A DNA stretch of 64,000 nucleotides, taken from positions 310,001-374,000 of the forward strand of contig NZ_CP108002.1 in the NCBI RefSeq assembly GCF_041435055.1. The letters are read 5' to 3'. Position numbers and translations under genes: made by a program. Shown piece by piece: positions 1 through 64,000 of this stretch (its first letter is position 1; every line of letters begins with the position of its first letter). The notes under the pieces were generated by a model, which was given only the letters and a program-made list of their open reading frames with translations, made no database searches and had not been told where the DNA came from. Origin of the DNA: Streptomyces sp. NBC_00341. GTDB taxonomy: Bacteria; Actinomycetota; Actinomycetes; Streptomycetales; Streptomycetaceae.

Positions 1-873
1 GTGAAGACCGAACCGGTACCGATGGAGCGGCTGCTGCGCGCCCTGTCCTGCTACGGCATCTTCACCGAGACTCCGGACGGCGCGTTCGCCCACACCGAGA
101 TGTCGCGGCTGCTGCGCGAGGACGACCCGGACAGCCTCCGGTACATCTCGCTCTGGTGCACCGAGCCCTGGACCTGGGACGTCTGGCCCCGGCTGGACGA
201 CGCGGTGCGCTCCGGCCGCAATGTCTTCGAGGACGTGCACGGCAAGGAGTTCTTCGACTACCTCCACCAGAACGCCCATGAGTCGGCCCAGGTCTTCAAC
301 CGGGCCATGACCACGTCCAGCGTGCAGTCCGCGCTGGACGTCGCCGCGCTCCTCGACCTCACGGGGGTGTCCGTGGTCGCCGACATCGGCGGCGGTCAGG
401 GGCACGTACTGGCGAGCCTGCTGGAGAAGCACCCCTCGGTGAGCGGCACCCTGATGGACCTGCCGGGTGTGGTGGCACGGGCCGACGAACGGCTGCGGGA
501 CGGCGGCCCGCTCGCCGGCCGGACCGCCATCGTGGCCGGGGACTGCCGTGAGGGCATCCCGGTGTCGGCCGATCTCTACATCATCAAGAACATCCTGGAG
601 TGGGACGACGACAGCACCCGCCGGGCGCTGCGCAGCGTCATCGCGGCGGCCCGTCCGGGGGCCCGGCTCGTCGTCATCGAGAACCTCGTCGACGACACCC
701 CCTCGATGCGCTTCACCACCGCCATGGACCTGCTGCTCCTGCTGAACGTCGGCGGCGCAAAGCACACCCGGCAGAGTCTGGTGGACCGGCTGTCGGAGGC
801 CGGACTGCTCATCGGTGAGATCCGGCAGGTCAACCCCTACCTCCACGCGTTCGAATGCGTGGTCCCGGACTGA
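1..873 (+). CDS. SAM-dependent O-methyltransferase, 5' end cut by window
   Basis: At least 290 residues are readable. The family (TcmO and acetylserotonin O-methyltransferase type, acting on aromatic polyketides) usually runs about 340, so some 50 N-terminal residues of the dimerisation and winged-helix region probably lie before the window, and the GTG at base 1 may be internal. The SAM loop is ADIGGGQGH near residue 128; the acidic LMDLPGV strand follows, then a KNILEWDDD segment typical of the family's catalytic region. It converges on the spore-pigment operon, with a strong hairpin between them. The neighbourhood suggests, but does not prove, that it methylates the pigment polyketide. Confidence 0.88.
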   Translation: MKTEPVPMERLLRALSCYGIFTETPDGAFAHTEMSRLLREDDPDSLRYISLWCTEPWTWDVWPRLDDAVRSGRNVFEDVHGKEFFDYLHQNAHESAQVFNRAMTTSSVQSALDVAALLDLTGVSVVADIGGGQGHVLASLLEKHPSVSGTLMDLPGVVARADERLRDGGPLAGRTAIVAGDCREGIPVSADLYIIKNILEWDDDSTRRALRSVIAAARPGARLVVIENLVDDTPSMRFTTAMDLLLLLNVGGAKHTRQSLVDRLSEAGLLIGEIRQVNPYLHAFECVVPD

Positions 874-912
874 TTCCACCGTTGCGGGGAAGCCCACCGC
901 GGGCGGCACGCG

Positions 913-954
913 GATCGCCCCGGGCCCGGCCGAGAGGCCGGACCCGGGGCGATC
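913..954. terminator. Bidirectional hairpin terminator between convergent genes
   Basis: A GATCGCCCCGGG arm pairs with CCCGGGGCGATC, and a second GGCC/GGCC pair sits around a GAGA loop. It lies exactly between the stop codons of the methyltransferase and the cyclase. There is no U-tract, as is usual in Streptomyces. Confidence 0.72.
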
Positions 955-961
955 GTCGTCG

Positions 962-1294
962 TCAGGCGGAGGCGTCGCGCTCCCAGCGGTAGAACTCCTG
1001 GGCCATCGCGTCCTTGGGGCCCCGCCAGGTCTGCGGGTCGTACGGACTGATGAAGGCGGTGAGCCGGTCACTGAGTCCCCTGAACTCCGGGTGCTCGGTC
1101 ACCTTGGCGATCTCCGGACCGGGCGGCCGCTCGGACTCGATCATGTGCAGGTAGACGTCGCCGAACTGGAAGAGCTTGCGCCGGGTGACGCCGACCAGAT
1201 GCGGCAGCTCGCTGCTGTCGGAGGCGGCGAACAGTTCGGCGATGTCCGGCGCCGACTCCGGTGCCATCCGGGCGACGATCAGTGCGTGGTGCAT
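962..1294 (-). CDS. whiE-ORFVII: TcmI-family polyketide cyclase (WhiE-ORFVII type)
   Basis: This is a 110-residue single-domain protein of the dimeric ferredoxin-like TcmI cyclase family, which closes later rings on aromatic polyketides. The start MHHALIV is chosen because AGAAAGG lies just upstream; a longer in-frame extension to about 1405 would be low-complexity and would run into the upstream gene. Typical features are the N-terminal MHHALIVARM strand and the FQFGDVYLHMIE strand. It is the last gene of the minus-strand operon, matching the position of ORFVII in the whiE locus of S. coelicolor. Confidence 0.9.
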   Translation of the reverse strand: MHHALIVARMAPESAPDIAELFAASDSSELPHLVGVTRRKLFQFGDVYLHMIESERPPGPEIAKVTEHPEFRGLSDRLTAFISPYDPQTWRGPKDAMAQEFYRWERDASA

Positions 1295-1370
1295 CGGGTG
1301 GTGCCTTTCTGATACCCGGCCCGGTACCCGGCGCGGGGGCCGGGTGACCGGACCGTCGGCGGACGGGACG

Positions 1371-2109
<739 letters not shown>

Positions 2110-2149
2110 GAGGGGCTTCTTCCTTCTCGCGGGGATTTTCTGTGGGCTC

Positions 2150-3397
2150 TCACGCGCCGTGGGCGGGGCGCCGCAGCACCATCGCCGCGTTGGAGCCCAT
2201 GAGGCCGCGGCTGAGCACGAGCGCGGTCCGCAGTTCGGCGGCACGGGCCCGTCCGGTGACGACGTCGAGGTCGTGGCAGACCTCGAACACGTTCGGCGTC
2301 GGCGGGATCAGACCGTTCTCCATGGCGAGCACGGCGGCGGCCGCGTCGAGGACGGGGGCACCGCAGTACGCCCGCCCGATGCCGGTCTTGGGCGCCGTCA
2401 CCGGGACCCGCCTGCCGTGCGCACCGAGCGCGTCGGCCAGCGCCAGCGCCTCCGCACGGTCCGCGGCGGGCACGCCGAGGGCGTCCGCGAAGACCACGTC
2501 GATCTCCTCGGGCGCGCAGCCGGCCTCCCGCAGCGCCCCCTCGATGGCGTGGGCGAGCCCCTCGCGGGACTCCTCCCAGCGCATCGCGGTGGTGAAGGTG
2601 GCCGCGTGACCGGCGATCTCGGCCCTGACCCGGGCGCCGCGCTCCCGCGCCGCGCCCTCCTCCTCGACCACGAACATCGCGCCGCCCTCCGCCGGCACGA
2701 ATCCGCAGGCGTCCGAGGTGAACGGGCGGTAGGCCCGTGTCGGGTCCTCGCCGGCGCTCAGGTCGCGGTACCCGAGCTGGCAGACGACGGAGTACGGCGC
2801 GAGCGGTGCCTCCGCCGCGCCGACGACCACCGCGTCGGTGCCGCGCCGGACGGACCGGGCCGCGTGGGCCAGTGCGTCCAGGCCGCCGGCCTCGTCACTG
2901 GCCACCACCGCGCAGGGCCCCTTGAAGCCGCCGCGGATGGAGATCTGGCCGGTGCTCGCGGCGTAGAACCAGGCGATCGACTGGTAGGGGCCGACGTACT
3001 TGGATCCCTGGCCCCACAGCCGTTGCAGCTCGCGCTGGCCGAACTCGCCGCCGCCGGACCCGGCGGCGGTCACCACGCCCACGCTGAACGGCTTGTCCTC
3101 GTAGTCGGCGCGGCCCAGCCGGGCGTCGTCCAGGGCCATGTCCGCCGCGGCCATCGCGAAGTGCGTGAACCGGTCGGTCTGGACGAGGTAGCGCTCCTCG
3201 ATCAGGCTGACCGGGTCGAAGCCCCGGACCTCGCCGGCCACGTGCAGCGGAAGCTCCTCGCACCCTTCGCGGGTGACCCGGTCCAGGACGCTCATGCCCT
3301 CCTGCGTCCGCTTCCAGAAGGTCTCGGTGGACGTGCCGTTGGGGGCGACGACGCCGATGCCGGTGATGACGGTCTGCCGGGCCTTGTCGGTGCTCAT
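2150..3397 (-). CDS. whiE-ORFIV: Ketosynthase beta / chain-length factor (WhiE-ORFIV type)
   Basis: This 415-residue partner of the ketosynthase sets polyketide chain length and generates the starter acetyl unit. It has the thiolase fold throughout, but the catalytic cysteine position is replaced: aligned to TGCTSGLDA of the KS, it reads SDEAGGLDA, so residue 169 is glutamate. Chain-length factors of antibiotic clusters usually have glutamine there. The ATG overlaps the KS stop by 4 nt, indicating coupled translation and 1:1 stoichiometry. Any apparent reading-frame extension into the KS region is a GC-rich artefact. Confidence 0.95.
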
Positions 3398-4662
3398 GGT
3401 GTCCTCCCACCGGTTCTGGTCAGGGCGACAGCGGACTGGAAGCCACCGAATCCGCTGCCGACGGAGAGAACGCTGCGCAGCTTCAGCGGGCGTGCGGTGC
3501 GCGGCACGTAGTCGAGGTCGCACTCGGGGTCCGGCGACTCGTAGTTCGCCGTCGGCGGGACCGTCTGGTGGACCAGCGCGAGTACGCAGGCCGCGATCTC
3601 TATCGCCCCGATCGCCCCGAGCGAGTGGCCGACCATCGACTTGATGGAGCTCATCGGTACGTCGTGGGCGTGTGCGCCGAGCGCCCGCTTCACGGCGGCC
3701 GTCTCGTGCCGGTCGTTCTGCTTGGTGCCCGAACCGTGCGCGTTGACGTAGTCGATGTCCGACGCGGCGATCCGGGCGTGGCCCAGTGCCCGGTTGATGG
3801 CCTCGGCCATCTCCAGGCCCTCCGGGGTCAGCCCGGTCATGTGGTAGGCGTTGCCGAAGGTCGCGTAGCCGGCGATCTCGCAGTACACCGTCGCGCCCCG
3901 GGCGCGGGCGTGTTCGAGTTCCTCCAGCACGAGTACGGCCCCGCCCTCGCCCATCACGAAGCCGTCGCGGCGGGAGTCGAAGGGCCGGGAGGCGTGTTCC
4001 GGGTCCTCGTTGTTGGCGGAGGTCGCCTTGATCGCGTCGAAGCACGCCACCGTGATCGGGGTGATCGGGGAGTCCGACGCCCCCGCGATGCACACGTCGA
4101 CGCGGCCGTCCTCGATGGAGTGGAAGGCGTAGCCGATCGCGTCGAGTCCGGAGGTGCAGCCCGTCGAGACGGTCTGCACCGGCCCGTGCGCCCCGACCTG
4201 CTCGGCGACGGCGGACGCCAGGGAGCTCGGTGAGAACGCCCGCTCCAGATGGGGCCCGGCCGGACGGTGGTCGACGTCCCAGCGTGCGCCGCTGCCGCTG
4301 ACCGCGACGTAGTCGTGCTCCAGCCGGGTGGTTCCGCCGACGGCCGTGCCGAGCGAGACGCCCATCCGCCAGGGATCGGTGCGCTCCTGGTCCAGACCCG
4401 CGTCCGCGAGTGCCTCGCGGGCGGCCACCATCGCGAACTGGACGTACCGGTCGGAGCGGGCGACCTCGTCCGCGTCGAGGCCGTGGGCCGCCGGGTCGAA
4501 GTCGCACTCGGCGGCGATCCGGGACCGGAAGCCGGCCGGGTCGAAGAGCGTGATGCCGCGCGTCGCGGTGCGGCCGTTGGCGAGGAGGTCCCAGAAGGCC
4601 GGTGCGCCGATCCCGCCCGGAGCGACGACCCCGACCCCGGTGACCGCCACCCGCCGGGTCAT
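3394..4662 (-). CDS. whiE-ORFIII: Ketosynthase alpha (WhiE-ORFIII type)
   Basis: A 422-residue beta-ketoacyl synthase that performs decarboxylative condensation of malonyl-ACP. Catalytic residues are visible: Cys169 in [10 protein letters not shown], a histidine in [11 protein letters not shown] and a second in GHSLGAIGA. It is full length for a type II KS. Its stop overlaps the chain-length-factor start by 4 nt, and its own start overlaps the cupin stop by 4 nt, making one tightly coupled operon. Confidence 0.97.
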
Positions 4663-5093
4663 GAGGCCGCCTCCGTTCGTTCTGGCGGCGCGCCCTGCTC
4701 GGGAGCCTCCGTCTGCTCGGTGTCGACGTGTCCGAGCTCCGGGCGGGGCGCGAGGGGGCCGAGGTGGAAGACCATGCGGACCTCGGTGTCACCGACGTTG
4801 CGGAAGCGGTGGCGTACGTTCAGCGGGATCAGCAGCCCCTGGTCGGGCCGCATCGCGTACGGCTCACCGTCCAGGTCGACCTCCAGGAGCCCGTTCACCA
4901 CGTACACGAACTCCTCCGAGTACGGGTGGTAGTGCTCCGCGATGCGGTCGCCGGGCTGGATGATGGCCAGTCCCATGAAGCCGCTGGTGGCGCCCACGGC
5001 CGTCGGGGTGAGCAGGGCGCGCAGGTCTCCACCGCGCCTGGTGTTGGGCTGGGTCTCACTGAGGTCCACGATGCGTGGCCGGTGCGTGGTCAT
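4659..5093 (-). CDS. whiE-ORFII: Cupin-domain protein (WhiE-ORFII type)
   Basis: A 144-residue single cupin. The metal-binding signature [17 protein letters not shown] is present near residue 55, with a second motif [13 protein letters not shown]. Homologues in spore-pigment and aromatic polyketide clusters are small cupins with suspected cyclase or oxygenase roles; the exact reaction is not established. The C-terminal 20 residues are acidic and proline-rich. It sits between ORFI and the KS with a 4-nt overlap to the KS, as in whiE. Confidence 0.92.
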
Positions 5094-5169
5094 GAGTGTC
5101 TTCCTCCTGGCGCGTTGCGCGTTGTGTCGACGGGTCGAGCGAGAACCCCCCGCTCTGCTGGTACGCGGT

Positions 5170-6291
5170 TCAGGACTCCGCGGCCCGCCGGTCGGTGATC
5201 AGGGTCATCCCGGCGCGGCCGAGGAAGCGCATGGCGTCCTGTTCGCCGGTGGGCACGGGGTTCGCCTCCCCGTCGAGGAGGCGGGCGAGCCTGACCGCCT
5301 TGCCGGGGCCGTGGATGCCCAGCGACCGGTCGGGCTGTGCGTCGAGGGGGCCGTCCACTTCCAGGAGCCGGACGACGACGTCGTCGCGCTGGAAGATGGT
5401 GCTGCTGTCGATGGGGCTGCCGGTGTCGTCGGCCTCCTCCTCGTCGTGCTCGGCCAGGAGGCGGGCCAGGGCCATCCCGCAGCCCTCCTTGGCCTGGTAG
5501 AACAGCGCGTGGCGCTTGAGGTCCCGCTCGGGGTGGCGACCCGTTGTCACGTGGTGGACGGTGGGCAGCGCCGCGCGGGTGAAGAACATCCGGGCGGAGT
5601 CGGGGTCGGCCAGGTCGCGGTCCTGCTCCAGGTACGGGTTGAGCGCTTCCTCCACGGCCCGGATCTCCGGCTGCCGGGAGACGTGGCGCAGGGCCGCGAG
5701 GAGGTCGCCCTCGACCTCGACCGCGCGCACGACGCGGTTGCCGTGCATGAAGAGCGAGGTGCGGCGCAGCCGGGTGTGCTCGTCGACCCGTGCCTTCGGG
5801 GGGGCGTAGTCGGCGAGGATCTTGGCGACCCTCTCCTCCGTGCCCGGCTTCACGGTGAAGGTCAGCGCGTGGCGCACGATCCCGTCCCCGAGGCGGGGCG
5901 CGGCCTGCAGGCCGCCCTTGGCGGGCTCGAAGCTCTCCTCGAAGGCGGCGCCGGTCTCGCGCAGGACGCTGAAGCGCAGCGAGCGGGTGTCGCGCACGCA
6001 GCTGTGCAGGGGCTGGACCGTGGCCACGTGGTCCTCGCTGTTGACCCAGGCGAGGAAGGGCGGGGCGCTCTCCCACTCGCTGGTGATGAGCCACTGGGAG
6101 GGGTTCTCGATGGACTGGCACAGCTGGTCGCTGATGTGGCCGGGAATGGAGGCCACCTGGTTGCGCATGTGCTCGTAGGCTTCCAGGAACTGCTTCTGGG
6201 CGCCGTCGTGCAGGTCAAGCAGCAGGATGACCCGCAGCCTTGATCCGTCGAAGGCGGACTGGGAGGTCCGTTCCGAGAGGGTGGTGGTCAT
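5170..6291 (-). CDS. whiE-ORFI: SchA/CurD-like protein (WhiE-ORFI type)
   Basis: A 373-residue protein of the SchA/CurD family, found in spore-pigment loci such as sch and cur. The N-terminal 100 residues look like an antibiotic-biosynthesis-monooxygenase (ferredoxin-like) domain containing [18 protein letters not shown]. The rest carries the family domain with [12 protein letters not shown] and [22 protein letters not shown]. Its molecular function is not established. It is the first gene of the operon; GAAGGAG lies 8 nt before the ATG. A 276-nt gap separates it from the divergent hydroxylase. Confidence 0.9.
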
Positions 6292-6567
6292 CTTTCGAAC
6301 TCCTTCGAGACGGTGGGGCGGCCCGGCCCGCCGGTTCGCTGGGTAACCGGTGGCTGTCGAGTGGAATCGGAGCGGGGAGTCTCCCGGCAGCTGCGCACGG
6401 TCCGCCCCGGACCGCGGGCGTCGTCTCCGTCACCGATCGTGAAACGCTGGTCCGGCTGACGCGAGATTTATGAACCGTTCAGGTGAGCGGGCGTCCGAAC
6501 CGCTCCGACAGGGCTCCGGCAGGGGCATGGACACTGCATCTGTACGGCGTCCGAGCTGGAGCAACTC
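6292..6567. promoter_or_regulatory. Divergent promoter region of the spore-pigment locus
   Basis: This 276-nt intergenic segment between ORFI (minus) and the FAD hydroxylase (plus) must hold both promoters. In S. coelicolor the equivalent region carries sporulation-dependent whiE promoters, one requiring sigma-F. I could not recognise a convincing sigma-F or sigma-WhiG match here by eye. GGTTCGCTGGGTAACC and GAACCGTTC are imperfect dyads that could be protein sites. Confidence 0.5.
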
Positions 6568-8202
6568 ATGAACGAGAACGTCGACCTCCACGTACCGGTC
6601 CTCATCGTGGGCGGCTCCCTGGTGGGCCTGTCCGCGTCCCTCTTCCTCGGCCGGCTCGGCGTCGAGCATCTGCTGGTCGAGAAGCACGCGGCCACCTCGA
6701 CGCATCCGCGCGGCCGCGGCAACAACGTCCGCACCATGGAGGTCTTCCGCCGGGCGGGGGTGGAGGAGCGGATCCGGGCGGCCGCGTCGGTGCTGGCGGA
6801 GAACCACGGCATCCTCCAGGCCGGTTCGCTGACCGGTGACGACCAGGAGTGGCTGTTCAAGGAGATCGACCCGGGTGGCGCACTCGCCCGCTTCAGCCCG
6901 ACGGGCTGGTGCCTGTGCAGCCAGAACGACCTGGAGCCCGTGCTGCTGGACCGCGCCCGGGAGCAGGGCGGTGACCTGCGGTTCTCCACCGAACTGCTGT
7001 CGTTCGACCCGGACGGCTCAGGTGTCGGGGCGGTTCTGAAGAACCGGGAGACGGGCGAGCACACCACCGTGCGGGCGGACTATCTCATCGCCGCCGACGG
7101 TCCGCGCAGCCCGGTCCGTGAGCAGCTGCGCATCGGCCGTTCGGGTGCCGGCGACCTGTTCCACAACGTGAGCGTCACCTTCCGTTCCCGCCGGCTCGCC
7201 GATGTGCTCGGTGACCGGCGCTTCATCGTCTGCTATCTGACCAACCCGGAGGCGGACGGCGCCCTGCTGCCGGTGGACAACGAGGAGCAGTGGGTGTTCC
7301 ACGCGCCGTGGCAGCCCGACCGGGGCGAGACCCTGGAGGACTTCACGGACGAGCGGTGCGCCGAGCACATCCGCAAGGCGGTCGGAGCCCCGGACATCGA
7401 TGTGGAGATCACCGGCAAGGCGCCGTGGCACGCGGCGGAGCGGGTGGCCGACCGCTACTCACGGGGCCGGGTGTTCCTCGCCGGTGACTCGGCGCACGAG
7501 ATGTCGCCCACCGGCGCGTTCGGCTCCAACACCGGCATCCAGGACGCGCACAACCTGGCATGGAAGCTGGCCGCCGTGCTGCGCGGTGAGGCGGGGCCGG
7601 GTCTGCTGGACACGTACGGCGCGGAGCGGCTTCCGGTGGCGCGGGCGACGAGCGAGCGGGCCTCCGCGCGTTCCGGCGAGCACAGCCACCCGGGGTACGC
7701 GCCGCCGCCCACCGTGGGCGGCGGCAAGCGCGGCGGCATGCTGAACGTGGCGCTGGGCTACCGCTACGTGGACGGTGCGGTGCTGGGCGTCGCCCCGGAC
7801 CAGCCGGTGGTGCCGCAGGGGATGCAGCTGACGGGTGAACCGGGCAGCCGGGCACCGCACCTGTGGGTCCGGCGGGCCGGTGAGCGGATCTCCACCCTGG
7901 ATCTGTACGAGCGCTCTTTCGTGCTGCTCACCGATGGCGCGGACGTGGCGTGGCGGCGGGCGGCGGCCCGGGTCGGTGACCAGTTGTCGGTGCGGCTGGA
8001 CGCGTTCGGCATCGGCACCGGTCCCGGCGGCGATCTGGAGCCGGAGGCCGGTGCCGACTGGGCGCAGGCGCACGGGACGAGCACGGAGGGCGCGGTGCTG
8101 GTGCGCCCCGACGGGTTCGTCGCCTGGCGTTCACCGGCGGGCGTCGCGGACGCGGAGGCGACGCTGCGCGACGTCATGGTGTCGCTGCTGCGCCGGGACT
8201 GA
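6568..8202 (+). CDS. whiE-ORFVIII: FAD-dependent polyketide hydroxylase (WhiE-ORFVIII type)
   Basis: A 544-residue class A flavin monooxygenase that hydroxylates aromatic polyketide rings using NAD(P)H and O2. It shows the FAD dinucleotide loop VGGSLVGLSASLFL near residue 15 and the second FAD motif GDSAHEMSPTGAFG near residue 307; a C-terminal thioredoxin-like domain is normal for this group. RBS GGAG lies 7 nt before the ATG. It is divergent from the rest of the cluster, exactly like whiE ORFVIII in S. coelicolor. Confidence 0.93.
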   Translation: MNENVDLHVPVLIVGGSLVGLSASLFLGRLGVEHLLVEKHAATSTHPRGRGNNVRTMEVFRRAGVEERIRAAASVLAENHGILQAGSLTGDDQEWLFKEIDPGGALARFSPTGWCLCSQNDLEPVLLDRAREQGGDLRFSTELLSFDPDGSGVGAVLKNRETGEHTTVRADYLIAADGPRSPVREQLRIGRSGAGDLFHNVSVTFRSRRLADVLGDRRFIVCYLTNPEADGALLPVDNEEQWVFHAPWQPDRGETLEDFTDERCAEHIRKAVGAPDIDVEITGKAPWHAAERVADRYSRGRVFLAGDSAHEMSPTGAFGSNTGIQDAHNLAWKLAAVLRGEAGPGLLDTYGAERLPVARATSERASARSGEHSHPGYAPPPTVGGGKRGGMLNVALGYRYVDGAVLGVAPDQPVVPQGMQLTGEPGSRAPHLWVRRAGERISTLDLYERSFVLLTDGADVAWRRAAARVGDQLSVRLDAFGIGTGPGGDLEPEAGADWAQAHGTSTEGAVLVRPDGFVAWRSPAGVADAEATLRDVMVSLLRRD

Positions 8203-8219
8203 CCCGCCGGGCGGCTGCG

Positions 8220-9743
8220 TCAGGCCACACCGAACGACCGGAGCGCCGCGAGGAATTCCTCCGGTCGTTCGGTGTGGACGAGATGGCCGGCGTCGATGGT
8301 GACGAGCCGGCCGCCGGGGATGCGCCGGGCCATCCAGGCGAGGTCGTCCTGATCGATCCGGCTTCGTGGTCCGCCGCCGATGACCAGGGTGGGCGCGGTG
8401 ATCTCACCGAGGCGTTCCCGGCTCGCCGGATCGGGTTCGTTGAGCTGGGCGTCGATGGACGGCACCACGGGCCAGTCGAAGTCGAGCTCCCCGTCGGGGC
8501 GTTGTGCGGGTCCGCGGGGCGGGTCGAGCGGGAAGGGCGGCGGTGCCTCCTCCAGGACGAGCCGGCCGATGAGTCCGGGCTGCCGCCCGGCCAGCAGGTA
8601 GGCCGCCGCGCCGCCCATGGAGTGCCCGACGACCGTGGCGCCGGAGAGGTTGCGGGCCTCCAGGAACGCGTGCAGGTCGTCGCGGAACAGCTCGAAGGAG
8701 TAGCGGCCGGGCCAGTCGCTGAGGCCGTGGCCGCGGAAGTCGATGGCGTACACCCGGTTCCGGGCGGCCAGCTGTTCGGCGATCCGGGTCCAGGTGCGGC
8801 TGTCGTCGCAGCGTCCGTGGACCAGCACGACCGGCGGTGCGGAGGGGTCTCCCCACACCCGGTAGGCGAGCCGTGTCCCGCCGGCCTGCACGCTGTGCAC
8901 CTGCGGGTCCAGGAAGGCGGCGGCGGTGCGGACGAAGGCCCCGGGGTCGTCCAGCCACGGGAAGTGTCCGGCACCACGCTGTACGGCGAACTCGCCTTCC
9001 GGGAAGAGCGCGGCCAGTTCGGCGGCGCGGTCGGGGGTCGTCACGCCGTCGTACTCCCCGGCGAGGACGAGCACCGGGGACGCCAGTTCGTGGAGTGCGG
9101 CCACCGTCGCGGCCGGGTCGAAGGCGCCCGGCGCGTAATAGCCCTGTGCGGCAACGGCGTTGATCTGTGCCGCGGACGACGCGGCGTGGGCCTGCGCGGT
9201 GGCGTCCCAACGGCCGTAGAGGAACGGCCGGGCGGCGGCGCGCAGTTCGTCGTCGAGCCGTCCGGCCCAGATCTCCTCCAGAGCCGGGAGCGCCTCCTCG
9301 TACCACGGTTCCGCGCGACGCAGTTCGGCGGCCTCGCGGGCCTCGCGCTCGGCGAACCCGAGTCCGGCGGCCCGCGTCGTGGGGGCGACGAGGAGCAGCC
9401 GGCGCAGCGCGTGCGGGTGGCGTGCGGCGTAGAGCACGGCGAGGTCCGCCGCCGCCGAGTGGGCGAGCAGGTCGATGTGCTCCAGTCCCAGGTGTACGCG
9501 CAGTGCCTCGACGTCGTCGACCAGCCGGTCGCAGCGGTAGGTGGAGGTGTCGTCCGGTACGGCGGAGTCCCCGGTGCCCCGCAGATCGAGCAGCACCAGT
9601 TGCCGGTGGCCGTCGAGTCCGCCCAGGCGTCCGAGATAGGTACTGGCCCGCATGGCCCCGCCCGGCAGGCAGATCAGGGGTGCGCCCCGTCCTTCGAGGT
9701 GATACGCGAGCTCGGTTCCGTCGTACGTGTGGAAAGTCGGCAT
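8220..9743 (-). CDS. Tandem alpha/beta-hydrolase fusion protein
   Basis: About 507 residues made of two consecutive alpha/beta-hydrolase domains. Domain 1 (about 1-270) has the oxyanion segment CLPGGAMRASTYLG and a nucleophile elbow reading LLAHSAAADLA. This keeps the serine but lacks the usual second glycine of GxSxG. Domain 2 (about 275-507) has LVHGRCDDSRTW, a normal elbow VVGHSMGGAAAYL and a C-terminal histidine in IDAGHLVHTERPEE. Start: ATG at 9743, with another in-frame ATG at 9752. The 17-nt gap from the hydroxylase stop and convergent orientation leave pigment involvement open. Substrate unknown. Confidence 0.84.
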   Translation of the reverse strand: MPTFHTYDGTELAYHLEGRGAPLICLPGGAMRASTYLGRLGGLDGHRQLVLLDLRGTGDSAVPDDTSTYRCDRLVDDVEALRVHLGLEHIDLLAHSAAADLAVLYAARHPHALRRLLLVAPTTRAAGLGFAEREAREAAELRRAEPWYEEALPALEEIWAGRLDDELRAAARPFLYGRWDATAQAHAASSAAQINAVAAQGYYAPGAFDPAATVAALHELASPVLVLAGEYDGVTTPDRAAELAALFPEGEFAVQRGAGHFPWLDDPGAFVRTAAAFLDPQVHSVQAGGTRLAYRVWGDPSAPPVVLVHGRCDDSRTWTRIAEQLAARNRVYAIDFRGHGLSDWPGRYSFELFRDDLHAFLEARNLSGATVVGHSMGGAAAYLLAGRQPGLIGRLVLEEAPPPFPLDPPRGPAQRPDGELDFDWPVVPSIDAQLNEPDPASRERLGEITAPTLVIGGGPRSRIDQDDLAWMARRIPGGRLVTIDAGHLVHTERPEEFLAALRSFGVA

Positions 9744-9900
9744 GGAAACCATCCAAACAGGGCCGACCGGGTGATGCGGCTCTGTTCGGTACGAGCGTAT
9801 CCGCGAGGGGTGGCCGTTTCGGGGGCGGTCGCGCGACATGCGTCCGGTCCCACCTCTTGTCAGCGGGCACAAGATCCTGAATTACTGCTCCCGGGAGGAG

Positions 9901-9918
9901 CGACCGAATGATCGGTCG
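9901..9918. promoter_or_regulatory. TetR-type operator upstream of paaK-like gene
   Basis: The perfect 7-bp inverted repeat CGACCGA-ATGA-TCGGTCG ends 33 nt before the CoA-ligase start codon. It contains ACCG-N6-CGGT, the core I recall for PaaR (TetR family) sites in actinobacterial phenylacetate genes. No paaR homologue lies in this window. Confidence 0.5.
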
Positions 9919-9951
9919 TCTGCACGATGCGCACGGAAGAGGGAGATCCGC

Positions 9952-11247
9952 ATGACGGCTCTGCTGGACGCGGCGGAACGGATGGACCGCGAGGAGCTGC
10001 GGGCGCTCCAGCTGGAACGGCTGCGGGCGACACTGCTGCACGCGTACACCCACGTCGGCCACTACAGGGCCGCGTTCGACCGGGCGGGACTGCACCCCGA
10101 CGACTGCCGCTCGCTCGCCGATCTCGCCCGGTTCCCGTTCACCACCAAGGCGGACCTGCGGGACAACTATCCGTTCGGGATGTTCGCGGTGCCGGAGGAG
10201 CGGGTGCGCCGGATCCACGCCTCCAGCGGCACGACGGGCCGCCCGACCGTCGTCGGCTACACCCAGGGGGATCTGGACACCTGGGCGGACGTGGTCGCCC
10301 GCTCGATCCGGGCGGCAGGCGGCCGGCCGGGGCAGAAGGTCCATATCGCCTACGGGTACGGGCTGTTCACCGGCGGACTCGGCGCGCACTACGGGGCGGA
10401 GCGGCTCGGCTGCACGGTCATTCCCGCCTCCGGCGGCATGACGGCCCGCCAGGTCCAGCTGATCCAGGATTTCCGGCCCGAGATCATCATGGTGACGCCG
10501 TCGTACATGCTGACGCTCCTGGACGAGTTCGAGCGTCAGGGCGTCGATCCGCGGTCGACCTCACTGAAGGTGGGGATCTTCGGGGCGGAGCCGTGGACGC
10601 AGGAGATGCGGCGCGAGATCGAGGAGCGGTTCGCGATCGACGCGGTCGACATCTACGGGCTGTCCGAGGTGATGGGGCCGGGCGTCGCCCAGGAGTGCGT
10701 GGAGACGAAGGACGGGCTGCACATCTGGGAGGACCACTTCTATCCGGAGGTGGTCGACCCGTTCACCGGCGAGGTGCTGCCCGAGGGGGCGGAGGGCGAG
10801 CTGGTGTTCACCTCGCTCACCAAGGAAGCCATGCCGGTGATCCGTTACCGGACCCGGGACCTGACCCGGCTGCTGCCGGGGACGGCACGGGTCTTCCGGC
10901 GTATGGAGAAGGTCACCGGGCGCAGCGACGACCTGGTGATCCTGCGCGGGGTGAACCTCTTCCCGACGCAGATCGAGGAGATCGTACTCCGTACCCCGGC
11001 GGTCTCGCCGCACTTCCAGCTGCGGCTGACCCGCGAGGGCCGGCTGGACGTGCTGACGGTACGCGCGGAGGCCAGGGCCGGGGCGACGCCCGAGCAGCGC
11101 GCTGCCGCCGCCGCGTCGGTCGCGGCGGCCGTCAAGGACGGGATCGGGGTCTCGGTCGGGGTGGAGATCCTCGATCCGGAGACGCTGGAGAGGTCGGTCG
11201 GCAAGTTCAGGAGGATCGTGGACGAGCGGGACAGGCCGGGCAGTTGA
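9952..11247 (+). CDS. paaK: Phenylacetate-CoA ligase family enzyme
   Basis: A 431-residue adenylate-forming ligase that would convert phenylacetate (or a related aryl acid), ATP and CoA to the aryl-CoA. The P-loop-like AMP motif is HASSGTTGRPTVVGYT (about residue 92); later core motifs are FGAEPWTQEMR, YGLSEVMGPG and the hinge GRSDDLVILRGVNLFP. All are characteristic of PaaK rather than long-chain FadD. ATG at 9952 is preferred because GAAGAGGGAG precedes it. It stands alone without other paa genes here, so it may serve catabolism elsewhere or a biosynthetic use. Confidence 0.92.
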   Translation: MTALLDAAERMDREELRALQLERLRATLLHAYTHVGHYRAAFDRAGLHPDDCRSLADLARFPFTTKADLRDNYPFGMFAVPEERVRRIHASSGTTGRPTVVGYTQGDLDTWADVVARSIRAAGGRPGQKVHIAYGYGLFTGGLGAHYGAERLGCTVIPASGGMTARQVQLIQDFRPEIIMVTPSYMLTLLDEFERQGVDPRSTSLKVGIFGAEPWTQEMRREIEERFAIDAVDIYGLSEVMGPGVAQECVETKDGLHIWEDHFYPEVVDPFTGEVLPEGAEGELVFTSLTKEAMPVIRYRTRDLTRLLPGTARVFRRMEKVTGRSDDLVILRGVNLFPTQIEEIVLRTPAVSPHFQLRLTREGRLDVLTVRAEARAGATPEQRAAAAASVAAAVKDGIGVSVGVEILDPETLERSVGKFRRIVDERDRPGS

Positions 11248-11369
11248 CTGCGGCGCCGCGCCGCTCCCGGACCGACGTGCCAGAGTTTCGCGTGAAGTCG
11301 CTGTGGCAGGATGCGTCGACGGGGCGACGTCCTGCCTGCTCCCGTGCACCGAGGATTTCTGGAGCTGCC

Positions 11370-12164
11370 ATGACGCCGGATCCGGCCGACACCCCGATCA
11401 TCGACACCAGCAGGCCGCACCCGGCGCGCGTCTACGACTACCTGCTGGGCGGCAAGGACAACTACCCGGTGGACCAGGAGCTGGGCGAGCAGATGCCGCC
11501 CATGGCGAAAGCGGGTGTCGCGCAGAACCGGGCGTTCATGCACCGGGCGGCCGGCTGGGCCGCGCGCACGGGTATCGACCAGTTCCTCGACATCGGAACG
11601 GGCATCCCGACCCGGCCGAACCTCCACCAGATAGTCCAGGAGATCAATCCGGCGGCCCGGGTCGTCTACACGGACAACGACCCGATCGTCCTGCGTCACG
11701 CCGAGGCGCTGCTCATCAGCACTCCCGAGGGCTCGACGGACTACCTCGACGCCGATGTGCGCGAACCGGAGAGGATTCTCCGTCACGCGCGGAACTCGCT
11801 GGACTTCGACCGGCCCGTCGCGCTCTCCCTCATCGCCCTCATGCACTTCGTGCCGGACGAGGAGGACCCGTACGGCATCACCCGCACCCTCCTGGACGCG
11901 CTGCCCGTCGGCAGTTGCCTGATCCTCTCGCACTTCACCAGTGAGTTCCTCCCGGCCGAGGAGGACAAGACCGAGACCTACCGGTCGAGCGGCATCAGCC
12001 TGCGGCCCCGGACCGGCCCCGAGGTCGCGCGGTTCTTCGACGGACTCGACCTCGTCGATCCCGGCGTGGTCACGGCCCCGCTCTGGTACAAGGACACACC
12101 GGCCCCGCAGGGCAGCGGCCATATCGACAGCTTCCACGTCGGAGTCGGCCGCGTCAGGGGGTAG
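11370..12164 (+). CDS. SAM-dependent methyltransferase, DUF574 family
   Basis: A 264-residue protein of the Streptomyces-expanded DUF574 (Methyltransf_19) family. Family hallmarks: an N-terminal IIDTSRPHPARVYDYLLGG, a SAM-binding QFLDIGTGIPTR near residue 73 and the YTDNDPIVLRHAEALL segment. GGAG lies 5 nt upstream of ATG 11370. The substrate of this family is unknown. It is 122 nt downstream of the PaaK-like gene and converges with a minus-strand acyl-CoA ligase. Confidence 0.88.
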   Translation: MTPDPADTPIIDTSRPHPARVYDYLLGGKDNYPVDQELGEQMPPMAKAGVAQNRAFMHRAAGWAARTGIDQFLDIGTGIPTRPNLHQIVQEINPAARVVYTDNDPIVLRHAEALLISTPEGSTDYLDADVREPERILRHARNSLDFDRPVALSLIALMHFVPDEEDPYGITRTLLDALPVGSCLILSHFTSEFLPAEEDKTETYRSSGISLRPRTGPEVARFFDGLDLVDPGVVTAPLWYKDTPAPQGSGHIDSFHVGVGRVRG

Positions 12165-12187
12165 GGCGCGGCAGGGGGTACGCGGCG

Positions 12188-13687
12188 TCAGGCGAAGCGG
12201 TCGCGCAGCTCCCGCTTGAGGATCTTGCCGCTGGCGTTGCGCGGGAGTCCGTCCACGAAAACGATCTTCTTCGGGGCCTTGAAGTGGGCGAGACGCTCAC
12301 GGGCGTGGTCGATCAGTTCGGCCTCCGTCGCCTCGCCCCGCAGTACGACGACGGCGGTGACGGCCTCGATCCAGCGCTCGTCGGGCAGTCCGACGACCGC
12401 CGCCTCCGCGACCGCGGGGTGGGTGTAGAGGGCGTCCTCGACCTGCCGGGAGGCGACGAGGACGCCGCCGGAGTTGATGACGTCCTTCACCCGGTCGACG
12501 ATGGTGAAGTAGCCCTCCGCATCGCGTACGGCGAGGTCGCCGGAGTGGAACCAGCCCTCGCGGAACGCCTCGGCGCTCTCCTGCGGCTTGTCCCAGTAGC
12601 CGCCGCACAGCTGCGGTGAGCGGAACACCACTTCGCCGGCCGTGCCGTCGGGGACGTCCGCGCCGTCCTCGTCGACGACCTTGGCCTCCACGAAGAGGAC
12701 GGGCCGGCCGCAGGAGTCCATCCGGCCCTCGTGCTCGTCGGGTCCAAGGACGGTGGCGAGCGGGCCGATCTCGCTCTGCCCGAAGCAGTTGTAGAAGGCC
12801 AGTCGGGGCAGCCGGTCGCGGAGCCGTTCCAGTACCGGTACGGGCATGACCGACGCGCCGTAGTACGCCTTGCGCAGCCCGCCGAGGTCGCGCCGTTCGA
12901 AGTCCGGGTGGTTGGCGAGGCCGATCCAGACGGTGGGCGGAGCGAAGACGCTGTCGGCCCGTCCGGACTCGACGAGGTCGAAGATCCGGCCGGCGTCCGG
13001 GGCGTCCAGGACCGTGTTCTCGGCCCCGACCGCGAGGTAGGGCAGCAGGAACACGTGCATCTGCGCGGAGTGGTAGAGCGGCAGGGCGTGGACGGGCCGG
13101 TCGTCGGCCCTGAGGTCGAGGGCGGTGACGGCGCTGACGTACTCGTGGACGAGGGCGCCGTGCGTCATCATCGCGCCCTTGGGGAGCGCGGTGGTCCCCG
13201 AGGTGTACAGCAGCTGGACCAGGTCGTCCGCGCCCGGTTCGCGCTCCGGCGTGAAAGCGCGCGGCGTGGCCAGTTCCGCGAGCAGGGAGCCCGGGGCGTC
13301 GCGCAGTGCGCGTACGGCGTAGCCGTCCGGGACCCGGCCGGCCAGGTCCGGATCGGTGAGGACCAGGGAGCTGCCGGACTGGCTCAGGATGTACGCCAGG
13401 TCCTCGCCCGTGAGGTTCTGGTTGACGGGCACGTGGACGAGTCCGGCGCGGGCGCAGGCGAGGAAGCCGATCAGGTACGCGTCGGAGTTGTGGGCGTAGG
13501 ACGCCACCCGGTCCCCCGGGCTCAGCCCGTGGCCGTCCATCAGGACGGCGGCCGCGGTACTGACGGCCTCCTCCAGTTCCCGGTAGGACCAGGTCCGCTC
13601 CGCGTACCGCAGGGCGGTGCGGCCGGGGGTGCGCCGTGCGCTGCGGGTCAGGACGCCGTCGACTGTGCTGCTTCGTACACCTGTCAT
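12188..13687 (-). CDS. Acyl-CoA synthetase (AMP-binding, FadD-like)
   Basis: A 499-residue ATP-dependent acid-CoA ligase. Motifs: P-loop LLYTSGTTALPKGAMMTHG near residue 160, A5-type NCFGQSEIGP, the SGDLAVRDAEGYFTIVDR ATP-binding motif, and a C-terminal GKILKRELRDRF with the catalytic lysine. It is third in the minus-strand set with a second acyl-CoA synthetase and a nitronate monooxygenase, though a 150-nt gap to the second ligase leaves co-transcription uncertain. Chain-length preference cannot be read. Confidence 0.9.
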   Translation of the reverse strand: MTGVRSSTVDGVLTRSARRTPGRTALRYAERTWSYRELEEAVSTAAAVLMDGHGLSPGDRVASYAHNSDAYLIGFLACARAGLVHVPVNQNLTGEDLAYILSQSGSSLVLTDPDLAGRVPDGYAVRALRDAPGSLLAELATPRAFTPEREPGADDLVQLLYTSGTTALPKGAMMTHGALVHEYVSAVTALDLRADDRPVHALPLYHSAQMHVFLLPYLAVGAENTVLDAPDAGRIFDLVESGRADSVFAPPTVWIGLANHPDFERRDLGGLRKAYYGASVMPVPVLERLRDRLPRLAFYNCFGQSEIGPLATVLGPDEHEGRMDSCGRPVLFVEAKVVDEDGADVPDGTAGEVVFRSPQLCGGYWDKPQESAEAFREGWFHSGDLAVRDAEGYFTIVDRVKDVINSGGVLVASRQVEDALYTHPAVAEAAVVGLPDERWIEAVTAVVVLRGEATEAELIDHARERLAHFKAPKKIVFVDGLPRNASGKILKRELRDRFA

Positions 13688-13837
13688 GGCGTGATCCTGT
13701 GCGGGCCGGGCCCGGCGGTCAAGGGTCCGGATACCGCCGGGATGTCGCAGGCGTCCCGCGGGCCCGTTTCGGGGCCGGTGGGCAGCGGCGCGACCACGGC
13801 CGGGGCCCGCCCGGCGGACGGGCCCCGGCCGGCCGCG

Positions 13838-15379
13838 TCAGGTACGCCCCTCCCAGTACGGCTCGCGCAGACGCCGTTTGTACAGCTTGCCGTTGGGGTC
13901 GCGGGGCATCGTCGTGATGAAGCCGAGGGTCTTGGGCCGCTTGTACCCGGCGAGCCGCTCCGCGCAGTGGCCGAGGATCTCGGCGGCGAGCGCGTCATCC
14001 GCCTCGTACCCCTCGGCGGCTTCGACGACCGCTCTGACCTCCTCGCCCCAGTCGGCGTGCGGGATGCCGAAGACCGCGGCGTCCGCGACAGCGGGATGGG
14101 TGAGCAGTTCGCTCTCGATCTCGGCGGGGTAGATGTTGACCCCGCCCGAGATGATCATGTCGATCTTGCGGTCGCGGAGGAACAGGTAGCCGTCCTCGTC
14201 GAGGATGCCGAGATCACCCACCGTGAAGAAGTCCCCGATGCGGTTCTTCCGCGTCTTGCCCTCGTCCTTGTGGTAGCTGAATCCGCCGGTGCTCATCTTC
14301 ATGTAGACGGTGCCGAGTTCGCCGGGTGCGAGGCGGGTGCCCTCGTCGTCGAAGACCGCGAGTTCGCTGATCGGCCAGGCCCGGCCGACGGTGCCCGGTT
14401 TCCGCAGCCAGTCCTCGGCGGTGGCGAAGGCGCCGCCGCCCTCGCTGGCCGCGTAGTACTCCTCGACGCACTGGCCCCACCAGTCGATCATGGCCCGTTT
14501 GACGTGGTCGGGGCAGGGGGCCGCGCCGTGGATGGCGTGGCGCATCGCGGTGACGTCGTAACCCTGCTTCACCTCGTCGGGGAGGGCGAGGAGGCGGTGG
14601 AACTGGGTGGGGACCATGTGCGTGTGGGTGCAGCGGTGGGTGTCCATCGCCCGCAGCATCTCCTCGGGCGACCACTTGTCCATCAGGACCAGCGGGTGGC
14701 CGATGTGCAGGGCTGCTCCCGCGAACTGGAGCACCGCGGTGTGGTAGAGCGGTGAGCAGACCAGGTGGACGTTGCCGTCGAACGGTTTGATGCCGAAGAT
14801 GCCGAGGAAGCCGCCGAGATAGGTCTCCTCGGGAAGCTTTCCGGGCAGCGGGCGCCGGATGCCGCGCGGCCGTCCCGTGGTGCCGGAGGTGTAGTTCATG
14901 ACCCAGCCGAGGGTGCGCCCCTCCGGGGGCGATACCGGCCGGTTCTCCAGCAGTTCGGCGTACGGGCGGAAGCCCTCGGCCCCGCCGACGCCGAAGCGGT
15001 GGCTGGTGGGCAGTTTCGCCTCGTCGGCGGCGGCGGTCGCGGCGTCGGTGAAGCGTTCGTGGGCGATGAGCACCTTGGCGCCGGAGTCGGAGACGATCCA
15101 GGCGATCTCGGGGCCCATCAGGTGGTGGTTGACCGGGACGAGGTAGAACCCGGCCTGCGAGGCGGCGAGGTAGGCGGTGAGGAACTCGACCCCGTTGGGC
15201 AGCACGACGGCGAAGGAGTCGCCCTCCTCCAGACCGGCGGCGCGCAGTCCGTGGACCATCCGGTTGGCGTCGGCGTGCAGCCGGCCGGCCGTCCAGTTCT
15301 CTCCGTCGGGTGCGATCAGGATCGTGCGGTCGGGGTCGGCGGCGGCCTGGGCCCAGAAGCCGTTGGGCGGCTGGTTCAT
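13838..15379 (-). CDS. Acyl-CoA synthetase (AMP-binding)
   Basis: A 513-residue acid-CoA ligase. The P-loop is NYTSGTTGRPRGIRRP; YYAASEGGG, VGDLGILDEDGYLFLRDRKIDMIISGGVN (hinge region at the DRKID part) and a C-terminal DPNGKLYKRRLREPY are present. The start ATG overlaps the stop of the upstream nitronate monooxygenase by 4 nt, so the two are translationally coupled. Similar pairs occur in actinobacterial lipid or steroid side-chain breakdown, but the substrate here is unproven. Confidence 0.9.
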   Translation of the reverse strand: MNQPPNGFWAQAAADPDRTILIAPDGENWTAGRLHADANRMVHGLRAAGLEEGDSFAVVLPNGVEFLTAYLAASQAGFYLVPVNHHLMGPEIAWIVSDSGAKVLIAHERFTDAATAAADEAKLPTSHRFGVGGAEGFRPYAELLENRPVSPPEGRTLGWVMNYTSGTTGRPRGIRRPLPGKLPEETYLGGFLGIFGIKPFDGNVHLVCSPLYHTAVLQFAGAALHIGHPLVLMDKWSPEEMLRAMDTHRCTHTHMVPTQFHRLLALPDEVKQGYDVTAMRHAIHGAAPCPDHVKRAMIDWWGQCVEEYYAASEGGGAFATAEDWLRKPGTVGRAWPISELAVFDDEGTRLAPGELGTVYMKMSTGGFSYHKDEGKTRKNRIGDFFTVGDLGILDEDGYLFLRDRKIDMIISGGVNIYPAEIESELLTHPAVADAAVFGIPHADWGEEVRAVVEAAEGYEADDALAAEILGHCAERLAGYKRPKTLGFITTMPRDPNGKLYKRRLREPYWEGRT

Positions 15380-16485
15380 GAGGTGCTCCGTCCGGCTATG
15401 CGGTTGATCCGGTCCACGGCGCGTTCAAAGCCCCGGGTGAGGTCGTCGAAGACGGCCTGCACGCTGCGCTCGGTGTTCATCCGGCCGACGATCTGGCCGA
15501 CGGGGGTGCCGAGCAGCGCTCCCGTCTCGTACTTCTGGATACGCGAGACGGCCTCGGCCACTAGGAGTCCCTGGAGCGGCATGGGCAGCGGGCCGGGGCC
15601 CGCCGGGTCGTCCCAGGCGTCGGTCCATTCGGTACGCAGCTGGCGCGCGGGTTTGCCGGTGAGGGCGCGGGAGCGGACGGTGTCGCCGGAGCCCGCGGCG
15701 AGGAGTTTGGCGGTCAGGGCGCGGGAGTGCATGTCGGCCTCCTCCGTGGTGAGCCAGAGGGAGCCGAGCCAGACGCCCTGGGCGCCCAGCGCGAGCCCGG
15801 CGGCGACCTGTTCGCCGCTGCCGATGCCTCCGGCGGCGAGGACGGGGAGCGGGCCCACCGCGTCGACGACGTCCGGGACGAGGACCATGGAAGCGATCTC
15901 CCCGGTGTGGCCGCCCGCTTCGTAGCCCTGGGCGACGACGACGTCGATGCCGGCCTCTGCGTGGTGCCGGGCGTGCCGGGCGCTGCCGGCGAGGGCGGCG
16001 ACGAGCACGTCCTGCGCGTGGGCGCGGGCGATGACGTCGGCGGGCGGTGAGCCCAGTGCGTTGGCCAGCAGCTTGATGGGGTAGCCGAACGCGACGTCGA
16101 GCTGGTTGCGGGCGACCTCCTCCATCCAGCCGGTGATGCGCCAGCCGGAGGCCTCGCCCTCGGCGAGTTCGGGGACGCCGTGCTTGGTGAGGGTGTCCTG
16201 GACGAACTGCCGGTGCCCGGCCGGGATCATCGCCTCGACATCGGCCTCGCTGACGCCCTCCACCTTCTTCGCGGGCATCACGACGTCGAGGCCGTAGGGC
16301 TTGCCGTCGGTGTGTTCCTGCATCCAGTCGAGGTCGCGTGCGAGGTCGTCGGGGGCGGTGTAGCGGACCGCTCCGAGCACTCCGAATCCGCCGGCCCGGG
16401 TGATCGCCGCGGCCACCGCGGGGAACGGCGTGAAGCCGAAGATGGCGTGCTCGATCCCCAGTTTCTTGCTCAGCTCCGTCTCCAT
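15376..16485 (-). CDS. Nitronate monooxygenase family flavoprotein
   Basis: A 369-residue FMN-dependent TIM-barrel protein of the 2-nitropropane dioxygenase family, which oxidises alkyl nitronates such as propionate-3-nitronate. Recognisable parts: ARAHAQDVLVAALAGS, IDVVVAQGYEAGGHTGE (flavin phosphate loop and catalytic histidine region) and PVLAAGGIGSGEQVAAGLALGA. It leads the operon, with a dyad about 45 nt upstream, and is coupled to an acyl-CoA synthetase by a 4-nt overlap. The pairing with CoA ligases may mean a role in acyl oxidation rather than detoxification. Confidence 0.9.
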   Translation of the reverse strand: METELSKKLGIEHAIFGFTPFPAVAAAITRAGGFGVLGAVRYTAPDDLARDLDWMQEHTDGKPYGLDVVMPAKKVEGVSEADVEAMIPAGHRQFVQDTLTKHGVPELAEGEASGWRITGWMEEVARNQLDVAFGYPIKLLANALGSPPADVIARAHAQDVLVAALAGSARHARHHAEAGIDVVVAQGYEAGGHTGEIASMVLVPDVVDAVGPLPVLAAGGIGSGEQVAAGLALGAQGVWLGSLWLTTEEADMHSRALTAKLLAAGSGDTVRSRALTGKPARQLRTEWTDAWDDPAGPGPLPMPLQGLLVAEAVSRIQKYETGALLGTPVGQIVGRMNTERSVQAVFDDLTRGFERAVDRINRIAGRSTS

Positions 16486-16528
16486 GGGCGGCAGGATGCC
16501 GCAGTCGGACAGCCGAAGGAAGAGATTT

Positions 16529-16545
16529 TCTGATGCAGTGTCAGA
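16529..16545. promoter_or_regulatory. Inverted repeat, possible operator for the acyl-CoA synthetase operon
   Basis: TCTGA-TGCAGTG-TCAGA lies in the divergent gap, about 45 nt upstream of the nitronate monooxygenase start. Its outer arms are perfect and the inner bases partly symmetrical, the form expected of a TetR-family site controlling acyl-CoA genes. Confidence 0.4.
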
Positions 16546-16667
16546 TTCTTTGTGGCTCCAGGGACCTACGGGGCGGCGGAGGGTGACAGTACTCTCTGGT
16601 CCGGCAGGAAGTTTCAGGCTCGGAAGAGATTTCGAAAGTTACTTTCACGCAGGGGAAGGGGTTCCGG

Positions 16668-18518
16668 ATGACCGAGGACACGGCGGGCGGAGGCATCAGC
16701 CGGCGGAGGCTGGGCGGTGGGATGCTGGCCCTGGGCGGAGCACTCGCCCTGGCGCCGATTCCGTTCGCGGAGCGGGCGTCTGCCACGGAGCCGGAGGCGG
16801 GGGTGTCGGACATGCGCGCGGGAACCGCGGCCGGATCAGCGTCCGGGCAGCACCGGCCGACGCTGCGTCGCGGCTCGGCCGCACGGGCCGGGCTGCTCCA
16901 GGAGCCGCTGGACCAGCTCGTCACGGAGGCCGAGAGATATCTCGGCGACTCCCCCGAGCACCCCTGGTACGCGGGCGCGGTGCTGCTCGCCGGGCGGGGC
17001 GGGACGGTCGCGCTGCACCGGCCGATCGGCAAGGCGGTGCGCTATGCGGCGTACGACGAGAAGACGGACACCGGGGTGGAGTTCCCGCCGGAGCAGCAGA
17101 TCGCCATGGCCGAGGACACGGTCTTCGACCTGGCGTCGGTCTCGAAGCTGTTCACCTCGATCCTGGCCGTGCAGCAGATCGAACGGGGCACGCTGGAGCT
17201 GGAGGCGACGGTCGCCTCGTACCTCCCCGACTTCGCCGGCGGCGGCAAGCAGGACATCACGATCCGTCAGCTCCTCACCCACACCTCGGGCTTCCGCGCC
17301 TGGATCCCGCTCTACTCGGCGCCGACCCGGCAGGGGAAGCTGGCGCTGATCTGGAACGAGGTGCCGGCCAGCCCGCCGGGCACGGTGTACCTCTACTCCG
17401 ACCTCAATCTGATCTCACTCCAGCTGGTGCTGGAGAAGATCACCGGCCGCACCGAGGACGTCCTGCTCCGCGAGCAGATCACCGCTCCGCTCGGGATGCA
17501 CCGCACCCGTTACAACCCGCCGGCCTCCTGGCGGCCGAACATCGCCGCGACCGAGGACGAGCGGCCGCCGTGGTCCGGCCTCGACCGGGGACTCGTCTGG
17601 GGCGAGGTGCACGACGAGAACGCGTACAGCCTCGACGGCGTCGCCGGTCACGCAGGGGTCTTCTCCTGCGCCTGGGACCTGGCGGTCCTCGCCCGCACAC
17701 TCCTCAACGGCGGGGTCTACGGACGCGCGAGGATCCTCTCCGCCCACTCGGTGGACCTGCTGTTCACCGACTTCAACACGGCGTTCCCCGGCGACGCGCA
17801 CGGCCTCGGCTTCGAGCTCTACCAGCACTGGTACATGGGGGCGATGGCCACCCCGCGCACCGCGGGCCACACCGGGTTCACCGGCACCAGCCTGGTCCTG
17901 GACCCGACGACCGACTCGTTCCTGATCGTGCTCGGCAACTCGGTCCACCCGGTGCGCGACTGGCGCTCCGGCAGCGCGCCGCGCGTCGCCACCGCCAACC
18001 AGATGGCGCGCGCCGTCGCGGTCCCGCCCGCCCGGGGCCGTACGGCCTGGTTCTCCGGACTGGCCAGCGCGTCATCGGCCACCCTGGCGCTCCCGCCGCT
18101 GGCCCTCGCCTCGTCGCGCGCCCGGCTGAGCTGCGCCCTGTGGTGGGACACCGAGCCGGACTCCGACTTCCTGTTCCTTGAGGGGTCCTCGGACGCCGGG
18201 ACGAGCTGGCGGCCGGTGCCCTTCAGTACCGTTCCGGCGCCGCAGGACCGGCGGCCCCGGCCGGAACCCCATCCGGCCGGCTCCGTCTCCGGCTGGTCGG
18301 GCCGGGTCTGGCACCGGCTGGACGCGGACCTGTCGGCCTGGCACGGCACCGAACTGCGGCTGAGGTGGCGGTACGCCACGGACCAGCTGTACGTCGGCCG
18401 CGGGGTCTACGTGGACGCGATCCGCGTCGAGGACGGCGGGCGCACGGTCTTCGACGAGGGCCGGGCGGGCGACGCCCACCGCATCGAGGCGAACGGCTGG
18501 GCCCCGTCGGCGAACTGA
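16668..18518 (+). CDS. Tat-exported serine hydrolase (beta-lactamase/PBP-C fold) with C-terminal beta-sandwich
   Basis: 616 residues. The N-terminus SRRRLGGGMLALGGALALAP is a twin-arginine signal. The serine beta-lactamase-like domain has the nucleophile motif SVSKLFTS (SxxK) near residue 160, a tyrosine motif YSDLN and a HTGFTG box near residue 402. This fits the DD-peptidase/esterase (class C-like) family rather than a true resistance enzyme. The last 150 residues resemble the MAM/jelly-roll modules of immune-inhibitor-type peptidases, with SGWSGRVWHRLDADLSAW, and may bind polymer or cell surface. Divergent from the acyl-CoA synthetase operon. Confidence 0.87.
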   Translation: MTEDTAGGGISRRRLGGGMLALGGALALAPIPFAERASATEPEAGVSDMRAGTAAGSASGQHRPTLRRGSAARAGLLQEPLDQLVTEAERYLGDSPEHPWYAGAVLLAGRGGTVALHRPIGKAVRYAAYDEKTDTGVEFPPEQQIAMAEDTVFDLASVSKLFTSILAVQQIERGTLELEATVASYLPDFAGGGKQDITIRQLLTHTSGFRAWIPLYSAPTRQGKLALIWNEVPASPPGTVYLYSDLNLISLQLVLEKITGRTEDVLLREQITAPLGMHRTRYNPPASWRPNIAATEDERPPWSGLDRGLVWGEVHDENAYSLDGVAGHAGVFSCAWDLAVLARTLLNGGVYGRARILSAHSVDLLFTDFNTAFPGDAHGLGFELYQHWYMGAMATPRTAGHTGFTGTSLVLDPTTDSFLIVLGNSVHPVRDWRSGSAPRVATANQMARAVAVPPARGRTAWFSGLASASSATLALPPLALASSRARLSCALWWDTEPDSDFLFLEGSSDAGTSWRPVPFSTVPAPQDRRPRPEPHPAGSVSGWSGRVWHRLDADLSAWHGTELRLRWRYATDQLYVGRGVYVDAIRVEDGGRTVFDEGRAGDAHRIEANGWAPSAN

Positions 18519-18520
18519 TC

Positions 18521-18544
18521 CGGTGCGGCCCGCGGCCCGCACCG
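18521..18544. terminator. Hairpin between convergent genes
   Basis: CGGTGCGG pairs with CCGCACCG around an 8-nt loop, immediately after the serine hydrolase stop and before the convergent aldo/keto reductase stop. More GC-rich dyads follow to 18568. Confidence 0.45.
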
Positions 18545-18567
18545 GGTCCGGGCCGCAGCCGGCCGGA

Positions 18568-19596
18568 TCAGGCGGCGGAGCGCTCGCCGGGCACGCGGCG
18601 GCGCAGCGCGGCCTGCCCGATGGCGGGCGGGTCGTAGGCCATGTCGAGCGCCCCGACGTCGGTGCCCGGCGGCACGATGGCGTCGATCCGGTCGAGGACC
18701 TCGTCGGTGAGCACGGTCCCCTCACCGGCGAGCAGGTCGTCGAGGTGCTCCATGGTGCGCGGGCCGATGATCGCCGAGGTGACGCCGGGGTGGGCGATGG
18801 CGAAGGCCATCGCCAGGTGGGTCAGGGACATCCCCGCCTCTTCGGCGACCGGGATGAGCTGTTCGACCGTGTCGATCCGGCGCTCGTCGCTCAGGTGCTT
18901 GTAGCCGCGGGCCGCCCGGACGCTGTCGGTCCCGGCGCCCTTGCGGAAGCGGCCGGTGAGCAGCCCCTGCGCGAGCGGGCTCCAGACCATGGCGCCCATG
19001 CCGTAGCGCTCGCAGACGGGCAGCACCTCGCGTTCGATCCCCCGGTTGAGGATCGAGTACGGCGGCTGCTCGGTGCGGAAGCGCTCCAGGCCGCGCCGCT
19101 CGGCGGTCCACTGCGCCTCGACGATGTCCGACGCGGGGAAGGTGGAGGAGCCGATGGCGCGGACCTTGCCCGCGCGCACCAGGTCGGTGAGGGCGGAGAG
19201 GGTCTCCTCCACGTCGGTGTCGGGGGCGGGCCGGTGGATCTGGAAGAGGTCGACGTGGTCGGTGCCCAGCCTGCGCAGGGAGTCTTCAAGGGCGCGGACC
19301 AGCCACCGCCGCGAATTGCCCTGCTGGTTGGGGTCGTCGCCCATCGGGAGGTGGGCCTTCGTGGCCAGCACCACCGTGTCCCGGCGGCCCTTGAGGGCCT
19401 TTCCGACGATCTCCTCGGACTCACCGCGCGAGTAGGCGTCGGCGGTGTCGACGAAGTTGACCCCCGCGTCCAGCGCCTTGTGGATGATCCGGACGGATTC
19501 GTCGTGATCGCGGTTGCCCGCGGCGCCGAACATCATCGCGCCGAGGCAGTACGGGCTGACCTTGATGCCGGTTCGGCCCAGTGTGCGGTAGTTCAT
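18568..19596 (-). CDS. Aldo/keto reductase
   Basis: A 342-residue NADPH-dependent TIM-barrel oxidoreductase. Catalytic tetrad context is visible: Asp and Tyr in FVDTADAYSRGESEE, Lys in VVLATKAHLP and His in FQIHRPAPDTD; the cofactor motif IGSSTFPASD follows. Full length for the family (320-345). It is divergent from a TetR gene across a 120-nt gap that carries repeated operator-like dyads, so it is the likely regulated target. Substrate unknown. Confidence 0.93.
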   Translation of the reverse strand: MNYRTLGRTGIKVSPYCLGAMMFGAAGNRDHDESVRIIHKALDAGVNFVDTADAYSRGESEEIVGKALKGRRDTVVLATKAHLPMGDDPNQQGNSRRWLVRALEDSLRRLGTDHVDLFQIHRPAPDTDVEETLSALTDLVRAGKVRAIGSSTFPASDIVEAQWTAERRGLERFRTEQPPYSILNRGIEREVLPVCERYGMGAMVWSPLAQGLLTGRFRKGAGTDSVRAARGYKHLSDERRIDTVEQLIPVAEEAGMSLTHLAMAFAIAHPGVTSAIIGPRTMEHLDDLLAGEGTVLTDEVLDRIDAIVPPGTDVGALDMAYDPPAIGQAALRRRVPGERSAA

Positions 19597-19659
19597 GATT
19601 CTCCTCGTACCTTGGCCGGTGCCTGAAAGAGCGCACCCAGGCGCTACGCTGGAACAAAC

Positions 19660-19698
19660 GGAACAGCGTTCGACCTAACGATACGGAACAGCGTTCCG
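19660..19698. promoter_or_regulatory. Paired TetR operator repeats
   Basis: Two copies of CGGAACAGCGTTC start at 19660 and 19684, 24 bp apart; the second is a perfect 15-bp dyad CGGAAC-AGC-GTTCCG. They lie just before the TetR start codon and in the promoter gap of the aldo/keto reductase, so autoregulation plus control of the reductase is the simple reading. Confidence 0.6.
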
Positions 19699-19716
19699 CT
19701 TAGCAAGGGGAGCATC

Positions 19717-20340
19717 GTGCACGAGGACACGGACCGGGAGAGCGGCGCCGGAACGACCGGGGCGCTGCCCGGCAAGCGCCTGCGCGCCGACGCGCGACGC
19801 AGCACCGACGCCCTGCTGACGGCGGCCGCGGAGGTCTTCGCCACCTCGGGGGTCGACGCACCCGTACGCCAGATCACCGCCAGGGCGGGCGTGGGGGCCG
19901 GCACCCTCTACCGGCACTTCCCGCAGCGCTCCGACCTCATCGCCGCGGTCTTCCGCAACGAGGTCGACGCCTGCGCCGACGCCGCGGAACCCCTCGCGGC
20001 GCAGCACAAGCCGGCCGAGGCGCTCGCCGGATGGCTACAGCGCTTCGCGGTCTTCATCGGCACGAAGCGCGGGCTCGGCGCCGCCCTCCACTCGGGCGAC
20101 CGGGCCTACGACAGCCTGCCCGACTACTTCCAGCAGCGCTTCGTACCCGTACTCGGCGCACTCCTGGACACCGCGGCGCGAGCCGGTGAGATCCGCGCCG
20201 ACATCGGCCCGGACGACCTGCTGCGCGCCACGGGCAACCTGGCCATGCCCGCCCACGAGGACGGGGAAGGCCATACGCAGCGGATGGTCGCGCTGCTCGT
20301 CGACGGGCTGCGCTACGGCGCCCCGCCCCAGGGAGACTGA
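19717..20340 (+). CDS. TetR/AcrR family transcriptional regulator
   Basis: 207 residues. The N-terminal helix-turn-helix (about 25-75) has AAAEVFATSGVDAPVRQITARAG and the recognition-helix end GVGAGTLYRHFPQRSDLI. The C-terminal ligand domain belongs to the common group ending in LLRATGNLAMP. It starts at GTG with GGGGAG 5 nt upstream. The paired dyads overlapping its promoter suggest self-repression and control of the divergent aldo/keto reductase. Confidence 0.93.
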   Translation: MHEDTDRESGAGTTGALPGKRLRADARRSTDALLTAAAEVFATSGVDAPVRQITARAGVGAGTLYRHFPQRSDLIAAVFRNEVDACADAAEPLAAQHKPAEALAGWLQRFAVFIGTKRGLGAALHSGDRAYDSLPDYFQQRFVPVLGALLDTAARAGEIRADIGPDDLLRATGNLAMPAHEDGEGHTQRMVALLVDGLRYGAPPQGD

Positions 20341-20410
20341 CCGAAGGCCCTTCCCGCCTTCCGGCGCGCGGCGCGGCCGTTCGCAGGCCGCGTCCCGCAA
20401 GCCCGCCGGG

Positions 20411-21526
20411 TCAGCCGCGCGCCCCCGCCGTCGGAGCCGCCGCCTCACCGGTGCGGGCCCGGCTCGCCGGCACCGTCGCTTCCGCGGGCGCCTGCGCGGT
20501 CGACTTCCGTACGACGAGCCTCGGCCTGATCAGCAGCGAACGCCCCGCGACCGGCGCGGAGTCGATGCGCGCGCGCAGCTGCTGAAACGTCTCGGCGGCC
20601 ATCTCCGGCAGCGGCTGGCGGACCGTGGTGAGCGGTGGCTCGAAGAGGTCGGCGAGCAGGATGTCGTCGAACCCGACCACGGAGACGTCCTGCCCGGCGC
20701 TGCGCCCGGCGTCCTTCGCGCCCCGGCAGATCCCGATCGCGCACATGTCGTTGATGGCGACGAACGCGGTGGGCGGTCGCGGCCGGCCGAGGAGCTCGCG
20801 GGCGGCGTTGCGGCCCAGTTCGGCTGCGTCCTTGTCACCGAACTCGGCGGTGTCGGCGCCGGGCCAGACGATCGCGTCGGCGGGGTCGAGGCCGGCCGAC
20901 TCCAGGGCGGCCCGGAACCCGCGCAGCCGCTCGCGGCGGTTGACACTGTTGACCGAGCCGGAGACGAACGCCAGCCTGCGGTGTCCCAGCTCAAGCAGGT
21001 GACGGGTGGCGAGCTCGGCGCCCATCGCGTTGTCGACGCTGATGGAGGACAGCGAGGGAGGGTCCCCCGCCTGGGCGGTGCGGTCGAACGCGATCATCTT
21101 CAGGCCGCGTCCGAGCAGCGGCGCGACATGGTCGAGCGAGGGCAGCGAGGAGCAGAGCACCACGCCGCTCACCCCGTCGGCCAGCAGTTCCTCGCTGTAC
21201 TTGAGTTCGCGGGCCGGGTCGCGCTCACTGTTGCAGAGCAGTACGTGGTAGCCCTCGGTCAGCGCGATGGCCTCCAGCTCGCGGGCGAGCGACCCCCAGA
21301 AGGGGTTGGCGACGGACGGCACGATCAGGCCGATGACCTTGATCCGGCCGGTGCGCAGCATCCGCGCCGCACGGTTGGGCCGGTAGCTGAGCTGCTCGAT
21401 CACCTGCTCCACGCGGGCCAGGGTGGCCGCCTGCATACGGTCCGTACGCCCGTTGAGGACGTTCGACACGGTGCTCGCGGATACACCCGCGGCCTCCGCG
21501 ACCTGATGGATCGTTACCCCGCTCAT
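20411..21526 (-). CDS. LacI-family regulator of the polysaccharide locus
   Basis: 371 residues. The N-terminal HTH MSGVTIHQVAEAAGVSAST and the hinge helix SYRPNRAARMLRTGR are classic LacI. The periplasmic-binding-like sensor domain includes IGLIVPSVANPFWG, FDRTAQAG and VVGFDDILLADLFEPPLTT. The C-terminal 30 residues are a low-complexity extension. It is divergent from a sugar ABC transporter and lyase operon, so it is the probable substrate-responsive repressor. Confidence 0.95.
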   Translation of the reverse strand: MSGVTIHQVAEAAGVSASTVSNVLNGRTDRMQAATLARVEQVIEQLSYRPNRAARMLRTGRIKVIGLIVPSVANPFWGSLARELEAIALTEGYHVLLCNSERDPARELKYSEELLADGVSGVVLCSSLPSLDHVAPLLGRGLKMIAFDRTAQAGDPPSLSSISVDNAMGAELATRHLLELGHRRLAFVSGSVNSVNRRERLRGFRAALESAGLDPADAIVWPGADTAEFGDKDAAELGRNAARELLGRPRPPTAFVAINDMCAIGICRGAKDAGRSAGQDVSVVGFDDILLADLFEPPLTTVRQPLPEMAAETFQQLRARIDSAPVAGRSLLIRPRLVVRKSTAQAPAEATVPASRARTGEAAAPTAGARG

Positions 21527-21541
21527 GCCACCTCCGGTTCG

Positions 21542-21551
21542 GAACGCGTTC
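21542..21551. promoter_or_regulatory. LacI-type operator half-way between divergent promoters
   Basis: GAACGCGTTC is a perfect 10-bp palindrome with the AACGCGTT centre typical of LacI-family sites, 16 nt upstream of the regulator start. A wider pair, GTGTACC (21562) and GGTACAC (21591), and a TTGACG near 21633 in the same gap could form further control elements for the operon. Confidence 0.5.
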
Positions 21552-21751
21552 AGCCAGACTAGTGTACCGATTTACTGAACTCTCTTCACCGGTACACCTG
21601 TTAACTTCCCTGAAAATTGTTGTGCATCAGCTGTTGACGCGCCTCTTGGGGCGTTCCTAGTCTCAGTGCATCGATTTACCAGCGCTTCCCAGCCATGGCC
21701 GGGTTGCCATCGCTGGATCGATCCACTGCCTCCACCTCAAAAGGGGTGCCC

Positions 21752-23020
21752 ATGGAACTCAAACGACGGTCGCTGCTCGCCGCCATCGGCGCCGGTACCG
21801 CCGCGGCCGCACTCTCCGGCTGCGGCACCGGCTCCTCCGCGGCCGGCTCCGCCGACGGTCCCGCCGAGGGCGAGATCACGCTGCTCACCCCGATCTACGA
21901 GGGCGCCGACGGCAAGACGCTGTTGGAGAAGCAGATCCTCGGCGGCTTCCGGAAGAAGTATCCGGACGTCAAGGTGAACGTGGACTACACCACGTACGCG
22001 CAGCTCAACGAGAAGATCACCACGGGACTCGCGGGCGGACTGCTGCCCGACGTGCTGATGATGGGCGTCGGCTGGATCCCGCCGTTCGCGGCCAAGAAGG
22101 CGATAGCCCCGCTGCCCGAGAAGTTCGCCACCGCGCACGACTACGAGAAGCGGGTGCTGGAGCCCTCCCGCTACGACGGCAAGCTGTACGCCCTGCCGGT
22201 GGTGCTCGACACCCGCATCGTCGTCTACCGCAAGGACCACTTCGCCGAGGCCGGGATCAAGAAGACACCGGCCAACTGGGCGGAGCTGCGGGCCATCGCC
22301 AAGCAGCTGACGAAGAGCGGCCGGATCGGTTTCGACCCGTTCTCCATCGATCTGCGGCAGTGCTGGGAGACCTTCCTCTTCGCCAACGGCGGTCAGCTGT
22401 TCAGCGAGGACGGCAAGAAGGTGCTGTTCACCGACAGCCGGGGCGTCGAGGCGCTGCAGTTCTTCAAGGACCTGTCGAAGGACGGTTCCGCCGACTACAC
22501 GAAGAAGACGGACGCCGGTGCACCGTCGAACGTCCAGACCGGCAAGGCGTCGATGATGATGACGACCAGCGCCCTGTGGGAACAGTGCCGTGAGCAGTCG
22601 CCGGACCTCCTGAAGAACGACACGCTCGGCTGCTTCGTCCTCGCCAACCGCAAACCCGCGATGCTCCAGGGCGGCACCCTGGTCTCGCAGTCGGCGACTT
22701 CCAAGCACCCCGCGGCGGCCCGTGCGCTGGTGGAGTACCTCTCCACCCCGGAGTCGATCCTGGGCGCGGCCAAGCAGCGCGGTTCCGTGCCGGGGCTCAA
22801 GGACCTCAACGAATCCGGCTATGTGAAGGAGAACAAGTTCGTCGATCTCTCGCTGCAGAACATGAGCGCCGCGCGCTCGGAGGGCGGCACGGCCGCGTGG
22901 ATGGAGATCCGCGAGAAGATCAAGCCGACCCTTGAGCCCGCGATCGTGGGCGGACAGTCCGCGAAGGACGCCATCGCGGAACTCGGCCGGCTGGCCGAGG
23001 CCGCCATCGGCCGGATGTGA
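21752..23020 (+). CDS. Sugar ABC transporter substrate-binding lipoprotein
   Basis: 422 residues, extracytoplasmic solute-binding protein family 1 (CUT1, oligosaccharides). The N-terminus has arginines followed by a hydrophobic stretch and the lipobox LSGC, so it is membrane-anchored. ATG 21752 is chosen because it gives a normal lipoprotein signal; a longer upstream start would not. Core features include FRKKYPDVKVNVDYTTYAQ and GLLPDVLMMGVGW. It heads the operon with two permeases directly downstream. Confidence 0.93.
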   Translation: MELKRRSLLAAIGAGTAAAALSGCGTGSSAAGSADGPAEGEITLLTPIYEGADGKTLLEKQILGGFRKKYPDVKVNVDYTTYAQLNEKITTGLAGGLLPDVLMMGVGWIPPFAAKKAIAPLPEKFATAHDYEKRVLEPSRYDGKLYALPVVLDTRIVVYRKDHFAEAGIKKTPANWAELRAIAKQLTKSGRIGFDPFSIDLRQCWETFLFANGGQLFSEDGKKVLFTDSRGVEALQFFKDLSKDGSADYTKKTDAGAPSNVQTGKASMMMTTSALWEQCREQSPDLLKNDTLGCFVLANRKPAMLQGGTLVSQSATSKHPAAARALVEYLSTPESILGAAKQRGSVPGLKDLNESGYVKENKFVDLSLQNMSAARSEGGTAAWMEIREKIKPTLEPAIVGGQSAKDAIAELGRLAEAAIGRM

Positions 23021-23029
23021 GGCGTCACT

Positions 23030-24001
23030 GTGGGAGCTGTATCCGTACTGAAGGCACGGCCCGCGCGGCCTCCTTCCCCGACTGAGCACAGCGCACCGGC
23101 GACCCGGCGGTCGCGCAGGACCCCGACGGGCCCCGGGCGTCGCAGGCGACGGGCCGGCATGCTCATGGTGGCGCCCGCCCTGCTGCACGCCTCCCTCTGG
23201 ATCGGGCTGCCGGTCATCGCCGCGGTCGTCCTGGCCTTCACCAAGTACGACGTGCTGACGCCGCCGCAGTTCGTGGGGTTCGACAACTTCCGGGACATGC
23301 TGGACGACGCGGTGTTCCGCAAGTCCATCGTGAACACCGTCATCTACACCTTCTTCACCGTGCCGTTCGGCATGGCGCTGGGGCTGCTGATGGCGCTCGC
23401 CCTGCACACGGGGCTCAAGGCGCGGGGTGTCTTCCGCACCGCGATCTTCCTGCCGCAGGTCACCGCGACGGTCGCCATCGCCCTGGTCTGGCTGTGGATC
23501 TACAACCCGGGCAACGGGCTGTTCAACACCCTGCTGTCGTTCGTGGGCATCCAGGGGCCGGCCTGGCTCTCCTCGACCTCATGGGCGATGCCGTCGGTGA
23601 TCCTGGTCGGCATCTGGCAGGGCATCGGCATGAAGATGCTCATCTACTTGGCCGCGCTGCAGTCCCTGCCGAAGGAGCTGTACGAAGCGGCCTCGGTGGA
23701 CGGCGCCTCGAAGGTCCGGCAGTTCTTCTCGATCACCCTGCCGCTGCTGAAACCGGCGACGTTCTTCGTGCTCATCACCTCGATGATCAACGCGTTCCAG
23801 TCCTTCGACCAGATCTACATCCTGACCGACGGCGGACCGGCCAACAGCACCACGATGATGACGTATGAGATCTACAAGTCCGCCTTCCGGGAGTTCCGCG
23901 TCGGCTACGCCTGCGCCCAGTCCCTGGTGCTGTTCGTCCTGCTGATGGGCTTCACCCTGGTCAACCGGCGGATCATGGGAGGCACCCGTGGCCACAGCTG
24001 A
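23030..24001 (+). CDS. Sugar ABC transporter permease 1 (MalF-like)
   Basis: 323 residues with about six membrane segments following a 45-residue cytoplasmic arginine-rich leader. The ATPase-contacting EAA loop reads YEAASVDGASKVRQFFSITLPLL. GTG start 9 nt after the binding-protein stop. No ATPase gene follows; Streptomyces CUT1 importers usually share the MsiK ATPase encoded elsewhere. Confidence 0.95.
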   Translation: MGAVSVLKARPARPPSPTEHSAPATRRSRRTPTGPGRRRRRAGMLMVAPALLHASLWIGLPVIAAVVLAFTKYDVLTPPQFVGFDNFRDMLDDAVFRKSIVNTVIYTFFTVPFGMALGLLMALALHTGLKARGVFRTAIFLPQVTATVAIALVWLWIYNPGNGLFNTLLSFVGIQGPAWLSSTSWAMPSVILVGIWQGIGMKMLIYLAALQSLPKELYEAASVDGASKVRQFFSITLPLLKPATFFVLITSMINAFQSFDQIYILTDGGPANSTTMMTYEIYKSAFREFRVGYACAQSLVLFVLLMGFTLVNRRIMGGTRGHS

Positions 24002-24911
24002 GCTGCACAAGTCCGGGGCCCTGCGTCCGCCCCGGCCCGCCGCGAAGGGCAACCGCCGCTCCGCCGGCCGGATCGCGCTGTTCCTGACGCTCTGCGTCGT
24101 CTCGCTGCTGATGGTGGTGCCGTTCGTCTGGATGGTGCTGACCTCACTCAAGACGCCCGTGGAGATCGCGTCGCAGGACGCCGGACTGCTGCCGGAGCAC
24201 TGGGAGTTCGGCAACTACGTCGACGCGCTGAAGGCCGCGCCCTTCGCCACGTACGCCCGCAACAGTTTCATCATCGCGTTCAGCCACACCCTCATCAACG
24301 TCCTGGTGGCGTCGATGGCGGGGTACTCACTGGCCCGGATCAGGTTCCGGGGCAGCGAGGTCATCTTCTACCTGTTCATCGCGGCGCTGATGATCCCGAC
24401 GTACACCAAGGTGCTGCCGGAGTTCCTGATCGTCCGCTTCATGCCGCTGGCCGGTGGCAACGACCTCTTCGGCCAGGGCGGCAGCGGCTGGCTGGACTCC
24501 TGGTGGGCGCTCATCGTGCCCGGCGCGGTCACCCCGTTCGCCGTCTTCCTCTTCCGGCAGTTCTACCTGGACCTTCCGGTGGAGCTGGAGGAGGCCGCCC
24601 GGCTCGACGGGCTCGGAGAGTTCCGGATCTACTCCAGGATCATGTCCCCGCAGGTCAAGCCGGCCTTCATCACCGTGGCGCTGCTGACCTTCGAGTCCTC
24701 CTGGAACAACTTCCTGTGGCCGTTGCTGGTGACCCATTCGGACAACCTCCGGGTGATCCAGGTCGGGCTCTCCGTCTTCAAGACCGAGAACGGCACCCAG
24801 TGGCACTTCCTGATGGCGGGCACCACGCTCGCCACCCTGCCCATGGTCGTTCTCTTCCTCATCGGCCAGCGCTATTTCGTGCAGGGCTTCGCAACCGCCG
24901 GTCTCAAGTGA
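23988..24911 (+). CDS. Sugar ABC transporter permease 2 (MalG-like)
   Basis: 307 residues with about six membrane segments. The EAA loop is EEAARLDGLGEFRIYSRI. The GTG start lies inside the end of permease 1 (14-nt overlap), so translation is coupled. Together with the preceding permease it forms the membrane channel for the oligosaccharide released by the lyases of this operon. Confidence 0.95.
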   Translation: MATAELHKSGALRPPRPAAKGNRRSAGRIALFLTLCVVSLLMVVPFVWMVLTSLKTPVEIASQDAGLLPEHWEFGNYVDALKAAPFATYARNSFIIAFSHTLINVLVASMAGYSLARIRFRGSEVIFYLFIAALMIPTYTKVLPEFLIVRFMPLAGGNDLFGQGGSGWLDSWWALIVPGAVTPFAVFLFRQFYLDLPVELEEAARLDGLGEFRIYSRIMSPQVKPAFITVALLTFESSWNNFLWPLLVTHSDNLRVIQVGLSVFKTENGTQWHFLMAGTTLATLPMVVLFLIGQRYFVQGFATAGLK

Positions 24912-24956
24912 CCGGTCCCGGTCCCGAGTGGCCGGATATCGAAAGGTTTACCCCCC

Positions 24957-25721
24957 ATGTCTGCTGATCTCCAAGGTTCCCGCGCGCTGGTGACCGGAGC
25001 GGGCCACGGCATCGGCCGTGCCATCGCCGTCGCCCTCGCGGAGGCCGGCGCCGATGTCGCCGTCCACTACCACTCCTCCGCGGAGGAGGCCGCGAAGACG
25101 GTCTCCGAGATCGAGGCGCTGGGCCGCCGGGCCAAGGCGTTCCAGGCCGATGTGACGGTGACGTCCGAGGTGGACCGGTTCGTCGAGGAGGCGACCGGAT
25201 TCCTCGGCGGCCTGGACGTCCTGGTCTGCAACGCCGGCCATCTGATCGGCCGGGAGAAGATCGCCGAGATGTCGGACGACCACTTCGACCAGGTCATCTC
25301 GACCAATCTGACCTCGACGTTCCGCACCGTGCGGGCCGCCCTGCCGCATCTCACGAAGTCGTCGGCCGGGCGCGTCATCACCATGGCCTCGCTGGCCGCG
25401 CACAACGGCGGCGGCCCCGGCTCGGTCGCCTACGCGGCGGCCAAGGCCGGAGTCGTCGGCTTCACCAAGGGCCTGGCCAAGGAGCTGGGCGGCACCGGCA
25501 TCACGGTGAACGCCGTGGCCCCCGGCTTCATCAAGGGCACCGCCTTCCACGACACGTTCACCGCGCCCCAGGCGCAGCAGGCGATGGAGGCGGGCATCCC
25601 GGTGGGCCGGGCCGGCACTCCGCAGGACGTCGGCTCTGCCGTCGTCCACCTCGCGTCGCCCGCGTCCGGCTTCCTGACCGCCACCACGGTGGACATCGAC
25701 GGTGGCGTGTGGCCGCGTTGA
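24957..25721 (+). CDS. Short-chain dehydrogenase/reductase
   Basis: 254 residues, classical SDR fold. NAD(P) loop VTGAGHGIGRAIAV, the NAG motif LVCNAGHLIG, a catalytic serine in ITMASLAAHN and YxxxK in SVAYAAAKAG. GAAAGG lies 10 nt upstream of the ATG. In this context it may reduce or oxidise an intermediate of unsaturated uronate metabolism (KduD or 4-deoxy-hexoseulose reductase roles exist in the family), but this is inferred from position only. Confidence 0.92.
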   Translation: MSADLQGSRALVTGAGHGIGRAIAVALAEAGADVAVHYHSSAEEAAKTVSEIEALGRRAKAFQADVTVTSEVDRFVEEATGFLGGLDVLVCNAGHLIGREKIAEMSDDHFDQVISTNLTSTFRTVRAALPHLTKSSAGRVITMASLAAHNGGGPGSVAYAAAKAGVVGFTKGLAKELGGTGITVNAVAPGFIKGTAFHDTFTAPQAQQAMEAGIPVGRAGTPQDVGSAVVHLASPASGFLTATTVDIDGGVWPR

Positions 25722-27496
25722 GGCGGATCGCCCGGGAGCGGGGCGGCTGGTGGCACGCGTACGTGTGCCCGGCGCACGGGGTGGAGCTGGATCACGGCGA
25801 TGTGCTCGGCGGGGTGTTCCCCGAGGGCGGCGCGCGCTGCGCGTACGGCTGCCGGGTGGACGACGAGGCGGTGCGCGGTGCCTGGCTGGTGCTGTCGCAC
25901 CAGGCGTGGGCGCGGCATCTGCGGGTGCTCGCCCACCGCGGCGAGCGCGCGGAGGCGGTGGCCCGGCTCGTCGAGTACGCGGGTCTGTACGAGGAGCTGG
26001 CCACCGCCCAGCACGGCGAGGCGCAGGGCTGGATGCTGCGCGGCCGGCTCTTCCACCAGGCGCTGACCGACGCGATCTGGGCGGTGAACATCGGCCACGC
26101 GGTCAGCACGCTGGCCGAGCACGGCACGGTTGATCTGGCTGAAGTGCTGCCGCTGCTGGACGCGTTGGAGCGGTCGGCTCTGGACGCCCGGAACGTGCTG
26201 ACCGGAAAGGGGCAGCTCGCCTCGAACTACACCGCGTGGCTCAATGCCGCGGGGGTGGCCGCCGGTCGCGGCGCCGCCGCGGCACGCGGGCAGGAGTGGG
26301 ACGGCGGCAAGGAGTGGCTGGAGGGCGAGCACGGCCTGTACGCGCATCTGCGGGTCGCGGTCGCGCAGGACGGCTGGGAGTGGGAGGGCAGCACCTACTA
26401 CCACGGGTTCGTGCTGCGGGCGGCGCTGCTCGCGCTGCGCGGGACCGATCCGGCGGCCGTCCCGGCCGATGTGGTGGGTGTGCTGGCCGGGATGACGGAC
26501 GTGCTGGCGACGATCGCGACACCTGGCGGCATTCTGCCGGCGCTGCACGACGGCCCGTATCTGCGCGGCCCGCTCGCGCTGGAGTGGCTCGAACTGGTGG
26601 CGCTGGCGCAGCAGTTGGTGCCTTCCGCCGCACTGGAGGCGGTGGCCGGGCGGGCCCGTGCCGAGCTCGGTGACGCGGACGACGGTCTCGACCGGGAGCT
26701 GGGCGGCTGGTTCACCGGCCCGCCGCTGCCGGAGCGGGCCGCGCCCGGCGCGCTGACGGTGTTCGGCTCCGCGGGGTACGGGGTGCTGCGGGTCGCGGGC
26801 ATCCACGCGCTGCTGGACTTCGGCCCGCACGGCGGTTCGCACGGCCACCGGGACAAGCTGTCTCTTTATCTCTACGGCGATACGACTCCGTGGCAGCCCG
26901 ACCCGGGTCAGGTGCCCTACGCCCACGCCGAGTTCCGTGATCTGTACGCATCGACCGAGGCGCATCCGGCGTTCCGGGTGGACGGCGGCGAGCAGACCGA
27001 GTGCACGGGCACGCTGCTGCACTCGGACGACCGCTCGGTGACCGCGGAGGTGACCACCGCGTACGAGGGGGTGCGCGCGGTCCGGCGGATCGTGGCGGGC
27101 GACGGCTTCCTGGTGGACCTGCTGACCGTGACCGCCGGCCAGGACCGGCGCATCACCGCGCAACTGCGCCCCGGTACCGCCCTGGACGTCCAGTCTCAGG
27201 GGGCCGGCCCGGTGCGCACCACCTGGTACGGCGACGAGACGCTGCACGGCTGGCACACGCACCTCGCCGGGGTGCCGGTGCGCCCGGTGAGCACCCCGGG
27301 TCCCGGCCCGGCCGACGACCCCCAGCGGGTGCGGACCCGGGTCGACTTCACGGCCGTCACCGACCGGGTCACCTTCGCCTCGGTGTACCAGGCCGGGTCC
27401 GCCGGTCCCGCCGTCACCGACGTGACACTGGCGCAGGACGGGCTGACGGTCCGGCTCGCGGACGGCAGCACCACACGGTTCCGATCGGAGGACTGA
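25709..27496 (+). CDS. Heparinase II/III-like protein 1
   Basis: 595 residues. An N-terminal alpha-toroid (about 1-330, rich in Trp/Tyr/Leu helices) is followed by the heparinase II/III C-terminal beta-sandwich with DFGPHGGSHGHRDKLSLYLYG near residue 370, the most conserved block of the family. No signal peptide is visible, so it may act inside the cell on imported oligosaccharides. GTG start overlaps the SDR by 13 nt. Family members cleave uronate-containing chains by beta-elimination (PL12/15/17/21 and related); the specificity here is unknown. Confidence 0.85.
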   Translation: MAALRRIARERGGWWHAYVCPAHGVELDHGDVLGGVFPEGGARCAYGCRVDDEAVRGAWLVLSHQAWARHLRVLAHRGERAEAVARLVEYAGLYEELATAQHGEAQGWMLRGRLFHQALTDAIWAVNIGHAVSTLAEHGTVDLAEVLPLLDALERSALDARNVLTGKGQLASNYTAWLNAAGVAAGRGAAAARGQEWDGGKEWLEGEHGLYAHLRVAVAQDGWEWEGSTYYHGFVLRAALLALRGTDPAAVPADVVGVLAGMTDVLATIATPGGILPALHDGPYLRGPLALEWLELVALAQQLVPSAALEAVAGRARAELGDADDGLDRELGGWFTGPPLPERAAPGALTVFGSAGYGVLRVAGIHALLDFGPHGGSHGHRDKLSLYLYGDTTPWQPDPGQVPYAHAEFRDLYASTEAHPAFRVDGGEQTECTGTLLHSDDRSVTAEVTTAYEGVRAVRRIVAGDGFLVDLLTVTAGQDRRITAQLRPGTALDVQSQGAGPVRTTWYGDETLHGWHTHLAGVPVRPVSTPGPGPADDPQRVRTRVDFTAVTDRVTFASVYQAGSAGPAVTDVTLAQDGLTVRLADGSTTRFRSED

Positions 27497-27499
27497 CCC

Positions 27500-29479
27500 T
27501 TGTTGCTCTCGGCGACCCCGCCGACAGGCCCGCGCCCCGCACAGGAGGCCCGGCTGTACGAGGAGGCTGCCCGTCACCGCGGGCTGACCCCGCCCCGTAC
27601 GCACCCGCTGGCCAGCATCACCTGGCTGGGCCCCGCGGCGTCCAACCCGGCGCTGGCCTACCGGGTGGGCGGCGATCCGGCCCATCTGGCGGAGAGCCGG
27701 CGGTGGATCGAGGCCGCGGTGCGGCTGCCCCACTGGGGCAAGGCCCATATGCCGGACCACGATCTGGACGCCGGCTGGCTGCTGCACCACCTGGCCCTCG
27801 CGTACAAGTGGATCGGGGACGAGCTGCCGGACGGGGTACGGGCGCTGCTGCGGTACAAGCTGCTGCTCCAGGGGCGGCGGATGTACGAGTACGCGGTGGC
27901 GAGCGAGGGCAGCTGGTGGTCCTCCTCGTACTGGCAGAACCACAACTGGATCTGCTACGCGGGGCTGGCGACGGCCGGGTACGTGCTGGGCAAGGAGGAG
28001 TGGACCGAGCGCGCGAAGGACAACCTCGGGACCGTGCTCGACCTGATGCCGGAGGACGGCTCGCACGCGGAGGGCGTCGTGTACTGGCGCTACGGCGTGC
28101 CCTTCCTAGCCATCCACCTCGACCTCCTGAAGGAGGCCGAGGGCATCGACTGGTGGGACCGCGGCGGGTTCATGTCCCACACGTTCCGCTACCGGCTGCA
28201 CCAGACCGCGCCCGGCTTCGCGTTCAACGTCGACCACGGTGACTGCCACGACCGGCGCAGCGGCCACAGCGCCGGTCTGTACTACCGCCTCGGGGCGCAG
28301 TACGGCATCCCGGAGGCCCAGTGGATGGGTGATCTGGCCTCGGGCGAGCTGCTGTGGAAGGAGGCGGCCGAGAGCGGTGTGCGGCCGGGCATCCTGCCGG
28401 AGGCCTACCTCGAATACCTCTGGTACGACCCGTCCGTGGCGGCCGCGAGGCCCACCGAGACCCGGGCGTTCTTCCCGGACCTGGGGCTGCTGGCCGCGCG
28501 TACCGGATGGGACGAGGACGCCACCCTGGTCTCGTTCAAGGCGAGCCCCGGCGGGGGCCACCGGGCCTGGGAGACGGCCGCGAAACACCGGGCAGAGAAG
28601 GGCTGGGAGACCCTCAACCAGGGCCACCACCACCCCGATTCGGGCTCGTTCGTGCTGGTCTCGCAGGGCGCGTTCCTCGCGGTGGACGAGGGCTACAGCA
28701 ACCGCAAGAAGGCCGCGCACCACAATCTGCTGCTGGTGGACGGGCAGGGGTACGCGGACGAGGACCGGTACCACGTGTACCGCGACATCCCCTTCGAACG
28801 GCAGGCCAGGCAGCGCGATGTGCTGGTGTCCCCCGACTGCGGATGGGCGCACGCGACGGCGGAGATCGCCGCGATGTACGACCCCGCGCTCGGGGTGCGG
28901 AGGCTGGACCGGACGCTGGTGTTCACCCCGTCGGGCCGGCTGGTGCTGCTCGACCTCGCGGAGGCGGACGCGGCACGTGAGTGGACGTTCCTGCTCCAGA
29001 CCGACGGGCCCACACAGGCCCAGCCCGACGGCAGCCGGCTGATCCGGTCGGGGGACGCCTGCGCGCGGGTGCGGCAGTTCGCGCCCGCCGACGGCCGGAC
29101 CGTCAGCGAGGTCACCGAGGTGGTGGCCAATCCGACGTCCAGCACGCCGGAGCTCAGCCTCACCCGGACCCTGCACACGCTGCGTTCGACGACCGCCAGG
29201 TCCGCCGAGGGGCTGTTCCTCACGGCGATCGGCCCGCAGACGGGGGCGGACGCCGCTCAGGTCCCCTGTGCGGCGGGGCACGGGGTGACGTTCGGTACGG
29301 AGACCGTGCTGCTCTCCCCCGTCGCCCGCCGGATCCGTACCGAAGGCGTCGGCGCCGACGCCGCGGCCGTACTGCTCACCGCGGACGGCGCCCCGTACGT
29401 GGTGGCGGCCACCCGGCTCGAACTGGACGGCGAGGTCGTCCTCGACGTGGCGGAACCGTACACAGGAAAGGTCGGCTGA
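27500..29479 (+). CDS. Heparinase II/III-like protein 2
   Basis: 659 residues, same overall architecture as its neighbour but only distantly similar: alpha-helical N-terminus with WSSSYWQNHNWICYAGLA and EDGSHAEGVVYWRYG, then a beta-rich domain with NQGHHHPDSGSFVLVSQG. The TTG start is supported by GGAGG ending 9 nt before it. No export signal is seen. Two divergent members side by side suggest sequential cleavage of a mixed-linkage oligomer. Confidence 0.85.
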   Translation: MLLSATPPTGPRPAQEARLYEEAARHRGLTPPRTHPLASITWLGPAASNPALAYRVGGDPAHLAESRRWIEAAVRLPHWGKAHMPDHDLDAGWLLHHLALAYKWIGDELPDGVRALLRYKLLLQGRRMYEYAVASEGSWWSSSYWQNHNWICYAGLATAGYVLGKEEWTERAKDNLGTVLDLMPEDGSHAEGVVYWRYGVPFLAIHLDLLKEAEGIDWWDRGGFMSHTFRYRLHQTAPGFAFNVDHGDCHDRRSGHSAGLYYRLGAQYGIPEAQWMGDLASGELLWKEAAESGVRPGILPEAYLEYLWYDPSVAAARPTETRAFFPDLGLLAARTGWDEDATLVSFKASPGGGHRAWETAAKHRAEKGWETLNQGHHHPDSGSFVLVSQGAFLAVDEGYSNRKKAAHHNLLLVDGQGYADEDRYHVYRDIPFERQARQRDVLVSPDCGWAHATAEIAAMYDPALGVRRLDRTLVFTPSGRLVLLDLAEADAAREWTFLLQTDGPTQAQPDGSRLIRSGDACARVRQFAPADGRTVSEVTEVVANPTSSTPELSLTRTLHTLRSTTARSAEGLFLTAIGPQTGADAAQVPCAAGHGVTFGTETVLLSPVARRIRTEGVGADAAAVLLTADGAPYVVAATRLELDGEVVLDVAEPYTGKVG

Positions 29480-29482
29480 CCC

Positions 29483-30085
29483 ATGCAGGCAACTCTCTCG
29501 TCCAACTGGCCGACGCTGCTGCGGCGGCTGGAGTTCGTGGCCTACCCGGCCGCCGCCGGCGCCGCGTTCATCGTGCTGTCGCTGGGGGTGGTCACCTGGC
29601 TGCCCGCGCTCGCCGCGATGGCGCACGGTCTCCAGCGGTGGCGGGCCGAGGGAGACAGCCACTGCTTCGCCAACACCTTCGCGTCCTTCCCCCGGTACTG
29701 GCGCTCCCTGTGGCGGCACGGACTGGCCTCAACTGCGGCGGCCACCGTCCTGACCGCCAACATCGTCTACCTGCTGGGCCGTTCGGAGCCGTGGACGTTT
29801 GTGCTGCTCGCCGCCCAGGCGGGCATCGCGGCCGCCCTGGTCATCCACCACGTGGCGCTCGCGGCCGAGGCCGGCCGGACGCCCGGCGGGACCCTCCGCG
29901 ACTGGACCCGCCGCGCGCTGGCGCTCGGCTTCGGCTCGGCCGCCCGGGGCACCGCCCTGCTCGGTGCGGTGGTCTCCGCCGTACTGCTCTCTCTCGTCGT
30001 ACCGCTCGGGCCACTGCTTCTCGGCCCGAGCATCCCCGTACTGCTCGCTCTGTCCTTCGCTGATCCCAGGAGGCACACCTCATGA
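29483..30085 (+). CDS. DUF624 (YesL-like) membrane protein
   Basis: 200 residues with about five hydrophobic segments. LGVVTWLPALAAMAHGLQRW near residue 40 matches the DUF624/YesL pattern. This family is regularly encoded beside sugar ABC transporters and polysaccharide lyases; its biochemical role is not known. It starts 3 nt after the upstream stop and overlaps the next gene by 4 nt. Confidence 0.84.
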   Translation: MQATLSSNWPTLLRRLEFVAYPAAAGAAFIVLSLGVVTWLPALAAMAHGLQRWRAEGDSHCFANTFASFPRYWRSLWRHGLASTAAATVLTANIVYLLGRSEPWTFVLLAAQAGIAAALVIHHVALAAEAGRTPGGTLRDWTRRALALGFGSAARGTALLGAVVSAVLLSLVVPLGPLLLGPSIPVLLALSFADPRRHTS

Positions 30086-31161
30086 GCCACGCACTGCGCA
30101 CCACCCTCGTCGCCGCACTCGCGGTCGGTACCCCGCTCGCCCTCGCCCCGCCGTCGGTGGCCGCTACGACCGCCACCTCCTACTACGTGTCACCGTCCGG
30201 CAGCGACACCAACTCCGGTACGTCGGCGGGGTCCCCGTTCGCCACGATCCAGAAGGCCCTCGACCTGGCGCCAACGGGCGCGGTGGTCAACCTCGCCGCC
30301 GGCACGTACAAGCAGGACGTCGTCACCAAGCGCGCCGGGGTCACCCTCACCGGACCGTCGAACGCGGTGGTGAAGGGCGCCGGAGACACCCGGATCATCC
30401 AGGTGCAGCACGACTCGACGACGCTCAGCGGATTCACCGTGGACGGGCTGCACGGCTCGTCCACCGATGTGTCGGGGTACCGCCTCAAGCTCATCTATGT
30501 CATGAGCACGACTCCGGGGAACGGGGTGGGCGGTCTGCGCATCACCGATATGACCCTCAAGAACGCGGCGGACGAATGCCTGCGGGTGCGCTACCTGGTG
30601 ACCGGCGCCGAGATCTCCGGCAACACGATCACGGACTGCGGTGTCGCGGACTTCAAGTTCGGCGGCGGCGGCAAGAACGGCGAGGGGATCTACCTCGGCA
30701 CGGCCCCCGAGCAGCAGGGCGCGAACGGCGCCCCGGACGCGGCCCCCGACATCAGCCGCGACAACCGCATCCACCACAACACGATCGCTACCCGGGGCAA
30801 CGAGTGCGTCGACGTGAAGGAGAACTCGACCAACAACTACGTCGAGTACAACGACTGCAGCGAGCAGCAGGACCCCAGCTCCGGCGGGCTCGACGCACGC
30901 GGCAGCGGCAACATCTTCCGCTACAACACCATCCACGACAACGTCGGCTCGGGCATCCGGCTCGGCGGTGACACGGCGACCGACGGCACCGCGACCAGCA
31001 TCTACGGCAATACCATCACCGGCAACGCGGGCGGCGGCATCAAGTTCATGCGCACCCCGCAGGGCCCCGTCTGCACCAACACGATGAGCGGTAACACCGG
31101 TGGCGACGCGGTCGGCACCTACGGCAGCGAGTACGCCCCGACCGGCGCGTGCCCGCAGTGA
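30082..31161 (+). CDS. Secreted right-handed parallel beta-helix protein, candidate lyase
   Basis: 359 residues. A Sec signal (MSHALRTTLVAALAVGTPL, cleavage near ATTA) is followed by the DUF1565-like opening YYVSPSGSDTNSGTSAGSPF and many beta-helix turns with N-rich ladders such as NRIHHNTIATRGNECVDVKE. The fold is that of pectate lyases and related polysaccharide lyases. A catalytic set is not identifiable by eye, so it may be a lyase, hydrolase or binding protein. Its ATG overlaps the DUF624 stop. Confidence 0.84.
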   Translation: MSHALRTTLVAALAVGTPLALAPPSVAATTATSYYVSPSGSDTNSGTSAGSPFATIQKALDLAPTGAVVNLAAGTYKQDVVTKRAGVTLTGPSNAVVKGAGDTRIIQVQHDSTTLSGFTVDGLHGSSTDVSGYRLKLIYVMSTTPGNGVGGLRITDMTLKNAADECLRVRYLVTGAEISGNTITDCGVADFKFGGGGKNGEGIYLGTAPEQQGANGAPDAAPDISRDNRIHHNTIATRGNECVDVKENSTNNYVEYNDCSEQQDPSSGGLDARGSGNIFRYNTIHDNVGSGIRLGGDTATDGTATSIYGNTITGNAGGGIKFMRTPQGPVCTNTMSGNTGGDAVGTYGSEYAPTGACPQ

Positions 31162-32309
31162 GCGGCCGGGGGCCCGCGAGACGCGGGGTACTGACGGCCG
31201 CGGCCGGACTGGCCGTCGTCGCGGTGGCGGCGCCGGGTGCGCACGCCGCCGAAGGCACGGGCGGGGACGCGCGCCGCTCACGCTGGACGACCTCCTGGGC
31301 AACGGCTCAGACCGCGCCGACCGACACCGACCCGGTGGCGAGCGCCGGGCTGACCGGCGGCACGTTCACCGCGCACGTGCGGCTGTCTGCGGGCGGGCAG
31401 GTGCGGCTGCGCTACGGGCACGCCTTCGGCACGGTACCCGTACTCATCGGCCCGGTGACGGCGGGCGGCAGGCCCGTGACGTTCGGCGGGCAGCGGCAGG
31501 CGTGGCTCGCCGCGGGCGCCTCGCTGACCAGTGACGCGGTCGCCGGACTGCGGGCAGCGGAGGGCTCCCTGCTGACCGTGCGTACCGAACTGCCCGGCCC
31601 CACCGGGCCGTTGTCCTTCCACCGCAACACCCATGCCTCGCACGACGTCGACGGGGAGCGCACCACTTCGGTGTACCTGCTGACCGGCGTGGAGGTGACG
31701 GGCGCGCACGGGCCGGTGGTCGCGGTGCTCGGTGACTCCATCGCGGAGGGCGTCGGCACGCCGGACGACTCCGGTCTGCGCTGGCCGGACCAGCTCGCCC
31801 GGCGGCTGCCCGGCTCCGCGGTCGCGGATCTCGGGATCAGCGGCAACCGGGTGCTGCTGGACGACGCCCGGTTCGGCCCCGGCGGACAGGCCAGGTTCGA
31901 CCGCGATGTGCTGTCGCTCCCCGGGCTGCGGACCGTCCTGGTCCACCTCGGCGTCAACGACCTCCAGCAGCCGCCGAGCCAGACGGACCCCGCGCTCGTC
32001 CTGGCCGGCTACCGGCAGCTGGTGCTGCGCTCACGGGACGCCGGGCTGCGGGCGGTTGGCGCGACCATCGCCCCGTTCGGGGGCTGGACCCGCTGGACGC
32101 CCGAGCTGGAGACGGTGCGGCTGCGGATCAACGCTGCGGTGCGGACCGGCCGCGTCTTCGACGCCGTGGCCGACTTCGACGCGGCGCTGCGTGACCCGGA
32201 CCACCCGGAGCGGCTGCGGACCGCGTACGACAGCGGCGACGGGCTCCACCCCAACCCTTCCGGCCATGCGGCGCTCGCCGCGGCCGTCGACCGCCGACAC
32301 CTTCTGTGA
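31149..32309 (+). CDS. Secreted SGNH/GDSL esterase
   Basis: 386 residues with an N-terminal twin-arginine-like segment RRGVLTAAAGLAVVAV and Ala-X-Ala cleavage. SGNH blocks are complete: block I VVAVLGDSIAEGVG, block II ISGNRVLL (Gly/Asn), block III VHLGVNDLQQ and block V DGLHPNPSGHAAL. It probably removes acyl groups from the polymer in concert with the CE7 esterase. The GTG start overlaps the beta-helix gene by 13 nt; GTG 31158 is an alternative. Confidence 0.9.
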   Translation: MPAVSGRGPARRGVLTAAAGLAVVAVAAPGAHAAEGTGGDARRSRWTTSWATAQTAPTDTDPVASAGLTGGTFTAHVRLSAGGQVRLRYGHAFGTVPVLIGPVTAGGRPVTFGGQRQAWLAAGASLTSDAVAGLRAAEGSLLTVRTELPGPTGPLSFHRNTHASHDVDGERTTSVYLLTGVEVTGAHGPVVAVLGDSIAEGVGTPDDSGLRWPDQLARRLPGSAVADLGISGNRVLLDDARFGPGGQARFDRDVLSLPGLRTVLVHLGVNDLQQPPSQTDPALVLAGYRQLVLRSRDAGLRAVGATIAPFGGWTRWTPELETVRLRINAAVRTGRVFDAVADFDAALRDPDHPERLRTAYDSGDGLHPNPSGHAALAAAVDRRHLL

Positions 32310-32319
32310 GGGCAGCGCC

Positions 32320-34752
32320 ATGAACCCAGGCACCACCCCCGGCACCAACGGCACCACCACCCGCCGCACCGTCCTGGCGGGCGCGGCGGCCCTCGGCGCG
32401 GCGGTCGCCCTGCCGCTCGTGCTCCCGGCGTCCGGGGCACAGGCCGCCGCAGCGGACCCGGTCGACGACGCCGCCTCGCTGCGCACCCGGTGGCACACCC
32501 TGTTGACCGGCGGCCCCGGTCTCGACCTGACGGACCCGCAGATCGCCGCCGCCGTGGCCCGGACCGGCAAGGCCGCGACGACCTCCGCCAAGGGGCTGGA
32601 CCCCTCGCGTACCGACGGGCTGTTCCCGGACCTGACCAGCACCACGCTCTCCAACCACGTCACCACCTCGTTCAAGCGGCTCGCCACGGTCGCGACCGCC
32701 TGGGCCGTACCCGGCACCCCGCAGTACGGCGACACCGCGTTGCGCGATCTGCTGCTGGCGGGCATCGACTGGATGCTGACCAACCGCTACGGCCCCGAGC
32801 ACACCCGGTTCGACAACGACTGGGACTGGGAGATCGGCTCCGCGCTCGCGCTCAACGACGCGACGGTGCTGCTGTACGACGCGCTGGGCGCCGAGCGGCT
32901 CGCCCGGATCACCGCGGCCGTCCTGCACTACACGCCCGACCCGAACCTGTGGCGGGCCGACCGGCAGATCGCGACCGGCGCCAACCGGGTGTGGATCTCC
33001 ACCGTCGTCGCCGTGAACGCGGTGCTGCGCGACAGCGGGGACGACCTGGCCCGGGTCCGTGACGCTCTTTCGGACGTCGAGGGTTCGGGCGCCAACAGCG
33101 TCCTCGCGTACAACGACGCGAGCGCGGCGGCCGAGGGAACCGGCGAGGGCTTCTACTCCGACGGCTCCTTCCTCCAGCACTACAAGCACCCGTACAACGG
33201 CGGCTACGGCAAGGAGCTGCTCAACAACCTCTCGCGGCTGCTGAACCTGCTGGCCGGTACGGCGTGGACGGTCACCGATCCCGACCTGGACAACGTGCGC
33301 GGCTGGGTCGACGAGGGCTTCGATCCGCTGCTGGCACGCGGTGACGTGATGGCGTCGGTGTGCGGGCGCGAGATCGCCCGCCCGAGCAAGCAGGGCCACG
33401 TCTCGGCGCAGACGGTCATCGAGGCGGTGGTCCGGCTGATCCCGGGCTTCCCCGGCGAGACCGCGGACCGGTTCACCGCCCTGGTCAAGCAGTGGATCGC
33501 CGAGGACACCTACCGGGACTTCCTCGCCGTCACCGACCTCGCCTCGCTCGTCGCCGCCCGGCAGGTCATGGCCTCTTCCGTACCGGCGCGCGGTCCGCTG
33601 GTCGCCCACAAGCAGCACCCCAGAATGGACAAGGCGGCCCACCACCGCCCCTCGTTCGCGCTCGGCATCTCCGCGTACTCGTCCCGGATCTACAACTACG
33701 AGTCGATCCAGAACGAGAACCTGCACGCCTGGCACCTCTCCGACGGCATGGTGCTCCTCTACACGGACGACCTCGGCCACTACAGCGAGGACTACTGGCC
33801 GACGGTCGACCCGGCGCGGCTGCCCGGCACCACGGTCATCGCGGGCCGGCCCGCCGACGCCGCGGGGCAGCGCACCACCAGCACCGCCGACTGGGCGGGC
33901 GGCGCCGCGCTGCCGGGCACGACGCTCGGCGCGTACGGCATGGAGCTCCGGGCGTTCGGCAGTTCGCTGCAGGGCCTGAAGAGCTGGTTCTGCCTGGACG
34001 ACGTCATCGCGTGCGTCGGTTCCGGCATCACCGCCGACGCCGGTACGGCCGAGACGGTCGTGGAGAACCGCAAGCTGCGCGACCCGGCGGCGGCCCTGCT
34101 CGTGAACGGCGAGGCCGCCCCCTCCGACACCGGCTGGTCGGCGCGGCTGGACGGGGTGCGGTGGCTGCACGTCGCCGGGACCGGCGGATACGTCTTCCCG
34201 GAGCCCGTCACCGTGCACGGACTGCGCGAGGACCGGACCGCGACCTGGCGCGAGATCAACCTCAAGTACGGCACGGACACCTCCGTCACCCGCCCCTATC
34301 TGACGCTGTGGCAGGACCACGGAACCGCACCGGGCGGGGCCGGCTACTTCTGGCTGCAGGCCCCGGCTGCGTCCGCGGAGCGCACGAAGCAGTGGTCGTC
34401 CGCGCCCCCGGTGACCCTGGTCGCGGACTCCACCGCCGTGCACGCGGTACGCCGCGGCGCGGACGGACTGCTCGCCGCGAACTTCTGGGCGGCGGGCACC
34501 GCCCAGGAACTCACCGCGGACGGTCCGGCCTCGGTCCTGGTCAGGCCCGAGGGGAAGACGGTGACCGTCTCCCTCTCCGACCCGACCCAGCTGCGGTCCT
34601 CCGTCGTGCTGGACCTGGCGCTGCGGGGGCTGACCGTGGTCTCCGCAGAGCCGGGTGTGAGCGCCGCACCGTCCGGCAGCGGCATCCGGATCACCGCCGA
34701 CACCGCCGGACGCCACGGCGCAACCCTCAACCTCACCCTGAAGAGGAGCTAG
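32320..34752 (+). CDS. Polysaccharide lyase family 8 (hyaluronate/chondroitin/xanthan lyase type)
   Basis: 810 residues from ATG 32320. A Tat-type signal (TTRRTVLAGAAALGAAVALP) precedes an alpha/alpha-toroid and three beta-domains. The PL8 catalytic triad can be placed as Asn222 in TGANRVW, His287 in SFLQHYKHPY and Tyr296 in NGGYGKEL. The nine-residue His-Tyr spacing equals that of pneumococcal hyaluronate lyase (His399/Tyr408). PL8 enzymes cleave glycosaminoglycans or side chains of xanthan by beta-elimination; which one is not decidable. This is the clearest extracellular depolymerase of the operon. Confidence 0.92.
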   Translation: MNPGTTPGTNGTTTRRTVLAGAAALGAAVALPLVLPASGAQAAAADPVDDAASLRTRWHTLLTGGPGLDLTDPQIAAAVARTGKAATTSAKGLDPSRTDGLFPDLTSTTLSNHVTTSFKRLATVATAWAVPGTPQYGDTALRDLLLAGIDWMLTNRYGPEHTRFDNDWDWEIGSALALNDATVLLYDALGAERLARITAAVLHYTPDPNLWRADRQIATGANRVWISTVVAVNAVLRDSGDDLARVRDALSDVEGSGANSVLAYNDASAAAEGTGEGFYSDGSFLQHYKHPYNGGYGKELLNNLSRLLNLLAGTAWTVTDPDLDNVRGWVDEGFDPLLARGDVMASVCGREIARPSKQGHVSAQTVIEAVVRLIPGFPGETADRFTALVKQWIAEDTYRDFLAVTDLASLVAARQVMASSVPARGPLVAHKQHPRMDKAAHHRPSFALGISAYSSRIYNYESIQNENLHAWHLSDGMVLLYTDDLGHYSEDYWPTVDPARLPGTTVIAGRPADAAGQRTTSTADWAGGAALPGTTLGAYGMELRAFGSSLQGLKSWFCLDDVIACVGSGITADAGTAETVVENRKLRDPAAALLVNGEAAPSDTGWSARLDGVRWLHVAGTGGYVFPEPVTVHGLREDRTATWREINLKYGTDTSVTRPYLTLWQDHGTAPGGAGYFWLQAPAASAERTKQWSSAPPVTLVADSTAVHAVRRGADGLLAANFWAAGTAQELTADGPASVLVRPEGKTVTVSLSDPTQLRSSVVLDLALRGLTVVSAEPGVSAAPSGSGIRITADTAGRHGATLNLTLKRS

Positions 34753-34756
34753 ACCC

Positions 34757-35731
34757 TTGCTGTTCGACATGCCACTGGACCGGCTGCGCGACTACCGGCC
34801 GGAGCCGGAGGAGCCGGCCGACTTCGACGCCTTCTGGGAGAAGACCCTCACCGAGACGTCCAGGCACGAACTGGACGCCGAGTTCGTCCCGTACGACGCC
34901 GGATTCGCCACCGTCGACGTCTTCGACGTGACGTTCAACGGCTGGGGCGGACAGCCGGTGAAGGCGTGGCTGATGCTGCCCAGGGCCCGCTCCGGTCCGC
35001 TGCCCGCCGTGGTGCAGTACATCGGCTACAACGGCGGCCGGGGCATCCCGTACTCCTGGCTCACCTGGAGCGCGCTCGGCTACGCGCACCTGATCATGGA
35101 CAACCGGGGTCAGGGCGGCGGCGGCAAGAACACCGCCGACACCGTGGACATCGGGCCCGACGGCAACGGCTCCTCCTCCCCCGGCTTCCTGACCCGGGGC
35201 ATCGAGGACCCCTACCGGCACTACTACCGCCGGCTCATCACGGACGCGGTGCGGGCGGTCGACGCCGTGAAGGCGCACGACGCGGTGGACGCCTCACGCG
35301 TCGCGGTGCTGGGCGGCAGCCAGGGCGGCGGCCTCGCGCTCGCCGTGGCCGGGCTGCGGGACGATGTCGTGGCGACCGTCGCCGATGTGCCGTTCCTCTG
35401 CCACTACCGGCGCGCCTCGCAGATCACGGACGCGGGTCCGTACGCGGAGATCGCGCGCTGGCTGTCCGGGCACCGGTTCCGGATCGACGAGGCGATGGAG
35501 ACCCTGTCCTACTTCGACGGGGTGAACTTCGCGGCGCGGGCCACCGCCCCGGCGTGGTTCTCGGTGGGCCTGATGGACAAGGTCTGCCCGTCGTCCACGG
35601 TGTTCGCCGCCTACCACCGCTACGCGGGCCCGGCCGAGATCGAGGTGTTCACGTACAACGGCCACGAGGGCGGCGCGGAGTACGACCTGCCGCGCAAGAT
35701 CGCGGCCCTGCGCGGCGCGTTCGGGCGGTAG
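34757..35731 (+). CDS. Acetyl xylan/cephalosporin-C esterase family (CE7)
   Basis: 324 residues, alpha/beta-hydrolase of CE7, which deacetylates short oligosaccharides in the cytoplasm. Family marks: start MLFDMPLDRLRDYRPEPEEP, MDNRGQGGGG, nucleophile in GGSQGGGLAL and the C-terminal histidine in YNGHEGG. TTG start is supported by GGAG 8 nt upstream; ATG 34769 is possible but poorly spaced. No signal peptide. Final gene of the operon; its stop lies 9 nt from the convergent CrtI-like gene. Confidence 0.9.
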   Translation: MLFDMPLDRLRDYRPEPEEPADFDAFWEKTLTETSRHELDAEFVPYDAGFATVDVFDVTFNGWGGQPVKAWLMLPRARSGPLPAVVQYIGYNGGRGIPYSWLTWSALGYAHLIMDNRGQGGGGKNTADTVDIGPDGNGSSSPGFLTRGIEDPYRHYYRRLITDAVRAVDAVKAHDAVDASRVAVLGGSQGGGLALAVAGLRDDVVATVADVPFLCHYRRASQITDAGPYAEIARWLSGHRFRIDEAMETLSYFDGVNFAARATAPAWFSVGLMDKVCPSSTVFAAYHRYAGPAEIEVFTYNGHEGGAEYDLPRKIAALRGAFGR

Positions 35732-35740
35732 CGCTACCGG

Positions 35741-37285
35741 TCACCGGCCCAGCGCCGCCATCGCGGCGTTGTGGCCGGGCACCCCGCTGACACCGCCACC
35801 GCGCACCGCACCGGCCCCGCACAGCAGGATGTTGGGGTGCGCGGTCTCCACGCCCCAGCGGCCGGTCGCCTCCGTGGCGTACGGGAAGGCGAGGTCCCGG
35901 TGGAAGATGTGGCCGCCGGGCAGCCGCAGCTCCTGTTCCAGGTCCAGCGGGGTCTTCGCCTCGATGCAGGGCTCGCCGTTCCCGTCGAGGGCCAGGCAGT
36001 CCGCGAGCGGCTCCTCCAGGTGCGCGTCGAGTTCGGCGAGTGTCGCCTTGAGCAGGGCCGCGCGTGTCGCCCCGTTGTCCGCGGCGAAGAGCCTGGCCGG
36101 GGTGTGCAGGCCGAAGAGGGTCAGGGTCTGGTAGCCGCGGGCGGCGAGATCCGGGCCGAGGATCGAGGGGTCCGACAGCGAGTGGCAGTAGATCTCGGAC
36201 GGCGGGGCGGCGGGCAGCCGGCCCGCCGCCGCGTCCCGGTAGGCGTCGGCCAGCTGCCCGTACCCCTCCGCGATGTGGAAGGTCCCGGCGAACGCCTCAC
36301 GCGGGTCCACCGAGCGGTCGCGCAGCCGGGGCAGCCGGGTGAGCAGCATGTTCACCTTCAGCTGGGCGCCCTCTGCGGGCTCCGGCGGTTCGTCCCCGAG
36401 GAGGGCCGCGAGTGCCTGGGGCGAGGCGTTGACCAGGACGCGGCGCGCGCCGACGGTCCGCTCACCGCCGTCCGTTCTCACCGTCACCTCGGCGTGCGTC
36501 CCGTCGGTGTCGATGCGGACCGCCTCGTGGCCGGTGCGGATGTGGGCCCCGGCCGCGCGCGCCGCCGCCGCGAGGGCGTCGGTGAGCGCGCCCATGCCGC
36601 CGACCGGCACGTCCCAGTCTCCGGTGCCGCCGCCGATGACGTGGTAGAGGAAGCAGCGGTTCTGGACCAGTGAGGGGTCGTGCGCGTCTGCGAAGGTGCC
36701 GATCAGCGCGTCGGTGAGCACGACGCCGCGTACGAGGTCGTCGTCGAAGTTCTCCTCGACGGCGACGCCGATGGGCTCCTCGAAGAGCATCCGCCAGGCG
36801 TCCGCGTCACCGATCCGCTCCCGCAGCGCGTCGCGGGCCGGCAGCGGCTCCGTGAGGGTGGGAAAGACCCGCTCGGCGACCTGCCCGGTACGGCGGTAGA
36901 ACCGCTGCCACGCCGCGTACTCCCGGTCCGATCCGGTGAGCGCGGCGAAGGACTCACGGGTGCCGTCGCCGCCGACGAGCAGCCCGGTGGCGCGCCCGTC
37001 GCGGACGGCCGGGGTGTACGAGGAGACGGTCCGTCTGCGTACGGCGAAGTCGAGGCCGAGCTCCGAGACGATCTTCGGCGGCAGCAGGGACACCAGGTAC
37101 GAATAGCGCGACAGCCGGGCGTCGACGCCCGCGAAGGGCCGGGTCGAGACGGCCGCTCCCCCGGTGGTGTCCAGGCGTTCCAGGACCAGGACGGACTGCC
37201 CCGACCGGGCGAGGTAGGCGGCGGCGACGAGACCGTTGTGGCCACCGCCCACGATGACTGCGTCATAGCTGTCGGGTACGGGCAT
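35741..37285 (-). CDS. CrtI/phytoene-desaturase-like FAD oxidoreductase
   Basis: 514 residues. The N-terminal Rossmann motif DAVIVGGGHNGLVAAAYLARSG binds FAD; the C-terminal part ends ILLCGAGAVRGGGVSGVPGHNAA, as in bacterial carotenoid desaturase/isomerase relatives. No carotenoid genes are adjacent, and this sub-branch (human PYROXD2-like) is common in actinomycetes without a known substrate. ATG 37285 is preferred over a GTG 15 nt further up. Confidence 0.88.
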   Translation of the reverse strand: MPVPDSYDAVIVGGGHNGLVAAAYLARSGQSVLVLERLDTTGGAAVSTRPFAGVDARLSRYSYLVSLLPPKIVSELGLDFAVRRRTVSSYTPAVRDGRATGLLVGGDGTRESFAALTGSDREYAAWQRFYRRTGQVAERVFPTLTEPLPARDALRERIGDADAWRMLFEEPIGVAVEENFDDDLVRGVVLTDALIGTFADAHDPSLVQNRCFLYHVIGGGTGDWDVPVGGMGALTDALAAAARAAGAHIRTGHEAVRIDTDGTHAEVTVRTDGGERTVGARRVLVNASPQALAALLGDEPPEPAEGAQLKVNMLLTRLPRLRDRSVDPREAFAGTFHIAEGYGQLADAYRDAAAGRLPAAPPSEIYCHSLSDPSILGPDLAARGYQTLTLFGLHTPARLFAADNGATRAALLKATLAELDAHLEEPLADCLALDGNGEPCIEAKTPLDLEQELRLPGGHIFHRDLAFPYATEATGRWGVETAHPNILLCGAGAVRGGGVSGVPGHNAAMAALGR

Positions 37286-37342
37286 GGCTCTTGGTAGCAC
37301 GGACGACGGCCGCGGGCCAGAGCGGGCGCCGGGGCGGTGCGG

Positions 37343-39610
<2,268 letters not shown>

Positions 39611-39627
39611 CCCCGCTGTCGCCCCCG

Positions 39628-40527
39628 TCACTCCGCCTGCTGTTGCTGCGCCCTCCCCGGCCCGTCCAGTATGGCTGCCTGCCTCTTCAGTTTGTACGGG
39701 GTGGGGCGGCTGCCGGGACCCAGCCTCGCCATCGCGTTCAGAATATGACCCGGCGGGAGCTGCCAGCGCAGCCGGGCCGGGATGCCCCGCAGAACGGTCC
39801 CGGCGGTGCGCAGCCGCCGGTCGACGGCGGCCGCCGCGGGCGCGGGTCTGCCGTACAGCTCGTGGGCGTACGCGGGCAGCGACTGGTAGGCGAGCGTCGC
39901 GACGCGCTTCCACAGCAGGGCACGGGCGGGCACCAGCAGGGGGTGGACCGGTGGCCGTCGCAGGAAGTCGTCGACGTCCAGCGCATCGGGTGAGGCGGCC
40001 AGTTGGGGCCTTACCCGATCGAAGTACGCGGCGAGCTGTGCGGTGGTGGCGGGTACGCCGGCCGGGTCGAGGCCGACGAGCCGGGCGCCGCGGCGGTGTT
40101 CGTCGATGTACCGGTCGGCCTGCGCGTCGGTGAGCGGGAAGCCGGAGCGCCGTTCGACCTGGAGGTAGGAGTCGGCCTCCGCGCAGTGGACCCACAGCAG
40201 CAGTTCGGGGTCGTCGACGCCGTACGTCTCGCCGGTGCGCGGATCGGTGGCCTTGAGGAGGCGGTGGATCCGGCGGACCCGGGCGCCCGCCTTCTCGGCT
40301 GATTCGGTGGTGCCGTAGGTGATGGTCCCGACGAATCCGGCCGTGCGCATCAGCCGGCCCCAGGCGTCCTTGCGGAAGTCGGAGTTCTCCATGACGCCGC
40401 GCACCGCCCGGGGATGCAGCGCCTGGAGGTACAGGGCGCGCACCCCCGCCACCCACATCATCGGGTCGCCGTGTATCTGCCAGGTGACCGATTCGGGCCC
40501 GAAGAGCCCGGGGTCGGCTTCCGTCAT
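39628..40527 (-). CDS. MpaB/DUF2236-family oxygenase-like protein
   Basis: 299 residues. The family is related to latex-clearing protein and MpaB, haem or non-haem oxygenases of unknown range. Diagnostic elements: ESVTWQIHGDPMMWVAGVRALYLQALHP near the start (histidines and arginine of the core) and LLLWVHCAEADSYLQ. It probably shares a transcript with the kinase downstream. Substrate unknown. Confidence 0.84.
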   Translation of the reverse strand: MTEADPGLFGPESVTWQIHGDPMMWVAGVRALYLQALHPRAVRGVMENSDFRKDAWGRLMRTAGFVGTITYGTTESAEKAGARVRRIHRLLKATDPRTGETYGVDDPELLLWVHCAEADSYLQVERRSGFPLTDAQADRYIDEHRRGARLVGLDPAGVPATTAQLAAYFDRVRPQLAASPDALDVDDFLRRPPVHPLLVPARALLWKRVATLAYQSLPAYAHELYGRPAPAAAAVDRRLRTAGTVLRGIPARLRWQLPPGHILNAMARLGPGSRPTPYKLKRQAAILDGPGRAQQQQAE

Positions 40528-40599
40528 CTCGTCCTGCCTCCCGCTCGACCGTGCGCCCCTCGCCGTCGGGTCAATACACCCGGCGCGCCCCCGTCCGGC

Positions 40600-41205
40600 T
40601 CACGGACCGCGCCAGACGTTGGCGAACGCCGCGTTCTCGATGGACCTCCGCTGGCGTACGGCCTCCAGCTCCATCACCGCGTCGTGGACGATGGCCACGA
40701 CCGTCGTCACCGCCTCGTCGTCGAAGCCGGTCTCGTCCTCGTGGTGTTCGCCGTCGATGCCCACGACGGAGGCGAGGGCGGTCAGGACGGGCTCCCGCCG
40801 CTCCCAGCGCTCGGCTGCCCGGCGGCGCGCGGGCGTATCGGCCGGTTCCACGCGCTGCGAGCCGAAGGAGAGGCGGCCGCCGCGCTTGGGCGTCAGCTCA
40901 CCGGCCTCCTCCAGGGCGCTCTGGTACGCGGCCGAGAGATCCCGGCCCCGGCGCCACAGCCAGTCCTCGATCCGCTCGTAGGGCGCCTGCCGAACGAGCG
41001 CCGCGGCGGCCTCGCCCATGAGCCGGTCGTCCTGCTCCGGCACCACACCCGGCACGATGCGGTCGCCGTCCACAGCGACCGCCTCCACCCCGATGAGATC
41101 GATCAGCTCGGCTCCCGCGAGCGCGAGCGACAGGTCCCCCTGTCCCACGGAGTTCTTCGGCCCCGCGTCCGTGGCGATCGTGAACAGGTCCTTCGCCGTG
41201 GTCAT
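40600..41205 (-). CDS. GPP34 (GOLPH3-like) family protein
   Basis: 201 residues. Begins with MTTAKDLFTIATD, followed by LSLALAGAELIDLIGVEAVAVDGDRI, the typical GPP34 opening; the acidic CDS then has the helical C-terminus RRSIENAAFANVW. GGGGAG lies 6 nt before the ATG; in-frame sequence upstream of it is not protein-like. In eukaryotes the fold binds phosphoinositides; in Streptomyces the many paralogues have no settled role. Last chromosomal-type gene before the integrase. Confidence 0.85.
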   Translation of the reverse strand: MTTAKDLFTIATDAGPKNSVGQGDLSLALAGAELIDLIGVEAVAVDGDRIVPGVVPEQDDRLMGEAAAALVRQAPYERIEDWLWRRGRDLSAAYQSALEEAGELTPKRGGRLSFGSQRVEPADTPARRRAAERWERREPVLTALASVVGIDGEHHEDETGFDDEAVTTVVAIVHDAVMELEAVRQRRSIENAAFANVWRGP

Positions 41206-41398
41206 GAAGGCTCCCCTCGGAGACATCGACAATGATGCGCCCCCGCCGGGCCGGCCCGGCGGCGGAACGGCTGTCACGATCAGTATCGCTCCCGCCCTCG
41301 CGGTCCGGAGCTCTTTCGCGCGTCGGCGTCAGAACCCGACGGCACCGGGGACACCGTCCGGCCGCCGATCGGGCGGCCGACCGGGCGGCCGACCGGCC

Positions 41399-41548
41399 TC
41401 AGGAGGTCGCGGCACGCAGAGCGGTGACGGCAAGGGTGGTGAACTCCATCGTGTACGTGCCCAGGTCGTCGGCCTCGACGATCCCGGGGAGCGAACCACC
41501 CTCACGCAGGGGCGTGACATAGCGGGTCGCTACGACTTCTTGCAGCAC
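41399..41548 (-). pseudogene. 5' fragment of a HipA-family kinase gene
   Basis: 49 codons from a GTG. The first 37 residues, for example ATRYVTPLREGGSLPGIVE, match the conserved start of the HipA-like kinase family of Streptomyces; after MEFT the sequence departs and ends LAVTALRAATS. The remainder of the kinase is missing. It lies 110 nt downstream of the integrase stop, so it may mark the insertion boundary of the accessory element or the scar of a deletion. Confidence 0.6.
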
Positions 41549-41658
41549 TTTCCCAGGCCACCCACCTCTTCAGCCTTACAATCAATGGAGGGGCGCTGCG
41601 GGGGACAGAGACGGGAATCGCCGGTCGACGGCGCTGGGGAGAATCTGGGGAATTTCGA

Positions 41659-42894
41659 CTAGCGAGCCGATGCCCCGCCCTCCCCAAGCAGACCGTCGAT
41701 GGCGCCGCGCCCCTTGCTGCCGGCCTCCGGCATGAAGTGAGCATAATAACCGAGAGTGATCGCTGGCGAGGAATGTCCGAGCCACCGCGCCAAGGTCACG
41801 ACGGACTCTCCGGCTTCCAGCATGATCGAGGCGTAGGTGTGCCGAAGCACGTGGAAACCGTCCTTCGGGGCCGCCGCCCACTGCCAGGCTTTCGCCCCCT
41901 CGGCACGTGGCGGGATGACACCGGCCTTGGCCAAGGCCGGCTTCCAGGTGTAGGTGTTCCACGCGTTCACCGCGATGGCGTTGCCGAAGCGCGTGGTGAG
42001 CAGCAGAGAAGACTTCCTCCTCTCCCCCTCCGGCTTCCCCCACGGCAGCTCCACCTCAACCGGCGGGAACGCTTCGATGTGACGCTTGAGTTCCTCGGCC
42101 ACCGAGGGGGGCAGATCCACGGTGCGGATCTTCTTCCCCTTCGGCAGGGCGAAGTACAGCCTTCCGTGAATCGCCTGCACTTGGCGCCGAACGTGAAGCA
42201 TGCCGCGTTCATGGTCGATGTCCTCCGGACTCAGCCCGAATACCTCGCCCTGGCGGAGTCCGCAGCCCAGACCGACTGCGACGGCGATCCTGTTCCGCTC
42301 GTTGATGGCATCGCGGACCCGCAGTGCCGTAGCCATCGGCCACGCATCGCGCCGCTCCCGTGGCGACTTGGGCCACCGCACAGATTTTGCGTGCATGGGG
42401 TTGCGCGCGAGGCGCTTGTCGTCGACGGCCGCTTCCAGGATGGAGGAAAGCTCGGACAGGATGCCGCGCTGGTAGTCGACCGACGAAACTCTCGACTCCA
42501 AGTTGGCTACGAACGCACGCAGATCCGATGCGGCGATACTCCTGAGAGGAAGCTGGCCCAGGTACGGGATGATATGGAGACGCGCTCTACGCTCCTGACC
42601 GTCCTGGGTCTTCGGAGCACCTCCTCGACCTGGCGTCCAGTGCGTCGCAATATAGTCGGCCAGCGTGATGGACCCATCGCGCGGGTCTACGAACTCGCCT
42701 CGCTCCTCGTCCGTGGCCGCCCGGCGAAGCCACGCCTTGGCGTCCTCCAGCACATCAAAGGCTCGGTCTCGCACGCCAGGTATGCCGGCGACCTTGTACC
42801 GCTTGCCCTTACCGTAGCGAGCGGTTTTCTCCCTTCTCCCGGTGACCGGGTCCTTCTTCTTCTTGAGCCAACGATCCTCGATGTAACCGGCCAA
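41659..42894 (-). CDS. int: Tyrosine-recombinase integrase
   Basis: 411 residues. TTG start is chosen because it gives the family-typical AGYIEDRWLKKKKDPVTG opening with AAAGGA just upstream. Catalytic residues: Arg in GLGCGLRQGEV, HxxR in FHVLRHTYAS, His in WLGHSSPAIT and the nucleophile Tyr in LGYYAHFM. This is the actinomycete integrative-plasmid/ICE group; it is followed upstream by its excisionase. No tRNA gene or duplicated attachment core was found next to it. Confidence 0.93.
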   Translation of the reverse strand: MAGYIEDRWLKKKKDPVTGRREKTARYGKGKRYKVAGIPGVRDRAFDVLEDAKAWLRRAATDEERGEFVDPRDGSITLADYIATHWTPGRGGAPKTQDGQERRARLHIIPYLGQLPLRSIAASDLRAFVANLESRVSSVDYQRGILSELSSILEAAVDDKRLARNPMHAKSVRWPKSPRERRDAWPMATALRVRDAINERNRIAVAVGLGCGLRQGEVFGLSPEDIDHERGMLHVRRQVQAIHGRLYFALPKGKKIRTVDLPPSVAEELKRHIEAFPPVEVELPWGKPEGERRKSSLLLTTRFGNAIAVNAWNTYTWKPALAKAGVIPPRAEGAKAWQWAAAPKDGFHVLRHTYASIMLEAGESVVTLARWLGHSSPAITLGYYAHFMPEAGSKGRGAIDGLLGEGGASAR

Positions 42895-42944
42895 CAGGTT
42901 TCCTTTCAAGATGACATGAGCGGCGCCCGACAGTGTTCGGTGCG

Positions 42945-43253
42945 TCAAGCACCGGTGTTCGTAGGTCGCTGCGGATGCGCACTCAGCGGGCTCAAAGCAG
43001 AGTTGGATCGAGAGTCTGCGCATTCCTGCTCATGAATCCAGGCATCAAGAGCTGTCCGCCGGTACATGACGCGCCCGCGAGGGCCCATGCGGAAGCTCGG
43101 CGGCCCCTGTCGTCGGTGCCGCCAGACGTAGAGCGTGTGCGGTGATATGCCGAGGTACGCGGCAGCATCCCTTACGTTGAGAAAGCTGGCGTCGCGTACA
43201 GCGCTCGCGGGTTCAGACACAGCCGGGGGAGCGAACGGCGATCGTGAAGGCAT
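42945..43253 (-). CDS. xis: Excisionase-like helix-turn-helix protein
   Basis: 102 residues. A central winged HTH (MerR/Xis-like) reads FLNVRDAAAYLGISPHTLYVWRHRR with the wing GRVMYRRTALDAWI. It is 50 nt upstream of the integrase in the same direction, the standard xis-int arrangement; it would direct excision. Confidence 0.88.
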   Translation of the reverse strand: MPSRSPFAPPAVSEPASAVRDASFLNVRDAAAYLGISPHTLYVWRHRRQGPPSFRMGPRGRVMYRRTALDAWIHEQECADSRSNSALSPLSAHPQRPTNTGA

Positions 43254-43310
43254 GGAGCACCTCCTAAGAGGTCCTAACAGAAGCCTCAGATGACGTGACT
43301 ATCGGCTTGG

Positions 43311-44146
43311 GTGCTCGTTGGGCTGTACGTGGGGAAGAGAGAGACACGTCCGTGGATCGTCTCGGATGAACTGTGGTTGCTGATAGAGCCGTTGTTGCCT
43401 GTTCCGGCGCCGAAGCTGGTGCCCGGCCGGCCGAGAGTTCCTGACCGCCAAGCGCTGTGCGGCATCCTGTTCGTGCTGCATACCGGGATCCAGTGGGAGT
43501 ACCTGCCGCAGGAGCTGGGCTTCGGTTCAGGCATGACGTGCTGGCGCCGACTCGCTGCCTGGAATGAGGCAGGCGTCTGGGACCGGCTTCACGTCGTGCT
43601 GCTGGCCAGGCTGCGAGCGGCGAAACAGCTCGACTGGTCGCGGGCGGTGATCGACTCTTCCCACGTCCGGGCCGCTCGGCGCGACCCAAAAGCGGCCCCA
43701 GCCCGGTCGACCGCGCGCGGCCGGGCAGCAAGCACCACATCCTCGTCGACGGCCAGGGCATCCCGCTCGCGGTGTCCCTGACCGGCGGAAACCGTAACGA
43801 CGTCACCCAACTGATGCCCCTGCTCGCCAAGATCCCGTCGGTCCCAGGGCTCGTGGGACGGCCACGTCGACGGCCTGACGTCCTGCTTGGGGACCGCGGC
43901 TATGACCACGACAAGTACCGCCGCCTGGTCTGGGCGCAGGGCATCAAACCAGTCATCGCCCGCCGCGGAGTAGCGCACGGCTCCGGCCTCGGGATTCATC
44001 GCTGGGTTGTCGAGCGCACGATCGCCTGGTTCCACGGCTTCCGACGTCTCCGCGTTCGATGGGAAAGACGCGACGACATCCACGAAGCCTTCCTCGGCCT
44101 CGCAGCCTGCCTCATCACCCACCGCCACGTCCAACGCCTTTGTTAG
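43311..44146 (+). CDS. IS5-family transposase, two frames joined by -1 shift
   Basis: Frame 1 (43311-43781) carries the DUF4096-like N-terminus WIVSDELWLLIEPLLP and the first catalytic Asp in VIDSSHVRA; frame 2 (entered at 43691, ending 44146) carries LLGDRGYDHDKYR with the second Asp and VVERTIAWFHGFRRLR with the Glu. Frame 1 alone ends in nonsense-like serine/arginine sequence, whereas shifting -1 at CCCAAAA restores the expected DRARPGSKHHILVDGQG. The DDE set is therefore complete in the fusion and the element may be active. Confidence 0.85.
43685..43691 (+). promoter_or_regulatory. Slippery heptamer for programmed -1 frameshift
   Basis: C_CCA_AAA in the zero frame matches X_XXY_YYZ. A -1 slip here continues at AGC GGC CCC AGC into the conserved second half of the transposase. 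Confidence 0.6.
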
Positions 44147-44245
44147 GACCTCTAAGAGGGACGAGAGGGGATGGGCCCGGGCGGCCCGCGTCCGCCACGG
44201 CTCCACCGCCAAGCACAGCCGAGTGCGAACACCATCAATCCTCTG

Positions 44246-44278
44246 CACGATCCCCGGTTTCGGTAACCGGGGATCGTG
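44246..44278. terminator. Strong hairpin terminator
   Basis: A perfect 14-bp stem (CACGATCCCCGGTT paired with AACCGGGGATCGTG) with a 5-nt loop. It sits 28 nt beyond the stop codon of the minus-strand regulator and about 100 nt beyond the IS, so it can serve both directions. Confidence 0.75.
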
Positions 44279-44305
44279 GCCTATATTCCGCCCCTCAACC
44301 GAGAA

Positions 44306-44674
44306 CTAAGTAGCCAGCCGGTAGGACCTGAGCGCGGGGTGTACGTCGTCTTCAACCAAGAGGACGAGCCCGTCCTCTGTGAGTCGGCTGAGGTTTCGAG
44401 CCACGACACGTTCGGGGGCACCGACGGCACGGGCGATGCCACGGGCTTCAACACCCGGGCGAGCCGCGATGTGCGCGAGCACCACGAGGTCCTGGCGATG
44501 CCCGCGCTGCACTAGGTCCTCGCCGAAAAGGCCGGCGGCGCAGACGCAAAGGCACAGGGCCGTGGAGAGGGCTGCGTAGTCGGATTTCATCTGGGCGGTC
44601 CATGCGTTCATGGCGCCAAGCGCCAGGAGGATCGGGGCGGTGACGCGGGCCGATCGAAGTGCGGCGTTCGGCAT
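44306..44674 (-). CDS. Winged-helix regulator with hydrophobic N-terminus
   Basis: 122 residues. A MarR-like winged HTH occupies residues 60-122 (LVVLAHIAARPGVEARGIARAVGAPERVVARNLSRL split by short loops). The first 50 residues are unusually hydrophobic (TAPILLALGAMNAW, ALCLCVCAAGLFG) and may form two membrane-like helices. AAGGAAG precedes ATG 44674. Possibly an accessory-element regulator; function unknown. Confidence 0.62.
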   Translation of the reverse strand: MPNAALRSARVTAPILLALGAMNAWTAQMKSDYAALSTALCLCVCAAGLFGEDLVQRGHRQDLVVLAHIAARPGVEARGIARAVGAPERVVARNLSRLTEDGLVLLVEDDVHPALRSYRLAT

Positions 44675-45279
44675 GTGGGCTTCCTTGCTGTGGACCAGTG
44701 CGCGAGACGGGAAACGAAGGCGGGAGCAGTCGTACTCGCACCGCTTGGATCGTCTCTCTGACTGGTGTATTCCGGGGAGCATGTACGTTGACATGGTCGC
44801 CGGTAGTGGTTCCAGTCCTCTGGGGCTCTTTCTCGTCTGCCGTGGGCGAATCCGCCCGCTGGCCTGCCAGGGTGAGGTCCCGGCTATCCCGGCGGGAGAA
44901 GGCCGGCTCCTCTCCCCGGAGCACTTTCGACACAGCGTTTCCCGTGCGAGGAGTGGCGCCCGCTCCTCGTCAGAGCCACCCCTCAAGGGCGGAAATGCAG
45001 GCTCGTTCGAGGCCCGGCTGGCAGGACTGGTCTTCCACAAGCCGGTCTGCGCCAGCGCGCTCTTCCCGGGCCACTGAGAGCATCTCGGAACACGCTGGTC
45101 TCATGGATCAGCCTCTCCATGTCGCACTCGCTTGTCCGTGGTGCTTTGGACACCAGGTTCCGCTCCGAGGTCTAAGTGGGCGGTTCGTTAGTCTTCGAGG
45201 GGTTTTGCTGTCACCTGATGGTGTGGTGGTGGGGCGGAACCTGCCGACCCCACGGTCGCTGATCTGGTGATGTGACCAG
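44675..45279. other. 600-nt gap without a recognisable gene
   Basis: Long open frames here have biased composition and no family signature. The left part must hold the promoter of the winged-helix gene; the right part is presumably the left end of the decayed IS5-type element, but I could not place its terminal repeat. Confidence 0.5.
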
Positions 45280-46127
45280 GTGAGTGAACGCAAGCCGTAT
45301 CCGAATGACTTATCGGACGAGCAGTGGTCGTTGATCGAGCCGGTGATCACCGCGTGGAAGGGCCGGCATCGGTCGGTCAGCGGCCATCAGGGTGCCTACG
45401 ACATGCGAGAGATCGTGAACGCGATCCTGTACCAGGGACGAACCGGCTGCCAGTGAGCCTACCTACCGCATGACCTGCCGCAGAAGAGCGCGACCTACTA
45501 CTACTTCGCCGCATGGCGGGACGAGGGGACCGACCAGGTCATCCACGAACTCCTGCGGTGCCAGGTCCGCGAACGCGCCCGGCGATTAGAGGACCCGGCC
45601 CTGGTGGTCCTGGACACGCAGAGTGTCCATGTGGCCGCCGGGGTCCCCGCCGACACGAGCGGCCATGACCCGGCCAAGCGCGTGCCCGGCCGCAAGCGGG
45701 GATTGGCGGTGGATGTCCTCGGACTGGTCATCGCGGTCGTCGTCCTGGCCGCGAACACCCACGACAACGCGGCGGGATCGTCCTGCTGGACCAGGTCGCC
45801 GAACAGATGGGCGGAACAGTCCGCAAAGCTCTCGTCGACCAGGGCTTCAAGAACCAGGTCGTCGCGCACGGCGCCAGCCTGGGCATCGACGTCGAGATCG
45901 TCGCCCGCGACCCGCAGATCAAGGGATTCGTGCCGCAGCCCAAGCGTTGGAGGGTCGAGCAGACCTACGGAACCCTGATACTGCACCGGCGCCTGGTCCG
46001 CGACTACGAGCACCACCCCTCCTCCTCCGCCTCACGCGTCTACTGGGCCATGACCCACGTCATGACCCGCCGGCTCACCGGCACGAACACCCCCACCTGG
46101 CGCGAGGCACAGGCGGTCGCAGCATGA
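45280..46127 (+). pseudogene. Decayed IS5-family transposase
   Basis: Starts VSERKPYPNDLSDEQWSLIE, a complete IS5-type N-terminus. The motif TGRTGCQWAYLPHDLP is broken because the tryptophan codon is TGA (45456-45458), and a single-base change near 45776 shifts the frame: the text resumes IVLLDQVAEQMGG in the next frame and ends with FVPQPKRWRVEQTYGTL and its glutamate. Two lesions make it non-functional unless transposase comes from another copy. The last codons overlap the passenger ORF by ATGA. Confidence 0.85.
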
Positions 46128-46522
46128 ACATCCAGCCCTTGCTCGACGCCCTGGAACTGCAGGAACAAGCTGCCCGGGTTCTGGCCGGCGACCTCCGTGA
46201 ACAGATCGACGGCCTGCAGAACCGGCTGCGGGAGGCCGAGACCCATCTGGAGCATCTCGCGATCACCCGCACCACCGTCACCAGCCTCGCCGACCGGCTT
46301 CCCGCTGCCCCACCGGACCTGCCCGAGCACCCGGACTACCCCCGCATCCTCGACGCCTTCAACCACGCGACCGGACCACAACGGGCGAGGGACGTCTGCC
46401 AAGCTCTCGGCCACGAGCTGCTGCCGAAGAACGTCGAAGGCACCCGCGCCAAGCTGAAACGCCTGGTCAAGCTCGACATCCTCACCGAGGTCGACACCGG
46501 CATCTTCGCGAGAAGGCCATAG
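46124..46522 (+). CDS. IS-linked passenger protein, coiled coil plus winged-helix-like end
   Basis: 132 residues. The first 60 form an obvious amphipathic coiled coil (LELQEQAARVLAGDLREQI, NRLREAETHLEHLA); the rest, from YPRILDAFNHATGPQRARDV, resembles a winged helix and ends LKRLVKLDILTEVDTG. The ATG overlaps the transposase stop by 4 nt, so it was expressed with the transposase. I recall this protein as a frequent companion of such Streptomyces transposases; a targeting or regulatory role is a guess. Confidence 0.72.
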   Translation: MNIQPLLDALELQEQAARVLAGDLREQIDGLQNRLREAETHLEHLAITRTTVTSLADRLPAAPPDLPEHPDYPRILDAFNHATGPQRARDVCQALGHELLPKNVEGTRAKLKRLVKLDILTEVDTGIFARRP

Positions 46523-46530
46523 CCGGACAC

Positions 46531-46938
46531 CTATGGCCAGCAATCACTGGCCACAATCTGGTGTGCGTACCTGTTCTCCGGGTCGATGTCTTGGATCACC
46601 TTCAGTGCTTCATGCATCCGCTCCGTCTCGCACATCAGCCGGACAAGGACGTACAGGGCGTAACGGTCACCGTCTTCGGCGCGCTCGCGCAGCGCGGACT
46701 CCATACCTCGCTCCCGAAGCGACCTGTTGAGTCTCCGAAGTGCGTGGCGATCCCTGAGGGCGAGCTCCGTAAGTTCTGGAATCCGTTCCGCTTGGACCAG
46801 CAGATCCATGTGCCACAGATGATTGTCGTGCTTGTCCGGATCATCGGAGAAGCACTCGGCATGGGCGCTTACCAGCGCGATCGCTGCGTCCCAATCCTGA
46901 AGTTGCTCCGCAGCTCGAGCTCGCTCCAACCAGTCCAC
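46531..46938 (-). CDS. Conserved hypothetical helical protein
   Basis: 135 residues from GTG 46938 (DWLERARAAEQLQDWDAAI), a choice based on where protein-like sequence begins; the RBS is weak. Regular helix pairs and alanine/leucine spacing suggest a TPR/Sel1-like solenoid (LLVQAERIPELTELALRD). Similar proteins of unknown function are common in Streptomyces. It ends 8 nt from the passenger ORF stop, on the opposite strand. Confidence 0.55.
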   Translation of the reverse strand: MDWLERARAAEQLQDWDAAIALVSAHAECFSDDPDKHDNHLWHMDLLVQAERIPELTELALRDRHALRRLNRSLRERGMESALRERAEDGDRYALYVLVRLMCETERMHEALKVIQDIDPENRYAHQIVASDCWP

Positions 46939-47039
46939 AGGCCGATTATCGTCCGTTGCCCCAGCGAACAGCAACGGACAGCATCTTGAAGCAACCCCTG
47001 CGGAGTGCTCTTCAGGGCAAGTCGCGGTCAAAACCTCTC

Positions 47040-47411
47040 AAACCTCCCTCTCAGGGCCCGGGGGCCGGGTGGCGGCAGCTGAGTCGGCGTCGCGCCGTGA
47101 AGTGCGCGCCCGACACCGGGGGCCCCGATCAGCCCGAGGCACAGCCGGTGCAGCGGTACCTGTTCGGCACGGCGTGGAACACACCCGGTACGACCGTGGC
47201 GGCGACCACGGTGCGTTCCCGCTATCTGCTGGGCTCCTCGCGCGGTGTCGGCATCCGCCTCGTACGCAACCCCGGCACCACGGACGCGGCCGGGCTCGGA
47301 GCGTGGGAGCTTGCGCACCGCCTCAACCGGTGGTCCGACGCCGCCGACCGCGGAGCCGCGTCCACGCCGGGCGGCCTGGACCGCCTCCTGCTCAGCGCAC
47401 TGGACTCATAG
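47040..47411 (+). pseudogene. Unassigned C-terminal gene fragment
   Basis: An open frame with plausible composition ends at 47411 and includes QRYLFGTAWNTPGTT and RSRYLLGSSRGVGIRLVR. No N-terminus or start with an RBS is visible. I do not recognise the family; SRGVGIRLVR faintly recalls the end of formylglycine-generating-enzyme-like proteins, which is not enough for a call. It overlaps the end of the NUDIX fragment by 6 nt on the opposite strand. Confidence 0.3.
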
Positions 47412-47812
47412 GCCGATCGCGGACTTCGGCCCCATGTACGAGCCGACGCCCGGGAAGTTGTCCCGGGCGAGCTTCACGAACAGATCGCTGAACCCCAGCT
47501 TCGGTAGCGCGTCCAGCGCCACGAACTCGACGCTGCGGATCGGCCTCGTGTCCGCGCCCTCCTTGACCGCCCCCATCTGCCCGCCTACCCGGCGGGCCTC
47601 GAAGGTGATGTGAGTGACGTGCGCCTTCTGGTTGTCGCACAGGTACAGCAGTCTGCCGACCTCTACCTCGACGCCGGTCTCCTCGGCCATCTCTCTGACC
47701 AGAGCCTGTTCAAGACTCTCCCCGTCCTCGACCTTCCCCCCGGGCAGGGACCAGGGCCGGGAGGAGTCCGTGTCCTGGTCCAACAGCAGAATCCTGTCGG
47801 CCTTTGAGCTGG
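47406..47812 (-). pseudogene. NUDIX hydrolase lacking its N-terminus
   Basis: About 135 codons. The full NUDIX box GGKVEDGESLEQALVREMAEETGV (written here as the Gx5Ex7REuxEExGu pattern, split at VEDG and REMAEETG) is intact, and the C-terminal strands to KSAIGL look normal. Upstream of KADRILLLDQ the family-typical first strand and start codon are missing, replaced by proline/serine-rich text, so the gene was cut by the neighbouring TnsA fragment. Family role: hydrolysis of nucleoside diphosphate-X. Confidence 0.75.
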
Positions 47813-47848
47813 GGTTTGTCGAGTCCGGGCCGCGCCGTCGGCTGTCGT

Positions 47849-48134
47849 TGGGCCAGGGCTGGGAACCGCCGGTTCGAGAGAGCCGATCCGGTACGGGAGT
47901 TCCGCTGGGCCAAGGGCGGGGAGAGTTTCGCGGGTCTGTACTACTCGACCACGACTCGTAGCCCACGTGGGCTACGAGTCGTGGCTGGAGCGGGATCGGC
48001 TGATCCCGCTGGGCCGCGATCCCGAGGTGGTCGGGATCGCGTCGCAGCCGTTCTGGCTGCATTGGCACGACGGGAAGCGGCGGCGCTGCAGCCCCGAGAA
48101 ACGGACAAACAGGGGCAGGATTTGGGCGGCGTGA
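47849..48134 (+). pseudogene. TnsA-like transposase endonuclease remnant
   Basis: Two frames together spell the N-terminal TnsA catalytic region. First frame: DPVREFRWAKGGESFAGLYYS; second frame from 47964: HVGYESWLERDRLIPLGRD and VVGIASQPFWLHW. A single extra C near 47963 separates them. The pattern (glycine/tyrosine strand, then YES...ER with catalytic glutamate) is that of TnsA-like heteromeric transposase endonucleases in Streptomyces Tn7-related elements. No TnsB, TnsC or TniQ partner is present in the window. Confidence 0.62.
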
Positions 48135-48179
48135 CACGTAAGAGTTGACATCACGAAGGGGTGTGACAGTCACCCTCCG

Positions 48180-48672
48180 TCAGCGTGACACTGGTTCCGG
48201 AGGGCCTGCAGGTTGGCGGCCGGTGGTGGGACTGGCCTGCTTCTCCCAGGCCGCGCGCCAGGCCCTCAGTTTGTCCTCGGTGTACCGGACGGTCTGCCCG
48301 TCCAGTGCACCCTCGGGCACCGGGATGAAACGCTCTCGGGAGCGTTTCAGGTAGGTGCGCATGGTAGACGCCTTCCACGGCAGGATCCCCTTCCGCCACG
48401 CCTCCTCCAGCAAGTACCGGACCGGCACAGGGTCGCCGAAGGCATCGTCCGCCGACGGCGGCTGGCGGATCACAGGCGCCGCGTCGGCGGCCTGCTGCGG
48501 CGGGGCCGGGCGGAACGACGGGGCCTGGTCCGCACACGTGCGGGCGCTCCTGTTCGAGCAGCGGTTCCATCCCGGCCAGGATCCGGCGCAGGGGCGGACC
48601 CGGGGCGCCGGCCGCGAGGGCCTGCGCCGCGAGTTCGGTCACGGTGGAACCGGCGGTACGCAGGCTCGCCAC
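48180..48672 (-). pseudogene. Broken hypothetical gene
   Basis: N-terminal text in one frame (STVTELAAQALAAGAPG, GMEPLLEQERPHV) and C-terminal text in another (AFGDPVPVRYLLEEAWRKG, GQTVRYTEDKLRAWRAAWE) look like one protein separated by a frameshift near 48540. The C-terminal half has the look of a small DNA-binding mobile-element protein, but no family is recognised. Confidence 0.4.
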
Positions 48673-49123
48673 CCCATCAAGAGCGGATTTCTGACACCAG
48701 CCCCGACACAGAATCGCCGTGTGGGGGCTGGGCGAGAGTGACCTTCGGTAAGGCCCGTCGTGTCGCGACAGAGGACCCGGACGATGTCACGGTCCTTGCA
48801 CCAGGTCCGGGCGTCTCGGAGCGAATCAGCCGGCGGGTGGGCTGTTCCTCGGGCTAGTTGGGGGAGAAGAGCAAGGCGGCGATCTTGTTGTCGTGGAAGT
48901 CGTTCTTGTTGGCGATCCCCGATAGTCCGGTGTTCGGGTTATAGCTGTTGGCGTTACCGCCCTTGATCTGCTGTTGCGGCTTGATCAGGCTGTTTCCCGG
49001 GCGGCGGCCCGCGTTGTACTGCTGGTCTCCGGCCGAGGAGGGGAGAATCGCCTCGGGGTTGGAGCCGTTGTCTGCCATGGCGGGTGAGCTAATGATGCCG
49101 GCCAGGACAAGGCCGAGACCTAG

Positions 49124-50036
49124 AGTGTGTCTTCAAAGGTCAGATCCATAACAGGATTGAGGCGATGGTGACGGTGGCCTGGAACGACTCGTGGGTCTTG
49201 TCGTAGCGGGTGGCCAGGCCGCGCCATTGTTTGAGCCGGTTGAAGCAGCGCTCGACGACGTTGCGGAGTCGGTAGACCTCCCTGTTGAAACGCGGTGGTC
49301 GGCCGCCACGTGAGCCTCGGCGTAGGCGGCCGCTGGCCTGGTCGATGCGTTCGGGAATCGTGTGGCGGATGCCGCGCTTTCGCAGGTAGGCGCGGATCTT
49401 ACGGGAGCTGTAGCCCTTGTCCGCGATGACGTGGTCGGGCCGGGTGCGTGGCCGGCCTGGACCGATGCGGGGAACGCAGATGGCGTCCAGGACCTCCTCG
49501 AAGCGAGTGCAGTCGTTGACGTTCCCGCCGGTCAGAACGAAGGCGAGTGGGCGGCCGTGTCCGTCGCAGACCAGGTGGAGCTTGGTGCTCAGTCCGCCTC
49601 GGGATCTGCCGAGGGCGTGATCACCCGCTTCGTCCCCCTCGGTGACCCCTTTTTGCCGCCGGCGGCGTGCTGATGGGCCCGCACGATCGTGGAATCGACC
49701 GACACCAGCCAGTCGATGTCCCCGGCCGCATCTTTCTCCGCCTGCAGAGCCCGCAGCATGCGAGAGAACGTGCCATCCAGCGCCCACCTGCGGAAACGCG
49801 TGTAGAGCGTCTGCCAGGAGCCGTAGCGTTCCGGCACATCCCGCCAGGCCGACCCCGTACGCAACTTCCACACAATCCCGTTCAGCACCACGCGGTCATC
49901 CGACCGCGGCCGCCCCGCCGTCCCCGAACTCGGCAACAACCGCGACAGGACAGCCCACTCAGCATCCGACAGCTCATGACGACGCACCACAACCGACATG
50001 ATCCCTCAACACCTAAAACAGCTTTGAAGACACGGC
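49124..50036. mobile_element. IS5-family insertion sequence, 913 bp, CTAG target duplication
   Basis: Terminal repeats share GTGTCTTCAAAG, and CTAG flanks both ends (49120-49123 and 50037-50040). It interrupts a small secreted-protein gene. The clean empty-site reconstruction shows that the insertion is recent. Confidence 0.88.
49140..49999 (-). CDS. IS5-family transposase, two frames joined by -1 shift
   Basis: Frame 1 (49999 down to 49589) gives the N-terminal domain with LSDAEWAVLSRLLPSSG and the first Asp in LVSVDSTIVRAHQHAAGG. Frame 2 (to 49140) gives GGLSTKLHLVCDGHGRPLAF, the second Asp in VIADKGYSSRKIR and the Glu in RNVVERCFNRLKQWR. They join at the AAAAAGGGG run (49646-49654, minus strand), where A_AAG_GGG is in the zero frame: a canonical -1 slip site. 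The product would be a full DDE transposase. Confidence 0.87.
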
Positions 50037-50242
50037 CTAGGGCCGCTGCTGTGGTCCGAATGCGCATGTACATCTCCAGATGTTTGAACGGAAGGCGACG
50101 ACAGCAATCGGATCGCAGGTCCCGCACTCTCGGCGGCATTCACCCCTCGGGCGGCGCGTCGGGCAGCTGAGGGCCGACAGGACGGCATCCCCATACGCCA
50201 GCGCGGCAACCGCCACGGTCTCCCCCACCAGACGAGAGGCAC

Positions 50243-50540
50243 CGGTCAAGATCAAGTGGCAGAAACCTGCCGGTCGTCAAGATCACCTGACAAACGAGCA
50301 AGATCCTTTGTCAGAGGTCATCATTCCTGACCTCTGACAGGTGATCGTGACCGATTGCCAGGTGACTTTGACCGGCTCCGGTTTCTGTTGGGCGGCCTGA
50401 TGTGCTGCCCGGTCTCCGGCCTGGGCCCAGGCCGGAGACCGGGCAGTGTCTGTCAGGGGCGTGGACGTCACGATCCTCGGATGACTGAGCCGACAGGCCG
50501 TCCCCCTGGAAACCGAAACCGGTCAAGATCCTTTGTCAGA
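50243..50540. repeat. Dense repeat island, possible miniature element
   Basis: GGTCAAGATC occurs at 50244 and 50521; AAGATCCTTTGTCAGAGG recurs at 50300 and 50525; GATCACCTGACA (50281) is inverted as TGACAGGTGATC (50335). An 11-bp inverted repeat with a 7-nt loop spans 50310-50338. The pattern of multiple short end repeats resembles the termini of an IS21-like element with its genes deleted. It encodes no protein. Confidence 0.6.
50405..50446. repeat. 42-bp perfect palindrome
   Basis: CTGCCCGGTCTCCGGCCTGGG is followed directly by its exact reverse complement with no spacer. It lies inside the repeat island, away from any stop codon, so a terminator role is not obvious. Confidence 0.9.
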
Positions 50541-50653
50541 GGGCAATTCCCCGCACGGCGAGGCCGGATCCCGCTGGCTCGGCGAACTTCGGTGCGGGCC
50601 TAGTACTCCAGTACGACTTCGTGATTTGACGTCACGTGGGGCTGCCGTAGTGG

Positions 50654-50956
50654 CTAGCTGACGGTGTTCTGGCCGATCGCCCGGATGACGTCGGCAAGCC
50701 AGACCAGGTGGTAGCCCACGGCCCGGTCCTCGTAGGCGAGCAGGCCCTCAAGGTGTTGCCACGACTCGGATAGCTGCCCGATCGTGATCGTGCTCGGTTC
50801 GTTGGGGACGTCGTAGAGTTCATCGCCCGGAACAGACCAGAAATAGTCGTGTTCGAGTGTCACCGTGTTGCCGGCTGACGCTTCAACGTGTCGAAGCGCC
50901 AACTCGAAGGCGTGCCGGAGCTGATCGAGCGGGATCTGCAGTGGTTCGCTGGTCAT
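50654..50956 (-). CDS. Conserved hypothetical protein, about 100 residues
   Basis: An acidic, cysteine-free protein with TVTLEHDYFWSVPGDELYD and TIGQLSESWQHLEGLLAYE; the end is VGYHLVWLADVIRAIGQ. I recall close relatives in many Streptomyces without a function; size, acidity and genomic setting would suit an orphan immunity-type protein, which is inference only. ATG 50956 has no strong RBS. Confidence 0.68.
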   Translation of the reverse strand: MTSEPLQIPLDQLRHAFELALRHVEASAGNTVTLEHDYFWSVPGDELYDVPNEPSTITIGQLSESWQHLEGLLAYEDRAVGYHLVWLADVIRAIGQNTVS

Positions 50957-51103
50957 GCGCTCATCTTGGCCGGTCAGGAGCCGCGTTGGGTCCACCGGTT
51001 TGGCGTCGGCGGGTACGAGCGGCCGACGGGCGAAGCGAGGAGATCAGCACTGAGGTGGACCCGGCCGGGAACGGGAGCGGCCACCGCGTGATCATCAGAG
51101 GTT

Positions 51104-52111
51104 GTGTGGACTCCTGAAGATGGTGCGATGGCCGCGGGCCACAGCGTAGACCCCGCCCGTTGGCGGGCGATGTTCGACCAGGCCATGGCCCGTATCGCGG
51201 GTCGGTTCCGGCGCGTTGAACCCCGGGCGACGGCACGGGCGTTCGTGCTCGGGCTGCTGTCCGGCGTCGAGCGCAAGAACTGCTGGCAACTGGCCGAACA
51301 AGCCGGACATACCCGCCCCGGCCCGATGCAGCGACTGCTGCGGAGCGCCCGCTGGGACGCCGACGAGGTCCGCGACGAGGTCCGCTCCTACGTCCTGGAC
51401 CACCTCGGCGGCGACGGGGTGCTGATCGTGGACGAGACCGGGTTCCTGAAGAAGGGCGACCGCTCGGCGGGCGTCCAGCGGCAGTACACCGGCACTGCGG
51501 GAAGAATCGAGAATGCACAGGTCGGGGTCTTCCTCGCCTACGCCTCTGCACAGGGACGGGCGCTGATAGACCGTCGGCTCTACCTCCCCGAGCACACCTG
51601 GTGCCAGGACACCGAACGCCGGTCGGGCTCCGGCGTCCCCGAGGACGTCGAGTTCGTGACCAAGCCCCGCCTGGCCTGGCAGATGATCGAAGCGGCGCTG
51701 GACGCTGGGTGCACCGCCTCCTGGGTCACCGGCGACGAGGTCTACGGCCAGGACCCGCAGCTTCGCTCCGCCCTGGAGGCACGCGGGGTCGGCTACGTGC
51801 TGGCGGTCGCCTGCACCACCCGCGTGCGGATCAACCAGGACCGCACGGTGGTCCAGGCAGACACAGCCGCAGCCGCACTGCCCCCGGGCGCCTGGCAGCG
51901 ACAGAGCGCCGGCGCAGGGGCCAAGGGCCCGCGCTACTACGACTGGGCTTGGGTCCAGATCGGCCCCGACCACAACCGGAGCCTGCTGATCCGCCGCAAC
52001 CCCGCGACCAGCGAACTCGCCTTCTACCTGTGCTGGTCACCGGGAGAGGTGGCCCTGTCCGCGCTGGTGCTCGCAGCCGGGATCAGGTGGTGCATCGAAG
52101 AGTGCTTCCAA
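51104..52111 (+). pseudogene. IS701-family transposase, 3' truncated
   Basis: The DDE_5 core is readable: LIVDETGFLKKGDRSAGVQ (Asp), WVTGDEVYGQDPQL (Asp) and RWCIEECFQAAK (Glu) at 52090-52111. Immediately after that lysine the family-typical C-terminal helices are missing and unrelated text follows, so the gene was cut by a later rearrangement. Start is GTG 51104 or ATG 51128. Confidence 0.8.
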
Positions 52112-52575
52112 GCCGCAAAGTACATCGACTTGGACCGGGCGGCGTCGGCCGAGGGATACCGGTGGCGGCCACCGTGGCGGCTCGGTGAGCCGATCCTCGT
52201 GGAGGACCCGGACTGGGAGGGCGCCACACTCAACGGGCGGCGGCGCCCCTGGGCTCCGTGCGGCCGGGTACCTACAAGCACCTGGCCGAGGAGTTCGAAC
52301 GGCGCCGCACCGAGCTCCAGGCGGCCGGCGAGATCACCGACCCACGCGACGCCCAGATCGAACGCCTCAAAGCCGAGGTCTCCGAGTTGAAGAGGAGGGT
52401 CACTGCCCGCGACGAGAAGATCGTCGACCTGACCGGCTTCAAGACGTTGGCCATCAGCAGCCTCGCCGCCCAGCACGACGAGATCGAGCGGCTGCGCCGG
52501 CGGCTGGCTCAGCACGGAAACGTACGAGCGCTCCCAGTTGCTGGGGCAGGTCAGCAGCCGGAGGGGCATGGATGA
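52112..52575 (+). pseudogene. C-terminal coiled-coil fragment joined to the IS701 break
   Basis: From 52258 the frame reads RPGTYKHLAEEFERRRTEL, then a clear coiled coil (QIERLKAEVSELKRRVTA) and AAQHDEIERLRRRLAQHG, ending at 52575. It looks like the end of a DUF6262/TnpC-like helper protein of a tyrosine-recombinase transposon; the N-terminal half is absent. Bases 52112-52257 are junction sequence without a recognisable product. Confidence 0.42.
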
Positions 52576-52606
52576 AGACCCGGGCGGCTGAGCGGCGGAT
52601 GCCGGT

Positions 52607-53480
52607 TCAAGGCGGCCCTGCGCGCAGGGCCGTCGCCTCTACTGCTGTGGAGCGCGGTGCCCTGGCCGTGAGAGCGACGAGGGCTGCGAAGGCGGAAATG
52701 AGTGCCAGCAGTCCGAAAAGACGGGGGTAGCCACCGAGCGGCACGGCCAGGGCAGCGCCGACGAACGGGGCGAGGGCGGGGGCGGCCGGTTGCCGGGGCG
52801 GCCAGGAGTCCGGAGAGGCGGCCGTAGTGGGTGGTGCCCCACCGGTCGGTGATGGCGGTGGCTTGCAGCAGGGTGAGGTTACCGCGGACCATCCCGGCCG
52901 CGACGGACAGGACGACCAGCAGGGCGTACGGACCAGGGACGAGCGCGAGCGCGGCTGTGGTGAGTCCGCCGAGTGCGATCAGCGCGACGGTACGGGCCGT
53001 CACGCCGGTGCGGCGGGCGAGCGTCGCGTAGAGGGTGCGGCCGAGGGTCTGTCCGGCGCCGCCGAGACCGAGGGCCCACGCGGCCATGGTGGTCGTGAAG
53101 CCGCGTTCGAGCAGGAGCGGGACGAGAGCGACGACGACGGCGTACACGGTGAACGCGGAGAGCGTCAGGGCCGCGGCCAGCAACCAGAACTGCCGGCTGT
53201 GCGCCACCTGATCCGCCCTGCCGACGGCGTGGGCGGGTGCCGGAGGCGCCTTCGGCCACGGTGCGTTCAGGGCGAGCCCATGCGCGGGCACGGTCACCAC
53301 GGCCAGCACCAAGGCGAGAACGGCGTATGTCGCCCGCCAGGACAGGTGATCGGCGAGCGCCGCGGTGAGAGGTGCGAAGAGCGTGGAAGCGAGGCCCCCG
53401 GCAAGGGTGACGATGGTGAGGGCACGGACGTGGTCGGGGGCCCACCAGCGGGTGATCGCGACGAAGGCGGGCTGGTATCT
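52607..53480 (-). pseudogene. MFS transporter remnant
   Basis: Membrane segments of a major-facilitator protein are readable (RALTIVTLAGGLASTLFA, FWLLAAALTLSAFTVYAVVV, ALVPGPYALLVVLSVAAG). The N-terminal third is missing at 53480, and a one-base frameshift near 52790 separates the last two helices (APFVGAALAVPLGGYP, LLALISAFAALVALTA). It is opposite in direction to the adjacent lasso cluster, so it is not an intact exporter for it. Confidence 0.7.
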
Positions 53481-53666
53481 CGCCGGTGGGGGAGTTCCGC
53501 AGTCTCATTCGGTGACGTTATGTCAACTGTTCCGAAGTGTGGAGGCGGTGGTTTCCCTCGTTGGGATGGTCCTCCGTGGGGGGTGTGGCGTGGCGCGTTC
53601 GCTTCGTGAGTCACTGTGGGTGTCGGGTGGATCGACTGCCCGCGACGACCGGGAAGGTGACTTTCT

Positions 53667-53810
53667 GTGATCAATGCGTTGGAGTTCGAGGCTGAGGACG
53701 TGTACGAGGCTCCGCTGCTGGCGGAGGTCGGCGACTTCGCCAACCTCACCCAGGGTGGCGGCTCCTTCTACCCTGAAGGTACCGGGGATTACTACTCACA
53801 ATTGGGCTGA
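53667..53810 (+). CDS. Lasso peptide precursor
   Basis: 47 residues from GTG with GAAGG 9 nt upstream. The leader contains the lasso recognition motif YxxPxLx3Gx5T as YEAPLLAEVGDFANLT, with the invariant threonine at -2. The predicted core after Gln29 is GGGSFYPEGTGDYYSQLG (18 residues). Gly1 and Glu8 would form the macrolactam ring (8-membered in residues), leaving a tail of ten that includes Tyr13-Tyr14 as possible plug residues. No cysteines, so a class II lasso. Followed by cyclase, RRE and peptidase genes. I do not recognise this core as a described peptide. Confidence 0.9.
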   Translation: MINALEFEAEDVYEAPLLAEVGDFANLTQGGGSFYPEGTGDYYSQLG

Positions 53811-53842
53811 TCGGCCTGCGGTTGAAGGCTGTTTGATGCGCG

Positions 53843-53881
53843 GGTGCCGGCGCGTGGCCGTCTACGGTGCGGGCCGGCACC
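53843..53881 (+). terminator. Hairpin between precursor and processing genes
   Basis: GGTGCCGGC pairs with GCCGGCACC across a 21-nt loop, 33 nt after the precursor stop. A leaky terminator here would let the precursor mRNA exceed that of the enzymes. Confidence 0.5.
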
Positions 53882-53991
53882 TGCCGCTTCTTGGGGGGTC
53901 CTTTCTCGGGGGCGCCGGGCGTGGTGTTGCTTGACGGGCGGCGGTGTGTCGGGGGGCAGCAGGGGTGTCTACGGGAGGCGGGGTTGAGGGC

Positions 53992-55857
53992 GTGGTGGAC
54001 GGTGTGTCGGCGGGTTGGTTCGTGGTGGTGCCGGACCGGGAGCTGCCGTCTGGTGTGATGGCGCGGCTGCGGGAGCGGGCGAGCGGGGTGCTGTCGTACC
54101 GATCGGGGCGGCCGTGGCTGCTGGGATCCTGGCGGGCGGACGGGATGGTCGCGGTGTCGGCGGGCGGGCGGATGCTGGCCGTGGTGGGGACGTCCTCGAC
54201 CACTGCTGCGGATCTGGCGGCCCGGCTGAAGCGAGCGGGTTCGATCGCCGGCCTGGAGCAGGCGATGGACGGAGTGCACGGCAGTTTCCATGTGGCCGCG
54301 TTCTTGGACGGGCGCGGTTACGTGCGCGGCAGTGCCGCCGGGGCCCACCGCCTGTACCGGGCGGTGGTGGGTGGGGTGACGGTGTGTGCGGACCGGGCGA
54401 CCACGCTGGCCTGGCTCACCGGCGCGGAGCCGGACCCCGTCCAACTCGCGGCGCGCCTGGCCGCCCCGAACCTGCCCTACCCGCTGGCCGGTGCGGCGAT
54501 GTGGAGCGGCGTGGACGCCGTCCCACCGGGCGAGGCGCTGCACTGGGAGCCCGACGGAGCCTGCCGTACCGCCGTCTGGTGGCAGCCACCGCCTGCCGAA
54601 CTCCCCCTCGCCGAGGCCGCAGCACGCCTGCGCGGAGCCCTGCGCGAGGCGGTGGCGCTGAGGGTGCGCCCCGGACAGATGCTGGGAGCCGACTTGTCCG
54701 GCGGCATGGACTCAACCTCCCTGTGCTTCCTGGCCGCCGAGGCCGGAGCATCGCTGATCACCTCCACACTGCACTGGGACACACCCGGCAATCAGGACCA
54801 CCACTACGCCGCCCACGCGGCCGAGCGCCTGCCCCGGGTCGAAGCCCTGGTCTTCCCCTCGGCCGAACTCCCCCCTTTGTTCACCGGCCTCGACGAACGC
54901 CGCGAACCCGGGCAGGAGCCCTCGGCGGCGCTGCGCGACCTGGCCCGCCGCCAGCACACAGCGCGCGAGATGCGCACCCGGGGAGCAGTGCTGCGCCTGT
55001 CGGGCCACGGCGGCGACCACATGGTGGTGCCCCCCGCCGCCTACGTCCACGCCCTTCTGCGCCGCAGCCCGCACACCGCGCTGCGGCACATGGCGGGTCA
55101 CAAGGCCCGCTCACGGTGGCCGCTCGGCGCCACTGCGGGCATGCTGCTCCGTACGCAGTCCTACCCGTCCTGGCTGTCCGCGGCCGGCAGCCGGCTACGG
55201 GAACCGGCGGGGAGCGAGCCCCGGACCTGGGGGGAACGGCCGGCTCTTCCCCCATGGGCGAGCGGGCAGGCCGTCGACCAGGTCGCCGGGCTGCTGTGTC
55301 ACACCGCCGAGCAGGCCCAGCCGCTGGACACCGATGTCGGGCGCCACGCCTGGATTCACCAGATGCGCGAAGCCGGACGGATCGCGGGGCTGCTCCGCGC
55401 GGCCGGAACGTCGATGGACCTGCCGGTGGACAGCCCGTTCTGCGACGATGCGGTGATGAACGCCTGCCTGACCGTCCGGCCCGAGGACGCGGGCAGTCCC
55501 CGCTCCTACAAGCCGCTGCTGGCCGCGGCCATGGACGGCCTGATGCCCCCCTACCTGCTGGAGCGCACCACCAAGGACCATTGCGGCCCTGACTGGTACC
55601 GCGGCCTCAAGACTCACCGCCGTCAGCTCGCCGACTGGGCCGACACCTCCCACCTGGTCGCCGCCGGCCTCGCCGACGAGGACAAGCTGCGGCGTGTTCT
55701 GCTCAACCCCGGTATGCACCGCGGCGGTGCACCCGGGCTGGAGAACACCCTCGGCGTCGAGGTTTGGCTGCGCGACCTGTCAGCACATCCCGTCCCCGCC
55801 CACCTCACCGACCGACACCCCCACGAAGAGGACACCGTTGACACAGTTGCGCTCTGA
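53992..55857 (+). CDS. Lasso cyclase (asparagine-synthetase-like, C protein)
   Basis: About 621 residues. An N-terminal glutaminase-like domain (without the catalytic Cys2) runs to about 200; the ATP-pyrophosphatase motif is SGGMDSTSL at 236, followed by LSGHGGDHMVVPP. It activates the Glu8 side chain of the core as an acyl-adenylate and closes the ring onto Gly1. Start uncertain: GTG 53992 or 53995 fits protein-like sequence (GWFVVVPDRELP); ATG 53944 is a longer option. Its stop codon overlaps the RRE gene start region. Confidence 0.93.
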   Translation: MVDGVSAGWFVVVPDRELPSGVMARLRERASGVLSYRSGRPWLLGSWRADGMVAVSAGGRMLAVVGTSSTTAADLAARLKRAGSIAGLEQAMDGVHGSFHVAAFLDGRGYVRGSAAGAHRLYRAVVGGVTVCADRATTLAWLTGAEPDPVQLAARLAAPNLPYPLAGAAMWSGVDAVPPGEALHWEPDGACRTAVWWQPPPAELPLAEAAARLRGALREAVALRVRPGQMLGADLSGGMDSTSLCFLAAEAGASLITSTLHWDTPGNQDHHYAAHAAERLPRVEALVFPSAELPPLFTGLDERREPGQEPSAALRDLARRQHTAREMRTRGAVLRLSGHGGDHMVVPPAAYVHALLRRSPHTALRHMAGHKARSRWPLGATAGMLLRTQSYPSWLSAAGSRLREPAGSEPRTWGERPALPPWASGQAVDQVAGLLCHTAEQAQPLDTDVGRHAWIHQMREAGRIAGLLRAAGTSMDLPVDSPFCDDAVMNACLTVRPEDAGSPRSYKPLLAAAMDGLMPPYLLERTTKDHCGPDWYRGLKTHRRQLADWADTSHLVAAGLADEDKLRRVLLNPGMHRGGAPGLENTLGVEVWLRDLSAHPVPAHLTDRHPHEEDTVDTVAL

Positions 55858-56098
55858 CGTCGCCTGCTGCCCGACTGAGGACGGCACGGTCCTGCTCGAC
55901 GAACGCGACGGCCGCTACTGGCAGCTCAACGCCACTGGCACCACCGTCCTGCAAGCCCTCCTGGACGGCGCCACCCCCCACCAGGTCGCGGAGCGGCTCG
56001 CCTCCACCCGCCCCGTCACCAGCGAACAGGCCGCCGCCGATATCACCGCCCTCATCGACCATCTCTCCCGCGCCGGGCTGATCGAGGACGCCCGATGA
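55838..56098 (+). CDS. Lasso RiPP recognition element (PqqD-like, B1 protein)
   Basis: 86 residues, a stand-alone RRE that binds the leader peptide and delivers it to the peptidase. Sequence TQLRSDVACC, TVLLDERDGRYWQLNATGTTVL and HLSRAGLIED follow the PqqD fold. TTG start is supported by GAAGAGG 7 nt upstream and by the standard opening; it begins inside the cyclase 3' end (20-nt overlap) and overlaps the next gene by ATGA. Confidence 0.93.
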   Translation: MTQLRSDVACCPTEDGTVLLDERDGRYWQLNATGTTVLQALLDGATPHQVAERLASTRPVTSEQAAADITALIDHLSRAGLIEDAR

Positions 56099-56529
56099 GC
56101 CAGGTTCTCGACACGACCGGAATCCGGCCCCCGCTACACCGCCGGCTCGCCGCCTACCCGGCCGTGGCCGCAGCCCGGCTGCTCGCCCACCTCCCGCCCA
56201 AGCGCCTGCAAGCCGTCCTGCGCGCCGCCCGGCACGGCGCTGAGGCCGCCGACTACCCCACCGCCCTCCAAGCCCGACAGGACGTCACGGCCGTCAGCAC
56301 CCTGTGCTCCGGCCGCTACTGCCTCCAACGCTCCCTGGCCACCGCCCTGTTGTGCCGCCTGAACGGCACCTGGCCCACCTGGTGCACCGGCGTACGCACC
56401 CCGCCCTTCGCCGCCCACGCCTGGGTCGAAGCCGACGGCCGACGCGTCGGCGAACCCGAAGATGCCGCTACCTACCGGACCATGCTCACCGTTCCCCCGC
56501 GCACCCGCACACCCGCGGCACCTCGATAG
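56095..56529 (+). CDS. Lasso leader peptidase (transglutaminase-like, B2 protein)
   Basis: 144 residues of the Transglut_core3 family. Catalytic Cys76 in GRYCLQRSLATALLC, His108 in FAAHAWVEADG and the nearby acidic residue form the cysteine-protease triad that removes the leader after Gln29. ATG overlaps the RRE stop by 4 nt. No ABC exporter (D) gene follows, so the cluster is A-C-B1-B2 only. Confidence 0.93.
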   Translation: MSQVLDTTGIRPPLHRRLAAYPAVAAARLLAHLPPKRLQAVLRAARHGAEAADYPTALQARQDVTAVSTLCSGRYCLQRSLATALLCRLNGTWPTWCTGVRTPPFAAHAWVEADGRRVGEPEDAATYRTMLTVPPRTRTPAAPR

Positions 56530-56559
56530 ACGTCCGCCCCCCCCCGGCCTGGTCATCAG

Positions 56560-56742
56560 CCGGGTACTCAGGGCCGTGAGGGCAGCGGGCGGAGGACGGC
56601 CGCGTGTTCTGCCCACTGCGGGCCGGTTCTGCCTCCTGGGGGACGCGGTGTTCGGCTCCGGAGGCGAAGGCGCGGCATGTGCAGGAGAAGCAAGCATGAT
56701 ACAAGCGAGGGAGAGCACCGTAGCGGTGACGATCTTCTTCAT
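56560..56742 (-). other. Possible small secreted peptide ORF
   Basis: MKKIVTATVLSLACIMLAS with a cleavage site after PAHA makes a convincing Sec signal, followed by a proline/arginine-rich tail (APSPPEPNTASPRRQNRP). The frame stays open into the convergent lasso peptidase gene, so the true 3' end has probably been lost. RBS is weak. Confidence 0.3.
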
Positions 56743-56942
56743 GTCGCCCACCGCTTGTCGAGGACGCAGGCTGACGACCGACGCCGGTCGGCCTGTCCAT
56801 CACCCCGGTCGCCCAACCGCCTCAACTGCCCAACTGCTCTGTACTTCCCGTTCGTTGGCAGGACTTTCGGAGTGAGCGCGGGGGCGGCAACCCATCTGGA
56901 GGGGAGGGGAAGGAAGTTCCCTTTTCGCGCAGAGGAGTTGTT

Positions 56943-57114
56943 ATGCGTCGCGTCGCTCTTGGTCATCGCTGTGGTCTTCGGTGCCCCGGTGGCCATGGCC
57001 GCCAACGCATCGGCAGCCCCCTCGGTCAATATCGTTGAGCGTATCGGTTCAGGGAGCGTGGTGGCCGGTGTCGACGCGAAGCTCGTCTGCGGCGGCTGCC
57101 CCCGTACGGCGTGA
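56943..57114 (+). pseudogene. Small secreted protein with a one-base frameshift
   Basis: GAGGAG is 5 nt before ATG 56943 (MRRVA), but the hydrophobic signal LLVIAVVFGAPVAMA and the mature part APSVNIVERIGSGSVVAG are in another frame, ending VCGGCPRTA at 57114. One base inserted early would join them into about 57 residues. TTG 56938 is an in-frame alternative start without usable RBS spacing. Two cysteines near the end. Confidence 0.42.
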
Positions 57115-57286
57115 CAGGGATGCTCCTCAGGCCCCGGCGCCCATGTCACCGCCGGCAGGACGGGCACCTGGCCGGCAGACGCCGACCAGCACCACGGCCC
57201 GTGGCCGGAGGCCGGCATGCCCGCGGACGAGGGGCCGGACCGTAGATGCCGGGCGGACTAGACACCGGCCGACGAGAGGAAGCCCG

Positions 57287-57343
57287 ATGCCCAACAACAA
57301 CTACAGCGACCCCGACATCAGCGACAACGACGGCGAGGACTGA
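57287..57343 (+). CDS. Very short acidic ORF
   Basis: An 18-residue peptide, MPNNNYSDPDISDNDGED, preceded by GAGAGGAA 5 nt before the ATG. Highly acidic, no signal. It may be a real micropeptide or a precursor fragment; composition is unlike chance GC-rich text. No neighbouring maturation gene other than the lasso set. Confidence 0.25.
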   Translation: MPNNNYSDPDISDNDGED

Positions 57344-57483
57344 CATCCCCGCCGCCGCACACCCCAGCCGCGCACTCCCGCCGGCCGGGGGGCGGCCACC
57401 CGCCCCGCCGGTCGGCAGGATGCCGGCGACCCCGACGGCGAGCGCCGTCGCCGTCGGGTGTTCGCCCCACACCGCCCACGGAC

Positions 57484-57573
57484 GGGACCAGTCCGGCGTC
57501 CTCGCGGTCCCGGAGACCACGACGGTGGTGGTCTCCGGGACCAGTCCGGCGTCCTCGCGGTCCCGGAGACCAC
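57484..57573. repeat. 53-bp-spaced direct repeat with internal hairpin
   Basis: A 37-bp sequence beginning GGGACCAGTCCGGCGTCCTC occurs at 57484 and again at 57537. Between 57506 and 57542 the 15-bp arms GGTCCCGGAGACCAC and GTGGTCTCCGGGACC pair around a 7-nt loop. The rest of 57344-57839 shows no gene. Confidence 0.8.
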
Positions 57574-57839
57574 CACCGTCGTGGGGCCGGACCCCCTGCG
57601 GTCGGCCACGGAGGCCCCAAGGCCCGTCTCGTCGCTGGGCGTAGCACAGGTGGCGAGGGGTTCGGCCACGCGGTGGTCCGGGCGACTGCACCGCGGTCAA
57701 CATCGCAGGGCCGCCACGCCACCGCCGGAGGGACGGTGCCGGGCGTCCGGACCGCCGGCCGATACAAGGGACAGGTCATCCGGGACACCGGTGTCCGGCG
57801 TTCCGGCCACCCGTCTGTGTTTCGAAGGAACGTGATCCC

Positions 57840-58050
57840 GTGAACCGTGCCCACCGCCTGACCGCCGCTCTCGGCGGTATCGCCCTCGCTCTCGGCGGTG
57901 TCCTTCTCACCGCGCCTCGCGAACGCCGACGACTGGGCTCCTGCGACGGAAGTGATCAACGTGAACGCCCCTCAGGACACTTCCTCCTGCGGCGCGACCG
58001 GGAGCGACACGGGGGTGGTAAACATCGGCTGCACCCCCAGCGACTCCTGA
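57840..58050 (+). pseudogene. Small secreted protein with a one-base frameshift
   Basis: GTG 57840 with GAAGGAA upstream begins a signal peptide MNRAHRLTAALGGIALALGG. Near 57915 one extra C shifts the frame; dropping it gives LTALANADDWAPATEVINV and an end TGVVNIGCTPSDS at 58050, a 69-residue precursor with a cleavage site after ALANA. Two cysteines. Family not recognised. Confidence 0.5.
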
Positions 58051-58668
58051 CACCGGCAACCCTGTGCCGGGCGCCGGCAGCTCGGTGCCCGGCACGGAGT
58101 TCAGGAGGCGTAGTTCTCCGCACACGGCCTTTGTGCTGCAAGGGACGGTCGGCGGAGGTGTCGGGGCGGCTGCGCACGGACCGGGTGACGGCGGGCCGAC
58201 GGCACGCTCAAGGGTGGCAGCGGTCGGGCACCGAGGCCGTTCGTGGCAGTACCTGAACGGACAACGCGGCACTGCTCGCCTACCACCTCTGGCAGAGCTG
58301 GCAGCACGTGGGAACGGTCAGCATCGACAGGGCGGGACACCTGCTCGAAGTACGCGCCGTCGCCCGCGACGACCTGCCCGTGGTCACCCAGGGAGATGTC
58401 TTCCTGGCATCGGGCCTCCACACGAACCAGACATCCCACGACGGCGCGAACCCGTAGGACAGGAACCGCCCCGGCCCACGCCACGGCGCCGGCGACGAGC
58501 ACGCCCGCTCGCGCACCCCTCAACCTTGTCCGCTGCCGCTCCGACCGGCCCTGCATCACGATCCACCGAAAGCTTTCCGGCCAGGCATCACGAGCGGGAC
58601 GCCGCGCGGCGCCGTGAGCAGCGGACGGTTCCGGCGGCCGACGTGAAGTCGCCGCTACCCGGCCGGGG
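58051..58668. other. Gene-poor segment with a C-terminal remnant
   Basis: Between 58265 and 58458 the plus strand reads AYHLWQSWQHVGTVSIDRAG and ARDDLPVVTQGDVFLASG without a start codon; it looks like the end of a lost gene. Nothing else is supportable. Confidence 0.35.
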
Positions 58669-59103
58669 TCAGAGAACGACCAGCGTGAACGGCTGGTCCT
58701 TGCGGCCGCCGTTCTGGATGGTTACCACCAGGATCGACTTGGCGCTGTTCCCGCACTCGGGCCGCTTGGAACGCGTCAGCTCGAGGATGGGGTTCCGAGA
58801 GGTGCCCAGGTTCGGGGTCGCCTGACTCACCCCGGTGGAGATGTCGAAACCGGAGGCGGAGATCTTCACGCAGTACTCGCCCACCGCGACGCGCTGGACC
58901 GACGCCACGCCCTTGCCCCGGAGCAGCTTGCCCGACGCGTTGACGACCGCTGCGGCCCGCGCGTACGGCGCCACCGCGACCGGCGCGGCAGCCCGTGCGG
59001 CGGACGCCGTGTCCGGCAGCGAGACCGCGACCGCACCCGCCGCGAGAGCGCACGCCGCACCCGCCGCCACCGCAACGACACGCGGTTTTTTGAAGACCCT
59101 CAT
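58669..59103 (-). CDS. Secreted protein of unknown function
   Basis: 144 residues from ATG 59103 with GGAGG 6 nt upstream. Signal peptide MRVFKKPRVVAVAAGAACAL with an Ala-rich cleavage region, then a beta-rich mature domain with two cysteines (GEYCVKISASGFDIST, KRPECGNSAKSILVV) that could form a disulphide, ending QPFTLVVL. Family not recognised; the length and two-cysteine beta layout would suit a small inhibitor or binding protein, which is speculation. Confidence 0.74.
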   Translation of the reverse strand: MRVFKKPRVVAVAAGAACALAAGAVAVSLPDTASAARAAAPVAVAPYARAAAVVNASGKLLRGKGVASVQRVAVGEYCVKISASGFDISTGVSQATPNLGTSRNPILELTRSKRPECGNSAKSILVVTIQNGGRKDQPFTLVVL

Positions 59104-59547
59104 GGGGAACCTCCTGTAAAAATCCAGCACTTGACTACACACAGTGCCGAACAGCCCTCAGGGAAAACCAGGGCATATAGGTATGTTCACCCGAACGAGA
59201 GAGACCCTCCGTCAGCGACCTCGCCACCGCGGACCGCCATCAGGAGCGGGTGTCCCGGGCGGCGAGGGAAGGGCCAATCGGGGTGCACCCGCGCCCCACG
59301 GTCACCTCGAGGGAGTCGCAATTGGCGGGGACGCCCGCGCACTGGCTCGGGTCGCCGGAGCTCGGATGAAAATTCGAGCACGACTTGGCCAGCTCGTGGT
59401 GGGGGCCATGCTGGCTGGCGTAGGCGCTTTCCCGGCTGTGGGCAGGAGGCAGCGCCCGAAGAAAGCAGAGGCTCGGCGTGTCGTGCAAGTCAGACATGAC
59501 CAAACTGACTTGGATGAGAGTTATCTGCCCCTATGTGAGGAGTTTCG
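59104..59547. other. Divergent intergenic region
   Basis: Lies between two secreted-protein genes pointing away from each other and must contain both promoters. No convincing gene; long frames here have biased arginine/proline composition. Confidence 0.45.
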
Positions 59548-59754
59548 ATGCGTTCCTGTCGAGTGCTGGTGATGGTTGTGGTCGCAACTGCTGCTGGACT
59601 GGCCGGTGTCGGATCTGCGAGTGCGAGCGTCGCAGCGCCTGTCCGTCACTCAGTCGTCAAGGCAGACGGAGACGGCGGTGGCGAGCTGCAGGACCCGTAC
59701 GAGGACACGCGTGACATGGTGGGTATCTACAAGACTCACAGGCTGACCAACTGA
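59548..59754 (+). CDS. Small secreted protein
   Basis: 68 residues from ATG with GAGGAG 5 nt upstream. Signal MRSCRVLVMVVVATAAGLAG, cleavage after ASA; the mature 40 residues are hydrophilic and cysteine-free (KADGDGGGELQDPYEDT). Family not recognised. The clean RBS and signal make it more credible than the neighbouring frames. Confidence 0.68.
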   Translation: MRSCRVLVMVVVATAAGLAGVGSASASVAAPVRHSVVKADGDGGGELQDPYEDTRDMVGIYKTHRLTN

Positions 59755-60113
59755 CGCGGGACGCCCCGGTTGGGGGAAACTTGCTGGTCAGACGGCTAGT
59801 TTGGCCAGACGCTTGGCTGTGGGGTTTCCCAGCCAAGTGGCACCTCTGAGCGGCCCTTGATGCGGTTGTGGCACCCGAGTGCTCTGCGTGTGGCTGCTCG
59901 GGCTCGGGGCTGTGGGGCAGCACCACCACAGATGGCCCGTGCGTCTTCCCCATCAAGCGATGTAACCAGCGTCGCCACGGGGCATGGCGATCGGCGGTCC
60001 TCTTTGCCCGCCGCTCAGTGAGATTTCGTGAAGCGGTGACGAGGTGGCCTTTGGTGTTCGGGAAATGTGGAGCAGGTCGCCGGGAGCCCGCAAGTCCGGC
60101 GGAAGGTGGCAGC

Positions 60114-61225
60114 GTGCCACCCCGTGCAGCGGGTGGTGTTCCTGGCCTTGGGCATATCGGGGTGCTGCGCCGGGATCCTCTGGGATTCTTGCGGTCGCTT
60201 CCTGCTCAGGGTGATGTGGTGGAGGTGGGGCTGGGCCCAGTGAAGACGTTCGTGGTCTGTGACCCTGGGCTGGTGCGGGCGTTGTTGCTAGATGACCGGA
60301 CGTTCGACAAGGGCGGCCGGTTCTTCGACAAGGGCCGGTAGGTCGTCGGTGACGGTCTCGCCACCTGTGTCCACGACCGGCACCGGCGTCAGCGGCGCCT
60401 CCTGCAACCCGTCTTCCACCCAGGCCGGCTGCCCGGCTACGCCCGGGTCATGACGGAGCAGGCACAGCTGGTGGCCGACTCTTGGAGCGATGGCTTCGTC
60501 ATCGACGTTGACGCGCAGATGAGGAAGCTGACCACCGCAACGGTGGTCAAGACGCTCTTCACCCCCGCGGCAGGGGCCGCCGCGGAGACACTGACCGCGG
60601 TGACGCAGGATCTCCTTCGAGGCATCGACCGGCGCCTGCGCAACCCGATCAGGGCACTGGAAAGGCTTCCCACGCCTGCCAACCGGCGTTTTGAGCGGGC
60701 GAAGCCCGGCACCCCGGCCTCCAGCAGCGGCTGCACGAAGCCTGCGCCGCCGTCACCGGCGGGCGCCGTTCGCCTCAGTTCGAGGATCCTCCCCGACTCG
60801 GCTTCATCGAGCGTTTCCTGACCGATACGCAGCGCCTGTACCCGCCGGTCTGGGTCGTGACCCGCAAGGCCCGGACCGCCGCCACCCTGGGCCCGTACAC
60901 AGTGCCGGAGGGCACCACCCTCATCTACAGCCCCTACCTGATCCACACCAGAGCCGACCTCTACCCGAGTCCCGAGGTGTTCGATCCCGACCGGTGGGCC
61001 GACCGGACGGTGCGGCCGTCCGCGGACAGCGCCTACCTCGCCTTCGGCGCCGGGCCCCGCAAATGCATCGGGGACCGCTTCGCCATGGCGGAAATGACCC
61101 TGGCCCTGGCCCAGATCACACAGCAGTGGACGCTGGAACCGCTCGACTCGGCGCCTGTGCAGCCGCGCGCACGCGTCTCCCTCACTCCCCACGGCCTGCG
61201 GCTCCGCGTACGCACCCGCACCTGA
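60114..61225 (+). pseudogene. Cytochrome P450 pseudogene
   Basis: The N-terminus (GVPGLGHIGVLRRDPLGFLR) has a GTG with GGAAGG upstream. A TAG interrupts at 60339, a frame change occurs near 60720, and about 80 residues including the oxygen-binding I-helix AGxxT are deleted before HPGLQQRLHEACAAV. The K-helix ExxR reads DTQR, so the glutamate is lost too. The haem-ligand loop FGAGPRKCIGDRFAMAEM survives. Clearly non-functional. Confidence 0.85.
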
Positions 61226-61530
61226 CGTCCATGTCCCTGTTGTGGGCGTTGGAGTTGCGGCCGGCCTGACGTGCATGACCCGCCGGACGACTGCACCAGG
61301 CAGGCGAAGGGAGTTCGCACCGAATAGGGGGTAAATCTGGTGTGAACTGATTCGCGGAGACAGCATGCTCCGGCCGGAAAGGCCGGGCACCGAAGGTACC
61401 CGGCCTCTCCTGCGTCAACGACTACCGGGGAACGACCGGCAGGATCCCGGCCAGGGAGCATGCCCTGGGGGCCACTGCGCGTGATGAGAACTGAGAGGAT
61501 GCCGGTGCGGGATGGGAAGGGTGCGCTCTT
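61226..61530. other. Intergenic segment
   Basis: Convergent gap between the P450 relic and the small secreted gene. A GCCGGGCACC...GGTACCCGGC imperfect hairpin near 61382-61404 may terminate transcription. No gene seen. Confidence 0.4.
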
Positions 61531-61728
61531 CTAATTCGACAGTACAAACTCGCCGTTGAACTGTCCGCCCTGGCAGATCAGGCCCGTCGGGGACTGGACC
61601 AGCTCCACCACCTTCCCACCGCCGAGCCTGCATTGGGCCGCAACGATGGCATTATCTGCGGCAGCGGGAAGGACGGTGGCGCTCAGCGCACCCGCGGTCA
61701 AGGCGAAGACCGTAAGCAGCTTCTTCAT
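61531..61728 (-). CDS. Small secreted cysteine-pair protein
   Basis: 65 residues from ATG 61728 with GGAGG 7 nt upstream. Signal MKKLLTVFALTAGALSATVL, cleavage after PAAA; mature part DNAIVAAQCRLGGGKVVEL and LICQGGQFNGEFVLS with two cysteines about 20 apart. Resembles the many short secreted Streptomyces proteins of unknown role. Likely functional as read. Confidence 0.75.
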   Translation of the reverse strand: MKKLLTVFALTAGALSATVLPAAADNAIVAAQCRLGGGKVVELVQSPTGLICQGGQFNGEFVLSN

Positions 61729-62087
61729 GACGAGCCTCCATTCGTTCCTGGACACCGGACTCTCCATGAGCCGGGTGCCCTGAAAACCTACCCTGCCCGT
61801 AACCGTGAGTACCCACATGTGACACGAAGTGATGAACGGGGGTCGTTGCGCACTCCGGAAGATCCAACGACCGGTTGCCCGAAGGCTGACAGGGCCACGA
61901 GGGCGAGTCCGCGCTCGAGTTATGGCGCAATCTCTACTCGTAGCCGCAGGTTCAGCTTGATCCTTACCCTCGGGCTTTCACGTGGCTGGGATCCGATGCG
62001 TGATCGGAAACGCGAAGAGTGCTTCTGACCTGCAACGACGGGACTTGTCTAAGGTCCAGGTCGTCGCATGAAAGAAGCACTCCTCGG

Positions 62088-62209
62088 GTGAAGAAACGCA
62101 TCCGGTCCTTGCCGCGTGTCCGCGTCGAGGGCGGCGGTCGGGCGGAGGTCTCCTAGGCCGGATGGGTGCTGTCGGTCGAGACGGTCCGCAAGAGCGGCCT
62201 GGACACCAG
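62088..62209 (+). pseudogene. IS1380-family transposase 5' remnant
   Basis: VKKRIRSLPRVRVEGGGR is followed by a TAG where family members continue, then LSVETVRKSGLDT. This matches the opening of IS1380 transposases. An inverted repeat GAGTGCTTCT (62017) and AGAAGCACTC (62073) precedes it. The rest of the gene is missing. Confidence 0.5.
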
Positions 62210-62308
62210 CGGAGGTCGCGGACTTCGTACGCCACCGACGGGCATCCCCGATGCGCCGGGATTCACCGGCCTGGCCTGGCCTGGTACCTGCACAGATTCG
62301 TCCGACCC

Positions 62309-62786
62309 TCATCGCCGCTTTACTCCGGGATGCGGCGGTCGCGCCCCCATGGTGCCGACGACTGAGGCTGGTACGGCGGCCGGAGGTTCATGGACGGGGG
62401 TCTGCATTGGCCGGTCCGGTGGGCGTGAAGCGCACGGGGCCCTGGAAGCGGGCGCGTCGGGCGGCGCGGTGTAGCCGAGACGGGCGCGGGTGTCTATGAC
62501 GATGCCGCCCGTGGACGCCGCGCTCTGCCGGGCCCTGGCCCGGACCTGCGGCTGCCACTGGGCCTTCACCTCGCGGTCTATGCGCGCGGCGAGGTCCGGG
62601 CGCGGCTTCCCGATCTGGTCCTTCACGTACCGCTCGGCGGCCCGCCGAGAGACCCGCAGGAGTGGAGCGACCGCCCTGGTACCCCCGAGCCGCCGTACCA
62701 GATACCGCATCTGCGCCCCGCGCTCTTGGGGGGCGGGTGAACGTCTTCTGCACGGCGGCATCCAGGCCGTCACCGATCAGGCTCAT
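62309..62786 (-). pseudogene. tpg: Telomere terminal protein (Tpg) gene, frameshifted and truncated
   Basis: ATG 62786 gives SLIGDGLDAAVQKTFTRP, the Tpg opening. A run of six C (62727-62732 on the complementary strand) shifts the frame; with five it continues QERGAQMRYLVRRLGGTRAV, then VSRRAAERYVKDQIGKPRP and RIDREVKAQWQPQVRARAR, all diagnostic of Tpg. After GGIVIDTRARLGY the C-terminal third is replaced by unrelated text. Tpg is the protein covalently bound to Streptomyces telomere 5' ends. The upstream partner tap is not seen. Confidence 0.68.
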
Positions 62787-63022
62787 CGTCGGCTCTCCCG
62801 CTCGCTGCGGGGGTCCTGGCCGTGGCTGGAGGCGCGGGGTCTGCTCACCCGGGGCAGGTGCCAGGGCAAAGCTTTTCGCATCGAGGCAGTCGAACCTATT
62901 TTCTGCACGTGACCCATAAGAGGGAGAAACCCTTCTGCACACGTCTGACGGTGAGAGGCTTTTCTGAAGGCTGTTTAAGTCGGCCGTCGCGAAGTGAAAC
63001 TAATCGCATGAAAGAGGTTGGC

Positions 63023-63805
63023 ATGGTCGTTCAGTACACGGATATCGAGGGAATCATCAGGGGACTCCCCGACACGAAGCTTGGCAAAGTGACAAAACCG
63101 ACGATCACGCCGGCCGAAGAAATCGTCTACAGCAAGGATGATTTCAAGGCGGATGAATCATGGGATGACGTATACACCCAGGTATATGACAACCGGACCA
63201 AGGTGAGTCCTCTGGTCATGACCTTCAAGCACACAGAAGAGACCCACCACAGTGTCTCAACGACGGTCAGTCAAACCGTTCTCCTGGGCGCCGAACTGTC
63301 CATCGAGGGTTCCTGCGGCGGTCCTCCCCCCATCCCTGGCTACAAGCTGGGAGCCAAGTTCAAGGTCGATGTCTCCAAGACAACGTCCAAGCAGGAAGTC
63401 TGGAGCGAAAAAAAGGGCTGGGAAGTCGACCAGCAAGTCACGGTTCCGCCGAACAAGAAGTACCAGGCGGTCATGAAGATCATGGTGACCCATCAAAAGA
63501 CCACCTGGTCCGGAAAGTGCCAGCTTTCCGGCCCCTTTGGAACTGTAACCCAGGGCGACGAAGTGGTGGTTTCCTATGACTTGACGTGGGGTGCGGCTGT
63601 CCTGAAAGCCGCCTACGAAGGGGGATCCAGGGACTGGTCAGGCTGGGATATGGAGAGTGGGGGGCAGGACGACGTGTACGCCGTCATTAGTGGAGAAGTC
63701 GCAGCCCAGTTCGGTGTAAAGGTCCTGGTCGAAGTTACCGACATCACCTACCCTGAAAAGCCACACACCATCGACATTTACGCGGGAAGCCCCAAGAACG
63801 CCTGA
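63023..63805 (+). CDS. Aerolysin-like (ETX/MTX2-type) pore-forming protein
   Basis: 260 residues from ATG 63023 (AAAGAGG 5 nt upstream); an in-frame ATG at 63008 is weaker. After a 60-residue start, the central region is made of long alternating Ser/Thr/Val strands: THHSVSTTVSQTVLLGAEL, an amphipathic insertion with LGAKFKVDVSKTTSKQ, then VDQQVTVPPNKKYQAVMKI, the pattern of the aerolysin-fold beta-pore family. No N-terminal signal is evident. The codon use is less GC-rich than in the neighbours, suggesting acquisition. Confidence 0.7.
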   Translation: MVVQYTDIEGIIRGLPDTKLGKVTKPTITPAEEIVYSKDDFKADESWDDVYTQVYDNRTKVSPLVMTFKHTEETHHSVSTTVSQTVLLGAELSIEGSCGGPPPIPGYKLGAKFKVDVSKTTSKQEVWSEKKGWEVDQQVTVPPNKKYQAVMKIMVTHQKTTWSGKCQLSGPFGTVTQGDEVVVSYDLTWGAAVLKAAYEGGSRDWSGWDMESGGQDDVYAVISGEVAAQFGVKVLVEVTDITYPEKPHTIDIYAGSPKNA

Positions 63806-63849
63806 GCGGACACGTCCTCGGCGTGGGCGAAGCAAGGGCGCCCCGGCCT

Positions 63850-64000
63850 CGTACGTCACAGAAGGAACAGGCCCGCACACAGCAGTCCTCAGAGCGGATC
63901 TGCGTCGAGCACGCCAACGCCGAGCACAAGCAGTGGCGGACCCTTCAGCGGTACATCGGACGTCGCGAGTACTACGACGACACCCATCTGGCGATCGCCG
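63850..64000 (+). pseudogene. Transposase C-terminal fragment, cut by window end
   Basis: SSERICVEHANAEHKQW and LQRYIGRREYYDDTHLAIA match the C-terminal region (with the catalytic Glu in VEHANAEH) of an IS5-type transposase. No N-terminal part is found upstream, where the aerolysin-like gene ends at 63805, so only the 3' part is present here; it runs off the window. Confidence 0.62.

Follow-up and report, generated by a model that had tools for sequence, protein, structure and literature searches.

A lasso peptide operon in the order A-C-B1-B2 occupies positions 53667-56529 on the plus strand of the window, the 64,000-base stretch of DNA that was analysed, which corresponds to 310-374 kb of a contig of 8,775,322 bases in a genome of 9,063,152 bases. 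The frames of the precursor, C, B1 and B2 genes are all open as read from the sequence, and ribosome-binding-like sequences are visible by eye in the operon. A scan for promoters and terminators found nothing. The features of the locus are listed below.

53478 to 53666, plus strand: region upstream of the operon, bounded on the left (53477/53478) by a rearrangement breakpoint that cuts an MFS gene (blastn to relatives).
53624 to 53642, plus strand: conserved 5'-UTR hairpin indicated by covariation, with 53624-53630 pairing with 53636-53642 and the presumed ribosome-binding site after it.
53667 to 53810, plus strand: lasA, precursor of 47 residues with a leader of 29 (open reading frame with GTG start; NF033521 match).
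53835 to 53889, plus strand: strong predicted hairpin in the gap between A and C, GGGTGCCGGC...GCCGGCACC (folds).
53992 to 55857, plus strand: lasC, macrolactam synthetase of the Asn-synthetase family, 621 residues (PF00733, ATP loop), with a presumed GTG start in a frame open from 53944.
55838 to 56098, plus strand: lasB1, PqqD-like leader-binding (RRE) protein, with a presumed TTG start (NF033530, TfuB1 match).
56095 to 56529, plus strand: lasB2, transglutaminase-like leader peptidase with Cys76-His108-Glu120 (NF033537, B2 alignment).

The lasA translation reads MINALEFEAEDVYEAPLLAEVGDFANLTQ (leader) followed by GGGSFYPEGTGDYYSQLG (core), and matches the NCBIfam lasso leader model NF033521 at 33.3 bits against a cut-off of 19. 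The first-pass annotation had described a leader motif YxxPxLx3Gx5T, a Thr at position -2, and Gly1 and Glu8 in the core; all of these are present in the lasA frame, in which the conserved leader stretch is YEAPLLAEVG...T. It had also described C, B1 and B2 as complete with their catalytic residues, and frames, domains and residues bear this out, except that the third catalytic position of B2 is Glu120 and not Asp. In the proteobacterial McjB, the last catalytic position is Asp.

The enzyme assignments differ in the strength of their model matches. The lasB1 product scores 104 bits with NF033530 (cut-off 70) and matches the solved structure of TfuB1 (6jx3) at E 2.2e-14 over B1 residues 3-81 of 86. 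The lasB2 product scores 116.8 bits with NF033537 (cut-off 33), and Cys76, His108 and Glu120 are invariant in all 12 aligned B2 proteins, the one from the window included; a sequence search of the PDB with lasB2 gave no match at E <= 0.01. The lasC product passes the cut-off of PF00733 (109.4 bits) and carries the ATP loop SGGMDSTS; 11 aligned C proteins agree throughout in the SGG-x-DSTS loop and at many positions of the C-terminal part, and identity to ten relatives is 37-67%. Its best NCBIfam cyclase model is NF033561, named for another lasso branch, with 247.7 bits and thus below the cut-off of 300, and its match to NF033535 is sub-threshold as well. The NF033561 score counts against reading the locus as a complete, working lasso operon. 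A search for a plasmid-borne close relative of lasC found none, as all 41 records are below 60% identity.

The lasso-class features found at the locus are a leader followed by Gly1 and an acid (Asp/Glu) within positions 7-9, an Asn-synthetase-like C, an RRE/PqqD B1 and a transglutaminase-like B2. Four different lasso parts lying side by side are not a product of chance. Overall, the locus is very probably a complete, probably functional actinobacterial lasso operon, the product of which would belong to class II with a predicted Gly1-Glu8 ring.

Once the operon is expressed, B1 would bind the conserved leader and B2 would cleave after Gln29. C would then activate the side chain of Glu8 with ATP and link it to the amine of Gly1, and closure of the ring would trap the tail, G9-G18, inside it, with Tyr13 and Tyr14 as likely plugs. 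The predicted product, GGGSFYPEGTGDYYSQLG, is a cysteine-free lasso peptide of 18 residues with a computed M of 1835.76, which may be secreted by a general route.

The DNA around the operon has been disturbed. In relatives, the MFS alignments stop at window position 53477, 190 bp before the precursor (3 of 3 loci, L125-L127, in blastn, and most MFS rows among the matches listed), whereas the MFS frames of these relatives run on past this point for 130 (L125), 198 (L126) and 159 (L127) residues, counted to the upstream stop codon. The MFS gene of the window is without its N-terminal part. Judged from these alignments, position 53477 is the left breakpoint of the rearrangement that placed the operon here, and it is the only breakpoint that could be placed by comparison with relatives; among the matches listed, with two candidates scored in each of 120 genomes, no relative carried both flanks as an empty site. 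The surroundings had earlier been described as dead transposons on one side and a zone of small secreted proteins on the other. Small secreted-protein frames are indeed seen downstream of the operon. The word dead holds in part: the IS5-type transposase at 49140-49999 is read in two frames that overlap, an arrangement for which programmed frameshifting is another possible explanation, and the DDE_5 transposase is probably without its end, since matches in relatives mostly end near 52120 and the frame in the window runs to 52390. A P450 farther downstream lies in pieces, with its haem end at 60857-61225. A tailoring role for this P450 at 60-61 kb was rejected because its frame is fragmented and lies at a distance of 3.6 kb, with unrelated open reading frames between. 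None of these neighbors (transposases, MFS gene, secreted-protein frames and P450) looks part of the operon.

Because the operon adjoins a breakpoint and broken genes, it might be silent, or a remnant in decay on a chromosome arm that has been rearranged. The cut MFS gene, the fragmented P450 and the transposon pieces close by would fit such decay. Against it, the four frames of the operon are open, the catalytic residues, ring residues and upstream hairpin have been retained, and the ribosome-binding-like sequences are present. A remnant is therefore improbable, and a functional operon is the preferred reading.

The core had been called unfamiliar. This is correct in that a text search of 5.39 million open-licence papers did not find the exact 18-mer, and too strong in that relatives with similar rings exist. 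A comparison of the precursor with 5.8 billion proteins gave five matches at E <= 0.01, one of which is lasA itself. The related cores include GGNLGNFPEGGGTWWLA, GNTGVHPEAGATWYVWS, GVSFGFIPEGTGSWYWL (P0004) and GNTGDKVEDGATWYQWS; GGGIFYPEGSGSRRDW, from S. iconiensis (L021), differs from that of the window in the ring at residue 4 only and has a different tail. A Pro preceding the ring acid recurs in several relatives. Since rings such as those of GGGIFYPEGSGSRRDW and GVSFGFIPEGTGSWYWL are similar, the core can be placed by sequence in a family in which several members carry P-E-G at the ring acid. Neither the ring proline nor the absent exporter makes the cluster exceptional. The locus is a genuine lasso operon, ordinary apart from its core, for which no printed match was found; its interest lies in the covarying hairpin and in the dispersed precursors of some relatives. 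This single cluster adds one predicted lasso peptide of defined mass with no match for its core in the literature searched. A precursor was detected at E <= 1e-3 in 17 of 392 sampled genomes of the genus, including that of the window, and a B2 gene at E <= 1e-6 in 179 of the 392; lasso operons are thus common in the genus, and the subfamily of the window is not.

Since the upstream regions of related precursors looked alike, 26 upstream stretches were folded, and 18 of them, the window included, were aligned. The more distant precursors were left out of the alignment before the count (L024, L026, L036, L096 and L098-L101, plus L107, which gives 27 stretches in all). The fold of the alignment is a stem of 7 pairs about 25 nt before the start codon of the 18 precursors. 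Cells of the stem are paired in 95.1% of cases, as against 46-58% when the stem is slid by 1-3 columns, and the covariation score is 0.53, as against 0.11-0.17 for the slid stems. Cells changed on both sides number 18 (shuffle mean 6.8; none of 500 shuffles as high), in rows that represent perhaps six lineages and with a structure that itself comes from this alignment. Pairs changed on both sides number 5 of 7, a value reached by 79 of 500 shuffles. For the sequence of the window by itself, the lowest energy is reached by a longer hairpin with a different pairing register.

A model built from the alignment matches the window, itself a training row, at 53596-53669 with 49.3 bits. Over 834,943 bases from 68 sources, it recovered all 18 training sites plus one more, in G058 (24.2 bits, E 0.006, present in two overlapping loci), which ends on the start codon of a lasso precursor; the remaining matches had E 0.48 or worse. 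In the whole genome of the window, the next best match after that of lasA had E 0.33 among the best 150 of 13,172 candidates. Assignment of the upstream element to a known RNA family was rejected, as a search of 53400-54100 gave no match at E <= 1 among 4227 Rfam families, and a lasso 5'-UTR hairpin was not found in the literature searched.

An inverted repeat just before a start codon may also be a DNA operator for a regulator, and operators often are inverted repeats. An operator would be expected to conserve its letters, whereas here the letters of the arms vary while the pairing stays, including G-U pairs; an operator in place of an RNA hairpin is accordingly unlikely. The covarying 5'-UTR hairpin is best regarded as a lead rather than proof. 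The second hairpin, in the A-C gap, has a folding z-score of -2.09 in the window and -0.54 in L028, and GGGTGCCGG-type stems follow many, though not all, of the relatives' precursors that were folded. Together, the two hairpins would bracket the precursor message and may protect this small, abundant message, probably raising its abundance above that of the enzymes. A hairpin of this kind would be a direct handle on the balance between substrate and enzyme.

Among eleven loci of related precursors that were examined, two (L021 and L023) contained precursors without C, B1 or B2 in their 20-kb stretches, and for this reason leaders, C, B1 and B2 were mapped in 24 genomes. These are a non-random set: 22 were picked from the 392 because a related precursor occurs in them, and the two added species, S. 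iconiensis and S. varsoviensis, because orphans had been seen there. C was mapped with at most the best 53 candidates per genome at E <= 1e-40. In this set, 77 leader matches exceeded the cut-off; 44 had C, B1 and B2 within 10 kb, 17 had none of the three within that distance, 9 had C only, 3 had C and B1, and 4 had other sets. Without the two added species, 57 leaders remain, 39 with all three enzymes within 10 kb, 8 with none, 6 with C only and 4 with other sets; G036 and G186 contribute four each to the 8 orphans, and two of those in G036 are identical. Some of the cases with C only or with C and B1 reach contig ends (G181 C36 and, by its coordinates, G213 C19). Profile searches of the orphan stretches of 12.8-20 kb found no C, B1 or B2 except a weak C match (E 6.8e-4) 9 kb from the L110 orphan; the L096 stretch starts with the first base of its contig, 2.8 kb ahead of the orphan. 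In S. varsoviensis, a single B2 accompanies four orphans, and S. iconiensis has five orphans. In G186, seven leaders and three C are accompanied by a single B1 and a single B2, which lie on different contigs. The same mapping found no orphan precursor in the genome of the window.

All 17 orphan stretches were read. Automatic parsing of 16 gave 15 distinct cores, and all 15 have Asp or Glu as residue 8 or 9, whereas 20,000 shuffles gave a mean of 4.6 such cores and never more than 11. The seventeenth (L099), read by eye, has Glu9. The Gly1 of these cores is no evidence, because the parser required it. A retained ring acid would not be expected of dead genes, and it suggests that maturases may act in trans on orphan precursors; this, too, is a lead rather than proof.

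The orphans may instead be dead relics that tell nothing about processing in trans, and the probability of this falls somewhat short of even. Their isolation from C, B1 and B2 over 10 kb would be explained in this way, and three further observations favor it: the S. varsoviensis precursor that lies beside the maturase has a degenerate leader itself (by-eye translation), broken C frames occur near other precursors in two cases (G392 C51 and G082), and 11 of the 17 orphans have no hairpin match at E <= 1. Relics would not account for the ring acid in 15 of 15 distinct parsed cores, nor for the covarying hairpin found before four S. varsoviensis orphans and two of the five S. iconiensis orphans, all six of which are rows of the alignment.

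Processing in trans leads to a broader and tentative proposal, for which the odds are also judged to be a little against: the operon of the window may be the compact form of a lasso subfamily with dispersed precursors, within its own subclade under the shared 5'-UTR hairpin, in which distant B1 and B2 would process precursors in trans and new peptides would arise by copying a gene of about 150 bp. Under this proposal, precursor genes lie scattered, alone or with their own cyclase, together with one or a few distant B1/B2 pairs, and processing in trans would be possible because the leader is conserved. If it is true, genome mining based on clusters misses orphan precursors (17 of 77 leaders in the 24 genomes), and a single set of enzymes could supply a strain with several lasso peptides.

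Orphan, dispersed or lone lasso precursors were not found in the literature searched, where "stand-alone precursor" concerns MNIO enzymes, and orphan-precursor wording did not occur in the main text of a 2026 review (PMC13352647). In the sections of the lasso literature available, passages on genes located elsewhere in the genome deal with a transporter, with the deiminase of citrulassin and with immunity genes for lanthipeptides. For lanthipeptides, unclustered proteases are known, according to the available sections of PMC8960859.

Among known systems, microcin J25 has a similar ring: it also has 8 residues closed between Gly1 and Glu8, begins with Gly-Gly and carries Pro7. Microcin J25 differs in its unrelated leader, its exporter McjD and its proteobacterial origin, and the likeness of the rings is probably convergence.

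The cluster had been said to lack an exporter. This agrees with the 64-kb window, which contains no open reading frame of at least 120 codons with ABC-ATPase Walker A and B motifs, although the same scan found the control, an ABC gene directly after B2 in the Nonomuraea locus L031. A dedicated exporter of the ABC type, the type covered by the scan, is thus absent from the lasso cluster of the window. The Walker motif scan likewise found no ABC-ATPase frame in L022, L025-L029, L036, L037, L103 or the chaxapeptin locus (L135). An EamA-like pump lies nearby on the other strand in L026 (by eye).

The chaxapeptin/Lp3 operon of S. leeuwenhoekii pSLE2, as far as it is described in the available part of PMC6856326, resembles that of the window in its A-C-B1-B2 order on one strand and its lack of an exporter, and further in its YxxPxLxxxG leader and the Glu of its B2 triad (by eye). 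Its C is 36.5% identical to lasC, its core is GFGSKPLDSFGLNFF, its A-C gap is 7 nt and its precursor, in the single fold made, has no hairpin of the window's kind; in all of these it is unlike the window. According to the same part of that source, chaxapeptin is made by the source strain itself and also by heterologous hosts: it was detected in the supernatant when S. albus or S. coelicolor, the latter without a lasso cluster of its own, was cultured. Glu in the B2 triad therefore goes with a working enzyme, and a missing exporter is not odd, since this product is secreted from an operon without one. Operons for RES-701 without transporter genes also exist, as stated in the accessible part of PMC7280977.

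The albusnodin family is represented in the same genome by a second, albusnodin-like lasso cluster (C1 5.285 Mb, L034), which passes both albusnodin cut-offs and has a GNAT gene. In contrast, the genes of the window match the albusnodin models below threshold (precursor model NF033525, 20.7 bits against a cut-off of 30; cyclase model NF033561, as given above), and no acetyltransferase was recognised by eye in the list of open reading frames of 47-62 kb. Further likenesses are found among precursors that are still uncharacterised, those of S. iconiensis (L021, L022), S. varsoviensis (L023, L103) and Streptomyces sp. NPDC056004 (P0002), and P0004. Their tails differ from that of the window; their leaders are like its leader and most carry the P-E-G ring motif, and L021, L022, L023 and L103 are also rows of the hairpin alignment, while P0002 and P0004 were compared as proteins.

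Orphan lasso precursors, lying apart from the processing genes, were mapped in S. iconiensis and S. varsoviensis at the following positions:

L021:7486-7629, orphan lasso precursor
L021:9989-10129, orphan lasso precursor
L023:9980-11510, orphan lasso precursors
L104:9957-10094, orphan lasso precursor

Their leaders and ring acids are intact and the 5'-UTR hairpin precedes them; no cyclase (C), B1 or B2 gene was found near them. The hairpin model gave no match at E <= 1 for the remaining 11 mapped orphans. In S. varsoviensis, the distant precursors listed above are intact, whereas the cluster-linked one adjoining the maturase (L103, contig C3) has a degenerate leader (DVRETPLPVETGEF). The pathway of genome G186 (L095-L102) is fully scattered, with seven leaders, three cyclases, and one B1 and one B2 on different contigs.

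Broken genes were observed around the window operon:

53477/53478, breakpoint where alignment to MFS relatives ends (three fetched and most of those listed)
60131-61225, cytochrome P450 fragmented over different frames, its haem-binding end still recognisable

The window's MFS gene lacks its N-terminal part at this breakpoint. Downstream of the operon are a tandem repeat (57483-57584; 1.9 copies, period 53, matches 93%) and a small secreted-like protein (58672-59142, minus strand) with no Pfam match. A weak relative of this protein (33% over 42 residues) is located near the S. iconiensis orphans (L021:6694-6969, minus strand).

The window's own genome carries a second lasso cluster:

L034:9030-12358 (5.285 Mb on contig C1), albusnodin-family cluster

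Its precursor core is GQGQGSSEDKRRAYN, its cyclase scores 577 bits against NF033561, and B2 and a GNAT acetyltransferase are also encoded.
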